The translations under genes and the position numbers were made by a program. From contig JAKLET010000030.1 in the NCBI GenBank assembly GCA_022711595.1, positions 1-48,400 on the forward strand: a DNA stretch of 48,400 nucleotides, read 5' to 3'. Positions 1-48,400 of the stretch are shown here, in pieces (within the stretch, counting starts at the first letter, position 1; each line of letters begins with the position of its first letter). Source of the stretch: Deltaproteobacteria bacterium. GTDB taxonomy: Bacteria > Desulfobacterota > Syntrophorhabdia > Syntrophorhabdales > Syntrophorhabdaceae. The notes beneath the pieces are model-generated. The model was not told the origin of the DNA. It did no database searches and worked only from the letters and a program-made list of their open reading frames with translations.

Positions 1-31
1 AAAAAAAGATTCAATTGAAGTTAACACCCTT

Positions 32-247
32 TCATTTGTCCAGCACAAAAATTACATCAAGGGTAACACGAAATCTAAGAATCGCCCCGTTTTCCACGTG
101 AGCATATTGATCTTTCACGCGTATTCCGGTAATACCCCTCAAGGTCTTGGAGGCCCTGTGAAAACCGTTTAGTATGGCGTCCTCAAAACTTTTTTTTGAA
201 TCGGCAATAATTTCTGTTACTCGTGCAACCCTGCTTTCGGGTACCAT
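32..247 (-). CDS. dodecin family flavin-binding protein
   Basis: A 71-residue protein with the size and layout of dodecins, small proteins that form hollow dodecamers and store or buffer flavins in the cytoplasm. The N-terminal half (VARVTEIIADSKKSFEDAI) matches the first strand and the helix of the family. It is followed by the conserved run of small and basic residues (ASKTLRGI) and a C-terminal pair of strands (AHVENGAILRFRVTLDVIFVLD). The start is supported by AAGGAG about 7 bases upstream of the ATG. The flavin-stacking tryptophan of archaeal dodecins is not present at the equivalent place (ITGIRVKD), so ligand preference is open. It stands alone, divergent from the hydrolase at 562. The family assignment is by recognisable sequence pattern. 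Confidence 0.88.
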   Translation of the reverse strand: MVPESRVARVTEIIADSKKSFEDAILNGFHRASKTLRGITGIRVKDQYAHVENGAILRFRVTLDVIFVLDK

Positions 248-561
248 GTTTTCTCCTTGATGCTTTTTTCAGAAACTAACAAGATGCAGCCGTTGTGTCA
301 ACAGCTTTTAGCATATCGTCCACTTTGCGCTGATATTAGAAAGACGCATTGCATTGGTGGCTGAGGGCCACAACCCGGCCATTTTTGTGTTTTACTATTT
401 CCAGTGTATAGCTTTCTGTGTTGTTTTTTCAGGCTGCGTAAAATATGCTATTAAGAAAAACTGATATACAAGGTTGGTATATTAACCGATGGGGCCGGCA
501 AGAGACGGATATTGAATTGGATTACTCAAACCTTGAATAATCAGTAAGGAGACAAATATCG
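248..561. other. intergenic region between divergent genes
   Basis: 314 bases between dodecin (minus) and the hydrolase (plus). It is AT-rich and contains no ORF with a ribosome-binding site. Both genes should have promoters here, but no clear -35/-10 pair stands out. The one structured element is the imperfect palindrome at 520-542, listed separately. Confidence 0.6.
520..542. promoter_or_regulatory. imperfect palindrome upstream of the alpha/beta hydrolase
   Basis: GATTACTCAA-ACC-TTGAATAATC: two 10-base arms that match at 9 of 10 positions around a 3-base centre, ending 19 bases before the start codon of the hydrolase at 562. Size and position fit a repressor operator or a leader hairpin next to the Shine-Dalgarno sequence. 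No regulator is identified. Confidence 0.35.
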
Positions 562-1431
562 ATGGCTAAAGTGTCAGCCTTCAAATCGGCCGAAGGCAGG
601 GATAGTTTTCTTGTGTTGTACAACGCAATTCTTGCGCGCTGGCCTGTAGCTTATGAAGAACTTGACATCCCTACCCATTTTGGAACAACTCATATTATCG
701 CCAGCGGTGCTTTGGACTCGAAGCCCCTGTTCCTTCTGCATGGCATGACAGCGAGTGCGACCGCATGGCTCCCCAACGTTGCAGATCTCAGCAGGCGTTA
801 CCGCGTATATTCCGTCGATGTGATCGGAGAACCCAATAAGAGCAAGCCGATACTTCCGGTGAAGAACAGGAGGGAATTTGCGAAGTGGCTTGTCGAAGTG
901 TTCGACGGGCTTGGAATAGATCGGGCCAACATCGCAGGGAACTCATACGGAGGATTTTTGGCCCTCAATCAGGCCTCCCTTGCCCCTGAACGTATTGAAA
1001 AGCTTGTTCTTATCAGTCCTGCCGCCTCCTTTACCCAGATATGGTCTTTCTATTTCCGCCTGGTACCTGCATTGTTTGGTCCAGACAAATTCACGTCCAG
1101 TTTTACAGAATGGATCCTGCAAGGGTTGCCATGTGATAAGGACTGTGGTGAGTTATCAAGGGTATTGCAGAAACATGGGAGATCTATCAACAGGGTATTC
1201 CCTGTTGTCTTCAAGGAGAAAGAGTTGCAAAAAGTCTATCATCCGACGCTCCTTCTTATCGGGGACAAGGAGGTTATCTATGACCCGCAGAAGATAATAA
1301 GGAGGGCAGGACAACTGCTTTCGAATCTTCAGGGCGAGATCGTTCCCAATGCCAATCACATAGCGGCAATGTCAAACCCGGAATATGTCAACAAGAGGAT
1401 GATTAGATTTCTGGATGGTGAGCCCATATAG
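562..1431 (+). CDS. alpha/beta-fold hydrolase
   Basis: A 289-residue cytoplasmic alpha/beta hydrolase without a signal peptide. The oxyanion-hole HG motif is at 60-61 (FLLHGMT). The nucleophile elbow is GNSYGG with Ser128. A candidate catalytic Asp is D235 (LLIGDKEVI), and the catalytic His is H266 (NANHIAAM) in the usual place near the C-terminus. This arrangement is typical of esterases, C-C hydrolases and lipases of the AB-hydrolase_1 family, and the substrate cannot be deduced. AAGGAG lies about 10 bases before the ATG. The gene stands alone, convergent with the HATPase gene at 1545, with a palindrome just upstream. Confidence 0.9.
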   Translation: MAKVSAFKSAEGRDSFLVLYNAILARWPVAYEELDIPTHFGTTHIIASGALDSKPLFLLHGMTASATAWLPNVADLSRRYRVYSVDVIGEPNKSKPILPVKNRREFAKWLVEVFDGLGIDRANIAGNSYGGFLALNQASLAPERIEKLVLISPAASFTQIWSFYFRLVPALFGPDKFTSSFTEWILQGLPCDKDCGELSRVLQKHGRSINRVFPVVFKEKELQKVYHPTLLLIGDKEVIYDPQKIIRRAGQLLSNLQGEIVPNANHIAAMSNPEYVNKRMIRFLDGEPI

Positions 1432-1544
1432 GGGTAATATACACTTATGCCTTTAAGAATAAACAATTAAAAATATCACTCTCACTGGCCGGTAATTGTG
1501 TTGATATCCGCCCCCCCGGTTAAGCTCTTTATGCTGTACGGCCG

Positions 1545-1979
1545 CTATTTCTTCCGGATGCGTATGATCATTTTCAAATGAGTGCCCTTACCGACCTCTG
1601 AGATGATGCGAAACGTGTCTGAAAAGTTTTTCATATTGGATAGTCCCATGCCGGCCCCGAAGCCCATGCTCCGGATCTTTTCCGTAGCCGTTGAATAGCC
1701 TTCCTTCATGGCTAATTCGATATCCTTTATACCTTGACCTTCGTCTATTGCTTCGATGATTACAAACTTGGGTGTTACCCGGAGCACTATCTTGCCGTGG
1801 TCAGCATAGGAGCATATATTCGTTTCTGCCTCATACGCGACTACGGCTGCTCTCCTGATCGTCTGTTTGGAAAGATCCATGTCTGTCAGCAGTGCTTTGA
1901 CCTGACTGGAGATATGCCCGGCGTTTTCAAGTCCTCCTTTTACGGAGAATGACTTCTCAAAGGTTTCATGAGAAATCAC
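1545..1979 (-). CDS. RsbW-like anti-sigma factor/serine kinase, HATPase_c domain
   Basis: A 144-residue GHKL ATPase of the anti-sigma/RsbW type. The N box is at 50-54 (E50xxxN54 in AYEAETNI). The G1 box is DEGQGI (79-84) and the G2 box is GFGAGMGLSN (106-115). There is no histidine-phosphoacceptor domain, so it is not a classical sensor kinase. The start is a GTG inside the end of the upstream DRTGG gene (14-base overlap), so the two are translationally coupled. In related anaerobes this pair usually sits in [FeFe]-hydrogenase or NADH-binding subunit loci, but no hydrogenase genes are seen here. Its partner sigma factor or anti-anti-sigma protein is not in the window. Confidence 0.85.
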   Translation of the reverse strand: MISHETFEKSFSVKGGLENAGHISSQVKALLTDMDLSKQTIRRAAVVAYEAETNICSYADHGKIVLRVTPKFVIIEAIDEGQGIKDIELAMKEGYSTATEKIRSMGFGAGMGLSNMKNFSDTFRIISEVGKGTHLKMIIRIRKK

Positions 1980-2340
1980 GTGTTTCGCCGACCTTTTCTA
2001 TACAGCCCACGATTCCCTTGGCGTAGAGCCTGCCGACGGCTTCAAAGAGGATAAATTTTGTTGTCAGAAGCGGGATTCTTAGTTCCTCTGCAAGCCGGAT
2101 CGTTTCCGGTAAAGGGTACTTTCCTCGCACCATTATAATGGCTGCGATATCAAGAACATCGGATGTACGGACAACCTGGGGGTTTATAAGGCCGGTAAGC
2201 AGGAGACTTCCCGGTTTGGCAAAGGCAAGGACGTCACTCATTAGATCGGCGCCAAAGGCGGCCCTTACCTCCATGTCCAGCTGATCCTCGCCTACAATAA
2301 ATTCAGCATCAAGTATCTCTTTAACTTCTTGCAGCCTCAC
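1966..2340 (-). CDS. DRTGG domain protein
   Basis: A 124-residue stand-alone DRTGG-type domain. The residues SDVLAFAKPGSLLLTGL, followed by VVRTSDVLDIAAIIMVRGK and the stretch PETIRLAEELRIPLLTTKFILFEAVGRLY, follow the pattern of DRTGG domains found alone or fused to CBS domains and phosphotransacetylases. The function is thought to be ligand sensing. The start is GTG with AAGGAG about 9 bases upstream. It overlaps the RsbW-like ATPase gene by 14 bases, so the two products probably act together as a signalling pair. Confidence 0.82.
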   Translation of the reverse strand: MRLQEVKEILDAEFIVGEDQLDMEVRAAFGADLMSDVLAFAKPGSLLLTGLINPQVVRTSDVLDIAAIIMVRGKYPLPETIRLAEELRIPLLTTKFILFEAVGRLYAKGIVGCIEKVGETRDFS

Positions 2341-2591
2341 TGTGTTGTTCTCCTTTTAATTTAGAATATGTAAAAAAATGGGCATGTAATCAACCTCAAA
2401 TTTCAGCGAAAAAACACACTGTTCAGACAGGCAAAGCTGCTATGCCGGAAAAAGCTTCAGGGTGTTGCGCAAAGGACGTGCGGTACCAAGTAATCCCGCA
2501 TGTGTCTGGAGTTCGGGAAACGATGGCCTTTTTAAGTTTCAAGAGATCTGCGGCTTTAAAGTTGAAACATCCTTTCCGTTGATCGGGCGGT

Positions 2592-3089
2592 TCATTCATC
2601 AGCCGTTTGGCAGTGTACCCCCATTTCTTTGCACACACGCATGATGCCGTTCAGGACTATCGAAGTGCCTGCCTTTCCGGTTGTCGTGGAAACCACAAGA
2701 AGCTGGCTTATGTTGTCCCCGAGACTGCTTACCTGCATTCCCGCGGAGAGTTTGCCGTCGGTGAATTCGATGGTAAGTGCTTTATCGTCCTTCTTCGTGA
2801 TCCTCATATCCTTGTTGGCCTGCAGGATGTTGATCGCGGTGCTGTAGACCTTGTCAGCGCGGGCCTCGAGGAGGACCGTGGCGGCGTCATATCCCGGCTG
2901 AGGAGCGTTTTTTGTGTCACTTACAGGTTGCTGACTGCTCGTCTCTGTGCTGCTCGTAGCCTCGCTGGTCAGTTGTTTTATCTTCCCGAGGGCTTTTCTG
3001 CCGAGTGTTACCCACTGCGCATTCGCGACACCTGAAAGGGACATCAGCGCGATAAGAAATATAGCAACGGATCGCAGGATTTTTGACAT
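2592..3089 (-). CDS. exported protein of unknown function
   Basis: A 165-residue protein with a clear Sec signal peptide (hydrophobic 7-22, likely cleavage after ANA at 24). Next comes a Ser/Thr/Gln-rich linker (about 41-58), then a small alpha/beta domain (about 68-160) containing two cysteines (C153 and C160 region). The layout suggests a periplasmic or surface protein. I do not recognise the domain. It stands alone on the minus strand, about 250 bases upstream of the DRTGG gene and divergent from the membrane protein at 3290. Confidence 0.7.
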   Translation of the reverse strand: MSKILRSVAIFLIALMSLSGVANAQWVTLGRKALGKIKQLTSEATSSTETSSQQPVSDTKNAPQPGYDAATVLLEARADKVYSTAINILQANKDMRITKKDDKALTIEFTDGKLSAGMQVSSLGDNISQLLVVSTTTGKAGTSIVLNGIMRVCKEMGVHCQTADE

Positions 3090-3246
3090 CGTCGGGATAC
3101 CTCCTCCATATATTTATTCTTTGCGGCATCGGCGGCATATTCCAACATACCGTTTTCGGGACATACCACACTTAAAGATATGTAGCTAATTATCTATTCA
3201 AACGTAAACTTATACAAGCAATTTTTAAAAATAATTTCTGCTGCTA

Positions 3247-3287
3247 TATACCTTAGAGAGAGGCAGGAAAGGAAATAGCAAGGTATA
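3247..3287 (+). promoter_or_regulatory. inverted repeat overlapping the ribosome-binding site of the 3290 gene
   Basis: TATACCTT at 3247-3254 is perfectly complementary to AAGGTATA at 3280-3287. The second arm contains the AAGG closest to the ATG at 3290, so in mRNA an 8-bp stem with a 25-base loop could cover the start region. An alternative purine-rich site (AGGAAAGGA, about 3264-3272) lies in the loop. Whether the stem forms is untested. Confidence 0.35.
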
Positions 3288-3289
3288 CA

Positions 3290-4456
3290 ATGAACCCCGC
3301 AGATCTTCTTATGCAATCAGGCAAGCTTGTCACGCAGGTGGAGCAGCAGGTGGCCGCCATCGTCACCGCCATAGCCTTCTTCATGGGAAGCTCGCGGCTT
3401 GCTTTTTTGCTTTATAAAAAAGGACATGAAAATATCGTTCCCTATCTGAAAGACCAGGCCGGCAGGTTCATAATCATCTGCGCACTTTGCACACCCCTTC
3501 CGTTCCTTGGCGGTGCCGACGGCAAGGGCGGCACGTTCATCGGGACGTTTCCGCGGATGATCATATCTGCCGGATTTGCACAGGCGGGAGACGGAAAGGT
3601 ATTCGCGAACCTTGATTCCGTAAAAAACAGACTCGCCACGGCTTCGGCACAGCAGGACCTTTCGGAGAAACTGAAAAACATCAAGGAAACGTCGCCGCTG
3701 ATGGGGGTGAAGATCAAATGGGTAGACGCTATCAAGGTGCGCCTTGCCCAGCTCATCTTTCTTCTCCCCCTTATCCCCCCCTCTGCATGCCTCGCGTTCT
3801 TCCATTCCGGGCTGGGTGTTTTCATGATGATGATCTGTTACGTTGTATCTGAATATATGGCTGTCATCTCTTGCGGGATAGGGGTGAACGTCGATGTTGA
3901 AGGTATGGTATTCGTTCTGGCGACAGTCCGGGAACTGGTGCGCGGCCATGCAGGGGCCATCGCTGGATTTCTCTTTTACACGTCATTGATCTTTGCTTTC
4001 ACCGGCGTCATCATTGCTGCTGCCATCAGGGCTGCAGTCTTTTCCGTCACCTTCCCTTTTTCCGTCATCAACATGGCCTTCGATTCACGGCGGGACATCT
4101 TTTTTCAGAACATCGTTAAGGCCTTTGCCATAGCGCTGACGCCGATCGTGGCAGTCAACATCCTCCAGATACTTGTCATGGCATACGATCTTTTCGTGGG
4201 TGGAGGCATAGTTTCCAGGATGGTCGATGCCTATCTTTTCAGCAGCATGGACAAGCTTAAGGATTCCGGCGTCCTTGCCGTGGCGGGCGAGATGTACGGA
4301 TTCATCTTCCGGTTGTTCATAGCAACGGTGCTGGCCCCGGCGGTGCTGAGCATACCGGCCCTGGTTTTTCTGATAAGGAGCCACCGCATCGCTTCGGAGG
4401 CCATCGGCGCCGGGCTCGGTTGTTCCATAGGGTCCGGCAGGAGCGGGCAGGAATAG
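3290..4456 (+). CDS. polytopic membrane protein, VirB6/TrbL-like (tentative)
   Basis: A 388-residue integral membrane protein with about seven to eight hydrophobic segments (roughly 22-42, 58-75, 150-172, 176-200, 222-250, 285-310, 333-360). It has a soluble loop around 95-150. The arrangement of a long N-terminal loop, a cluster of helices and a Gly-rich C-terminal tail (GAGLGCSIGSGRSG) recalls the VirB6/TrbL/DotA inner-membrane channel proteins of type IV secretion. No diagnostic motif was confirmed, and no other type IV secretion gene lies nearby. It stands alone, convergent with the TMEM175-like gene. It could equally be a lineage-specific membrane protein. Confidence 0.6.
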   Translation: MNPADLLMQSGKLVTQVEQQVAAIVTAIAFFMGSSRLAFLLYKKGHENIVPYLKDQAGRFIIICALCTPLPFLGGADGKGGTFIGTFPRMIISAGFAQAGDGKVFANLDSVKNRLATASAQQDLSEKLKNIKETSPLMGVKIKWVDAIKVRLAQLIFLLPLIPPSACLAFFHSGLGVFMMMICYVVSEYMAVISCGIGVNVDVEGMVFVLATVRELVRGHAGAIAGFLFYTSLIFAFTGVIIAAAIRAAVFSVTFPFSVINMAFDSRRDIFFQNIVKAFAIALTPIVAVNILQILVMAYDLFVGGGIVSRMVDAYLFSSMDKLKDSGVLAVAGEMYGFIFRLFIATVLAPAVLSIPALVFLIRSHRIASEAIGAGLGCSIGSGRSGQE

Positions 4457-4499
4457 ATACTGCGCCTTCCGGGATTGGCTTTTCATCGGCATATAGCTG

Positions 4500-5126
4500 T
4501 CATCTGTGCCGGAAGGGCTTGAAAAGGAGAAGCAGCGGTATGAGGAAAAATGCGTAGTTGCTCCAACCAGGGTGGTAGAAAGAAATCGCAATAGCGATCA
4601 GAGAGACAATGCAGGTAAGGAGCGAGCGGATCTTGCCCTTCATGACCAATCGATCGTCAAGATTTTCGTCCACAAGCTTGCGGTGGTGTGTCGCGTATGC
4701 CCAGCTCAGCAGGAACAAAAGGCCTAGAACAAGGAGATTCACGTCAAAAATTATATTGGTGAGATGGAGGTGATGGTAGGCAGACATCCAGGCGGCAGTG
4801 AAGGGTACTATGACGATGAACATGAGGATCGCCACCTGGATCCAGAGGAAATTACGGTCTGTCCGCTTGATGTAATGGAATTGCTGGTGATGATTGATCC
4901 AGAAGAGGGCGAGCAGGATAAAGGCCAGGATGTAACGGTCGAACTTTGTGATCTCTTTTAATAGTATTGCGGTTATCTGGCCCTCGTCCAGACCCGCTCC
5001 AGCGCCGGGAAAGGTAAAGTTCATAACGAGGAGGGTCATTGAAAAGGCAAAGATGCAGTCTGACAGACTCTCGATGCGATGGGTCGTCATGACGAATGGA
5101 CTACCGGAAGATTTTGCCGGACACAT
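4500..5126 (-). CDS. TMEM175-family (DUF1211) ion channel-like membrane protein
   Basis: A 208-residue protein with six predicted membrane helices. The first helix carries the family signature RIESLSDCIFAFSMTLLVMN (family pattern R...(F)SD...A...TLLV; here Leu replaces Phe before SD). Bacterial TMEM175 proteins form tetrameric K+-permeable channels in the cytoplasmic membrane. The length agrees with the single-repeat bacterial form. The listed start lacks a good Shine-Dalgarno sequence. An internal ATG at residue 13 (position 5090, MTTHRIESLSD) would fit family N-termini and may be the true start. Confidence 0.85.
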   Translation of the reverse strand: MCPAKSSGSPFVMTTHRIESLSDCIFAFSMTLLVMNFTFPGAGAGLDEGQITAILLKEITKFDRYILAFILLALFWINHHQQFHYIKRTDRNFLWIQVAILMFIVIVPFTAAWMSAYHHLHLTNIIFDVNLLVLGLLFLLSWAYATHHRKLVDENLDDRLVMKGKIRSLLTCIVSLIAIAISFYHPGWSNYAFFLIPLLLLFKPFRHR

Positions 5127-5293
5127 ATCAATATCGCTTATATCACTTCAAATACAAAAGTGTCAATGAAGCCGGACAGAAATACGCGATGATTGCCGCA
5201 TATATGTTCTGTAAGCCGTTCTGGAATGGAAAGACAGGCGTGCCGGCCGGTCATTAAGATTGCCAAAGAGCGCATTTTCAGTTAAATTAGAGT

Positions 5294-5314
5294 TGACTCC
5301 AAGGCTGGGAGTCA
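5294..5314. promoter_or_regulatory. perfect 7-bp palindrome just upstream of the sigma-54 activator
   Basis: TGACTCC-N7-GGAGTCA, perfect arms at 5294-5300 and 5308-5314, with the second arm 12 bases before the ATG at 5327. It could be an autoregulatory operator or an mRNA hairpin next to the Shine-Dalgarno sequence (AAGGGAAGGGG). It does not resemble the TGATKCAWTWWTGCATC-type palindromes upstream of the two sigma-54 promoters. Confidence 0.4.
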
Positions 5315-5326
5315 CAAGGGAAGGGG

Positions 5327-6739
5327 ATGGGAAAGTTTAAAATATTCACAAAGGACCTCGCCCAGGATCTCGGGGCCATCATAGAAAATATATACGATGG
5401 TCTCTATATCACTGACAAAAATGCGAATACGCTGATGATCAACAGGGCATACGAGCGTATAACGGGCATCAACCGGGGCGAAGTGGTGGGAAAGAACATG
5501 AGGGACCTTGTCAGTTCCGGTATTATCGATCGCTCGGTCAGCCTTGAAGTGATCGAAAACCGCAAGCCCGTAACTATCGTACAGGAACTCAGAAGCGGTA
5601 AAAAGATACTGGTGACCGGCAACCCGCTTTTTGATGACGAAAGCGGTGAGATCGCGCTCGTTGTCACAAGCGTACGGGACATAACGGAACTGGTGGACCT
5701 AAAGGATAAATTGCACGAGCGTACCCTGGAGGTGAACCGTTACCTCGCAGAGCTCGATCATTTGAAGATACTGCAGGGGCAGCAGAAAACATTCATCACG
5801 AAAAATAAAAAGGTTTTTGAGATCATGGAGATTGCCATCAAGGCGGCCCAGTTCGATTCCAATATATTGATAACGGGTGAATCCGGGGTTGGGAAAGGGC
5901 TTATGGCAAAACTCATTCACGAATCGAGTGACCGCAGGAGCCACCCTTTTGTCGTTATTAACTGTGCCGGAATTCCTGAAGATCTTTTTGAAAGCGAGCT
6001 TTTCGGGTATGAGCCCGGGGCTTTTTCCGGGGCGAGCGCGAAAGGAAAAAAAGGTCTTCTGGAAGTGGCGAATAAGGGAACTGTATTTCTCGATGAGGTT
6101 GGCGATATGAGCCTGAGGCTTCAGGCAAAGCTTCTGAGGGTCATAGAGGAGAAAGAGATGACCCGGCTTGGATCCACAAGGACGGTGAAGCTGGATATTC
6201 GTATTGTTTCCGCCACCAATCAGGATCTGCAAGGTCTCATTGAGCAAAAAAAATTCAGGCAGGACCTTTTTTTCAGATTGAATACGATCTTCCTTACCAT
6301 TCCCCCGCTGAGAGAGAGGACAGAAGATATAATCCCCCTCGTCCAGCACTTTACACAACTGCTCAATGAAAGGTACCACATGGAAAAGATGCTCACCCCT
6401 CAGGCTGCCCAGCTCCTCATGATGTATCATTTTCCCGGCAACGCGAGAGAATTGTCGAACATCGTGGAACAGGCATTTTTGATAAGCAAGAAAAACAATA
6501 TCGAAGCAGTCGATCTGCCTTTCAATGTAAGAGGTTTTGTTGGCTCAAAAGACCTTATGATCGAAGGAGATGCCAGGTCATACAACGAGATCATAGACCT
6601 CATGGAGTATAAGATTCTCAAGCACGCTCTGGAAAAATACGGCAGCACGCACAAAGCCGCAAAAAATTTAAAAATAAGCCAGAGCACCATCGTTCGCAAG
6701 ATGAAAAAGCTGAACATGAAAGTGAGTGATGACACTTAG
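5327..6739 (+). CDS. sigma-54-dependent transcriptional activator with PAS sensor
   Basis: A 470-residue enhancer-binding protein. Residues about 12-125 form a PAS domain (NIYDGLYITDKNANTLMINR, ending in VVTSVRDITELV). A coiled linker (about 123-150) follows. The AAA+ sigma-54 interaction domain (about 153-400) has Walker A GESGVGKG (184-191), the sigma-54 contact loop GAFSGA (231-236; usual form GAFTGA), Walker B VFLDE (253-257) and the arginine-finger region (FFRLN). A C-terminal helix-turn-helix (about 430-465, THKAAKNLKISQSTIVRKM) binds DNA. There is no phosphorylated receiver domain, so activation is probably by a small ligand at the PAS domain. Two identical -24/-12 promoters lie downstream (6862, 12904), each with a matching upstream palindrome. 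The likely targets are therefore the importer/alcohol dehydrogenase and dehydratase/CoA-transferase units. Confidence 0.95.
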   Translation: MGKFKIFTKDLAQDLGAIIENIYDGLYITDKNANTLMINRAYERITGINRGEVVGKNMRDLVSSGIIDRSVSLEVIENRKPVTIVQELRSGKKILVTGNPLFDDESGEIALVVTSVRDITELVDLKDKLHERTLEVNRYLAELDHLKILQGQQKTFITKNKKVFEIMEIAIKAAQFDSNILITGESGVGKGLMAKLIHESSDRRSHPFVVINCAGIPEDLFESELFGYEPGAFSGASAKGKKGLLEVANKGTVFLDEVGDMSLRLQAKLLRVIEEKEMTRLGSTRTVKLDIRIVSATNQDLQGLIEQKKFRQDLFFRLNTIFLTIPPLRERTEDIIPLVQHFTQLLNERYHMEKMLTPQAAQLLMMYHFPGNARELSNIVEQAFLISKKNNIEAVDLPFNVRGFVGSKDLMIEGDARSYNEIIDLMEYKILKHALEKYGSTHKAAKNLKISQSTIVRKMKKLNMKVSDDT

Positions 6740-6747
6740 CATCAGTA

Positions 6748-6765
6748 TGATGCATTTATGCATCA
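6748..6765. promoter_or_regulatory. putative enhancer (UAS) for the sigma-54 activator, site 1
   Basis: A perfect palindrome TGATGCAT-TT-ATGCATCA with 8-bp arms, starting 9 bases after the activator gene. Its centre is about 119 bp upstream of the -12 GC of the sigma-54 promoter at 6862, within the normal range for enhancer sites. A related sequence (13 of 18 positions) occurs upstream of the second sigma-54 promoter, at 12763-12780. Binding by the adjacent activator is an inference. Confidence 0.65.
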
Positions 6766-6861
6766 AGCATGCCGCAGCCGGCAGTCGAGCTATTCCGAAA
6801 ACGAAATATAACCATTCAATATAATTAGAGCCCCCGCTTTTCCCCACAACGATGTCTGAAT

Positions 6862-6878
6862 TGGCATGTAAATTGCTT
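6862..6878 (+). promoter_or_regulatory. sigma-54 (-24/-12) promoter of the importer operon
   Basis: TGGCATGTAAATTGCTT matches the sigma-54 consensus TGGCAYR-N4-TTGCW, with GG at 6863-6864 and GC at 6875-6876 separated by the canonical 10 bases. Transcription should start near 6888, leaving a leader of about 53 bases before the ATG at 6941. The same 17 bases occur at 12904-12920. Confidence 0.9.
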
Positions 6879-6940
6879 TGTTGTGAAACGACAACCCGAA
6901 CGTTCAACACGATCCGACCAAACTAACAAAAGGAGGGATT

Positions 6941-8146
6941 ATGTTTTTCAAGATATTATCAAGTGTTTTATTTCTTTTGCTTTTGTTTTCCCAGGTATCA
7001 TATGGTGCGGGCACATTCAAGATAGGATGTCCTGCCCCGATGACGGGACCGGGTGCTAACTTCGGCGAGAAATTCAAAAAGGCCTATACAATGGCTGCGG
7101 ACGAGATCAATGCCAAAGGCGGAGTGAACGGGACCAAGCTGGAGCTTGTCTTTGAGGACACACAGGCGAAGCCGGCCCTGGCAGTCTCTTCTGCGAAAAA
7201 GCTTATTTCATCGGATAACGTCATAGCCCTTCTTGGCGGATGGAGCAGCGGTGTCGCTTTTGCGGTTGCGCCGGTGGCCCTCGATAACAAGACGCCTTAC
7301 CTTCTCGAACATCCGGCCCTTGACGATATTACCCGCAAGAACAACGATTACGTTTTCCGTCTTCAGCCGACGACGGGTATGTATAGTGCCGCACTTGAGG
7401 ATTTCATTTTGAAGGTAGTTTATCCCAAGGAAAAGAAGAAACAGTTGACCGTGGCGTACATCTATGTCGACAATGCCTTCGGTCAGGGAGTTGCAAAGTA
7501 CGGTATCATACCTTTCTTTAAAAAGAACAAGGACAAATTCAATCTCGTTGTTTCAGAGTCATACAATGAAAATGCCATGGATTATAAGCCCCTATTACTC
7601 AAGGTCAAGAACGCTGCGCCCGATATCGTGGTGCTCACGTCGTATCTGACAGATGGGATCCTCCTTGCAAAACAGATCAAGGAAGTGGGTCTCCAGGCCA
7701 AAATGTTCACAGGTACAGGTGCGGGTCACAGCATGCAGGACATATATGAGAAGAGCGGCAAGGCTACAGAAAAATATTTCAGTTCAGGCCCGTGGCATGG
7801 AGAGATAAAGGACGCGAACTGGAAGAAATGGCGCAGCGCATGGGAAAAGAAGTACAAATATGTTCCCGGAGAGCATGAAGTCGAAGGCTATGTCGCCATT
7901 CAGGTCCTTGCTGAGGCGCTCAAAGGCGTAAAGTCTTCCGACGTGGTAAAACAGAGGGAAGAACTGAAGGCAAGTCTCAAGGCCCTCAACATGAAGACTA
8001 TCTTCGGCACGGTCAAGTTCGATAACTTCGACGGATATACCAACCAGAACAAGGCATATAAAATGACAGCAGTGGCCCAGTGGATCAACGGCAAACTTCT
8101 CCAGGTCTGGCCCAAAGAGGCGGCGGAGAGGGAGCCCGCATATTAA
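6941..8146 (+). CDS. HAAT-family ABC transporter substrate-binding protein (LivJ-type)
   Basis: A 401-residue periplasmic binding protein of the Peripla_BP_6 family. A signal peptide (1-22, cleavage near SYG-AG) precedes the typical first strand and loop FKIGCPAPMTGPGANFGEKFKKAYTMA. Further family landmarks are AADEINAKGGVNG, the VIALLGGWSSG switch segment and VAYIYVDNAFGQG. The family binds branched-chain amino acids, amides and also short-chain or aromatic carboxylates, so the ligand is not fixed by sequence alone. The context (4-hydroxybutyrate enzymes, shared promoter) points to 4-hydroxybutyrate or a related acid. A strong AAAGGAGG precedes the ATG. It is the first gene after the sigma-54 promoter at 6862. 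Confidence 0.92.
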   Translation: MFFKILSSVLFLLLLFSQVSYGAGTFKIGCPAPMTGPGANFGEKFKKAYTMAADEINAKGGVNGTKLELVFEDTQAKPALAVSSAKKLISSDNVIALLGGWSSGVAFAVAPVALDNKTPYLLEHPALDDITRKNNDYVFRLQPTTGMYSAALEDFILKVVYPKEKKKQLTVAYIYVDNAFGQGVAKYGIIPFFKKNKDKFNLVVSESYNENAMDYKPLLLKVKNAAPDIVVLTSYLTDGILLAKQIKEVGLQAKMFTGTGAGHSMQDIYEKSGKATEKYFSSGPWHGEIKDANWKKWRSAWEKKYKYVPGEHEVEGYVAIQVLAEALKGVKSSDVVKQREELKASLKALNMKTIFGTVKFDNFDGYTNQNKAYKMTAVAQWINGKLLQVWPKEAAEREPAY

Positions 8147-8161
8147 GCGATAAGATCTAAA

Positions 8162-8185
8162 GCGGGGTGTTATCATACACCCCGC
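8162..8185 (+). other. intercistronic stem-loop after the binding-protein gene
   Basis: GCGGGGTGT (8162-8170), loop TATCAT, ACACCCCGC (8177-8185): a perfect 9-bp GC-rich stem 15 bases after the binding-protein stop codon and 25 bases before the permease start. It lacks a T-tract, so full termination is unlikely. Such hairpins commonly protect the binding-protein mRNA end and lower expression of the membrane components. Confidence 0.7.
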
Positions 8186-8210
8186 ACCCATAACCGGCGG
8201 TATATAGACT

Positions 8211-9077
8211 ATGATAACTTCAATCATTATAAACGGCATACTGATCGGTCTCATCTATGCTCTTCTTGCCATAGGGCTTACCGTTATCTTTGGCGTCATG
8301 CGAATAATCAACATGTTCCATGGCGAAGCAGTGATGCTCGGCATGTATGCTGCCTTCGTGTTGTTCGACAAGTTCGGGATCAGTCCTTATATCAGTGTTT
8401 TTTTAACGGCACCAATATTTTTTGTCCTCGGTTCGATCATTTATAAGTTTCTGATAGACCCCATACCGGCAAGGGAGCGGGAGATCACATCGCTCATTAT
8501 TACGCTGGGGATCTCCTTTATCTTTGCCACATCGGCAATGTATATATGGTCGGCGGATTATCGTACCGTGACGCTTCCCTTTTCTCAGGATGTCATGGTT
8601 TTCATTAAAACGAGGATCGGTTATCCCGCACTGATATCGTCATGCATGTCTGCCGTTATGATCGTGGGGTTTTATCTCTTTATGTCCAAGACCTATATGG
8701 GAAGGGCTATCAGGGCCACTGAACTCGATAAGGACACCGCATCGGTCATGGGAGTCAACGTTAAGTGGATATCGATCGCGACCTTTGGTATCGGTGTGGT
8801 GCTGGCCGCGATGGCAGGCGGCATCCTCTCGCCCATCTTCTACATTTATCCTTTTGTGGGCAGCAACTTTGTAATCAAGGCATTTACCATCGTTGTGCTG
8901 GGCGGTATGGGTTCTGTAACGGGTGCCCTTGTAGGAGGGATAATCCTTGGCGTGGCCGAAGCGCTGGCCAGCACTTTTTTAGAATACAGTATGAAGGACA
9001 TCATGGCTTTTATCCTCTTTCTGGGGATATTGCTTTTTAAGCCATCCGGTATACTTGGAGGAAGGACGAGGCTATAG
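8211..9077 (+). CDS. ABC transporter permease, LivH-type
   Basis: A 288-residue membrane permease of the BPD_transp_2 family with about eight hydrophobic segments. The N-terminus (IINGILIGLIYALLAIGLTVIFG) is highly typical of LivH. The cytoplasmic coupling region includes GRAIRATELDKDTASVMGVN, followed by the Gly-rich segment VVLGGMGSVTGALVGG. It pairs with the LivM-type permease (3-base gap) to form the transmembrane pathway of the importer. The Shine-Dalgarno sequence is weak (CGGCGG), which fits lower expression than the binding protein upstream. Confidence 0.93.
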   Translation: MITSIIINGILIGLIYALLAIGLTVIFGVMRIINMFHGEAVMLGMYAAFVLFDKFGISPYISVFLTAPIFFVLGSIIYKFLIDPIPAREREITSLIITLGISFIFATSAMYIWSADYRTVTLPFSQDVMVFIKTRIGYPALISSCMSAVMIVGFYLFMSKTYMGRAIRATELDKDTASVMGVNVKWISIATFGIGVVLAAMAGGILSPIFYIYPFVGSNFVIKAFTIVVLGGMGSVTGALVGGIILGVAEALASTFLEYSMKDIMAFILFLGILLFKPSGILGGRTRL

Positions 9078-9080
9078 GTT

Positions 9081-10025
9081 ATGCAGAACAGATCTGTCAA
9101 GCCAATTGTAATTCTTTTTGTTTGCCTGGTTGTACTCTCGTTCATGCCGTTTATCATTGATCCGGGATCGTACAAGTATCTTTATAATATCTTTTTTATC
9201 GTGAATGTCACGGTGCTCCTTGCCACCTCGTGGAACATCCTGGGAGGATTCGCGGGTCAGATATCCTTTGGTCATGCGGGATTTGTCGGTATCGGTGCCT
9301 ATACCGTGGCACTTTTACATTATCACCTGCAATGGTCGCCCTGGCTGGCACTTCCGCTCGCAGGTGTTGTCACACTTCTCGCCGCGGTCATTATCGGTTC
9401 CATAGCGTTCAAACTGAGGGGGCCCTATTTTGCCCTTTCTACCCTTGCCCTTGCAGAGGTGACAAAGCTTATAGCGGAAGGATGGAGGTCCTTCACGCAG
9501 GGTACCCAGGGTGTTGTTGTGAGCCCGGGTCCTCTTTTGTCCATCCCGAGCGGCGGAGCGCTTTACTTTGTTGTTTCCCTGTGGCTGGCTGGTTTCGGCA
9601 TTCTCTGCGCTCTCCTTATAAAGCTCTCAAAAACGAGTTACTTCTTTCTTGCGGTCGGTGAAAATGAAGATGCCGCGCTTTCACTGGGGATCAATTCCAA
9701 GAAATACAAATTGATCGCGCTGTATATCAGTTCTTTTCTGGCCGGGATAACGGGTGGTGTTCTGTCGGTACATACCGGTTTTATTGATCCTTCGAGCGGG
9801 TTTGACATGGTCCATACTGTGGAGCCCATATTTCTGACCATGGTGGGAGGCATCGGCACGGTGCTTGGGCCCGTCATCGGCACGGTACTGCTAGTGCCGG
9901 TCGGCGAGGTATTCAGGTCACATTTCCCGACAGCGCACCTTTTGCTCTATGGCATCGTCCTTGTGGTTTTTGCAAGATTTATCCCTAAAGGAATCATGGG
10001 TCTATTCAGGAAGAAAAAGATATGA
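9081..10025 (+). CDS. ABC transporter permease, LivM-type
   Basis: A 314-residue second permease of the importer. It has an N-terminal hydrophobic segment, then the LivM hallmark LLATSWNILGGFAGQISFGHA near 50-70, the segment KLRGPYFALSTLALAE, and a coupling region around GENEDAALSLGINSKKYKL. It ends with the conserved VGGIGTVLGPVIG and a basic tail. It starts 3 bases after the LivH-type gene and overlaps the ATPase gene downstream by 4 bases (ATGA), as expected for an obligate heteromeric complex. Confidence 0.93.
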   Translation: MQNRSVKPIVILFVCLVVLSFMPFIIDPGSYKYLYNIFFIVNVTVLLATSWNILGGFAGQISFGHAGFVGIGAYTVALLHYHLQWSPWLALPLAGVVTLLAAVIIGSIAFKLRGPYFALSTLALAEVTKLIAEGWRSFTQGTQGVVVSPGPLLSIPSGGALYFVVSLWLAGFGILCALLIKLSKTSYFFLAVGENEDAALSLGINSKKYKLIALYISSFLAGITGGVLSVHTGFIDPSSGFDMVHTVEPIFLTMVGGIGTVLGPVIGTVLLVPVGEVFRSHFPTAHLLLYGIVLVVFARFIPKGIMGLFRKKKI

Positions 10026-10738
10026 ATATACTGGAGATAAAAGATCTGACAAAGGCTTTCGGCGGTGTGGTGGCGGTTTCCGACCTCAATCTTTCCATAC
10101 GTGAGGGCATCATTTTCGGTGTCGTCGGTCCGAATGGCGCCGGGAAAACGACTCTCATCAATGTTATCACCGGAGTGGAGAAGATCACAAAGGGAAGTAT
10201 TTTTTTCAAGGGCAGCGACATAGGAAAACTTCCTACATTCAAACGCTCCCTCGAGGGCATAACCCGTACGTTCCAGATCCCCCAGTGTTTTACAGGGCTC
10301 ACTGTGTTCGAGAACATACTGATACCACTCCTCTTGAGGCTGCCGAAACAGGAGGCCCAGTTGGAAGCGGCAAGGATAGCCGAGCGAATGTTCCTGAAGG
10401 ACGATCTTAACAAACAGGCACAGATGCTTTCGGTCGGGCGCCTGAAGCTTCTCGAGCTGGCCAAGGCGTACGCCACTTCTCCAAGGCTGCTCCTTGTTGA
10501 CGAACCGATGGGCGGGGTTAGTCTCGACATGATGGATTCGCTCATCAACCTCATTAAGAGTCTCAGGGATGAAGGGATCACAATCCTGCTGGTGGAGCAT
10601 GTCATGAAGGTTGTAGTTGCGCTTGCCGATGAATTGGTGGTATTGAATTTTGGTAAGCAGATTGCCCTTGGAGCACCGCAAGAAGTTATGAAACGGAAAG
10701 AGGTCATCGAGGCATATCTGGGAGACGAGTATGCTTGA
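10022..10738 (+). CDS. ABC transporter ATP-binding protein, LivG-type
   Basis: A 238-residue ATPase. Walker A is GPNGAGKT (about 38-45), the Q-loop region is TRTFQIP, Walker B is LLLVDEP, and the switch His lies in LVEHVMK. The signature segment reads LSVGRLKLLELAKA instead of the usual LSYGQQRRLEIARA, so the Gln after Gly is Arg. Catalytic residues are otherwise intact. It overlaps LivM by 4 bases and LivF by 8 bases. It should pair with the LivF-type protein to drive uptake. Confidence 0.93.
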   Translation: MNILEIKDLTKAFGGVVAVSDLNLSIREGIIFGVVGPNGAGKTTLINVITGVEKITKGSIFFKGSDIGKLPTFKRSLEGITRTFQIPQCFTGLTVFENILIPLLLRLPKQEAQLEAARIAERMFLKDDLNKQAQMLSVGRLKLLELAKAYATSPRLLLVDEPMGGVSLDMMDSLINLIKSLRDEGITILLVEHVMKVVVALADELVVLNFGKQIALGAPQEVMKRKEVIEAYLGDEYA

Positions 10739-11435
10739 AATTAAAGGAATCGATTCAGGATATGGGAAGATCAAAGTCTTGAAAGACATCACGCTCAAAA
10801 TAGAAAAGGGCGAGATGGTTGCGCTTGTCGGTCCCAACGGTGCAGGCAAGACCACACTTTTAAAAACGATAGCAGGAATGATCGTCCCATCGAAAGGAGA
10901 CATTCTACTGGAGGAAACTTCCATTTCGGGTATGCCGCCACATAAGACTTCCGCGAGGGGCATTGCCTACGTACCGGAGGGAAGAAGGGTTTTTTCGGCC
11001 ATGAGCGTGGAGGAGAACCTCCTTATGGGCACTTATTTGAAAAAGAACCGGCCCCACAAAACAGAAAGCCTTCGAATGGTCTATGACCTGTTTCCGAGGC
11101 TCGAAGAACGCAAAAAACAGACTGCCGGGACCTTATCCGGCGGTGAACAGCAGATGCTGGCCATAGGGCGGGGGCTCATGATGAGACCGAAACTGGTACT
11201 TCTTGACGAGCCCTCCCTCGGTCTTGCCCCCCTTCTGATCAACTCCATATACAAGGTGCTTGAAAGGCTTAACGGCGAGGGTATGACCACCCTGCTCGTT
11301 GAGCAGAATGTCAAAAAGGCCCTTAGTCTTTGTAAAAGGGCATATGTGATAGAAAGCGGCGAAATAGTAATGAAAGGCCCAAGCGAAGACATCTTGTGCG
11401 ATGAGAATGTCAAATGCACCTATCTCGGCATCTAA
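10731..11435 (+). CDS. ABC transporter ATP-binding protein, LivF-type
   Basis: A 234-residue ATPase. Walker A is GPNGAGKT (about 34-41), the segment YVPEGRRVFSAMSVEENLLMG is typical of LivF, the signature is LSGGEQQMLAIGRGLM, Walker B is LVLLDEPSLGLAP, and the H-loop position is occupied by Gln (LVEQNVKKAL), as is usual in LivF. It completes the five-component importer. Its start lies 8 bases inside the LivG-type gene. The alcohol dehydrogenase gene follows after a 44-base gap without a terminator, so it is probably co-transcribed. Confidence 0.94.
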   Translation: MLEIKGIDSGYGKIKVLKDITLKIEKGEMVALVGPNGAGKTTLLKTIAGMIVPSKGDILLEETSISGMPPHKTSARGIAYVPEGRRVFSAMSVEENLLMGTYLKKNRPHKTESLRMVYDLFPRLEERKKQTAGTLSGGEQQMLAIGRGLMMRPKLVLLDEPSLGLAPLLINSIYKVLERLNGEGMTTLLVEQNVKKALSLCKRAYVIESGEIVMKGPSEDILCDENVKCTYLGI

Positions 11436-11479
11436 CGGCCCGCTGAATGTTTTCCGAGATGTATTAAATGGAGGTTAAG

Positions 11480-12652
11480 ATGAGTATCCATTACCCTGAA
11501 AAAACCTGTACATTCCTTGCCCCGAACAAACATCTCCTGGGAAGGGGAGTGGTCCGTCAACTTGGCAGCGAGGTCAGGACTTTGGGCGGCAGCAAGGTGT
11601 TCATCATTACCGATCCGGGGGTTGTAAAGGCGGGCCTCGTCCCCTCGGTTACTGAACCGCTCAAGTCGGAAGGGATCAAGGTCGGTATTTACGACAAGGT
11701 GCAGCCTGAGCCCTCCTCGGGGATCGTAGATGACGCGGCAAAAATTGCCCGCAACGGCCGTTACGACCTGGTTATAGGCCTGGGAGGGGGCAGCTCCCTT
11801 GACGTGGCCAAAGGTGTTGCCATGATGGTGGTGAATAAAGGTACGATTCTCGATTATGTCGGTTTGAACATGTTCCCTGAAAGGGGTCTTCCCAAGATAC
11901 TCATTCCCACAACCGCAGGAACGGGAAGCGAGGCGTCATGGGTATGTGTTGTGACGGATGAGAAAAAGAACGAAAAAAAATCCCTCTACAGTTTCAGGCT
12001 GCTTCCCGACCTGGCGATGCTCGACCCTTTAATGACGGTGTCCATGCCGCCTTCCGTCACTGCCGATACCGGTTTTGATGCTCTGGTCCACGCTATTGAA
12101 TCTTACGTGTCCGTTAACAGGACGCCGTATACGGAGATAATGGCGGGCGAGGCCATCCGGCTGATATCCGGCAACCTGCCTGTTGCCTATGGAAAAGGTG
12201 GCGACATTAAGGCGCGGTATAATATGCTCCTCGCTTCCAATCTTGCCGGGATGGCTTTCACGAGCGGTGGTCTGGGCGCGACTCATGGGCTGGCTTATCC
12301 GCTGGGAACACAATATCATATGTCTCACGGGCGTTCGAATGCCATTATGCTTCCCCATGTGATGCAATTCAACCTGACCGGCAATCTCGAGGGCTACAGG
12401 AATGTTGCCGAGATGATGGGTGAGAACATCGATGGCCTTTCTCTCTATGAATCCTCTGAAAAAGCGGTGGAGGCCGTTATGAAATTGCTTACAGCCGTGA
12501 GGATCTCCTGCAAGCTTTCAGATTATGGTGTGCAGAAGAAGAAAATACCCCTTCTGACAAAAGAGGCGCTCCAGCAGTCTCGCTTTTTTGTGCCCAATCC
12601 GAGGGACATAACTGAAAAAGATATCCAGACGATTTACGAGGAAGCTTACTAA
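11480..12652 (+). CDS. iron-containing alcohol dehydrogenase, probable 4-hydroxybutyrate dehydrogenase
   Basis: A 390-residue group III (Fe-ADH) dehydrogenase. The nucleotide-binding GGGSSLDVAKG is at 102-112. The expected metal ligands are D200, H204 (FDALVHAIE), H269 (GATHGLAYPLG) and H283 (MSHGRSN), with spacing close to FucO (4, 65 and 14 residues). I chose the ATG at 11480 because GGAGG lies 5 bases upstream. A longer in-frame start at 11468 has no ribosome-binding site. Neighbouring 4-hydroxybutyrate CoA-transferase and dehydratase genes suggest the reaction 4-hydroxybutyrate + NAD+ <-> succinate semialdehyde. Fe-ADH specificity is not readable from sequence, so this is contextual. Another short-chain alcohol or diol substrate is possible. 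Confidence 0.85.
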   Translation: MSIHYPEKTCTFLAPNKHLLGRGVVRQLGSEVRTLGGSKVFIITDPGVVKAGLVPSVTEPLKSEGIKVGIYDKVQPEPSSGIVDDAAKIARNGRYDLVIGLGGGSSLDVAKGVAMMVVNKGTILDYVGLNMFPERGLPKILIPTTAGTGSEASWVCVVTDEKKNEKKSLYSFRLLPDLAMLDPLMTVSMPPSVTADTGFDALVHAIESYVSVNRTPYTEIMAGEAIRLISGNLPVAYGKGGDIKARYNMLLASNLAGMAFTSGGLGATHGLAYPLGTQYHMSHGRSNAIMLPHVMQFNLTGNLEGYRNVAEMMGENIDGLSLYESSEKAVEAVMKLLTAVRISCKLSDYGVQKKKIPLLTKEALQQSRFFVPNPRDITEKDIQTIYEEAY

Positions 12653-12757
12653 ACTTCTTGTTGAATTGCCCTTGTCTCTGTGCGCTGCCAATTTCCTGTT
12701 ACCAGGGGGCGGGTGATACCTTTCATGCGGTGCATTATCATGCTTTTTTAGGGCTAT

Positions 12758-12785
12758 TCAGGTGATTCAATATTGCATCGCCTGA
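12758..12785. promoter_or_regulatory. putative enhancer (UAS) for the sigma-54 activator, site 2
   Basis: A 28-bp imperfect palindrome with half-sites TCAGGTGATTCAAT and ATTGCATCGCCTGA, 12 of 14 positions complementary. Its core TGATTCAATATTGCATCG (12763-12780) matches the palindrome upstream of the first sigma-54 promoter at 13 of 18 positions. The centre is about 146 bp upstream of the -12 GC at 12917. The shared core suggests that the same activator binds both. Confidence 0.65.
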
Positions 12786-12903
12786 ATCGGTTATGACGAT
12801 ACATTATTAACCGGGTGTGTTGGAATACGTTTTTTGTAATTATACTTGGTTGATATTATTATTGATTAAGATGGTGAGCAACATTGTCTGGGAAAGCTTT
12901 TGC

Positions 12904-12920
12904 TGGCATGTAAATTGCTT
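12904..12920 (+). promoter_or_regulatory. sigma-54 (-24/-12) promoter of the dehydratase operon
   Basis: TGGCATGTAAATTGCTT, identical over 17 bases to the promoter at 6862-6878. GG at 12905-12906 and GC at 12917-12918 are 10 bases apart, as required for sigma-54. The predicted transcription start near 12930 gives a short leader ending in AAGGAGG before the ATG at 12962. Confidence 0.9.
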
Positions 12921-12961
12921 AGGAGTCATTTGCGGCCAAAACATTCTTAAGGAGGCAAACC

Positions 12962-14416
12962 ATGTCCCTCATGACCGGTAGTGAGTATATAGAAAGCCTT
13001 AGGAAACAGAAGAAGAAAATATTTCTGGGCGGTGAGGCGATAGGCAATTACGTGGACCACCCCATAATACGCCCCTCCATCAACGCCTGTGCCATGACAT
13101 ACGAACTGAGCCACCAGCCCGAGCACACCGAACTCATGACCGCCACCTCAAGCCTCACCGGAAAAACGGTGAACCGCTTTACGCACCTTCACCAGAGCAC
13201 CGAGGATCTCATCAAGAAGGTGAAGATGCAGCGTCTGCTCGGCCAGAGGACGGGTTGCTGTTTCCAGCGGTGCGTAGGTTTTGACGGTTTCAACGCCGTG
13301 GATTCCGTCACCTACGAGATGGATCAGGAACTGGGTACCGAATACAACAAACGTTTCAGGAACTACCTCGAATACGTCCAGGAGAACGATCTCATCGTTG
13401 ACGGTGCCATGACCGACACCAAGGGCAACCGCCGACTCTCCCCCTCCCAGCAGGAGGACCCCGACCAGTTCGTCCACGTCGTCGAGCGAAGACCCGACGG
13501 CATCGTGGTGAGGGGGGCCAAAGCGCACCAGACCGGTGCGGTCAATTCCCACGAGATCCTTGTCATGCCCACCGTGACAATGAGGCAGGAGGATGCCGAC
13601 TACGCACTTTCCTTCGCGGTCCCCGCGGACGCGCAGGGTGTCCTCTACATCTACGGAAGGCAGTCTTGCGACACCCGCCGCCTCGAGGGAGGCACCATCG
13701 ATGTGGGCAACGCCATGTTCGGAGGGCAAGAGGCAATAATCGTTTTCAGTGATGTTTTTGTTCCCTGGGAACGTGTTTTCATGTGCGGTGAGTACCAGCA
13801 CTCCGGAGCTCTCGTGGAACGCTTCGCAGGCTACCACCGCCAGAGCTACGGCGGATGCAAAAGCGGGGTCGGCGATGTCCTCGTAGGCGCCGCCCAGGCC
13901 ATAGCGAAGATCCAGGGCCTCGAAAAGGCTTCCCACATCAAGGAGAAGATAGTCGAGATGATCCACCTCAACGAGACAATATACTCCTGCGGTATCGCCT
14001 GTTCCGCAGAGGGAAGGCCCACTTCCTCGGGGACCTATCTCATTGACCTTATGCTTGCCAACATTTGCAAGCTCAACGTGACCCGTTTCCCCTACGAGAT
14101 ATCGCGCCTCGCCCAGGACGTGGCTGGAGGCCTTATGGTCACCCTTCCTTCAGAGAAGGACTTCGGCCATCCCGAGGCGGGGCCCTATCTCGAGAAGTAC
14201 CTGCGCTCTGACCCGGCTTACGGTACCGAGGAGCGCTGCCGCGTGCAGCGCCTCATAGAGAACCTCACGCTCGGCATGGGTGCAGTGGGGTACCTCACCG
14301 AATCGATGCACGGCGCTGGTTCCCCCCAGGCCCAGAAGATCATGATCGGGCGGCTTGCCAACCTTCCATACAAGGAGAGGGTGGCAAGGCAACTCGCCGG
14401 TATAGGAAAGGGCTGA
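12962..14416 (+). CDS. abfD: 4-hydroxybutyryl-CoA dehydratase
   Basis: A 484-residue flavin and [4Fe-4S] enzyme that converts 4-hydroxybutyryl-CoA to crotonyl-CoA by a ketyl-radical mechanism. Expected cluster ligands are visible as C100 and C104 (GCCFQRC), H292 (GYHRQSYGG) and C299 (GGCKSG). These agree closely with C99, C103, H292 and C299 of the Clostridium aminobutyricum enzyme. Further active-site residues E257, Y296 and K300 also coincide. The C-terminal TESMHGAGSPQAQK motif is intact. Vinylacetyl-CoA isomerase activity is usual for the family. The gene is led by AAGGAGG and a sigma-54 promoter. A small Cys protein and the CoA-transferase follow. Codons end in C or G more often than in the importer genes upstream. 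Confidence 0.96.
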   Translation: MSLMTGSEYIESLRKQKKKIFLGGEAIGNYVDHPIIRPSINACAMTYELSHQPEHTELMTATSSLTGKTVNRFTHLHQSTEDLIKKVKMQRLLGQRTGCCFQRCVGFDGFNAVDSVTYEMDQELGTEYNKRFRNYLEYVQENDLIVDGAMTDTKGNRRLSPSQQEDPDQFVHVVERRPDGIVVRGAKAHQTGAVNSHEILVMPTVTMRQEDADYALSFAVPADAQGVLYIYGRQSCDTRRLEGGTIDVGNAMFGGQEAIIVFSDVFVPWERVFMCGEYQHSGALVERFAGYHRQSYGGCKSGVGDVLVGAAQAIAKIQGLEKASHIKEKIVEMIHLNETIYSCGIACSAEGRPTSSGTYLIDLMLANICKLNVTRFPYEISRLAQDVAGGLMVTLPSEKDFGHPEAGPYLEKYLRSDPAYGTEERCRVQRLIENLTLGMGAVGYLTESMHGAGSPQAQKIMIGRLANLPYKERVARQLAGIGKG

Positions 14417-14437
14417 AGGGGAGATCGTGGATGGGAG

Positions 14438-14656
14438 ATGATGAAGAAGAAAAAGGTTCGCTATTGCGGCAACTGCAATCCCGACGAGTACCCCGGGGAT
14501 GTAAAGAAGAGGCTTGAGGAGCTTTTCCCCGGAGAGGCGGGCCCGACCATACTGGTGGACGGATGTGCGCGTGCCTGCCTGAGCAAGAAAGAAAAGGACA
14601 CCGGAGCGGTTGTCATGAGCGCCCGGGAGGTGATGACGAGGAGGAAGAAAAGATGA
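14438..14656 (+). CDS. small four-cysteine protein, possible Fe-S or redox partner
   Basis: A 72-residue basic protein with two cysteine pairs, C10-x2-C13 (YCGNCNPD) and C43-x3-C47 (DGCARACLSK), separated by a predicted helix (VKKRLEELF) and a strand (PTILVDG). The spacing resembles thioredoxin-fold [2Fe-2S] ferredoxin modules. The CGxCNP start is shared with short uncharacterised proteins of anaerobes that I recall but cannot name. GGGAG lies just before ATGATG, and either ATG could be used. Its stop overlaps the CoA-transferase start (ATGA), so it is translationally coupled. Roles in cluster insertion, electron supply to, or repair of the dehydratase are guesses. Confidence 0.75.
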   Translation: MMKKKKVRYCGNCNPDEYPGDVKKRLEELFPGEAGPTILVDGCARACLSKKEKDTGAVVMSAREVMTRRKKR

Positions 14657-15951
14657 AGGCATGGACCAGGTATTACGAGGAGAGGCTCTGCAGCGCTGAC
14701 GGGGCGGTAATGGCCGTGAAATCGGGCAACAGGATTGTCCTCTCCCACGCGGCCGGAGAGCCCAGAACTCTACCTGGTGCACTGGTGAAGAGGGCGGATT
14801 CTCTCAAGGATGTCCAGGTCGTCCACATGGTCTCTCTGGGTGAGGCCCTCTACTGCCGTCCTGAATACTCGGGAACCTTCCGGCATGTTGCCCTCTTCGG
14901 CGGCCCCCCCACCAGGGAGGCCATATGGGACAACCGGGGCGACTATATCCCCTACACCTTTGGCGGGATCCCGATGCTCTTCGAGACCTTGCTCCCCCCG
15001 GACGTGGCCATGATCACCATCTCCCCTCCGGACGGGAACGGTTACTGCAGCCTGGGCATATCCGTGGATTACACGAAGAAGGCGGTGGAGACAGCAAAGA
15101 CCGTGATCGCCGAAGTGAACCCCTCAATGCCCCGTACCCTTGGCGATTCCTTCGTCCATGTTTTCGATATCGACCACTTCGTTGAGGTGGACACCCCGAT
15201 CCACGAACTGAAAGCCGTCGAGCTGACCGATGTGGAGAAGAACATCGGCAGGCACGTCGTCGAGCTCATTGAGGACGGCTGCTGCCTCCAACTTGGCATA
15301 GGAGGCATACCTGACGCGGTCCTCATGTACCTCACTGGCTTCAAGGACCTGGGCATACACTCCGAGATGGTCTCCGACGGCGTTAAGCACCTCGTGGAAA
15401 ACGGTGTCATCACGGGCAGGAGAAAGGCCATCCACAAGGGCAAGATCGTGGTGAGCTTCCTCATGGGTTCGAGAGGCTTCTATGACTGGGTGCACGACAA
15501 TCCCGTCATCGAGATGCACACAGTGGATTATACCAACAACCCTTCCGTCATAGCCCGCAACGGGAAGATGGTCTCCATCAACTCCGCCCTCGAGGTGGAC
15601 CTGCTGGGACAGGTCTGCGCCGATACACTGGGTCCCATGCAGTTCAGCGGTGTCGGGGGACAACTCGACTTCGTCAGGGGCGCCAGGATGTCCAAAGAGG
15701 GCAAGGCGATCATTGCCCTGCCTGCCGCGGCCAGGGGCGGGGTCTCCCGAATCGTCCCCACCCTGAAGGCGGGTGCCGCGGTCACGACCTCCCGTAATGA
15801 CGTCGACTACGTGGTCACGGACCACGGCATCGCTCCCTTAAGGGGAAGGACCACCCGGGAGAGGATGAGGTCACTCATAAATATAGCCAGTCCCGATGCC
15901 AGGGAGGCACTTGCCAGGAGTGCCTACGAGATATATCATGTAATGGTATGA
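14653..15951 (+). CDS. abfT: 4-hydroxybutyrate CoA-transferase (acetyl-CoA hydrolase/transferase family)
   Basis: A 432-residue family I-type CoA-transferase, probably exchanging CoA between acetyl-CoA and 4-hydroxybutyrate. The catalytic glutamate is E238 (HSEMVSDG), the same number as the active-site Glu of the C. aminobutyricum enzyme. Other landmarks are LQLGIGGIPDAVL, the oxyanion region GVGGQLDFVRGA and YVVTDHGIAPLRG. I chose the ATG at 14653 because GAGGAGGAAGAAAAG precedes it and it overlaps the upstream stop (ATGA). The longer reading back to 14563 lies inside the preceding gene. The product, 4-hydroxybutyryl-CoA, is the substrate of the dehydratase two genes upstream. Confidence 0.94.
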   Translation: MKAWTRYYEERLCSADGAVMAVKSGNRIVLSHAAGEPRTLPGALVKRADSLKDVQVVHMVSLGEALYCRPEYSGTFRHVALFGGPPTREAIWDNRGDYIPYTFGGIPMLFETLLPPDVAMITISPPDGNGYCSLGISVDYTKKAVETAKTVIAEVNPSMPRTLGDSFVHVFDIDHFVEVDTPIHELKAVELTDVEKNIGRHVVELIEDGCCLQLGIGGIPDAVLMYLTGFKDLGIHSEMVSDGVKHLVENGVITGRRKAIHKGKIVVSFLMGSRGFYDWVHDNPVIEMHTVDYTNNPSVIARNGKMVSINSALEVDLLGQVCADTLGPMQFSGVGGQLDFVRGARMSKEGKAIIALPAAARGGVSRIVPTLKAGAAVTTSRNDVDYVVTDHGIAPLRGRTTRERMRSLINIASPDAREALARSAYEIYHVMV

Positions 15952-15960
15952 TGAAACAAA

Positions 15961-16059
15961 CACCACACACGCGAAACGAAAAGGTTCAGTTTTTTCACTA
16001 CCCCACGCTAACCCCTCCCCCCAATCATTACCTGTCGGTTCATTTATGCGTGTGTGGTG
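15961..16059. repeat. 12-bp perfect inverted repeat after the CoA-transferase gene
   Basis: CACCACACACGC (15961-15972) and GCGTGTGTGGTG (16048-16059) are exact reverse complements, 75 bases apart, beginning 9 bases after the stop codon. The space between them is rich in C on the plus strand. There is no T-tract after the second arm. It may close a long 3'-end structure of the operon mRNA, or it may be chance in a CA-rich segment. Confidence 0.45.
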
Positions 16060-16208
16060 ATCATTTTCTTGCCGGATTAAAATAAATTGCATATTTGAAA
16101 ACCGCTGGTATAATGTCTTTATCCAAATTACAATCAGAGATATCATAAAATGGGCCGATCCCGACGGATATATTTTTTTTCATCAAAAAATCTTGAAAGG
16201 AGGCAGAC

Positions 16209-16634
16209 ATGAAATATTTCGTTGCAGTATTGTGTATCCTCGTATCTTTCGTGTTCGTCGCAGGGGCAGGTGCCGCGGAGTTCAAGGTCTATCCCGGAGC
16301 GAAGCTTGATGAGAAAGAGACGAAAAAGCAGCAAGATCTTGCCAAAGAGGCAAAGACCGGATCGACCGCAAAGATCTATGTGACAGATGACTCTTTTGAA
16401 AAAGTGAAGGAGTTTTACAGCAAGAACGCAAAAGAATACATGATGCCCGGGCGACAGAAAGGGAAAGTGGAGAAGCTTCCCTCCGGCAAGGTGATCAAGG
16501 ATGCTTTCTTCATTTTCGATGGGGCCAAGGACATCATGACTTCGAAGCTCTGGGCCAAGGTGCAGCGTCCTTACATAGGGCCAGGCCTGGTGGAGGGGCC
16601 GGACAGGACCTACATAATTGCCGTGTCGAAATGA
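16209..16634 (+). CDS. exported protein of unknown function
   Basis: A 141-residue protein with a Sec signal peptide (hydrophobic 4-20, cleavage near GAGAA-EF). The mature part begins FKVYPGAKLDEKETKK, then has a helix/strand domain with TDDSFEKVKEFYSKNAKEY and a C-terminal strand YIIAVSK. This short domain occurs in periplasmic proteins of related bacteria, but I cannot name its function. AAAGGAGG is 6 bases before the ATG. It is the first of three consecutive exported-protein genes. Confidence 0.78.
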   Translation: MKYFVAVLCILVSFVFVAGAGAAEFKVYPGAKLDEKETKKQQDLAKEAKTGSTAKIYVTDDSFEKVKEFYSKNAKEYMMPGRQKGKVEKLPSGKVIKDAFFIFDGAKDIMTSKLWAKVQRPYIGPGLVEGPDRTYIIAVSK

Positions 16635-16672
16635 TCAGGGCACGGCCGTAGCTGAAAAAAAGGAGGTTTGTC

Positions 16673-17509
16673 ATGAGAGGGCAGACGGGGTTCTTTTTTT
16701 CTTTCCTTTCCGCGTCACTTGTTTTGTCCGGCCTGCTGTGCGGCAGCGCATCGGCACAGAAGGACGTAAAGGGGTGCAAGGACCACCCGCTCTTTACCCG
16801 GATGCCGAACTATTCCATCACAGAGTGCAAAACAAAGGATTTTGACCAGCACGAATTCTATGTTGCGGGTGAAAAAGAGTTTGTCGTTGAAGGGAAAAAG
16901 ACCTTTATCTCCTACGAGATCAAGGAGGGTGTCAAACCCCCTTCGGAGGTACAGATAAAGAGGAATTTTGAGAATGCCGTTGCGAAGATCGGCGGCAGAA
17001 CAGAATTTAACAGTACCTTCAACGTCTATTTGAGCATTAAAAAGGATGGAAAAGAAACCTGGGTCGACGTCCATCCCTTGAATCATGGTGAGATTTACAC
17101 TTTGACCGTAGTGGAAAAGAAAGGCATGGAACAGGACATCACGGCGAACACCATGCTCGATGCCCTGAACAAGGACGGCTTTATCGCGCTCTATATCAAT
17201 TTCGACACGAACAGGGCGACGATCAAACCGGAGTCAAAACCGATAATCGATCAGATCGTGAAGCTGCTGAAGGACAATCCGGGGTTGAAGATCGGTATAG
17301 AAGGGCACACCGACAGCACCGGCACGCCGGCAAAGAACAAGACATTGTCGCAGGAGCGCGCCCAGTCCGTTATCAATGCGCTGACGGCCTCGGGGATCGA
17401 TAAAAAGCGCCTGAGCGCGGCAGGCTGGGGCCAGGAAAAGCCCATAGCGGATAACCGTTCCGAGGAGGGTAAGGCGAAGAACCGCCGAGTGGAGATCGTT
17501 AAGAAATGA
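16673..17509 (+). CDS. OmpA-family peptidoglycan-binding protein
   Basis: A 278-residue exported protein. The signal peptide ends near SASA-Q at about 29. An N-terminal domain (about 30-165) has two cysteines (C35, C52 region) and no clear relative. A C-terminal OmpA domain (about 172-278) carries the landmarks LYINFDTNRATIKPES, GHTDSTGTPAKNKTLSQERA and KNRRVEIVKK. The D...R residues that bind diaminopimelate are present (TDSTG and NRRVE). It should link the outer membrane or periplasm to peptidoglycan. AAAGGAGG precedes the ATG. The next gene starts shortly after its stop. Confidence 0.93.
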   Translation: MRGQTGFFFSFLSASLVLSGLLCGSASAQKDVKGCKDHPLFTRMPNYSITECKTKDFDQHEFYVAGEKEFVVEGKKTFISYEIKEGVKPPSEVQIKRNFENAVAKIGGRTEFNSTFNVYLSIKKDGKETWVDVHPLNHGEIYTLTVVEKKGMEQDITANTMLDALNKDGFIALYINFDTNRATIKPESKPIIDQIVKLLKDNPGLKIGIEGHTDSTGTPAKNKTLSQERAQSVINALTASGIDKKRLSAAGWGQEKPIADNRSEEGKAKNRRVEIVKK

Positions 17510-17568
17510 GGAAAGAGCGTGACAACACGATAAGGATGTTTCTTCGCATTTTTGAAAGGGAGAATACC

Positions 17569-17901
17569 ATGAGGACTACCCGTTTTCTTTGTTTGATCTT
17601 TTTTATTTCTTTGCTGCTGCTGGTTCACGCGGCGGATGCCCCGGCCCAGACCCCGCCGGGGGCCTATCCGAAAGTCCAGCAGAAAGTGAGCAAATTCAAT
17701 TGCTCGGTGGATAAAACCGGCATCGCGGTATGTCAGCGTTTGGCTCCTGCGGGTAAATTCGAAGGCCAGAGTGGAGTTTACACGCAAAAGTCCGCCAAGG
17801 GAAAACCTTGCAAGTGGAAATGCAAAATGGAGCAGGGTGTTGAGATCTGCAGGGGGAGCGGTTCAGAGTGCAACGGCAAGATACCTCCTCACTGGCAGTG
17901 A
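17569..17901 (+). CDS. small exported cysteine-rich protein
   Basis: A 110-residue protein with a signal peptide (hydrophobic 7-20, cleavage near APA-Q at about 27) and six cysteines in the mature part (C45, C55, C81, C85, C94, C101), which suggests three disulfides. I chose the ATG at 17569 because GGGAG lies just upstream and the signal peptide follows directly. An in-frame ATG at 17506, overlapping the OmpA gene, would add 21 charged residues in front of the signal. No family recognised. Confidence 0.7.
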   Translation: MRTTRFLCLIFFISLLLLVHAADAPAQTPPGAYPKVQQKVSKFNCSVDKTGIAVCQRLAPAGKFEGQSGVYTQKSAKGKPCKWKCKMEQGVEICRGSGSECNGKIPPHWQ

Positions 17902-17930
17902 ACAGTCGAACAGAGATGAGAGAATAAAAA

Positions 17931-17957
17931 GGCCCGGCGGAGAGAAACCACCGGGCC
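17931..17957 (-). terminator. rho-independent terminator (minus strand)
   Basis: GGCCCGGCGG (17931-17940), 7-base loop, CCACCGGGCC (17948-17957); 9 of 10 positions pair. Read on the minus strand the stem is followed by TTTTTATTCTC, a good termination tract, so it should end the 22150-18082 quinone/transporter operon. On the plus strand the following bases (TGAACATTTGTT) are a poor tract, although the hairpin may still protect the mRNA of the 17569 gene. Confidence 0.85.
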
Positions 17958-18081
17958 TGAACATTTGTTCCTCTAATTGCCGTCCATTGTCTCATGCAGG
18001 TGAAGCTCGGTCCCGGTCTTCCCGCGCAGCAGGACCTGTTAAATCCGTGCTAAGGGTTATCATGATATGATCATCGGTTGT

Positions 18082-18972
18082 TTAGAAGATGATCCCCGCG
18101 ATGATGGCGAGGCCGCAAATAAAGTAGATCATACGGATATATTTTCCGTAACCGTCAAGCAGGACCCAGTCATCGGTTGAGATAACGATCCTGGCGAGTT
18201 TTGCAAAGATGACGATAGTGGCAAGAGAGAGCAGCGCAAAGGGTGAGATCACCCCCATGAGGACAAGGGCGATGATCGCCGCATAGATGAGAACAAAAAA
18301 AATAATGAGTCCCCAAAAGGATCCCCTCCTGCCGAGCCTGACGGCAAGGGTGATCTTGCCCGAAGCCTTGTCAGTTGTCATATCGGGGAGACTCTGGTAG
18401 TAGAGGATGGAGGCCACCATGAGGCCGACGGGAATGGAAACGAGAAGGGGGGAAAGCGCCGGCGCACCGGTCACGACCCAGTATGTGCCGACAACCATTA
18501 TCGGCCCCATGTTCATACCTACGAAGAGCTCGCCCAGCCCGTGATAACCGTAACGGACAGGCGGAGCCACGTAGAAATAGCTACTGAACGCGGCGAAGAA
18601 TATGGGAACAGCAAGAAGGTAGAGCCTGAGCCCGAAGATAATGATGAACGCGATGATGAACGCGATGATGTAGAGGGTAATAATGACCCTGAGCATGGTT
18701 TGCGGGCTTATCTTGCCTTCCTGTATGACCCGGGAGCCGCCTATCGACTTGCCCGCGTCGGTTCCTACAAGATGATCGAAATAGTCGTTGGCAAGATTCG
18801 TTATGAGGTGGACGATGAGAGAACCGAAAAGAACGAGGAGAAAACGACCGGGCCTTGCCGCTCCGAGCACCTTGATGGCCATTGACCAGCCGATGAAAAG
18901 AGGGATAAAGGTGGCCACGAAGAAGGGTGCCCTGCTTGCCTGCACCCACGCCTTCAGGCCGCCGTTTTTCAT
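18082..18972 (-). CDS. menA: UbiA-family prenyltransferase, probable DHNA polyprenyltransferase
   Basis: A 296-residue membrane enzyme with about eight to nine helices. The first Asp-rich motif NLANDYFDHLVGTD and the downstream SLPDMTTDKASGK carry the two Mg-diphosphate-binding sites of the UbiA superfamily. The context GGSRVIQEGKIS is typical of MenA-type proteins, which join 1,4-dihydroxy-2-naphthoate and a polyprenyl diphosphate. The UbiE methyltransferase lies directly upstream with a 4-base overlap, supporting a quinone role. A 4-hydroxybenzoate prenyltransferase role is less likely in an anaerobe. It is the last gene of a five-gene coupled operon, with a terminator at 17931. Confidence 0.88.
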   Translation of the reverse strand: MKNGGLKAWVQASRAPFFVATFIPLFIGWSMAIKVLGAARPGRFLLVLFGSLIVHLITNLANDYFDHLVGTDAGKSIGGSRVIQEGKISPQTMLRVIITLYIIAFIIAFIIIFGLRLYLLAVPIFFAAFSSYFYVAPPVRYGYHGLGELFVGMNMGPIMVVGTYWVVTGAPALSPLLVSIPVGLMVASILYYQSLPDMTTDKASGKITLAVRLGRRGSFWGLIIFFVLIYAAIIALVLMGVISPFALLSLATIVIFAKLARIVISTDDWVLLDGYGKYIRMIYFICGLAIIAGIIF

Positions 18973-19733
18973 AAAGCCTTTTCTCCCGGTTTGGTTCCCG
19001 TGTGAAGGTAGGTTACACCGAGAGTGAGCGGATATTTCCTGACGTCTGTCATCCCTGCATTTTCCATCATGGCCGCGAATGCATCGGGCGAAGGGAAGTT
19101 CATGATGGAATCAGCAAGATAATGGTAAGCGGCAGGGTTGGGTGAGAACCATTTCGCCATTCGAGGGAGGATGCAGTTGAGGTAGACATGGTAAACGAGC
19201 TTGAACAGCCGGTTTTGGGTGAAGGTCATCTCAAGCACCATGACGCAGCCTCCCGGAACGGTGACGCGGAGCATTTCCCTGAGCGCCCCTTCACGATTCG
19301 GGATATTGCGGATGCCGAAAGCGACAGCAACGACATCAAAGGAATCGTCACGGAAGGGAAGGGTGAGGGCGTCGGCCTGGGCGAGAGTGATGTGCCGGGC
19401 AAGCCCCTTCTTTTCAACCTTATTTTTTCCGAGTTCGAGCATTTCAAAGACAAAATCGATACCCGTCACCGATATTTCGTTATATTTGCGGCAGGCATCA
19501 ATGGAGAGGTCGGCTGTACCGCAGGCAACATCGAGGAATCTATTTGTGTTGAAAAAACGCATCTTTTTAACGGCGAAACGGCGCCATGCGATGTCCCTGC
19601 GCAGGCTCAGGAGGTGGTTGAGGAAATCATATTTCCTCGTAATGGTGGAGAACATTTCTTTCACCATGCCGATGCGTTCTTGCTCGGATGTGTCGCGCAC
19701 CGAAGGGTATTTGTTGTCTACAGATCTTTCCAT
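18969..19733 (-). CDS. ubiE: demethylmenaquinone methyltransferase UbiE/MenG
   Basis: A 254-residue class I methyltransferase. Motifs are the family opener MVKEMFSTITRKYDFLNHLLS, SAM motif I FLDVACGTADLS, the post-motif TGIDFVFEML, the UbiE hallmark AFGIRNIPNREGALREMLRV, and YHYLADSI near the C-terminus. It performs the last step of menaquinone synthesis (C-methylation of demethylmenaquinone with S-adenosylmethionine). GGAAAGGAAA lies about 10 bases before the ATG. The gene overlaps the end of the ABC permease gene by 16 bases and the prenyltransferase start by 4. Confidence 0.94.
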   Translation of the reverse strand: MERSVDNKYPSVRDTSEQERIGMVKEMFSTITRKYDFLNHLLSLRRDIAWRRFAVKKMRFFNTNRFLDVACGTADLSIDACRKYNEISVTGIDFVFEMLELGKNKVEKKGLARHITLAQADALTLPFRDDSFDVVAVAFGIRNIPNREGALREMLRVTVPGGCVMVLEMTFTQNRLFKLVYHVYLNCILPRMAKWFSPNPAAYHYLADSIMNFPSPDAFAAMMENAGMTDVRKYPLTLGVTYLHTGTKPGEKAL

Positions 19734-20464
19734 TTGCAGAATTTCCTTTCCAGAAGCTCGAATATTTCGTACATGACGATGCCGATGATAGACAGAGAAA
19801 TGATCCCCACGAACATGGTGGCATATTCGGCCCGCCCCCAGGAGTCGATGATGTAGAAGCCGAGGCCTTCATTCGTGGCTATGGATTCGACGAAAAAAAG
19901 GACCGCCACCGCCGTTCCCGTGCCGATGCGAAGCGAGGTGAAGATGCCCGGCAGGCTGACAGGCCATACCACGTGAAGGAAGAAATCGAATCTGTTGCCG
20001 CCTAAGGATTTCAGCGAGTAAATGATCTCCCGGTCGATCTTGCGTGCGCTGTCCCGGGTGGTTATGAGAAGCTGAAAAAAGATGATCATGGCAAGCAGGA
20101 CGATCTTTCCTGTATCACCCAGACCGAAGAGGACAAATATAACGGGCATAAGGACGATCTTGGGGATAGGGTAGCCGAGATAGATGAGAGGGGAAAAGAG
20201 CCTGTCGAGCCTCGCGTTGCTGCCAAGGATGAGCCCGACCGGTACGGCAAGGATAAAGGCGGAGACAAGTGCGGCAAGCAGCCGTAGAGTGCTTGCCTTA
20301 ACGTGGACCCAGAATTCGGATGTCGCTGCTTCTTCAAATCCCCGCAGGAAGACCTTGAGCGGGTCGGGGAGGATGTTGCTGCCCAGCAGAAGGGAGAGGA
20401 CATACCACAGGATGTAGATGAACGCGACCGTCGACACATAGATGGCGATGGTGCGCCTTTTCAT
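19718..20464 (-). CDS. ABC transporter permease, SsuC/TauC type
   Basis: A 248-residue permease of the BPD_transp_1 family with about six helices. The EAA coupling loop is recognisable at IIYSLKSLGGNRFDFFLHVVWPVSLPGIFTSLR. The profile is that of nitrate/sulfonate/taurine/NMT1-type importers. It overlaps the ATPase gene by 4 bases and the UbiE gene by 16, so the transporter and quinone enzymes are made from the same mRNA. Confidence 0.9.
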   Translation of the reverse strand: MKRRTIAIYVSTVAFIYILWYVLSLLLGSNILPDPLKVFLRGFEEAATSEFWVHVKASTLRLLAALVSAFILAVPVGLILGSNARLDRLFSPLIYLGYPIPKIVLMPVIFVLFGLGDTGKIVLLAMIIFFQLLITTRDSARKIDREIIYSLKSLGGNRFDFFLHVVWPVSLPGIFTSLRIGTGTAVAVLFFVESIATNEGLGFYIIDSWGRAEYATMFVGIISLSIIGIVMYEIFELLERKFCKWKDL

Positions 20465-21219
20465 TCGAACTCCTCCAGGATGTTCCTCAATGCCGTTGTG
20501 CGTTCGAAGAAGAGCGGTTTACCCCGGTATTCGATACTGCCCATTTCGGGGTTTTCAACGACGGCGCCGATCCCGTGGTTTTTGTTGTCAAGGACAATGA
20601 TCCTGCGTCCCAGGAAGACGGCCTCTTCGATATTGTGTGTGACGATAACGAAGCTGAACTTGCGTTGACTGAACACGGCAAGGAGGTTATTCTGCAGCCT
20701 TTCCCTCGTCACCGTGTCGATAGCCGCGAAGGGTTCATCAAGAAGGAGCAGAAGCGGGCTGAGCAGCAGCGCTCTGGCGAGGGCGACCCGCTGTCGCTGT
20801 CCGCCGCTGAGTTGGGCGGGGTACAGGTGGTCAAGGCCTTCAATGTCGAGTTCTTTTTTGACGGAGGCAAGTTTTTTTGCAGAAATCTCGATCCCCTGAA
20901 GTCGTGCTCCAAGTGCGATGTTTGCTCCGGCCGTTTTCCAGGGGAAAAGCCCATAATGCTGAAGAACAAGGGCGATCTTGCGTTCCGGGGCCGACAGAGG
21001 ATGTCCCTGAAAAGCCACAGTACCTGTTGTGGGGGGGAGCAATCCGGCCAGGGCCAGCAAAAGAGTTGTTTTGCCGCACCCCGAAGGGCCGACTATGGCA
21101 AGACAGTCACGAAAGGAAAGCTCAAGATCGATCCCGCTGAGGACCGTTTTTGTCCGGTTTTCATCCTGGAATGTCTTGCCGAGTCCCCTGGTGACGAGAA
21201 ATTCACCGGACGAAGCCAT
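20461..21219 (-). CDS. ABC transporter ATP-binding protein, SsuB/TauB type
   Basis: A 252-residue ATPase. Walker A is GPSGCGKT, the Q-loop is ALVLQHYGLFPW, the signature is LSGGQRQRVALARALL, Walker B is LLLLDEPFAAID, and the switch His is in IVTHNIEEAVFLG. I start it at the ATG at 21219 (MASSGEFLVTRGLG), which matches family N-termini and overlaps the binding-protein stop by 17 bases. An upstream in-frame ATG at 21315 lies deep in that gene and would add 32 atypical residues. It partners with the permease at 19718. Confidence 0.9.
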   Translation of the reverse strand: MASSGEFLVTRGLGKTFQDENRTKTVLSGIDLELSFRDCLAIVGPSGCGKTTLLLALAGLLPPTTGTVAFQGHPLSAPERKIALVLQHYGLFPWKTAGANIALGARLQGIEISAKKLASVKKELDIEGLDHLYPAQLSGGQRQRVALARALLLSPLLLLLDEPFAAIDTVTRERLQNNLLAVFSQRKFSFVIVTHNIEEAVFLGRRIIVLDNKNHGIGAVVENPEMGSIEYRGKPLFFERTTALRNILEEFE

Positions 21220-22150
21220 CGGCCACCAGGTCTTTGTAAGATAGGGTTGTCTTGATGATCTTTTTACCCTTGAGCCACCGGTAGACGTCGCCGACCTGCA
21301 CCTGATCCGGGACACTCAGCCTGGGGAACCTGGGTATGGGGAAGCTCTTTTGCAGAGGTTCAGGCACCTTACAGGCCTTGTTCATGATCCCCCTCACCTC
21401 GTCGGGATGCTCATTGATGTAAGCGGAAGCCTTTTCGATGGCGGTAAGGAAGGACCTCACCGCCGCGGGGTTGTGGTCAAGAAAACTGGTGTTGAAGGCA
21501 AGAACCGTCGCTGATATGCCGCGGCCCCTGTCATCGGCAAGGGCCTTCGCGCCCTTGGTTTCGGCGAGAGTGGCCAGAGGCTCGGGCAGGAGTGCCCCGG
21601 AAACCTGGTCGGAAAGGAGCATCTGCATACGTATGGGGATACTTTTGATGTCGACAAGCCTGGTCGATTCGCGGGGGACTTTCTTCAGTGCCAGGAGACG
21701 TACGGTGAGGTATTCCGTTATGGTGTTCGATCCCGTGGCTATCCCTGACCCTGCGACTATGGCCAGGTCCTGCTGTTTCGCCTTGGGCGAGGCGAGAATG
21801 GCGAACATACGCTGTTCCCCGGTGGTATTGAAATTGGTTGCGACCATCTTGATCTTCGCGCCGTTTGCCGCGAGGACCGCGGGGGTCATGATGTCGCCGA
21901 AGTAACCGGCTATCTGTCCCGATGTGAAGGCGATGTCTTTTTCCATGGCGGAATTGAAGGTTACGATCTCAACATTCAAGTCCTGTTCTTTAAAAAAGCC
22001 TTTTTCAGAGGCCACGAAAAGAGGCAGTGATTGGAGGACGGGGATGGTGCCGAACTTGAACGGCTGCGTCTTTTCAGCCGCCTGAGAAGCGGCGGCGATA
22101 AGGAGGGTGATAAAAAGAACGAAAGCAATAAAAAACTTTCCCGGCTTCAT
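21203..22150 (-). CDS. NMT1/THI5-like ABC transporter substrate-binding protein
   Basis: A 315-residue periplasmic binding protein. The signal peptide (1-24, cleavage near SQA-AE) is followed by FKFGTIPVLQSLPLFVASEKGFFKEQDLNVEIV, typical of NMT1-type proteins that bind nitrate, sulfonates, thiamine precursors, aromatic acids or riboflavin-like compounds. The same fold is used by the menaquinone enzymes MqnA and MqnD. The domain linkage GSGIATGSNTITEYLTVRLL is also typical. It is the first gene of the operon with ATPase, permease, UbiE and the MenA-like protein, so a quinone-related ligand is an attractive but unproven idea. Confidence 0.88.
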   Translation of the reverse strand: MKPGKFFIAFVLFITLLIAAASQAAEKTQPFKFGTIPVLQSLPLFVASEKGFFKEQDLNVEIVTFNSAMEKDIAFTSGQIAGYFGDIMTPAVLAANGAKIKMVATNFNTTGEQRMFAILASPKAKQQDLAIVAGSGIATGSNTITEYLTVRLLALKKVPRESTRLVDIKSIPIRMQMLLSDQVSGALLPEPLATLAETKGAKALADDRGRGISATVLAFNTSFLDHNPAAVRSFLTAIEKASAYINEHPDEVRGIMNKACKVPEPLQKSFPIPRFPRLSVPDQVQVGDVYRWLKGKKIIKTTLSYKDLVADGFVR

Positions 22151-22240
22151 TGATGTCTCCTTGATCCCTTTAAAATTGTTTGATCCATTAGTCTATTGCG
22201 ATGAAGCGGATTTTTCAATGAAATTAAAAGATGATAGATG

Positions 22241-22268
22241 ATGGGTGATGGGTGATGGGTGATGGGTG
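22241..22268. repeat. ATGGGTG heptamer tandem repeat (4 copies)
   Basis: Four perfect copies of ATGGGTG (22241-22268), flanked by degenerate units (GATGATAGATG before, ATAAGG after). It lies between the secreted metallopeptidase gene and the NMT1-type binding-protein gene. Similar wording (GTGATAGGTCATGG) recurs at 46133-46160. Copy number in such heptamers may vary by slippage. Confidence 0.85.
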
Positions 22269-22308
22269 ATAAGGTCTTTTCCTGTAACCCGCAACCTCTC
22301 ACCTGTTT

Positions 22309-23718
22309 TCATTCCCAATTCTTCCCCGGCTTCCCCCAGTCGTACTGGTCGTAGGTGCCTGCGGTGTATTCTGACATGGTCTCGTAAGCAAGGGTCTCTT
22401 CATCGCCGCCCATTTTCTTCCAGTCGGGATCGTTTCCCCAGTATGTCTGGAACGTTCCCGCCTCAAAACCCATGCCGGGCTCGAGGCTGTCAGGGATGCC
22501 GTCCTGATCGGCGTCTTCCGTGTTCATCTGCTCAAGGGTCTTGCCCTCCCGCCAGGTGTGGTAGGCATTGAAATGGATGAACTCGTGGCGCATTAGCACG
22601 GCGAAGGAATCGATGTGGGTCGTCGTTCCATAAGTTTTTGCCACATGCGTTGAGGGGTCGGTGCGCTTTATTCTCGGGAAGCGTATAGTGAACTTGTTGT
22701 CGAGTTTTGCCGTGAGATCACAGATGTGGATAGTTTTGTACATGTATGCCGGCTTGAACATGGCGGGCACGTGGAAATCTTTGCAGGCATCGAACTGGGT
22801 GCCGCCGAACTCGATATTGACTGTCTGCCCGAAAGGTTTTGCCGCAGGGGTCTGTTTCCAGTAATAGAACCAGTTATAGTATTTCCCCTCGGGGTTGTTT
22901 TTCGCGTCCCTGGGATAGAAGAACTGTATATCCCGTGTTTCCGTAGCAGTACAGGAACCGATCTTCAGGGTTGCCGTGATCCTTTTTTTACCGAACTGAC
23001 TGTTGTCCCGGGGCAGATTATCATAGACCACGTCGAGTTTTCTGCCCTTGAGAGACCCCTGAAATACCCTGCGTTTAACTCCCTCCATCTCCGGAACGGT
23101 CCATTCAACGGAGTCGGCGTGCCGTTCAGGCTTTGTTCTTGCCTCCAGATTGAGTTCGAGGGTACCGTTCAAAGGGCTGAAGACGTATTTGCCCTTTTCC
23201 CGGGGCTCGACTATGGTGAGTTCGACAGGGTCCCCGGACCCTTCGGCGATGACTCCGCTCAGGACAGGTTCGGTGGGGTTTTCCAGGTGGAACTTCCAGC
23301 TCATGGTATTGCCCGTGATCTTGCCGTGCCAGGGGATTGTCTTTTCCATCCTTACCTGATTGTTCACTATTTCGAGGAACATGTTGTCAGAGGTGCTGTG
23401 GCAGTTGATGACATTTCCTGCTGCGGTGCACGTTGAGTTCATTTTAACTCCGTTGCCGAGATCATGGACGTTGTTGGTAGTAATGGGGAAGTTCAGATCC
23501 CACGGATAGGTGATGACCTGTTCGAAAAGCTCAATTTTCCATCTTCCGTTGTAGCCGGAACCGGCTCCGACCTTGTGTGCCTGAAGACGTTCCGTGTAGC
23601 TTACTCCCATGTTCACCGTGGTACCTTCCATGGAAACGCTGTAGCGGGGGCACTGTGCCTTCGCGCCGAAAACTGCGATGGGAATGAATATAAGAAAGAT
23701 GACGATAAAATACTTCAT
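22309..23718 (-). CDS. secreted HExxH protein, putative zinc metallopeptidase
   Basis: A 469-residue exported protein; signal peptide 1-22 (cleavage near AKA-Q). The long N-terminal part (about 25-270) is strand-rich with scattered cysteines and no family I recognise. Residues 378-382 are HEFIH, an HExxH zinc site, and a possible third ligand is E446 in LAYETMSE, giving a gluzincin-like arrangement. DADQDGIPD (402-410) looks like a calcium-binding loop of the thrombospondin type 3 kind. The start has GGGGAG about 6 bases upstream. It follows the M48 gene by 57 bases and may belong to the same operon. Confidence 0.75.
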   Translation of the reverse strand: MKYFIVIFLIFIPIAVFGAKAQCPRYSVSMEGTTVNMGVSYTERLQAHKVGAGSGYNGRWKIELFEQVITYPWDLNFPITTNNVHDLGNGVKMNSTCTAAGNVINCHSTSDNMFLEIVNNQVRMEKTIPWHGKITGNTMSWKFHLENPTEPVLSGVIAEGSGDPVELTIVEPREKGKYVFSPLNGTLELNLEARTKPERHADSVEWTVPEMEGVKRRVFQGSLKGRKLDVVYDNLPRDNSQFGKKRITATLKIGSCTATETRDIQFFYPRDAKNNPEGKYYNWFYYWKQTPAAKPFGQTVNIEFGGTQFDACKDFHVPAMFKPAYMYKTIHICDLTAKLDNKFTIRFPRIKRTDPSTHVAKTYGTTTHIDSFAVLMRHEFIHFNAYHTWREGKTLEQMNTEDADQDGIPDSLEPGMGFEAGTFQTYWGNDPDWKKMGGDEETLAYETMSEYTAGTYDQYDWGKPGKNWE

Positions 23719-23775
23719 TTTTTCTCCCCGGGAGGTTGTATGTAAATATCCGAAAAGATGTTGCCGGTGGGTGGC

Positions 23776-24648
23776 TTAATGGACGATACTGACGAACCTT
23801 GCCGTGCGTGCTTCGATGGCTTTCGTGGAGGTCTTGCCGGAAGGTGCCTTGCCCGAGATATTTTCTATCCTGTCTGACGTGCCGGGATGGGTTTTCAAGA
23901 TGCCGCCGCCCGAAGCCTTCCCCTGTTGGGCGAGGCGCTTCAGGAAACTGTCCAGAGCGCCCGGATTGTAGCCGCTTTTTGCAAGAAGCTGGAGGGCGCC
24001 TTCGTCGGCCGCGTATTCCTGTGATCTGCTGTAGCCGTTGACGACAAGGGTCTTGAAGATATCATCTATGCTGCCTTCGAAGAGGCTCACGAGCTGTCCT
24101 ACCTCTGCGGGGCTGTAGTTCTTGGCGGCCGTGGTGCCGATGACGGTCAGTGCCTGCGTCCAGCGGGCGCTCTTTATGGCGGCAACGCCGTCGCGCTTGT
24201 TTATGTGCACCACTTCGTGGGCGAGGACCGCGGCGAGTTCGTCCTCATTCGATGTCGTTCTTATCATTCCCCGGGTGATGAAGATGGTTCCGCCGGGGCA
24301 GGCGAAGGCATTTATCTCATTCGTTTCGAGTACGGCGAAATGATACCCGCCATGGGTAAAGGGTTTATCGGAATGAAGGGCGACAGTCCTTCCGATGAGA
24401 TTCACGTAGCGGGTGAGTTCCCTGTCGTTGGAGAGCTGGTAGGAACCCAGTATCTTTGCAGCAACCGCGCGGCCGACATAATATTCCTCTTCATCGGAGA
24501 TGGGCCGCGATGCCTTCGATGTGGCGTCCACGACGGTCATCGCCGTTCCGATATGCTGGGAGATATTGCCGAGGCCCATCGTTTCACATCCGGACAGCGA
24601 GCAGAGCAGCAAAAGGGCGAACAGAAATGCAACGGACCTTTTCATCAT
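23776..24648 (-). CDS. M48-family metalloprotease, lipoprotein
   Basis: A 290-residue periplasmic protease anchored to a membrane as a lipoprotein: the lipobox LSGC places the lipidated Cys at 21. The M48 zinc motif HEVVH is at 144-148 (AVLAHEVVHINKRDG), and the third ligand Glu lies in EYAADEGALQLL. The segment NAFACPGGTIFITRGMI is characteristic of BepA/LoiP-like quality-control proteases that act on outer-membrane proteins. The start overlaps the SH3 gene stop by 4 bases (ATGA), so it is translationally coupled to it. Confidence 0.92.
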   Translation of the reverse strand: MMKRSVAFLFALLLLCSLSGCETMGLGNISQHIGTAMTVVDATSKASRPISDEEEYYVGRAVAAKILGSYQLSNDRELTRYVNLIGRTVALHSDKPFTHGGYHFAVLETNEINAFACPGGTIFITRGMIRTTSNEDELAAVLAHEVVHINKRDGVAAIKSARWTQALTVIGTTAAKNYSPAEVGQLVSLFEGSIDDIFKTLVVNGYSRSQEYAADEGALQLLAKSGYNPGALDSFLKRLAQQGKASGGGILKTHPGTSDRIENISGKAPSGKTSTKAIEARTARFVSIVH

Positions 24649-25109
24649 GGCTGCACCAGTCCCCCGTTTGCTATGAATACGGTAACTTCACGGTCAGGCA
24701 CAATAAAACGCTCGATATTGTCAACAAGGTAGAATTTCATCTCGGGGTGCTTGCTTTTGTAAGATGCTTCAACCTGCGGGTTGAATCCCTTGCCGGCGAG
24801 CGCCGCCTCGCTTTCGCTTACCCCTGAACCCTTACGGGAAAAAAGGCCGGGCGATGAGGCCGTTCTCTTTTCAACGGCTGTTTTGTGTATATAGCCGATG
24901 GATGGCCCGAATTTTACCTTATACCAATCTCCATTGATGGAGAGAACTTCCAGTTTGTCGTTGTATTTCACATAGGCCTTGACGGGGGAGAAGAACTTGT
25001 TGTATTCGCGTATGGTGTTCTCCTTGGTGATGACCGTGACCGTCTCGGCCAGTACGGCAGTGGCGACAAACAGGAAAACCATGGTTATGATCACTATTCT
25101 TTTCATCAT
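24645..25109 (-). CDS. exported bacterial SH3-domain protein
   Basis: A 154-residue protein with a signal peptide (1-21, cleavage near LAE) and an SH3b-like domain at about 24-85 (TKENTIREYNKFFSPVKAY, then WYKVKFGPSIGYIHKTAVEK, the usual W..V....G.GYV pattern). The C-terminal part (about 90-154) is of unknown fold. Such modules often bind peptidoglycan or peptides in the periplasm. It overlaps both neighbours by 4 bases, between the cyclase and the M48 protease. Confidence 0.82.
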   Translation of the reverse strand: MMKRIVIITMVFLFVATAVLAETVTVITKENTIREYNKFFSPVKAYVKYNDKLEVLSINGDWYKVKFGPSIGYIHKTAVEKRTASSPGLFSRKGSGVSESEAALAGKGFNPQVEASYKSKHPEMKFYLVDNIERFIVPDREVTVFIANGGLVQP

Positions 25110-27208
25110 TTTTCCGTCATTTTAATAATATCCCAGTTTTTTGTCAAAGGAAAATTTGTCTTGAGGTTCTCGCAGCGTTTTTTGCAGAAGATAGAAGGGC
25201 CGTCGCCGGGGTATTCTTCAAGGAGGGCCTCAAAGCGCTCTATGGCCTCTGAGAGCCTTTCTTCCCTGTAGAGCGAGAAGGCCTCGTTATAAAGATCAAC
25301 CTTTTTTTGTACGGATGGATCGATATTATTTTTTTCGCATATCACTTCGTGGATGACGACGGGTTCCGATTTCCCCTTTACCTCAATGGGCCCGAGTTCC
25401 CGGGTAAGGAAGAGGTTGTATGTATCCGCGAGCGTGTGTTCGCTGGCGATGATGTTCGTGCCGAACACCTTGTTGACCGATTCGAGCCGCGATGCGAGAT
25501 TGACCGTGTCGCCTATGACGGTGAAATCGAAGAGCCTTACACTGCCCATGTTGCCGGCGATGGCGTCCCCCGTGTGGAGGCCCACGCGGACCGCGATTGA
25601 AGGGATACCCTCGTCCTGGAACTTGACGTTGATCTTCCTTATTTCTTCAATGAACCTCAGCGCGCTGCGGCACGCGTTGATCTCATCGTTTGGCGTGACA
25701 AGGGGAGTGCCCCAGAACGCCATGATGCAGTCGCCTATATACTTGTCGACGACCCCTTTTTCATCGATGACGACCTCGGTGAGTTCATTGAGGACCCTGT
25801 GAAGCATGAGGGCGGTGTCTTCCGGGGTGTTCCGTTCCGAGATGGTGGTGAAGCCGGCAATGTCGGCAAAAAGGACGGTTACCCTGACTTTCTTGCCTCC
25901 CGGCCTGACGATGTCGGGATTCTGAAGAACATACTCAACTATGGTCTTGTCCATATATTGCGAGAAGGTCCTCTTGATGAATTGCCTTTCTTTGCCTTCA
26001 GATGCGTAACTGAAGGCAACACAAAGGATGAAGCTCGTTATCAGGCAGACCAGCAGATATGTCGTGGGAAGGTACCACGCCCCGCGAAAGAGCAGGGCGG
26101 CCAGCCCGATAATAACTGCGGAGCATACTGCAAAAGCGGAGAGGTTCTTGATTATTGTGTGGTAGGTGAGGACGAACAGGACGATGAAAACCGAGATAAC
26201 GAGCATGAGGGGTATGATGACGACAGGGCCGACGGGCCGCATGAATGTGCCCTCCTTGAGGTTCTCGAAGAGGGTGGCGTTGATATGGACGCCCGTAGAT
26301 ACGGGCATGGTTGGTGTTGACTTGAGATCGAAAAGGCCCGCCGCCGTCATGCCAAGAAAAACGACCTTGCCCTTGAAGAAATCCTTTGTCAAAGGTTTGC
26401 CCTGACCGGCGGAGCCGCGATACGCGCTGAGAACGTCGATGGCTGGGATGACGGAGTACGGGTTTTTACCGCGGGGAAAACGAAGGAGGAGCTTTCCGTC
26501 CACCAGCGGCAGCGGCGTGCCGCCCAGTACGATGCCGTCCCTGTTTACTTTTGCATCGCCCCTGCCCGAGAAGAAGGAAAAGACGAGGCTGGGCAGGGTC
26601 ATGTCTCCAAGAGTGAATGTGAGGGGTATCCTGCGGTAAACACCGTCCGCGTCGGGGCTTATGGCAACGTTTCCCGACCCCTTCACGCCGCGCCTGACGG
26701 CATCGATGGGTGCAGTCACGGACCGGTATGCCCGCTTCGAAGGCGGACCCCCCGCAATGGCGAAGCGTCTCAGATAGGCGGTGTCATCGGCCGATACGGC
26801 CTTTTCGTTGCGTGAGAGAAAAAAAGGAAGGTAAACGTTGGATGCTTTCCCGACCGCCTCGCCGAAGATCGTATCATCCTCCTGACCGTATGAGGACGGC
26901 TCTGTATAAAGAATATCTATCAGAATGGCATCGGCAAGGGACGTGAACTCCACGATGGGGGCGTAGACCTGCCTCGGCCAGGGCCAGTTGATACTCTCCG
27001 CGCTCAGCGCGTCTATGGACTGCTGGTCGATCTCGATGATTACGATGCGGTCGGAGGCCTTTTGCGGATTAAGGCATTGCGAAAAGAGGTCAAAGGACCT
27101 GTTCTCATAGGGGGCAAGAACATCGAAGAGATAAAGTGTCGTGGAAATGGCGAAAGAAATGGCGGTTAAAAGGACAATATTGCGCACACGGCGTCTTTTC
27201 TTAGGCAC
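25106..27208 (-). CDS. adenylate cyclase with CHASE2 sensor domain
   Basis: A 700-residue membrane-bound class III cyclase. A first helix (9-29) is followed by an extracytoplasmic CHASE2 domain (about 33-320, with RIVIIEIDQQSIDALS and FKGKVVFLGMTAAGLFDLKSTP). Three helices follow (about 328-348, 358-374, 380-402), then the cyclase domain (about 438-620). Metal-binding aspartates are D449 (FADIAGF) and D493 (GDCIMAFWG). K489 and D561 are the residues expected for ATP rather than GTP. N570/R574 (TVNLASRLES) stabilise the transition state. A TPR-like helical tail (about 635-680) ends the protein. It should make cAMP in response to an envelope signal. The two downstream genes overlap by 4 bases each. 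Confidence 0.94.
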   Translation of the reverse strand: MPKKRRRVRNIVLLTAISFAISTTLYLFDVLAPYENRSFDLFSQCLNPQKASDRIVIIEIDQQSIDALSAESINWPWPRQVYAPIVEFTSLADAILIDILYTEPSSYGQEDDTIFGEAVGKASNVYLPFFLSRNEKAVSADDTAYLRRFAIAGGPPSKRAYRSVTAPIDAVRRGVKGSGNVAISPDADGVYRRIPLTFTLGDMTLPSLVFSFFSGRGDAKVNRDGIVLGGTPLPLVDGKLLLRFPRGKNPYSVIPAIDVLSAYRGSAGQGKPLTKDFFKGKVVFLGMTAAGLFDLKSTPTMPVSTGVHINATLFENLKEGTFMRPVGPVVIIPLMLVISVFIVLFVLTYHTIIKNLSAFAVCSAVIIGLAALLFRGAWYLPTTYLLVCLITSFILCVAFSYASEGKERQFIKRTFSQYMDKTIVEYVLQNPDIVRPGGKKVRVTVLFADIAGFTTISERNTPEDTALMLHRVLNELTEVVIDEKGVVDKYIGDCIMAFWGTPLVTPNDEINACRSALRFIEEIRKINVKFQDEGIPSIAVRVGLHTGDAIAGNMGSVRLFDFTVIGDTVNLASRLESVNKVFGTNIIASEHTLADTYNLFLTRELGPIEVKGKSEPVVIHEVICEKNNIDPSVQKKVDLYNEAFSLYREERLSEAIERFEALLEEYPGDGPSIFCKKRCENLKTNFPLTKNWDIIKMTEK

Positions 27209-27311
27209 GTAAATCTCCGCTGGAGTTGTTTTGTAAGAATTTATATATCATATCACATGGTTTTATTAAACTGAAGGAACAGGGAGCAGGATACAGAAAA
27301 AACATGTTCAT

Positions 27312-27368
27312 TCTTTTCTCCTTGAGGAGCACCGGGGCGATTTTGTATCATTATTTAAGGAGAAAAGA
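27312..27368 (+). promoter_or_regulatory. 12-bp inverted repeat that can mask the SDR ribosome-binding site
   Basis: TCTTTTCTCCTT (27312-27323) is exactly complementary to AAGGAGAAAAGA (27357-27368). The second arm includes the Shine-Dalgarno AAGGAG of the gene at 27372. With two G-U pairs and one A-U pair the stem could extend to 15 bp around a loop of about 27-33 bases. If transcription starts upstream of 27312, the leader would hide the ribosome-binding site unless it is opened. It is not a recognised riboswitch class. Confidence 0.55.
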
Positions 27369-27371
27369 CCA

Positions 27372-28127
27372 ATGAGACTGAAAGATAAAGTTGCTCTGTT
27401 GACTGCCGCAGCGGGTGCCGGAATCGGCCAGACGACAGCCCGGGTCATGGCGAGGGAAGGCGCCGCTGTAGTGATAACGGACATGCATGAGGATCGCGCG
27501 AGAGATGTTGCCGTGCAGATCGCAAAAGAGTATGAAGTGAAGACCATGGGGCTGAAGTGCGATGTAACGAGCGCCAGGGGGGTGAGGGCCGCTGTCGATG
27601 CGACGCTCGATGCTTTCGGACGCATCGACATACTTTTTAATAACGCGGGCACGAACCGCCCGGCGCAGGTCGCGGACATCTCCGATGAGGTCTGGGACCT
27701 TGTCATCGCCACATCGCTTACCGGAACATTCTACTGCTGCCGTGCGGTGGTTCCTGTGATGATGAGGCAAAAAAGCGGCCGCATTATTAGCGTCACATCT
27801 GTGGCCGGTTTCCGGGGGCTTGCAGCCGGACATGCCCATTATGCGGCTGCAAAGGCGGGTGTAATGGCATTCACCAGGTGCCTTGCGATGGAGGTTGCGC
27901 CGCACCGGATCACGGCAAACACCATCGCGCCAAGCTTCATCTTCAACGAATTCATCCCCCATATCTATCCGCAGGAAGAGATAGACCGGATGTTCGAGGA
28001 GATACCCTACCCGAGAAAAGGTACCCCCGAAGATGTGGCCAACGCGGCGCTTTTCCTCGCATCTGACGAGGGAGAGTACATGACGGGGCAGACGCTCTGT
28101 GTCACCGGTGGAAGCTGGATGAGATAG
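27372..28127 (+). CDS. short-chain dehydrogenase/reductase (SDR) family oxidoreductase
   Basis: A 251-residue classical SDR. The cofactor motif is TAAAGAGIG (about 10-18, in place of TGxxxGIG), the structural motif is NNAG (LFNNAGTNRP), the catalytic Ser is in ISVTSVAGF, and YxxxK is YAAAK. D36 (ITDMHED) at the end of the second strand favours NAD(H). It resembles FabG-like 3-oxoacyl reductases and many alcohol dehydrogenases; the substrate cannot be deduced. TAAGGAGAAAAG precedes the ATG and lies in an inverted repeat. It is divergent from the cyclase operon. Confidence 0.9.
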   Translation: MRLKDKVALLTAAAGAGIGQTTARVMAREGAAVVITDMHEDRARDVAVQIAKEYEVKTMGLKCDVTSARGVRAAVDATLDAFGRIDILFNNAGTNRPAQVADISDEVWDLVIATSLTGTFYCCRAVVPVMMRQKSGRIISVTSVAGFRGLAAGHAHYAAAKAGVMAFTRCLAMEVAPHRITANTIAPSFIFNEFIPHIYPQEEIDRMFEEIPYPRKGTPEDVANAALFLASDEGEYMTGQTLCVTGGSWMR

Positions 28128-28271
28128 AAACAGTCCAAAAGTTCCAGGGTTCAAGGGTTTTACGCTTTACCGCGTTTGAGGTTGATTATTTGCAGTGAGG
28201 TGTTATTTTTTTATATTAAAGAATCAAATTTCGCCATGTTGAGCTGACAGTCCAAAATCAGGAGGTATTGC

Positions 28272-30704
28272 GTGATCACGAAATTAGGTCCTGAAGAACT
28301 CTTCAAGAAATGCGATCCCGGCACGTTTGCTTTTTCAAGGACTGATACAGTCGTGGAATTTCCAAGGACTATCGGACAGGAAAAGGCCCTGAAGTCACTC
28401 GATTTCGGACTCGGCATGGACAGTGCCGGCTTCAATATATTTGCCATCGGTGAGAGCGGCACCGGCAAAATGTCCACGGTCATGTATATGCTCAGGGAAA
28501 AGGCCGCCGGCGAACATCCTCCGGTGGACTGGTGCTATGTCCATAATTTCAAGGATCCCGATTCCTCGATAGCCCTGTCTTTCGAGCCAGGCAAGGGAGT
28601 TGCCTTCCAGAAAGATCTGCAGGAACTGGTCCAGATCCTCAAACTTGAGATACCAAAGGCGTTTGAGTCAAAGGAATATGAGACGCAAAAGAGCAAGATC
28701 ATTGATGAATTCCAGCAGAAGCAATCGGAGTACCTCACCCGCCTGGATGACGAGGCAAAACAGCGCGGTTTCACCGTCAAGCGGACCCCCACGGGTGTTC
28801 TCATCGTTCCTGCCAAAGAGAACGGGGAAATGATGGCCAAGGAGGAGTTCGATGCCCTCAATGAGAAGGCACGAAAAAAATTGGAAGAAACCGGCCGCCT
28901 TTTCCAGGAAAAGCTCAACGATGTGGTCCGCATCCTGCGGGAAGCGGAGAAGATCGTCAGGGAAATGATGGTTCGGCTTGACAGGATGGTGGCGCTGGAC
29001 ATTGTCGGGCCCATGATCGACTTGATGCAGAAGAAATATTCCCTGCAGGAGAAGGTGGCGAAGTACCTTGAGGATGTCAGGGAAGAGATATTGACCCATC
29101 TGGAGGACTTTAAACCCGCAGAGGAGCAGCAACCGCCGTTTCCTTTTCTGAAGCTTCCAAGGGCGGAGAATTCCTTCGCAAAGTATTCCGTGAATGTCAT
29201 TGTTAACAACGGGGACATTCAGGGGGCTCCCGTGGTCTATGAAAGCAACCCCACATATCTGAACCTTTTCGGCCGAATGGAGTACAAGGTGCAGTACGGC
29301 ATGGCGACGACGGATTTCACCATGATAAAGGCAGGTTCGCTCCACAAGGCGAACGGAGGTTACCTTGTCATCGACGCTATGGCGCTGTTGAGAAACCCCT
29401 TTTCATATGAGGCATTAAAGAGGGCACTCAGGAACAGGGAGATCAGGATAGAGGATGTTATCGAGCAGTACCGCATGATCAGCACGGCCGGCCTCAAGCC
29501 TGAGGCCATACCTCTCAACGCGAAGGTTGTCCTTATCGGGAACCCGTACCTTTATTATATGCTCCATGCCTATGATGAAGAATCCAGGGAACTTTTTAAG
29601 GTCAAGGCCGATTTCGACAGCAGAATGGAGCGAACCGGCGAAAACATGGAGAAGTATGCCATGTTTACCGCCCAATGTCAGAGAGAGGAAAACCTGCTCC
29701 CCTTCGACAATACCGCCGTTGCCCGGCTCGTTGAAATGGGCTCGAGGTTTGCGGACCATCAGGATAAGCTCTCGACCAGGTTCAGCGATATCGCCGATCT
29801 CATCAGGGAGGCCCATTACTGGGCCAGGAAGGAAGGTGAGGAGATCGTCAGATCTGAACATGTCTCGCGTGCCGTGGAAGAGAAGATCTTCCGGGTGAAC
29901 CGAATCGAAGAGAGGCTTCGTGAGATGATGCTTGAAGACATTCTGATTGTAAATACCTCCGGGGAAAAGGTGGGCCAGGTGAATGGCCTTGCCGTTCTCG
30001 ATATTGGTGATTACGCCTTCGGCAAGCCGTCGCGGATAACGGCAAAAACCTATACGGGCAGGGCTGGCGTGGTAAATCTCGAACGAGAGACCAAAATGAG
30101 CGGGAAGATCCATGAAAAGGCGATCCTCATAGTGACCAGCTACCTGGGAAGCAAGTATGCCGTAAAAAAGCCCATCAGCCTCTCGGCTTCCATTACCTTT
30201 GAACAGCTGTATGAGATGGTGGAAGGCGACAGTGCCACCTGCGCGGAGCTTTATGCGCTCCTTAGCAGTATCTCGGGAGTTCCCCTCAAGCAATGTTTTG
30301 CCGTGACAGGCTCCATGGACCAGAACGGCGATGTCCAGCCCATAGGCGGCGTGAACCAGAAGATAGAGGGGTTCTTCCATCTCTGCAGGATGCGCGGCCT
30401 CGATGGGACGCACGGTGTTATCGTACCGAAGCGCAACGCGAAGAACCTTGTTCTCAGCGAAGATGTGGTCGATGCCGTGAGCAAGGGGCTCTTTAATGTC
30501 TATACCATCGAACGCATGGAAGAAGGTCTGGAGATCCTGACCGGGATGCAGGCGGGCCAGATGAGGGAAGACGGGACCTACCCCGAGGGGACCATCAATT
30601 GTCTCGTGGAAAAGCGGCTTACAGAGATAACCGAGGCCATGGAAAAGAAGAAAGATAAGGAGAACGGCGAAGAAAAACAGAAAACAAAAGAAAACAACCA
30701 ATGA
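28272..30704 (+). CDS. Lon-related ATP-dependent protease (LonB-like, AAA_32/Lon_C)
   Basis: An 810-residue protease with an N-terminal nucleotide-binding region (Walker A GESGTGK, 60-66), a long helical insertion (about 110-290) and the AAA_32 segment. The C-terminal Lon protease domain has catalytic Ser654 (EGDSAT) and Lys697 (GGVNQKIEG). The 43-residue spacing equals that of Ser679/Lys722 in Escherichia coli Lon. The C-terminus is highly charged (KKKDKENGEEKQKTKE). It starts with GTG, supported by AGGAGG 7 bases upstream. This family is distinct from the heat-shock Lon; its substrates are little known. It stands alone. Confidence 0.93.
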   Translation: MITKLGPEELFKKCDPGTFAFSRTDTVVEFPRTIGQEKALKSLDFGLGMDSAGFNIFAIGESGTGKMSTVMYMLREKAAGEHPPVDWCYVHNFKDPDSSIALSFEPGKGVAFQKDLQELVQILKLEIPKAFESKEYETQKSKIIDEFQQKQSEYLTRLDDEAKQRGFTVKRTPTGVLIVPAKENGEMMAKEEFDALNEKARKKLEETGRLFQEKLNDVVRILREAEKIVREMMVRLDRMVALDIVGPMIDLMQKKYSLQEKVAKYLEDVREEILTHLEDFKPAEEQQPPFPFLKLPRAENSFAKYSVNVIVNNGDIQGAPVVYESNPTYLNLFGRMEYKVQYGMATTDFTMIKAGSLHKANGGYLVIDAMALLRNPFSYEALKRALRNREIRIEDVIEQYRMISTAGLKPEAIPLNAKVVLIGNPYLYYMLHAYDEESRELFKVKADFDSRMERTGENMEKYAMFTAQCQREENLLPFDNTAVARLVEMGSRFADHQDKLSTRFSDIADLIREAHYWARKEGEEIVRSEHVSRAVEEKIFRVNRIEERLREMMLEDILIVNTSGEKVGQVNGLAVLDIGDYAFGKPSRITAKTYTGRAGVVNLERETKMSGKIHEKAILIVTSYLGSKYAVKKPISLSASITFEQLYEMVEGDSATCAELYALLSSISGVPLKQCFAVTGSMDQNGDVQPIGGVNQKIEGFFHLCRMRGLDGTHGVIVPKRNAKNLVLSEDVVDAVSKGLFNVYTIERMEEGLEILTGMQAGQMREDGTYPEGTINCLVEKRLTEITEAMEKKKDKENGEEKQKTKENNQ

Positions 30705-30723
30705 TCAAGTGCCAGTAACCAAC

Positions 30724-30755
30724 AAAAAAAACATAGGGCATTGACTTCATTGCCC
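30724..30755 (-). terminator. rho-independent terminator (minus strand)
   Basis: On the minus strand, GGGCA-N10-TGCCC (30751-30755 pairing with 30736-30740) is followed by TATG and eight T (30731-30724). It lies 52 bases after the stop of the 30807-31157 gene and just beyond the end of the Lon-related gene on the other strand, so it separates the convergent transcripts. Confidence 0.75.
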
Positions 30756-30806
30756 GGTCATTGTGCCGTTGTCGATACTCTTTTTGCTTGTTATCGAGCG
30801 GTTGTT

Positions 30807-31157
30807 TCAGCCGCCTATTTCCTCCATGATGTTTTGTGCTATGTTGTTGTGGAAATCATCGGGCGGTTCTTCGAAAAGTTCTTTTATGACCCTGCGCTTG
30901 GCCTCCTGTATGAGTTCGGGGTTGTCGATCTCGTCATCGGTAATGAAATCAGCCTCACCGTCCTTGAGCTCGATGGCTTCGAGAGATACTTCATACCACT
31001 GGGCGACAAAGTCATCAATTGCCTCACCGGTTTTCTTTTCAACCATGGACTTGTCGGGTGTACACCCCTGACCTTTGAGAAGGGCCGTTACCTTGCCGAT
31101 AACGTCCTTTGTCAATTTGTCCCGCATGTCCGGGGTTTCCGCCTTTTGTTTTTTCAT
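30807..31157 (-). CDS. conserved-looking cytoplasmic protein of unknown function
   Basis: A 116-residue acidic, largely helical protein without membrane segments (DKLTKDVIGKVTALLKGQG, then ELIQEAKRRVIKELFEE). A good Shine-Dalgarno GGAGG about 8 bases upstream of the ATG and a terminator after the stop (30724) support a real gene. I do not recognise the family. It sits alone, convergent with the Lon-related protease. Confidence 0.72.
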   Translation of the reverse strand: MKKQKAETPDMRDKLTKDVIGKVTALLKGQGCTPDKSMVEKKTGEAIDDFVAQWYEVSLEAIELKDGEADFITDDEIDNPELIQEAKRRVIKELFEEPPDDFHNNIAQNIMEEIGG

Positions 31158-31302
31158 CGCCTCATTCCTCCGAAGGGATCCCTCATACCCGAACTATCAG
31201 ATCATGACATTGACTTTCTTTCATTTTTACACAAAAAACCGCGCAGAGTAAAATATTTTTTAACGAATAGCGTGTGGCACACGTATTGCATATATACATG
31301 AC

Positions 31303-31518
31303 ATGAAAACACGAACCGAAAAAACAGCAGTTAAAAGCGGCCGTGGCAGCATCCAGACCTCGATCCGGGAATGCTTCCAACTCCTCGTGAAGAGCTGCGA
31401 CAGGTACGGGCAGTTCAAACAGTCGAAAGCCCCCGAGGTCATGATGGACATGGAAAGGATCATTATGTGGAAGCGCCTTATGCTCCTTTTCAACATGGAT
31501 CCCGACCGCAGGAACTGA
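31303..31518 (+). CDS. small basic helical protein of unknown function
   Basis: A 71-residue protein, mostly predicted helix (IQTSIRECFQLLVKSCDRYGQF and VMMDMERIIMWKRLMLLF). Codons mainly end in G or C, as in neighbouring genes, which supports coding. There is no obvious Shine-Dalgarno sequence before the ATG. It stands alone, 65 bases before the Nudix gene. No family recognised. A chance ORF is possible. Confidence 0.5.
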   Translation: MKTRTEKTAVKSGRGSIQTSIRECFQLLVKSCDRYGQFKQSKAPEVMMDMERIIMWKRLMLLFNMDPDRRN

Positions 31519-31582
31519 TGTCATAATTATGACATTCAGGCCGTCAGTTGATTTTGCGAGCGTCATCGCGTTAAAATAGGCG

Positions 31583-32116
31583 ATGCTCGCCACCATCAGG
31601 GAACGAATTTCGACCCACAGACCGCTCCCCATCGATTGTGATCCTTCCGTAAGGTCCGCGACAGCCGCACTGCTCTTTGAGCATGATGACGATGTCATGT
31701 GTGTGCTGACAAGGAGGGCCGACACGGTAAGGCATCACAAGGGAGAGGTCTCTTTTCCGGGCGGGATGTTCGAAGACGGCGACGAGAACCTTGAGCATAC
31801 GGCATTCAGGGAGGCCTATGAGGAGATCGGCGTCAGGCGCGAGGATGTGGATGTCATCGGCAGACTCAATGATTCATGGACCTACACGGGGCTGGTCATC
31901 TCGCCCTTTGTGGGCATCATTCCCTATCCATATACATTCTCGATGAATCCGAAAGAGGTGGCCTACCTTATCTTTCTTCCCTACAATCATCTGAAAAGGG
32001 TGGAGCTTGCACCGGAACAATGGGGACAGTTCCATTACAACGGCGACAGGATCTGGGGCGCCACATGCAGGATCCTCCTCCAGTTAAGAGATGTTATCGA
32101 AAATGAAAAAATTTAA
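31583..32116 (+). CDS. Nudix hydrolase, probable CoA pyrophosphatase
   Basis: A 177-residue Nudix enzyme. VLTRRADTVRHHKGEVSFPG (41-60) is the motif specific to CoA pyrophosphatases (UPF0035), which cleave CoA to 4'-phosphopantetheine and 3',5'-ADP. The Nudix box follows with R76-E77-x2-E80-E81-x-G83 (FREAYEEIGV), the metal-binding core. The length is close to the family's usual size. The MFS transporter gene downstream starts within its last bases, so the two are co-transcribed. Confidence 0.92.
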   Translation: MLATIRERISTHRPLPIDCDPSVRSATAALLFEHDDDVMCVLTRRADTVRHHKGEVSFPGGMFEDGDENLEHTAFREAYEEIGVRREDVDVIGRLNDSWTYTGLVISPFVGIIPYPYTFSMNPKEVAYLIFLPYNHLKRVELAPEQWGQFHYNGDRIWGATCRILLQLRDVIENEKI

Positions 32117-33266
32117 CCTCAAGGTGCTCCTCATTCTATCCCTGGGCCACCTTGTGGTAGACATCTATCAGGGCGCCCTGCCGGTCACACTGCCTTTCAT
32201 CAAGGACAAACTGGGACTGAGTTACACCATGACAGGATTTATCCTGATGATGGCCAACTTCACCTCGTCAATACTTCAACCCGTTTTCGGCTATTTTTCG
32301 GACAAGAAGGCCATGGCCTATCTGTTGCCCCTGGGTCTTGTCTGTGCGGGCGCGGGTTACAGCCTGCTATCGGTTCCCTCGTATTATCCCGTGATCCTCC
32401 TGCTTGTCGTGATAAGCGGTCTCGGTGTGGCATCGTACCACCCCGAGGGATACAAGACGGCCCATTTTTTCACCGGTGACAGGGCCGCGACGGGCATGTC
32501 CTTTTTTTCCGTCGGCGGCAACCTCGGTTTTTCACTGGGGCCCATCCTTTCGGTTTTTATCATCAAGTATTTCGGTTTTTCCGCTTTGCCTGTCATTGTC
32601 ATCCCGGCCTTTCTGTGCACCGCCGTGATTGTTGCAAGCCGCAGGACCATCATGGTGCCCGTCATGGAGCATGCCGAGGCGGCGAAAAAAACGGCATTGC
32701 CGGTGTCCACGGCAGCCTGGGTGTCACTGACGATGGTAATCCTCATCGTTATCATGCGTTCCTGGACACAGATCGGGCTCATGACCTACATCCCTTTCTA
32801 TTATGTCAATTATCTCAAGGGTGACCCGCTGTTCGCCGGGAAACTTGTTTTTGTGTTCCTTTTCTTCGGGGCCGTGGGTACACTGCTCGGTGCACCCATT
32901 GCCGACCGTTTCGGCCACCGTTTCTTTATAAGGGTGTCCATGCTCCTTTCCACTGTCACACTGCCTGTTGTTTTTATCCCATTCATCCAGAACAGCGCAC
33001 TCCTTTTTGTTGTTCTGGGGCTTCAGGGCATGCTTCTTGTCTCCACTTTTTCCGTTACCATCGTCATGGCGCAGAAGCTTCTTCCCAACAAGCTCGGTGT
33101 CGCATCTGGTCTCATGGTGGGTTTTGCCATAGGGACGGGCGGGATCGGTGTTACACTCCTTGGTCTCGTCGCGGACAATTACGGGGTACCGATGGCGCTG
33201 CAATCCATTGTGGTACTACCGCTCGTCGGGTTTTTACTGAGTGTTTTATTGAGGTACGATGATTAG
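32103..33266 (+). CDS. MFS transporter, fosmidomycin resistance (Fsr)-like
   Basis: A 387-residue major facilitator with about 12 membrane helices. The opener LILSLGHLVVDIYQGALPVTLPFIKDKLGLS and motif A-like GYFSDKKAM match the Fsr group, named for fosmidomycin export in E. coli. The native substrate is unknown. I start it at the ATG at 32103 (MKKFNLKVL), overlapping the Nudix stop. An in-frame ATG at 32091 is an alternative, and neither has a strong Shine-Dalgarno sequence. The gene overlaps der by 8 bases. Confidence 0.9.
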   Translation: MKKFNLKVLLILSLGHLVVDIYQGALPVTLPFIKDKLGLSYTMTGFILMMANFTSSILQPVFGYFSDKKAMAYLLPLGLVCAGAGYSLLSVPSYYPVILLLVVISGLGVASYHPEGYKTAHFFTGDRAATGMSFFSVGGNLGFSLGPILSVFIIKYFGFSALPVIVIPAFLCTAVIVASRRTIMVPVMEHAEAAKKTALPVSTAAWVSLTMVILIVIMRSWTQIGLMTYIPFYYVNYLKGDPLFAGKLVFVFLFFGAVGTLLGAPIADRFGHRFFIRVSMLLSTVTLPVVFIPFIQNSALLFVVLGLQGMLLVSTFSVTIVMAQKLLPNKLGVASGLMVGFAIGTGGIGVTLLGLVADNYGVPMALQSIVVLPLVGFLLSVLLRYDD

Positions 33267-34584
33267 AAAAAAAATGCTTATCAGTATTGTCGGAAGACCC
33301 AATGTCGGCAAATCGACCTTCTTCAACCGTGTCATAGGATACCGCAAAGCCATCACCGAAGACACTCCGGGTGTGACCCGCGACCGCAACTACGGGTCAT
33401 TCGACATGGGGGGGCGCAGCTTTCTCCTCGTCGATACCGGCGGCTTCTCTTCCTCTGAAGAAGACGGTTTTTCATCGCTCATCATGAAGCAGATCGAGAC
33501 TTCTCTCGCTGAATCGGCGGCTGTGATATTTCTGCTCGACGGCAAGGAAGGGGTGATGCCGGCGGACCGTGATATTTCCCGGGCCTTGAGAAAGCTGCAC
33601 AAGCCGATCTTTTACGTCGTGAACAAAGTGGATTCGAAAAAGCGTGAAGACGATCTGATCGATTTTTATGAGCTTGGCGTCGATAGATTGTACACGATAA
33701 GCGCCGCCCACGGTCTTGGCATCGGCGACCTTCTCGATGATGTCCTTGGATCTATTGGCGGGCAGGAACACGACCAGGAACAAGACATCGCAGGAACTGA
33801 TGCCACGAAGATCGCACTTGTGGGAAAGCCGAATACAGGGAAATCTTCCCTTGCCAACTGCATCCTCGGTTCGGAGAGGATGATTGTCAGCGACATTCCG
33901 GGCACGACCCGTGATTCAGTCGATTCACAGATCGCCTATAATGGAAGGGACCTTGTTCTTATCGATACCGCAGGGCTCAGAAAGAAGGGAAAGATCTCAG
34001 AAAAGGTCGAAGAGTATTCTGTGTCAAGCGCTGTAAGGAGCATTGAACGGGCCGACGTGGTGAACCTCATCGTTGACGCGGCCGAAGGCCCCGGGCACCA
34101 GGAAGGCAGCATTGCCCACCTCATTGTTTCCAGGGGAAAGGGTCTGTGCATAGTCATCAACAAGTGGGACCTCGTGGCCGGGGAATTTACCCGGGACACC
34201 TACCGGGACATGGTGTACGAGCGTATTCCCCATGCGTCCTTCGCGCCGGTGGTTTTTTCCTCGGCCAAAATGGGAGAGGGCATAGAGAACATATTGGAAA
34301 CGAACCTCACAATCTACGAAGAGCTGTCTAAAAGGATCAGCACGGCAAACCTCAACAAGGCTTTCGAGGAGTTCTTTGCCCGTCATGACATCTCATACCA
34401 GAAGGGGAAACAGGTAAAGATATTCTACGCGAGCCAGGCAAAGGCCCTGCCCCCTACGTTCATCCTGTTTTCAAACCAGCCGCGTCTTGTTCCCGATCAT
34501 TACCGCAGGTATCTCGAGAACAGCCTCCGGCAGGAGTTCGGCTTCACAGGGGCCCCCATACGGCTGGTCTTGAAGAAGAAATAG
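33259..34584 (+). CDS. der: ribosome biogenesis GTPase Der (EngA)
   Basis: A 441-residue protein with two tandem GTPase domains and a C-terminal KH-like domain, the layout found only in Der. First P-loop GRPNVGKS (12-19), second GKPNTGKS (189-196). Switch/G3 motifs are DTGG and DTAG, and G4 motifs are NKVD and NKWD. It matures the 50S ribosomal subunit. The start lies 8 bases inside the MFS gene. The ATG at 33274 is another possibility but the listed one matches family lengths. Confidence 0.97.
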   Translation: MIRKKMLISIVGRPNVGKSTFFNRVIGYRKAITEDTPGVTRDRNYGSFDMGGRSFLLVDTGGFSSSEEDGFSSLIMKQIETSLAESAAVIFLLDGKEGVMPADRDISRALRKLHKPIFYVVNKVDSKKREDDLIDFYELGVDRLYTISAAHGLGIGDLLDDVLGSIGGQEHDQEQDIAGTDATKIALVGKPNTGKSSLANCILGSERMIVSDIPGTTRDSVDSQIAYNGRDLVLIDTAGLRKKGKISEKVEEYSVSSAVRSIERADVVNLIVDAAEGPGHQEGSIAHLIVSRGKGLCIVINKWDLVAGEFTRDTYRDMVYERIPHASFAPVVFSSAKMGEGIENILETNLTIYEELSKRISTANLNKAFEEFFARHDISYQKGKQVKIFYASQAKALPPTFILFSNQPRLVPDHYRRYLENSLRQEFGFTGAPIRLVLKKK

Positions 34585-34620
34585 CAGTTTTTGCAAATTA
34601 CTGTTCAGGAGGGTGTTCCC

Positions 34621-35736
34621 ATGGAGAAAAGGTCCATATGTGTCGTTTTAGCAGTTGTCATCCTTTTGTTTCTTGTCATTGCAGCACCTGTTTCCGCGGA
34701 GACCTCTCCGCAGGTTACCCCTGAGAAGGTTGACGAGGTTGTCACCGGGATCATGAAAGAGAAACGTATCCCGGGACTCTCAATAGCCATATCCATGCCT
34801 GGAAAAACGATCGAGCGGAGTTACGGCAGCTCCAATAAGGAGCATAATATTCCCGTGGAAAGGGATTCAGTCTTCGAGATAGGGTCGGTATCAAAGACCT
34901 TTGCCGCCATCGGAATTCTCATACTCCAGCAGGATGGGAAGCTGAGCGTCAATGACAGGATCACGAAATATTTCCCCCAATACCCCCAGTGGCACGACAT
35001 CACCCTGAAACATCTCCTCCAGCACACGTCCGGTATCAGCGAAATGACCGATACGGAACCCTTCAAAAGCAACCAGAAGAAAGACTGGACTCCTCAGGAG
35101 GTCATCGCGCGCATGGCCGCTGAGCCGCTTGATTATGAGCCCGGACAAAAAGCGCGTTACAGCAATGTGGGCTGTATTATTCTGGGGCTCGTCATCGAAA
35201 AGGTGACGGGCGTTTCCTACGGCGATTTCCTTGATAAAAGGATTGTTAAACCCCTCGGGATGACCCATACCGTTCTCGGAAGTAAAAGCGCCATTGTTCC
35301 CAAACGGGTTTCCGGTTACATCTATGCCGGAAAACTCATGAATGCTCCATATGCGAGCCTCATATTGCCCTATGCGAGCGGCGGCATGACCTCAACCTCT
35401 TCGGACCTGATCAAACTCGCGAAGGTTTTCACGGCAAAGGCTCTTCTCACAAAAAGATCGATTGGAGATATGTTCTCTCCGGCCCGTCTCAACAACGGGA
35501 CCGAATTCGTGTTCACCGACCCGGGCCTCCCCATGACCTTTGGGTATGGCCTCGATTCCATTATGATCGGGAGCAGGGTCATTCCGGCCAAGACGGGGGG
35601 CATATCGGGTTTCAATTCCTTTTTTGCCTACTTTCCCGAATCCCAGACCATGGTCGCGTTGACGGCAAATCTCGACAACAGTCTGGGGAGTCTTATCTCC
35701 ATAGTCCACACTCTCTTCGGGTTGAAGGACAAATAG
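34621..35736 (+). CDS. exported serine hydrolase, beta-lactamase/class C family
   Basis: A 371-residue periplasmic or membrane-tethered protein of the Beta-lactamase (PF00144) family. The signal peptide is 1-26 (VSA-ET). The nucleophile motif SxxK is S89-V-S-K92 (IGSVSKTF), the second motif YxN is YSN (KARYSNVGC), and the third is KTG (AKTGGISGF). Such proteins are esterases, D-peptidases or beta-lactamases, and specificity is unknown. I chose the ATG at 34621 because GGAGGG lies just upstream and a signal peptide follows. An earlier ATG at 34591 lacks both. It follows der by 36 bases. Confidence 0.9.
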   Translation: MEKRSICVVLAVVILLFLVIAAPVSAETSPQVTPEKVDEVVTGIMKEKRIPGLSIAISMPGKTIERSYGSSNKEHNIPVERDSVFEIGSVSKTFAAIGILILQQDGKLSVNDRITKYFPQYPQWHDITLKHLLQHTSGISEMTDTEPFKSNQKKDWTPQEVIARMAAEPLDYEPGQKARYSNVGCIILGLVIEKVTGVSYGDFLDKRIVKPLGMTHTVLGSKSAIVPKRVSGYIYAGKLMNAPYASLILPYASGGMTSTSSDLIKLAKVFTAKALLTKRSIGDMFSPARLNNGTEFVFTDPGLPMTFGYGLDSIMIGSRVIPAKTGGISGFNSFFAYFPESQTMVALTANLDNSLGSLISIVHTLFGLKDK

Positions 35737-36468
35737 GGTTCCGGGGCAGGGACGCCCTTTTCGCAAGCCGCTTTTCTGAATTTATCGATGCCATGTTCCC
35801 GGTCAATGATTGACGGACGCTGTTTATGGTCAGCGGCTGTCGCCGGAATAATCGCTGCAGGGTTTTTTTAAACATCAAGCTATTCAAACTGTTAAAACGG
35901 TTGAAATCGTCTTTTAAAAAATAGGGGGGAGGGGTCAGGGGAGGAAGGGGTAACCCCTGATCCCTCATGGGGCATGATCTGCCCCGGTAGTCAATTTACG
36001 TTTGCCTCTTTCTGCTGAGGTCCGCCGCCGATAAAAGGCCTCCGGTTTCCTGCTCTTTTCTGAATGCGAGGGTCGTTTGCATTAAGAGACAGAGGGCCAC
36101 CAGTAAAAATGATGGTTGGGCCAGGAAGACCGATTGAGATTGCAGCAGCGTATCCCATGTGTATCTTTTAAATATTTCATTATGAAAGAATGTGCTAAGC
36201 ATAGTCCCCATCATTTAGCAACATGTGTGCCATCGGAGGCTGTATTCCGATAGCTGCATGATTTCTTCACGTTACGCCAGCCCGGTTCTTTTACCTGGTC
36301 TACGGTATCAGGCAATATATGTCGAAGCGCCCTGTCTGTGTCGACAAAGCTGTCGAAGGTATATTTTTGATCATGCGAATCGAGGCAGGCGGTACGAAGG
36401 CGCGCAAGATATGGACATCAGGGGAATTTTCTTGATTATTTGGGAGAAAATTATAAAATAATAGTCCT
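35737..36468. other. 732-bp region without a confident gene
   Basis: AT-rich overall, with a G-rich segment near 35923-35985. It contains a 12-bp-arm hairpin (35930-35965) and a second hairpin GGGGCA-TGATC-TGCCCC (35969-35985), listed separately. Short ORFs at 35693-35968 (minus), 35996-36214 (minus, 72 codons with one hydrophobic stretch) and 36225-36461 (plus) have no Shine-Dalgarno sequence and no recognisable product. It may be a decayed gene or a regulatory spacer before xerC. Confidence 0.6.
35930..35985. repeat. paired hairpins in the intergenic region
   Basis: AGGGGTCAGGGG (35930-35941) pairs with CCCCTGATCCCT (35954-35965) at 11 of 12 positions around a 12-base loop. It is followed closely by the perfect 6-bp hairpin GGGGCA/TGCCCC (35969-35974 with 35980-35985). 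Read on the minus strand, the larger stem is followed after a C-rich stretch by TATTTTTT, so it could act as a terminator. Alternatively it is a dispersed extragenic repeat. Confidence 0.5.
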
Positions 36469-37356
36469 ATGGATAAACAGACCATCAAGGTTGCCGTGAA
36501 GGAGTTCTACCGGTACCTTGACAACGAGAAGGGGGCCGCCTTCAACACGAGAAGGGCGTACCGCAGTGACGTGGAGGACTTTATCCGGTTCGTGGAAAAG
36601 AGCCCGGTGGAGACCATAGACCACAATACCATAAGGGCCTACATAGTTGAGGTCTACAAGGGTCTGAAGAAATCGTCTCTCTCGCGGAAGGTGTCGGCCA
36701 TCAAGGTTTTTTTCAAATTCATGAAAAAGAAAGGCTACATCGATGAGAACACCGCCCTGGTGATACGCAACCCGAAGATAGAGAAGCACCTTCCAAAATT
36801 CTATACCATTGACGAGATGTTCCACTTTCTGGATTTTCTCCCCAGGGAGGGTTGGCTCAATGTTCGCAACAGGGCTATTTTCGAGCTCATGTATTCCACG
36901 GGGATGAGGGCGAGCGAGGCTCTTGCCGTGGATATAGAGGAGCTGCACCTCGACGGCATGTGGGTCAAGGTGACGGGCAAGGGAGGAAAGGAGAGGGTCC
37001 TGCCCTTCGGAGAAAAGGCGAAACAGGCCCTGGAGGAATACATTGAAATGGCCAAAGGAATGGGCAAATTTGGCGGCGGCAAAGCCCTCTTCATCAATTG
37101 GCGGGGTGAGCGGCTTACCTACCGGGGATTGCTCAGGATCATGAAGAAGCACCAGATCAAGGCGCAGCTCTTCAAGAATCTTTCCCTTCATGGGATCAGG
37201 CATTCTTTTGCAACCCACATGCTCGATAACGGGGCCGATCTCAGGGGTATCCAGGAACTGCTCGGCCATTCAAAGCTTTCCACAACACAGAGATACACCC
37301 ACGTTTCCATGGACAAACTCATGGAGATATACGACAAATCCCACCCGAGAAGGTAA
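36469..37356 (+). CDS. xerC: tyrosine recombinase XerC/XerD-like
   Basis: A 295-residue tyrosine recombinase. The N-terminal SAM-like core-binding domain (about 5-90) precedes the catalytic domain with R147 (TGMRASE), K171 (GKGGKER), H241-x2-R244 (HGIRH), H267 (LLGHSKL) and nucleophile Y276 (QRYTHVS). The full catalytic set and length fit chromosome-dimer resolution at dif. Linkage xerC-hslV-hslU is a common ancestral order, which argues against a mobile-element integrase. There is no strong Shine-Dalgarno sequence before the ATG. hslV starts 4 bases after the stop. Confidence 0.92.
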   Translation: MDKQTIKVAVKEFYRYLDNEKGAAFNTRRAYRSDVEDFIRFVEKSPVETIDHNTIRAYIVEVYKGLKKSSLSRKVSAIKVFFKFMKKKGYIDENTALVIRNPKIEKHLPKFYTIDEMFHFLDFLPREGWLNVRNRAIFELMYSTGMRASEALAVDIEELHLDGMWVKVTGKGGKERVLPFGEKAKQALEEYIEMAKGMGKFGGGKALFINWRGERLTYRGLLRIMKKHQIKAQLFKNLSLHGIRHSFATHMLDNGADLRGIQELLGHSKLSTTQRYTHVSMDKLMEIYDKSHPRR

Positions 37357-37360
37357 ATAA

Positions 37361-37888
37361 ATGGAAGCCACCACTGTTTTGTGCGTGAGACACAACGGGA
37401 GAATTGCTATTGGAGGGGACGGACAGGTGACGATGAACGCCACCGTGGTAAAACACACGGCGAAAAAGGTTCGCAGGATCTACCAGGACAAGTGCCTCGC
37501 CGGTTTTGCCGGAGCGACTTCGGATGCTTTTACCCTTTTTGAACGTTTTGAAAAGAAGCTTGAGCAGTATAACGGTAATATCATGCGCGCCTCCGTGGAG
37601 CTTTCCAAGGACTGGCGGACTGACAGGCTGTTGCGCAGGCTCGAAGCCCTGCTCATCGTTGCAGACCGGGACCATACGCTGATACTTTCCGGCAACGGCG
37701 ATGTCGTGGAGCCTGACGACGGGATCGCCGCCATTGGTTCGGGCGGCCCCTATGCTCAGGCAGCGGCAAAGGCGCTGGTAAAGTACGGTTCCCTGTCTGC
37801 GGTGGATATAGTCAGGGAGGCTCTGGCCATTGCATCCGAGATATGTATCTACACGAACGACAGGGTGACCATCGAGGAACTTGAATGA
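37361..37888 (+). CDS. hslV: ATP-dependent protease subunit HslV
   Basis: A 175-residue N-terminal-nucleophile protease of the proteasome beta fold. The opening [20 protein letters not shown] matches HslV; after removal of MEA the exposed Thr is the nucleophile. Other landmarks are [21 protein letters not shown] and the GSGG loop. It forms a double hexamer that degrades unfolded proteins with HslU. The hslU start overlaps its stop by 4 bases. Confidence 0.97.
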
Positions 37889-39216
37889 AAGAGTTGACAC
37901 CGAAAGAGATCATGGAGGAACTGGACCGGTTCATTATCGGCCAGAATAAGGCAAAAAAGGCCGTTTCCGTGGCGCTGCGCAACCGCTGGCGGCGTCAGAT
38001 GATACCCGAGGCCCTGCGCGACGAGGTGGCGCCTAAAAACATCATTATGATCGGACCCACAGGGGTGGGGAAGACGGAGATCGCCCGCAGGCTTGCCAAG
38101 CTGGCGAGTGCCCCCTTCCTGAAGATAGAAGCGACTAAATTCACCGAGGTCGGATACGTGGGCAGGGACGTTGAATCGATGATCAGGGATTTGACGGAGC
38201 TTTCCGTAAATATGCTCAAGAAGGAAGAACAAGAGCGTGTCAAGGAAAAGGCGGCTACGATGGCCGAGGAGCGGATACTCGACCTTTTGCTCCCCAAGAG
38301 GCGTACGAACACCGTCCCGGAAGAGGAGGAGTCCGTCGACCAGTCGCGAGAAAAGATGCGTGCGCGGTTAAAAAGCGGGGCGTTCAAAGACCGTTTGGTG
38401 GAGCTTGAAGTGCCCGACCGGGCGCTGCCCATCATAGAGATATTTTCTTCCCAGGGCATGGAGGAAATGGACATGCAGCTTCGCGACATGTTCGGCAATA
38501 TGCTGCCCCAGAAGACCAAGCGCAGGAAGATGAAGGTCGGTGAGGCATACGAGCACCTTATCCAAGAGGAATCGAGGAAGCTCATCGATATGGACAGGGT
38601 GACATCCGACGCCATCGAACGCGTTGAACAATCGGGGATCATCTTCCTTGACGAGATTGACAAGATCGCAAGCCGTGACCACGGGCAAGGGCCTGATGTT
38701 TCACGCGAAGGCGTGCAGAGGGATATCCTGCCCATCGTGGAGGGCACCACGGTGACTACGAAATACGGCATGGTGAAGACGGACCACATACTCTTCATCG
38801 CCGCCGGGGCCTTCCACATGTCCAGGCCGGCGGACCTTATCCCCGAGCTGCAGGGCCGTTTCCCCATAAGGGTGGAGCTCGATGCGCTCAACAAGGACGA
38901 TTTCTACCGGATCATCACGGAGCCCGAGAATGCCCTCATAAAGCAATACTGCGCGCTTCTGAAGACGGAGGATGTTGACCTTGAATTCGATGAGGAAGCT
39001 GTCAGGGAGATCACCGATATTGCCCAGCGCGTCAACGAGATGGCGGAGAACATCGGCGCGCGAAGGCTGTACACGGTTATGGAGAAGCTTCTCGATGATA
39101 TCTCCTTCACCGCGCCTGACCTTAAAGGTCAGAAAATAACAGTTTCGCAGTCATATGTCCGTGAGAAACTGGGAGAATTTCTGGAAAAAGAGGATCTGAG
39201 CAGGTACATACTGTAA
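37885..39216 (+). CDS. hslU: ATP-dependent protease ATPase subunit HslU
   Basis: A 443-residue AAA+ unfoldase. Landmarks are [19 protein letters not shown], Walker A GPTGVGKT (57-64), the pore loop GYVGRD, the inserted I domain (about 110-240), Walker [11 protein letters not shown], sensor and box VII regions ([10 protein letters not shown]), and the conserved C-terminus LSRYIL that docks into HslV. The length is normal. It is coupled to hslV (ATGA). Confidence 0.98.
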
Positions 39217-39242
39217 TGATATATTATCGGGGTGTATGAATT

Positions 39243-40085
39243 ATGAGTGAAAAGATCCAGACGCTGCTGGAAGCACTTCCTTATATAAAGAAATTTGCAG
39301 GTTCCGTCTTCGTCATCAAGTACGGCGGCGCGGCAATGGAGGAGGAGGCGCTTAAAAAGGAATTTGCCAAGGATGTGGCGCTCCTCAAGTATGTCGGGAT
39401 AAACCCTGTCATTGTCCACGGGGGAGGCCCAATGATCGGCAGGCTCCTCAAGGACCTTCAGATACCCACGCGATTTGTCGATGGTTTAAGGGTGACTGAC
39501 GAGAAGACCCTGGAGATCGCTGAGATGGTCCTCTCCGGCAGTGTGAACAAGGAGATCGTCAAGAACATCAACGATATGGGAGGCAAGGCTATCGGTCTGT
39601 CCGGCAAGGACGGAAGATTGTTACTCGCCAGACAGGTGGAAGGAAGAGGGGACATCGGCCTCGTCGGAGAGATAACTTCAGTTGATGTGGCCATCATCAA
39701 GGACATAAGCAAACACGGATATATCCCGGTCATAGCGCCCATCGCCGACGGAGAGGACGGGAAGGCATACAACATCAATGCAGACACGGCGGCAGGAAGC
39801 ATTGCAGCGGCACTTAACGCAGAGAAGTTCATCCTCCTGACCGATGTGCAGGGAGTAATGGGGGCCGACGGGCGGCTCATTTCCCTATTGAAAAGATCCC
39901 AGATCGAAAAGCTCATCGAAGACGAGGTGGTGACCGGCGGGATGATACCGAAAGTGACCTGCTGTACCGATGCGTTAAAGGCCGGAGTCCGGGAGGCGCA
40001 TGTTGTTGACGGAAGAGTGCCCCATGCCATCCTCCTTGAGGTTTTTACCGATTCGGGTATTGGAACGGAAATAACAGGAGATTAA
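39243..40085 (+). CDS. argB: acetylglutamate kinase
   Basis: A 280-residue amino acid kinase that phosphorylates N-acetylglutamate, the second step of arginine synthesis. Landmarks are VIKYGGAAM (phosphate-binding Lys), IVHGGGPMIG, GLSGKDGRLL, and KFILLTDVQGVMG; D..T/GGMIPKV near the end. The N-terminal helix (LLEALPYIKKF) is the one found in arginine-sensitive hexameric forms, so feedback inhibition is likely. It leads argB-argD-argF-argG, with 4 bases to argD. Confidence 0.97.
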   Translation: MSEKIQTLLEALPYIKKFAGSVFVIKYGGAAMEEEALKKEFAKDVALLKYVGINPVIVHGGGPMIGRLLKDLQIPTRFVDGLRVTDEKTLEIAEMVLSGSVNKEIVKNINDMGGKAIGLSGKDGRLLLARQVEGRGDIGLVGEITSVDVAIIKDISKHGYIPVIAPIADGEDGKAYNINADTAAGSIAAALNAEKFILLTDVQGVMGADGRLISLLKRSQIEKLIEDEVVTGGMIPKVTCCTDALKAGVREAHVVDGRVPHAILLEVFTDSGIGTEITGD

Positions 40086-40089
40086 AGGA

Positions 40090-41283
40090 ATGCAGGAAGA
40101 ATTGATAAAGAAGGCAACACAATATCTGGCAAATACCTATAACCGTTTTCCGATAGTCATCACGAAAGGAGAGGGCTGCTGGCTGTGGGATGTGAACGGC
40201 AGACGATATCTCGATTTTCTTTCGGGCATTGCCGTCTGCAGCCTGGGGCATGCTCACGTGAATGTCGTGGAGGGGCTTACCGCCCAGGCGAAGAAACTTT
40301 TCCACGTTTCGAACCTTTTTTACATGGAGCCGCAGATAAAGGCCGCGCAGATGCTTGTGGAACATTCCTTTGGCGGCAAGGTCTTTTTTTGCAACAGCGG
40401 GGCGGAGGCAAACGAGGCCGCCATCAAACTTGCCCGCAGGTATTCCTGGGTGAAGCACGGCGAGGGGCGGAACGAGATCATCGCCATGGATAATTCCTTC
40501 CACGGCAGGACCATCCTGACCCTGGCGGCAACGGGTCAGAGAAAATTCAGCGAGGGCTTCGAACCGGCTGCCCCCGGCTTTTGTCATGTGCCCTTCAATG
40601 ACATATCAGCGGTCAAAAAGGCCATAACGGACAAGACCTGCGCCGTCATGCTGGAACTGATCCAGGCGGAAGGCGGGGTCCACGTGGCGGACAAGGGATA
40701 TGTCAAGGCCTTAAGGGAGCTGACCAGAGAAAAGGACGTCCTCCTTATCCTCGATGAGGTGCAGACAGGCATCGGCAGGACGGGCACCTTCTTTGCCTAC
40801 GAGCATTTCGGGATAGAACCGGACATAATGAGCCTTGCGAAGGCGTTGGGCAACGGGTTTCCTGTGGGCGCCATGGTGGCTACCGACGAAGCCATGAGCG
40901 CATTCGTGCCTGGTGCTCACGCCTCCACCTTCGGGGGGAACCCGCTGGCTGCCTCCTCTGTGATTGCCACGCTTAACACCTTGATCGATGACGGTGTCTT
41001 GAAGAATTGCGTCGATGTGGGTAAATACCTGCAGAAAGGACTTCTGGCCCTGAAGAAGAAATTCCCCTTTATCGTGGATGTCAGAGGAATGGGCCTGATA
41101 TGGGGTATTGAGCTTTCCATAGATGCCGATGCGGTGGCGAAGGAGTTTCTCCGGGAAGGCGTGATATTGAACTGTACGAAGGGGACGACCCTGCGGCTCG
41201 TGCCGCCTCTCATTATTAGAAAGGAAGACATTGACATATTTCTTGAGATGGCCGGCCGGATATTTGAGAGGAAAAAAGGGTGA
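40090..41283 (+). CDS. argD: acetylornithine aminotransferase
   Basis: A 397-residue class III PLP aminotransferase converting N-acetylglutamate semialdehyde to N-acetylornithine. Landmarks are FLSGIAVCSLGHAHV, FFCNSGAEANEAAIKLAR, FHGRTILTLAATG and LLILDEVQTGIGRTG with the PLP-contact Asp. The PLP lysine is K251 (SLAKALGNGFPVGA). The next gene, argF, begins with a GTG that overlaps its stop codon. Confidence 0.97.
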   Translation: MQEELIKKATQYLANTYNRFPIVITKGEGCWLWDVNGRRYLDFLSGIAVCSLGHAHVNVVEGLTAQAKKLFHVSNLFYMEPQIKAAQMLVEHSFGGKVFFCNSGAEANEAAIKLARRYSWVKHGEGRNEIIAMDNSFHGRTILTLAATGQRKFSEGFEPAAPGFCHVPFNDISAVKKAITDKTCAVMLELIQAEGGVHVADKGYVKALRELTREKDVLLILDEVQTGIGRTGTFFAYEHFGIEPDIMSLAKALGNGFPVGAMVATDEAMSAFVPGAHASTFGGNPLAASSVIATLNTLIDDGVLKNCVDVGKYLQKGLLALKKKFPFIVDVRGMGLIWGIELSIDADAVAKEFLREGVILNCTKGTTLRLVPPLIIRKEDIDIFLEMAGRIFERKKG

Positions 41284-42197
41284 AACGGGACTATACGAAA
41301 CTACTGGACATTACAAGGAAGGAGGCCGATCACCTCCTTGAAAGGGCGAAAAAACTGAAAGACATGCGGCTAAAAGGCAGCGTATACCGCCCTCTCGCAG
41401 GAAAAAGCCTTGCGATGATCTTCGAAAAGGCCTCGACGCGGACGCGCCTTTCTTTTGAAACAGGCATACACGAACTGGGCGGACACGGCATTTTTCTCTC
41501 CCCCTCGGAAACGCAGATAGGCAGAGGGGAACCCATAAAGGACACGGCACGTGTCCTGAGCAGGTATGTCGATGCGGTGATGATCCGGACATATTCACAG
41601 CAGATAGTGGATGAGCTTGCGAAATGGGCGACGATCCCCGTCATCAACGGTCTTTCGGATTATTGTCATCCCTGCCAGATCCTCTCCGATCTTCTCACCA
41701 TACAGGAATACAAAGGCGGTCTCAAAGACGTCAGGATTGCTTACATAGGCGACGGGAACAATGTCGCCAATTCATGGTTGGAGGCCGCGATCCTTTTCAA
41801 GCTTCATTTTTCCATTGCGACCCCGAAGAGATACGAGCCCGACAGAACTCTTTTGGAGAAGGCATCAAAGGGCGGAGGCTTTTTTATCACCAACGATCCC
41901 GCAGGGGCGGTGCGTGATGCCGATGTCATCTATACCGACGTTTGGGTCAGCATGGGGCAGGAAAAGGAAAAAGAGGTCAGAAAAAAGGCCTTTAAAGGCT
42001 ACAAGATCGACAACAAACTGCTCGCGCTCGCCCGCAAGGATGCCATAGTCATGCATTGCCTTCCGGCGTACCGCAACCAGGAAATAACCGATGAGGTTTT
42101 CGAACGCTACAGCGAAGTCATCTTTACGCAGGCCGAGAACAGGCTCCATGCGCAGAAGGCGCTTCTTGAATGGCTGATGGGAAGAAAGAGAACTTGA
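41280..42197 (+). CDS. argF: ornithine carbamoyltransferase
   Basis: A 305-residue enzyme forming citrulline from ornithine and carbamoyl phosphate. The carbamoyl-phosphate site STRTR (KASTRTRLSFE), the ornithine site HPCQ (DYCHPCQILSD) and the catalytic HCLP (VMHCLPAYR) are all present. It starts with GTG overlapping the argD stop by 4 bases. Position between argD and argG fits the linear arginine pathway. Confidence 0.97.
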   Translation: MKRDYTKLLDITRKEADHLLERAKKLKDMRLKGSVYRPLAGKSLAMIFEKASTRTRLSFETGIHELGGHGIFLSPSETQIGRGEPIKDTARVLSRYVDAVMIRTYSQQIVDELAKWATIPVINGLSDYCHPCQILSDLLTIQEYKGGLKDVRIAYIGDGNNVANSWLEAAILFKLHFSIATPKRYEPDRTLLEKASKGGGFFITNDPAGAVRDADVIYTDVWVSMGQEKEKEVRKKAFKGYKIDNKLLALARKDAIVMHCLPAYRNQEITDEVFERYSEVIFTQAENRLHAQKALLEWLMGRKRT

Positions 42198-42222
42198 GAT
42201 CGGGCAATAACGGAGGTCAATT

Positions 42223-43425
42223 ATGAAAAAAGTGAAGAAAGTGGTCCTCGCGTATTCGGGAGGGCTCGACACATCCATCATCGTGAAATGGCTCAAGGAA
42301 GAGTACGGCTGCGAGGTCATCGCTTACGCCGCCGACGTGGGGCAGGAGGAAGAGCTTGTCGGATTGAAGGAAAAGGCCTTAAAGACAGGCGCTTCCAAGA
42401 TTTATATAGATGATCTTCGGGAGGAGTTCGCCAGGGATTTCATATTTTTTGCAATAAAGGCAAATGCAATTTACGAAGGCAACTACCTCATGGGTACGTC
42501 CATTGCCAGACCGCTTATCGCCAAAAGGCAGATAGAAATAGCAAGAAAAGAGAAGGCAGATGCCGTGTGCCACGGGTCGACGGGCAAGGGCAACGACCAG
42601 GTCAGGTTCGAGCTGACATACTATGCCATGGAGCCGAACATAAGGATAATAGCCCCCTGGAGAGAGTGGGATTTTGCCTCCAGGGATGACCTCATCGATT
42701 ATGCGAAGAAACACGGCATTGATGTTCCCGTGACGAAGAAGAAACCCTACAGCATGGACCGCAACCTCATGCATATCAGCTACGAGGGCGGCATTCTGGA
42801 GGACCCATGGGCGGAACCCATCGAGAATATGTTCAAAACCACAGTCTCTCCGGAGAAGGCCCCCAACAGACCGCAGTATGTGGAGATATCCTTCGAGAAG
42901 GGTGTTCCCGTGAAGATAAACGGTAAAAAGATGTCTGCCTTTGCGATCGTCGATCACCTGAACAAGATAGGCGGCAAAAATGGCATAGGCAGGGTCGATA
43001 TCGTTGAGAATCGTTTTGTGGGCATGAAATCGAGAGGTGTGTACGAAACACCCGGGTGTACCATCCTTCATGCGGCGCACCGTGCCGTTGAAACGCTCAC
43101 CCTGGACCGCGAGGTGATGCACATCCGGGACGGCCTGATCCCGAAAGTGGCGGAACTTATATATTACGGGTTCTGGTATTCACCCGAGATGAAAACCATT
43201 ATGGCACTCACAGACGAGATCCAGTCAGTCGTGAACGGAACGGCACGGATCAAGCTCTACAAAGGCAACTGCATCGTCGTTGGGCGCAAGTCGGATAACT
43301 CTTTGTATATGAAGGATTTCGCGACTTTCGACAAGGACTCGGTGTATGACCAGAAGGATGCCGGCGGTTTCATCCGGCTCAACGCCCTGAGGCTTCGTAT
43401 AAGGGCGCTGCGCAAGAATAAGTGA
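42223..43425 (+). CDS. argG: argininosuccinate synthase
   Basis: A 400-residue enzyme joining citrulline and aspartate with ATP. The P-loop-like AYSGGLDTS is at 10-18, followed by [13 protein letters not shown] (substrate contacts) and [15 protein letters not shown]. Length is normal. ACGGAGG lies about 7 bases before the ATG. argH does not follow directly; the next gene is leuS, behind a weak terminator. Confidence 0.98.
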
Positions 43426-43437
43426 TAAAAAACGGCC

Positions 43438-43467
43438 GACAAACAAATTTGTCCTGGTATTTTTTTT
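43438..43467 (+). terminator. weak rho-independent terminator after argG
   Basis: GACAAA-CAAA-TTTGTC (43438-43453) followed after CTGGTA by eight T (43460-43467). The stem is short and AT-rich, so termination is probably partial. It lies 12 bases after the argG stop. Confidence 0.5.
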
Positions 43468-43529
43468 AGATGTGCGGGAGAGCTTTTTGCTCCGCAATGG
43501 AACCTCGCGCGAGTCGCGGCTTCGAGTAA

Positions 43530-43572
43530 GGTCCGTGCGCCCGATCCATGCGGGATGTCAGGGTCCGTGCGC
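43530..43572. repeat. 11-bp direct repeat in the leuS leader
   Basis: GGTCCGTGCGC occurs at 43530-43540 and 43562-43572, with a 21-base spacer containing CGATCCATGCGGGATG, within the 220-base argG-leuS gap. No T-box landmark or leucine-rich leader peptide was found there. The repeat may be a regulatory element or chance. Confidence 0.45.
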
Positions 43573-43645
43573 ATGGGGCAGCGAGCGAAACAGTGTCCGG
43601 ACATCCTGGCAGTTTGCAGGCCCAATACATGTTTGGAGAACTTGA

Positions 43646-46120
43646 ATGAACCCCTATGAACCACATGTGATCGAAGAGAAATGGCAAAAATACTGGGAAG
43701 AGCGGGAGACTTTCCGGGTTGATGAGGACCCATCGAAGAAAAAATACTACCTCCTCGAGATGTTCCCGTATCCCTCGGGCAATATCCACATGGGACACGT
43801 GAGAAACTATTCCATCGGTGACGTCATTGCCAGGTACAAGAGGATGAAGGGCTTGAACGTGTTGCACCCTATGGGATGGGACGCCTTCGGCATGCCCGCC
43901 GAAAATGCAGCCATCGAACGAGGTGTCCAGCCGGCTTCATGGACCCATGCCAACATTGATTACATGCGCACACAGCTCAAACGTCTCGGTTTCGGCTACG
44001 ACTGGCGGCGGGAAATAGCCACCTGCGACGTCGATTATTACCGGTGGGAGCAGTTGATGTTCCTGAAGATGTACGAAAGGGGCATCGTCTACCGAAAGAG
44101 CTCGCCCGTCAATTTCTGCCCCAAATGTCAGACCGTTCTTGCGAATGAACAAGTCGAGGGAGGTAATTGCTGGCGCTGTGGAGAGGAGGTCGTACAGAAA
44201 GAGCTGACACAGTGGTTCTTTGCGATAACGAAGTATGCCGACGAACTGTACGAATACTGCGACAGGCTTCCCGGCTGGCCCGAGAAGGTCACGAGCATGC
44301 AGAAGAACTGGATAGGAAAGAGCTATGGCGTAGAGGTCCATTTCTCGCTTGAGGACGGCACTCCCTTCACGATCTTTACCACCAGGCCAGACACCCTGTA
44401 CGGTGTTACCTTCATGGTCCTTGCACCGGAGCATCCCTTAAGCGCGCAGCTTCCCGCGGGCACGGCGCAGGAAAAAGAGGTGGCCGCCTTTATCGAAAAG
44501 GTGAAGACTCAGGACAGGAGCTTCCGGGGAGAAATAAGCCTGGAAAAAGAAGGTGTTTTCACCGGAAAATATGCCATCAACCCCTTGACCGGCAACAAGA
44601 TACCCATCTACGTGGGGAATTTTGTTCTCATGGAGTATGGAACGGGTGCCATAATGGCCGTCCCGGCGCACGACCAGCGCGACTTCGAGTTTGCCAGGGA
44701 ATACAACCTTCCGGTCATAGTTACCATAACGCCGAAAGACAGAATACTTGATCCTGCCGCCATGGATTGCGCCTATGTCGATGAGGGCGTCCTTGTCAAT
44801 TCGGACAGGTTTAACGGGATGAACAACCGTGAGGCCATAAATTCAATCATCGATTACCTTGAAGAGAAGGGCCTCGGTACGAGAACGGTCAACTACCGCC
44901 TGAAAGACTGGGGCATCTCCCGGCAGCGCTACTGGGGTGCGCCGATACCGATCATTTATTGTGATGAATGCGGGACCCTGCCGGTGCCGGAGAAAGACCT
45001 GCCGGTTGTCCTTCCCGTCGATCTCGAGATCAAGATGGTGGGCCGCTCACCGCTCGCCGATCATCCGGAATTCTACGAGGTTGACTGCCCTGTTTGCAAA
45101 AAGAAGGCTCGGCGGGAAACGGACACGATGGACACCTTCGTAGAGTCTTCCTGGTATTTCCTGAGGTATACCTGCGCGGATTACGATAAAGGCCCACTGG
45201 ACAGAAAACGCGTCGATCACTGGATGCCGGTGGACCAGTATATAGGAGGTATCGAACACGCGGTTCTGCACCTGCTCTATTCCCGGTTTTTCAACCGTGT
45301 TCTCAATGAACTCGGCCTTGTCGGTGTGCGTGAACCTTTCGAAAACCTTCTCACCCAGGGGATGGTCATCAAGGACGGCGCAAAGATGAGCAAATCCAAA
45401 GGCAATGTTGTTGATCCAAATTACCTCATAGAAAAGTATGGTGCGGATACGGCCCGGCTTTTCTGCCTGTTTGCTTCACCGCCGGAGAAGGATCTCGATT
45501 GGAGCGACCAGGGTGTGGAGGGCAGTTTTCGTTTTCTCCAGAGGGTCTGGAGGCTCGTCAATGAGCGCGCCGATGTTCTCTGTGTGATCAAATCGCTGGA
45601 TCAACTTCCCGGGGCGCAGGGCGACAACAAACTGTTGATCCACAAGATCCACAAGACTGTTAAAAAGGTCACGGAAGATCTGGAACGTTTTCATCTAAAT
45701 ACGGCGATAGCGAGCATAATGGAACTTGTCAATACAATATACAAGTTTGTAGAAAAAGAACCCGCCGATGAAGCATCCCGGGCCGTGTTGAAGGGGGGCT
45801 GCGAAACCGTGCTAAGGCTCCTTTTCCCCTTTGTTCCGCATATTGTTTCAGAACTATGGGAGATGCTCGGTGGGGATGTTGCGTCCCTGGGGGCCATCTG
45901 GCCTTCATATGACGAAGGACTGGTAAAAGAGGAGAAGGTCATGATCGCCGTGCAGGTTAACGGTAAGTTGAGAGATACCTGTGAGGCGGATCGGGACATG
46001 ACCCAGGAAGATCTCGGGGAGATGGTCCTTGCCCTTGAGAAAATACAAAAACACCTCGAAGGCAAGCAGGTGAAGAAGACGATCGTTGTTCCGAACAAAC
46101 TTGTTAATATTGTGTGTTGA
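43646..46120 (+). CDS. leuS: leucyl-tRNA synthetase
   Basis: An 824-residue class I synthetase. The first signature HMGH ([15 protein letters not shown]) and the second KMSKS ([14 protein letters not shown]) are intact. A CP1 editing domain is present between them (about 220-420, with [12 protein letters not shown] and the [10 protein letters not shown] catalytic segment for editing). A zinc-type CxxC is visible ([14 protein letters not shown] and CWRCG). The C-terminal anticodon-binding domain ends in [14 protein letters not shown]. The length is normal. lptE follows as in many proteobacteria. Confidence 0.98.
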
Positions 46121-46132
46121 TATAATAAATGA

Positions 46133-46160
46133 GTGATAGGTCATGGGTGATAGGTCATGG
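46133..46160. repeat. 14-bp direct repeat between leuS and lptE
   Basis: GTGATAGGTCATGG occurs twice in tandem (46133-46146 and 46147-46160). The unit resembles the ATGGGTG heptamers at 22241 and may belong to a family of short intergenic repeats in this genome. It lies upstream of the likely lptE start. Confidence 0.8.
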
Positions 46161-46207
46161 GAAAGGCAACAGGAAAGATGGTAGGCCACAGGTTGCAGGT
46201 GGTAGCG

Positions 46208-46729
46208 ATGAAGGGTAAGAAAATGAAGAGGGCAGGGTTATTCTTTGTTATGGCAGTTTTGATTGTGGCACTGGCAGCGTGCGGGTACCAGATGGTTGGC
46301 GGAAAGGGCATATATGGCGGAGAGATATCGTCTATTTACGTATCGATCTTCAAGAATTCAACTTACGAGGCTCATATAGCACAGCCCGTCATGGACTCTT
46401 TTACCAAGGAGCTTTTGTCGATGGGGCTCTTTACGTTGAACAGGGAATCGGCGGACGGTTACATGAAGGGCAACATAACTACGGTTACAACATCACCTTC
46501 ATCCCTCGGTGCAGACGGGGTTGTCCTTGAAAAAGCGGTGGGAGTTGGACTAGATATCGCACTGTATCAGAAGAACGGAAAGCTCGTGAAGAATTTTTCG
46601 CTTTCCGATTCAGAGATCTATCGTGTTGAAAATGTCGGTGCCGAAGAATACAACAGGAGAGAGGCCATACGGCGATTGTCAGCCCGCATGGCAAGGCGGT
46701 TCAGCGCACAGCTGCTTCTGGAATATTGA
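46208..46729 (+). CDS. lptE: LPS-assembly lipoprotein LptE
   Basis: A 173-residue outer-membrane lipoprotein that plugs the LptD barrel and helps insert lipopolysaccharide. A short basic N-terminus and hydrophobic segment lead to the lipobox LAAC-GYQ. The mature start GYQMVGG and the segment ISSIYVSIFKNSTYEAHIAQPVMDSFTKEL are typical of LptE/RlpB. I start it at the ATG at 46208 because the earlier in-frame ATG at 46157 lies in the 14-bp repeat. The ATG at 46223 is another option. The position after leuS is the usual one. Confidence 0.88.
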   Translation: MKGKKMKRAGLFFVMAVLIVALAACGYQMVGGKGIYGGEISSIYVSIFKNSTYEAHIAQPVMDSFTKELLSMGLFTLNRESADGYMKGNITTVTTSPSSLGADGVVLEKAVGVGLDIALYQKNGKLVKNFSLSDSEIYRVENVGAEEYNRREAIRRLSARMARRFSAQLLLEY

Positions 46730-46732
46730 CCA

Positions 46733-47008
46733 TCAGGCTTTTGCCTGCTGGCTTTTGTGAAGCTTCCTGGACAATCTGGAAACCTTTCTGGCGGCATTAT
46801 TCTTATGGACGACACCCTTTGTTGATGCCTTATCGATAGAGGCGACGGCGTCCCTGAAAAGGGTTTCGACCTGTCCCTGATCTTTTTTCTCAATCGCGAC
46901 AAGCGCCCGTTTGATCTTTGTCTTCATAGTTGATTTGACGTGAGAGTTTCTGAGCCTGCGTTTTTCAGACTGCAGGGTTCGTTTTATGGCCGATTTATTC
47001 TTCCTCAA
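46733..47008 (-). CDS. rpsT: 30S ribosomal protein S20
   Basis: A 91-residue, strongly basic helical protein matching S20 (KNKSAIKRTLQSEKRRLRNSHVKS, then KGVVHKNNAARKVSRLSRKL). It binds 16S rRNA at the foot of the small subunit. The first codon is TTG, with GAGGAGG 7 bases upstream. S20 of Escherichia coli also starts with UUG, where this is part of its autoregulation. The stop codon is only 3 bases from the end of lptE on the other strand. Confidence 0.97.
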   Translation of the reverse strand: MRKNKSAIKRTLQSEKRRLRNSHVKSTMKTKIKRALVAIEKKDQGQVETLFRDAVASIDKASTKGVVHKNNAARKVSRLSRKLHKSQQAKA

Positions 47009-47038
47009 AGGGAATCCTCCTCGTTAGATTTCTCTTTT

Positions 47039-47066
47039 TTTATCATCCATTGGGTTTAAAAGTCAA
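47039..47066 (-). promoter_or_regulatory. candidate sigma-70 promoter for rpsT
   Basis: On the minus strand, TTGACT (47066-47061), 16-base spacer, GATAAA (47044-47039). The predicted start lies close to the GAGGAGG ribosome-binding site, giving a short leader. The -35 box is a 5 of 6 match. Confidence 0.5.
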
Positions 47067-47238
47067 ATCGTTCCGTATCTTTCGGGCGATTTTCGGCTCA
47101 ATGGAAAATATCTGTTCATTTACTGTCCGCAGGCATAATACAACACATGAACGATACACGGACGATTACTATCCGTGAGATCCCTCTCCATGTAATCGAT
47201 TTATGTTTGTGTTCAAGCGATCCCTGAGCGACAAAATA

Positions 47239-47523
47239 CTACTTTTTGCCGGCACTTCTTTTGGATGCTTTCAGCGGGTTGATCTTCTGCTCTTCAACCT
47301 TGGACGCTTTTTTCACGTGGGTTGACATGGGGCAGGAGCCCTTCTGCCACTTTTGGGCAGGATAGGGAAAGCTCGCACAGTATTTGCCTGTTTCGAATTC
47401 TAGGACCCTGGTGCATCCTTCGCACTGCTCGACGATGGTGTAGCATTTGCCACCGTTGTATGAACACCCTGTCTTCTTCATGAACAGGCACTCAATACCG
47501 GGCTTCAGTGTTTCACATACCAT
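47239..47523 (-). CDS. PxxKW-family cysteine-rich protein
   Basis: A 94-residue protein with eight cysteines (C3, C12, C20, C27, C34, C37, C49, C64) and the name-giving P55-A-Q-K-W59 (FPYPAQKWQKGSC). The pattern GCSYNGGKCYTIVEQCEGC is characteristic of the PxxKW family, found mainly in Deltaproteobacteria and of unknown function. The cysteines suggest metal or Fe-S binding. The C-terminus (about 70-94) is Lys/Ser-rich. AAGGAGGTGATG lies directly before the ATG. Confidence 0.88.
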   Translation of the reverse strand: MVCETLKPGIECLFMKKTGCSYNGGKCYTIVEQCEGCTRVLEFETGKYCASFPYPAQKWQKGSCPMSTHVKKASKVEEQKINPLKASKRSAGKK

Positions 47524-47559
47524 AACGGCATCACCTCCTTAAAGATATAAAAGCTTGTT

Positions 47560-47589
47560 ATTTAACTACATTTCCCACGTTATTGTCAA
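47560..47589 (-). promoter_or_regulatory. candidate sigma-70 promoter for the PxxKW gene
   Basis: On the minus strand TTGACA (47589-47584), 18-base spacer, TTAAAT (47565-47560). The -35 box is a perfect match and the -10 box matches 4 of 6. It lies 37 bases upstream of the ATG. Confidence 0.45.
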
Positions 47590-47698
47590 TATATTATATG
47601 AAACATATTTGGGTAGAATGTGATATTACAAAGGAATGTATTGACATAGGGGGGTAAAATATTTTATTAATTTATGTCTGTTCGCACGCAGTATAATA

Positions 47699-47728
47699 TT
47701 GATTTTGGCATGATTCTTGTAGTATAAT
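47699..47728 (+). promoter_or_regulatory. tRNA-tuf operon promoter
   Basis: TTGATT (47699-47704), 18-base spacer, perfect TATAAT (47723-47728), about 9 bases before the first tRNA at 47738. Further -35/-10-like elements lie upstream (TTGACA at 47641, TATAAT at 47692), so tandem promoters are possible, as expected for a highly expressed tRNA and tuf unit. Confidence 0.65.
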
Positions 47729-47737
47729 AACTATTTT

Positions 47738-47810
47738 GCTGGTGTAGCTCAATCGGCAGAGCAGCTGATTTGTAATCAGCAGGTTGCGGGTTCGAGTCCC
47801 ATCACCAGCT
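47738..47810 (+). tRNA. tRNA-Thr (anticodon TGT)
   Basis: A cloverleaf with acceptor GCTGGTG/CACCAGC, anticodon stem GCTGA/TCAGC and loop TTTGTAA (anticodon TGT at 47771-47773, reads ACA). Discriminator is T47810. CCA is not encoded (ATA follows), so it must be added. The T-stem GCGGG/CCCAT has a C-A mismatch and a G-U pair. First of four tRNAs before tuf. Confidence 0.95.
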
Positions 47811-47815
47811 ATAAC

Positions 47816-47900
47816 GGAGAGGTTCCCGAGCGGCCAAAGGGGGCAGACTGTAAATCTGTTGGCGAAGCCTTCGGAGGTTCGATCCCTCCCCTCTCCACCA
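47816..47900 (+). tRNA. tRNA-Tyr (anticodon GTA)
   Basis: An 85-base class II tRNA with acceptor GGAGAGG/CCTCTCC, anticodon loop CTGTAAA (anticodon GTA), a long variable arm (GGCGAAGCC) and T-arm GGAGG-TTCGATC-CCTCC. CCA (47898-47900) is encoded. Confidence 0.96.
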
Positions 47901-47978
47901 TATAAAACCAGGGATTCGGAGTTTTTTATTTTTTAGGCTCCGGGTTTTTGGATTAGTGCGCTTGACGATAGATAAGGC

Positions 47979-48055
47979 GCGGGAGTAGCTCAGTTGGTTA
48001 GAGCATCAGCCTTCCAAGCTGAGGGTCGCGGGTTCGAGTCCCGTTTCCCGCTCCA
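47979..48055 (+). tRNA. tRNA-Gly (anticodon TCC)
   Basis: A 77-base tRNA with acceptor GCGGGAG/TTCCCGC (one G-U pair), anticodon stem TCAGC/GCTGA and loop CTTCCAA (anticodon TCC, reads GGA). CCA (48053-48055) is encoded. Its 3' end is the first unit of the triple repeat that follows. Confidence 0.96.
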
Positions 48056-48141
48056 TAAACCGTAGCGGGTGAAGATGCCCGCTCCATAAACCGTAGCGGG
48101 TGAAGATGCCCGCTCCATAAACCGTAGCGGGTGAAGATGCC
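48049..48141 (+). repeat. 31-bp tandem repeat (3 copies) grown from the tRNA-Gly 3' end
   Basis: Three perfect 31-base copies (48049-48079, 48080-48110, 48111-48141) and a partial fourth (CGCTTG). Each unit begins with the tRNA-Gly tail CGCTCCA. The units alternate CCCGCT and its complement AGCGGG, so each AGCGGG can pair with the CCCGCT before or after it in 6-bp hairpins. The array lies in the precursor between tRNA-Gly and tRNA-Thr. Confidence 0.93.
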
Positions 48142-48186
48142 CGCTTGTGGAGCCGTAATCGGGTTTGGATGTTGCCCGTTCCAGGC

Positions 48187-48262
48187 GCCCATGTAGCTCA
48201 GTCGGTAGAGCACATCCTTGGTAAGGATGAGGTCAGCGGTTCAATCCCGCTCATGGGCTCCA
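48187..48262 (+). tRNA. tRNA-Thr (anticodon GGT)
   Basis: A 76-base tRNA with acceptor GCCCATG/CATGGGC, anticodon stem CATCC/GGATG and loop TTGGTAA (anticodon GGT, reads ACC), T-arm AGCGG-TTCAATC-CCGCT. CCA (48260-48262) is encoded. It lies 24 bases before tuf. The order Thr-Tyr-Gly-Thr-tuf is the same as E. coli thrU-tyrU-glyT-thrT-tufB. Confidence 0.96.
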
Positions 48263-48286
48263 TAAAAAATAAAACGGAGGTCCTCT

Positions 48287-48400
48287 ATGGGTAAGAAAAA
48301 GTTTGAACGGACGAAACCACATGTGAACATAGGAACCATCGGACATATAGATCACGGGAAGACCACCCTGACGAGCGCCATCACCAGGTGTCTTGCCCAG
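48287..48400 (+). CDS. tuf: elongation factor Tu, 5' end (cut by the window)
   Basis: The first 38 codons of EF-Tu, which brings aminoacyl-tRNA to the ribosome. The start [15 protein letters not shown] and the P-loop GHIDHGKT are diagnostic; the usual Val of GHVDHGKT is Ile here. ACGGAGG lies about 8 bases before the ATG. The gene runs off the end of the window. It is co-transcribed with the four upstream tRNAs. Confidence 0.97.

What the first reader, a model, noticed from the sequence alone, without database searches (positions are those of the whole stretch)
18082..22150. ABC importer fused by gene overlap to the last two menaquinone steps
Binding protein, ATPase, permease, UbiE and a MenA-like prenyltransferase overlap by 17, 4, 16 and 4 bases and end at one terminator. 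MenA and UbiE are exactly the steps that turn imported DHNA into menaquinone, and NMT1-type proteins share a fold with MqnA/MqnD. The cell may scavenge a naphthoquinone precursor, or the importer may supply another quinone-linked compound.
Basis: inference. Interest (0 to 1): 0.6.

Follow-up and report, generated by a model that had tools for sequence, protein, structure and literature searches.

The report
Importer for ready-made vitamin K2 ring
In an uncultured relative of the phenol-degrader Syntrophorhabdus, a three-part importer is locked into one operon with the last two enzymes of vitamin K2 (menaquinone) synthesis while all tested genes for making the ring are missing, and the pattern repeats across unrelated bacteria with importer and enzyme sometimes fused in one protein, so these bacteria probably take up a half-made vitamin from neighbours through a transporter whose existence had been predicted but not identified.

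Summary

The genome (3.5 Mb, 100% complete) has no MqnA/MqnD, MenD or MenB. The operon recurs in about 30 genomes; none has MqnA/D, and MenD was absent in all 27 tested. A second, homologous importer in the same genome sits inside the tail of the futalosine cluster (mqnL-mqnP-importer-ubiX). In a same-genus species the same tail genes stand beside mqnBCE plus the MqnA/MqnD pair, with no importer. The binding proteins form MenA-linked and MqnL/MqnP-linked clades. In seven genomes the permease is fused in frame to the prenyltransferase, MenA-type in Chloroflexota and MqnP-type in several phyla. Chloroflexota seem to have recruited a distant importer to MenA separately.

Best explanation: dedicated import of soluble menaquinone ring acids, here 1,4-dihydroxy-2-naphthoate (DHNA), handed to membrane prenylation. 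The ligand is inferred, not shown. Caveats: some relatives keep late genes without importer or ring pathway, and a few have both. A 2016 paper called for such importers; I found none described in the open library.

The parts
21203..22150 (-). Substrate-binding protein (NMT1/SsuA-type, signal peptide); proposed DHNA-binding component
   Evidence: PF09084/PF13379, TIGR01728 below cut-off; model pLDDT 93, best fold SsuA Z 29
20461..21219 (-). ABC transporter ATPase
   Evidence: PF00005; TauB/SsuB-like models below cut-off
19718..20464 (-). ABC transporter permease (BPD_transp_1)
   Evidence: PF00528; TauC/SsuC-like models below cut-off
18969..19733 (-). UbiE/MenG demethylmenaquinone methyltransferase; only UbiE found in the genome
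   Evidence: TIGR01934 245.4 bits vs cut-off 158.35; single genome hit
18082..18972 (-). MenA-type prenyltransferase (DHNA polyprenyltransferase)
   Evidence: PF01040; best NCBIfam models are MenA ones, below cut-off; only PDB relative is UBIAD1, E 6e-20; NDYFDHLVGTD motif in the translation
17930..17958 (-). Intrinsic terminator closing the operon

Best explanation
The operon is a menaquinone-precursor salvage system. The periplasmic protein captures a soluble dihydroxynaphthoate ring acid made by neighbours, most likely 1,4-dihydroxy-2-naphthoate (DHNA). The permease and ATPase import it, MenA attaches the polyprenyl tail at the inner face of the membrane with loss of the carboxyl group, and UbiE methylates the ring to menaquinone. 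A paralogous importer on another contig (mqnL-mqnP-importer-ubiX) does the same for 1,4-dihydroxy-6-naphthoate, the futalosine-route ring acid. Shown by computation: gene identities, absence of the tested ring-making genes, conserved linkage, replacement pattern, fusions. Inferred: direction (import, from the binding protein), ligand identity, and hand-over from permease to prenyltransferase.
For: (1) Own genome: no MqnA/MqnD, no MenD, no MenB over cut-off, yet MenA and UbiE are intact. (2) Operon in 17 genomes of the family, with UbiE moved or absent from the locus in some, and in Desulfobacterales, Syntrophus-like MAGs, Neomarinimicrobiota and Chloroflexota; about 30 genomes, none with MqnA/D, none of the 27 tested with MenD. 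(3) Same-genus G009 has mqnB, mqnC/E homologues and two MqnA/D proteins beside mqnL-mqnP-ubiX and no importer; in G000 the orthologous mqnL/mqnP/ubiX (84/82/79% identity) flank a homologous importer instead. (4) About 26 genomes carry the importer beside mqnL/mqnP. (5) Permease-prenyltransferase fusions: MenA-type in Herpetosiphonaceae, MqnP-type in six other genomes. (6) SBP tree: starred MenA-linked clade, labels clustered beyond all 500 shuffles; Chloroflexota MenA importers branch separately. (7) Phylum sample: linked importer and MqnA/D avoid each other, 3/29 vs 214/357, Fisher p 1.5e-7 without phylogenetic correction; six families contain both states, all in the expected direction. (8) The nearest folds include PqqT, which binds a quinone cofactor (PMC12124388).
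Against: No biochemical evidence for any ligand. Several family members have UbiE (and some a distant MenA-like protein) but neither this importer nor MqnA/D nor MenD (G008, G017, G018, G027, G034-G036), so other entry routes or relic genes exist. G020, G305 and G398 have both importer and MqnA/D; G020 keeps importer and UbiE but no MenA. Six related importers with flanks available are not beside late menaquinone genes and all lie in MqnA/D-positive genomes. The MenA-like protein is below MenA equivalog cut-offs. MenF/H/C/E and MqnB/C/E were not searched genome-wide in G000. G268 has a true MqnC near its importer but no MqnA/D.
Confidence: 0.82

Rival explanations
1. The importer does feed MenA/UbiE, but the imported ring compound is not DHNA: it could be 1,4-dihydroxy-6-naphthoate, decarboxylated 1,4-naphthoquinol, menadione or a conjugate.
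For: The SBP family serves MenA and MqnP/MqnL partners, with a few partner switches (L044, L121, L226), so specificity may be relaxed.
Against: MenA enzymes act on the 2-carboxylate, and the window cluster lacks the MqnL/UbiX decarboxylase that the 6-carboxylate route needs (established pathway knowledge); SBP clades follow the prenyltransferase type.
Confidence: 0.13
2. The importer brings in an unrelated or catabolic aromatic (sulfonate, taurine, 4-hydroxybenzoate) and the quinone genes are passengers, the ring being made by an unknown route.
For: Nearest folds and families are SsuA/TauA; Syntrophorhabdus degrades phenol and 4-hydroxybenzoate with UbiD/UbiX-type enzymes (PMC5946492).
Against: Linkage holds across phyla, several gene orders and fusions, and ring-pathway genes are missing where it holds; the UbiD beside the second importer is over the menaquinone-decarboxylase cut-off, 560.8 vs 495.9.
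Confidence: 0.06
3. The importer supplies the prenyl side (a short isoprenoid), the substrate common to MenA and MqnP, rather than the ring.
For: Would explain association and fusion with both prenyltransferase types.
Against: Does not explain the loss of ring-making genes or the swap with the mqn set in one genus; SsuA-like binding proteins with solved ligands bind small polar anions.
Confidence: 0.03

Closest known systems
SsuABC/TauABC (sulfonate/taurine) ABC importers
   Same: Same binding-protein fold (SsuA Z 29), permease and ATPase families, gene triad
   Different: All NCBIfam equivalog cut-offs missed; linked or fused to menaquinone prenyltransferases, not to sulfonate metabolism
Cofactor-precursor NMT1 importers (thiamin/HMP-binding proteins; PqqT for PQQ)
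   Same: Same fold, same logic of scavenging a half-made cofactor (PMC12124388)
   Different: Different cofactor; no known prenyltransferase partner or fusion
menA/menG-only DHNA auxotrophs (Porphyromonas pasteri; gut genomes of Ravcheev and Thiele 2016)
   Same: Only the last two steps kept, growth factor DHNA (PMC9704088); precursor importers explicitly predicted but unannotated (PMC4746308)
   Different: No importer named there; here one is physically attached to the two genes
Futalosine pathway end-steps (MqnP, MqnL, UbiX)
   Same: Second importer cluster in the same genome carries these genes
   Different: MqnA/D replaced by an importer

Membership tests
SsuA/TauA aliphatic sulfonate or taurine importers | Scores over curated family cut-offs | tested here: not met
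   SBP 78.8 vs 163.5 (SsuA_fam); permease 115.6 vs 342 (TauC); ATPase 179 vs 357 (TauB)
NMT1-type type-II periplasmic binding proteins | Fold and Pfam family | tested here: met
   PF09084 54.7 > 20.5 bits; SsuA Z 29.0 over 277 residues
MenA (DHNA polyprenyltransferase) | UbiA fold family with MenA rather than UbiA/MqnP affinity | tested here: met
   PF01040 99.9 > 34.2; PRK06080.1-3 149 bits vs ubiA_other 29 bits; UBIAD1 sole PDB relative
MenA (DHNA polyprenyltransferase) | NCBIfam equivalog cut-off | tested here: not met
   149.1 vs 264; TIGR00751 97 vs 102: divergent member, activity not shown
UbiE/MenG methyltransferase | TIGR01934 cut-off | tested here: met
   245.4 vs 158.35
Classical Men pathway in this genome | MenD and MenB present | tested here: not met
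Futalosine pathway in this genome | MqnA and MqnD present | tested here: not met
Futalosine pathway in this genome | MqnB, MqnC and MqnE present | not tested
Menaquinone-precursor importer (proposed) | Binds and transports DHNA | not testable with these tools
   needs purified protein and uptake assays

The most novel reading that the evidence does not exclude
A family of ABC importers dedicated to soluble menaquinone ring acids, with sub-families matched to the two ring isomers, in which import is physically coupled to prenylation (permease and prenyltransferase as one polypeptide in at least seven genomes), arising at least twice and repeatedly standing in for the whole upstream pathway: a vitamin-K2 cross-feeding economy in anaerobic communities.
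Probability: 0.6. Interest if true: 0.9.

Novelty: new variant of a known kind. Interest (0 to 1): 0.8.

Why it matters
Bacteria that keep only the last two menaquinone steps were proposed to import soluble precursors, and the importer was named as the missing piece (Ravcheev and Thiele 2016, PMC4746308). A 2026 survey still lists genomes with neither known pathway (PMC13386864). These operons name concrete candidate genes in both pathway flavours, predict that many syntrophic anaerobes depend on neighbours for a respiratory cofactor, suggest DHNA as a culture supplement for them, and give fusion proteins in which transport-coupled prenylation can be tested directly.

Tried and rejected
Profile A1 was too divergent for a collection scan; A2 worked. 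A clean rule 'late steps imply importer or ring pathway' was tested with UbiE and failed: several relatives have UbiE without either; neighbours of those UbiE genes showed no alternative importer. MenB hits of 320-334 bits (below the 342.7 cut-off) in G044 and G060-G062 were considered as a possible classical pathway and set aside because MenD is absent there. The C-terminal part of the 609-aa UbiD-type protein in L132 was checked as a further fusion; Pfam shows only UbiD domains. The MqnA/MqnD fold similarity was not used as ligand evidence because SsuA, NrtA, CmpA and Thi5 score as high or higher. Literature searches for a named DHNA importer found none in the open library; subscription papers were not searchable.

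Full report
What is there. Five minus-strand genes, 22150 to 18082, overlap by 17, 4, 16 and 4 bases and end at one terminator at 17958-17930. They encode an NMT1/SsuA-type binding protein with a signal peptide, an ABC ATPase, a BPD permease, a UbiE/MenG methyltransferase well over its family cut-off, and a UbiA-superfamily enzyme whose best models and only PDB relative (UBIAD1) are of the MenA kind, though below MenA equivalog cut-offs. The genes on either side are unrelated (OmpA-type protein, HpaB-type hydroxylase, CoA transferase, M48 peptidase, CHASE2 cyclase).

Does the cell make the ring? No MqnA or MqnD, no MenD and no MenB over cut-off. The same searches find MqnA/D in three other genomes of the family, including one of the same genus, and in the control genomes, so sensitivity is adequate. 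MenF/H/C/E and MqnB/C/E were not searched genome-wide.

Conservation. The binding protein, ATPase and permease run together with MenA, and mostly UbiE, in 17 genomes of the family (G001 shows only the permease-UbiE-MenA end, at a contig edge). Order varies: UbiE first in G004, no UbiE in the locus in G028 and G033. Junctions of -17, -4, -16 and -4 or -1 recur down to about 50% identity. A scan of named genomes adds Desulfobacterales, Syntrophus-like MAGs with MenA before UbiE, a Neomarinimicrobiota and two Chloroflexota. None of roughly 30 such genomes has MqnA/D, and none of the 27 tested has MenD.

The second importer. The only other close homologue in the genome, G000:C9 (L034), lies in a cluster mqnL-mqnP-SBP-ATPase-permease-small ORF-ubiX. 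Its UbiD protein is over the menaquinone-decarboxylase cut-off (560.8 vs 495.9) and its UbiA protein over the MqnP-containing subfamily cut-off. In the same-genus genome G009 the orthologues of these tail genes (84%, 82% and 79% identity) stand with mqnB, two MqnC/MqnE-type radical-SAM genes (just below their own equivalog cut-offs) and two MqnA/D-family genes, and there is no importer. Within one genus the ring-making genes and the importer thus change places. The importer-plus-mqnL/mqnP arrangement occurs in about 26 genomes of several families; three of these have MqnA/D-family hits (G305, G398 and a single hit in G071).

Fusions. In a Herpetosiphonaceae genome the permease and a MenA-type UbiA domain are one 559-residue protein (BPD_transp_1 75-246, UbiA 279-517), next to its ATPase and binding protein. 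In six further genomes (L132, L134, L052/L131, L236, L242, L244) the permease is fused to an MqnP-type domain, mostly followed by ubiX and a UbiD gene. Fusion in both flavours says that importer and prenyltransferase work on one flow of substrate.

Tree and statistics. The binding-protein tree has a starred MenA-linked clade containing the window; mqnL/mqnP-linked and fused ones lie elsewhere, and labels are clustered beyond all 500 shuffles. The Chloroflexota MenA importers branch far away among generic NMT1 proteins, which suggests independent recruitment. In 395 genomes of the phylum, importers linked to late genes and MqnA/D avoid each other (3/29 vs 214/357; Fisher p 1.5e-7, not corrected for kinship). 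Six families (f1, f34, f35, f41, f51, f57) hold both states, always importer with no MqnA/D against MqnA/D with no importer (one f1 genome, G020, has both). Six unlinked relatives with flanks available all sit in MqnA/D-positive genomes.

Structure. The model of the binding protein (pLDDT 93) matches SsuA best (Z 29), and also thiamin-precursor proteins, PqqT, MqnD (Z 20.6) and MqnA (Z 16.9). Glu70, Asp72, Asp86, Phe116, Arg174 and Trp292 are kept in all clades; Arg114 is kept in MenA-linked and most fused ones but not in the unfused mqn-linked ones. These are candidates for a carboxylate and ring site, not evidence of one.

Mechanism. Shown: gene content, linkage, replacement, fusions. Inferred: import of DHNA by the window system, of 1,4-dihydroxy-6-naphthoate by the C9 system, then prenylation and UbiE methylation. 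UbiE occurs once in the genome, so it would serve both routes.

Limits. Some relatives have UbiE with neither route. In G008, orthologous flanking genes (CHASE2 cyclase, SH3 protein, M48 peptidase, 470-aa protein) lead directly to UbiE alone, which suggests loss of the importer and MenA at this very locus. G020 keeps importer and UbiE but has MqnA/D and no MenA. Draft genomes can hide genes.

Known or new. Ravcheev and Thiele (PMC4746308) predicted that menAG-only bacteria need DHNA importers and called for their identification; DHNA is a proven growth factor for such bacteria (PMC9704088); a 2026 quinone survey reports genomes with neither pathway (PMC13386864). I found no paper naming an importer, within an open-access library only. 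I rate it a new variant of a known kind: cofactor-precursor ABC import with a new cofactor and an unusual physical coupling to prenylation.

Noticed in passing
L291:5325-7810, L297:4328-7510, L293:6340-9534, L295:6234-7049, L296:6657-7418: Some Syntrophorhabdaceae genomes carry a second UbiE closest to MpqE (methyl-plastoquinone methyltransferase, 268-277 bits in the four scored, below the 335 cut-off); in L291, L293 and L297 a divergent UbiA protein and a cytochrome b5-like protein lie beside it, with an oxidase-like gene nearby in L297. Possibly a high-potential quinone in presumed strict anaerobes.
   Followed up: partly
L234:1-978 (G268): A true MqnC (498 bits, cut-off 428) lies just upstream of an mqnL-mqnP-importer cluster in a genome without MqnA/MqnD: a relic of pathway loss or import of an earlier intermediate.
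   Followed up: partly
L281:2815-8565 (G008): Orthologues of the window's flanking genes (CHASE2 cyclase, SH3, M48 peptidase, 470-aa protein) run straight into UbiE alone; importer and MenA are missing at the same locus.
   Followed up: partly
L104:7975-8889 (G000:C56): A second, 28%-identical MenA-like protein in the window's genome, kept across the genus near valyl-tRNA synthetase and amidotransferase-like genes; function unknown.
   Followed up: no
L044:4660-8002 (G029:C15): A lone binding protein of the window's clade sits directly behind mqnL-mqnP without its own ATPase or permease, suggesting two binding proteins sharing one importer.
   Followed up: partly
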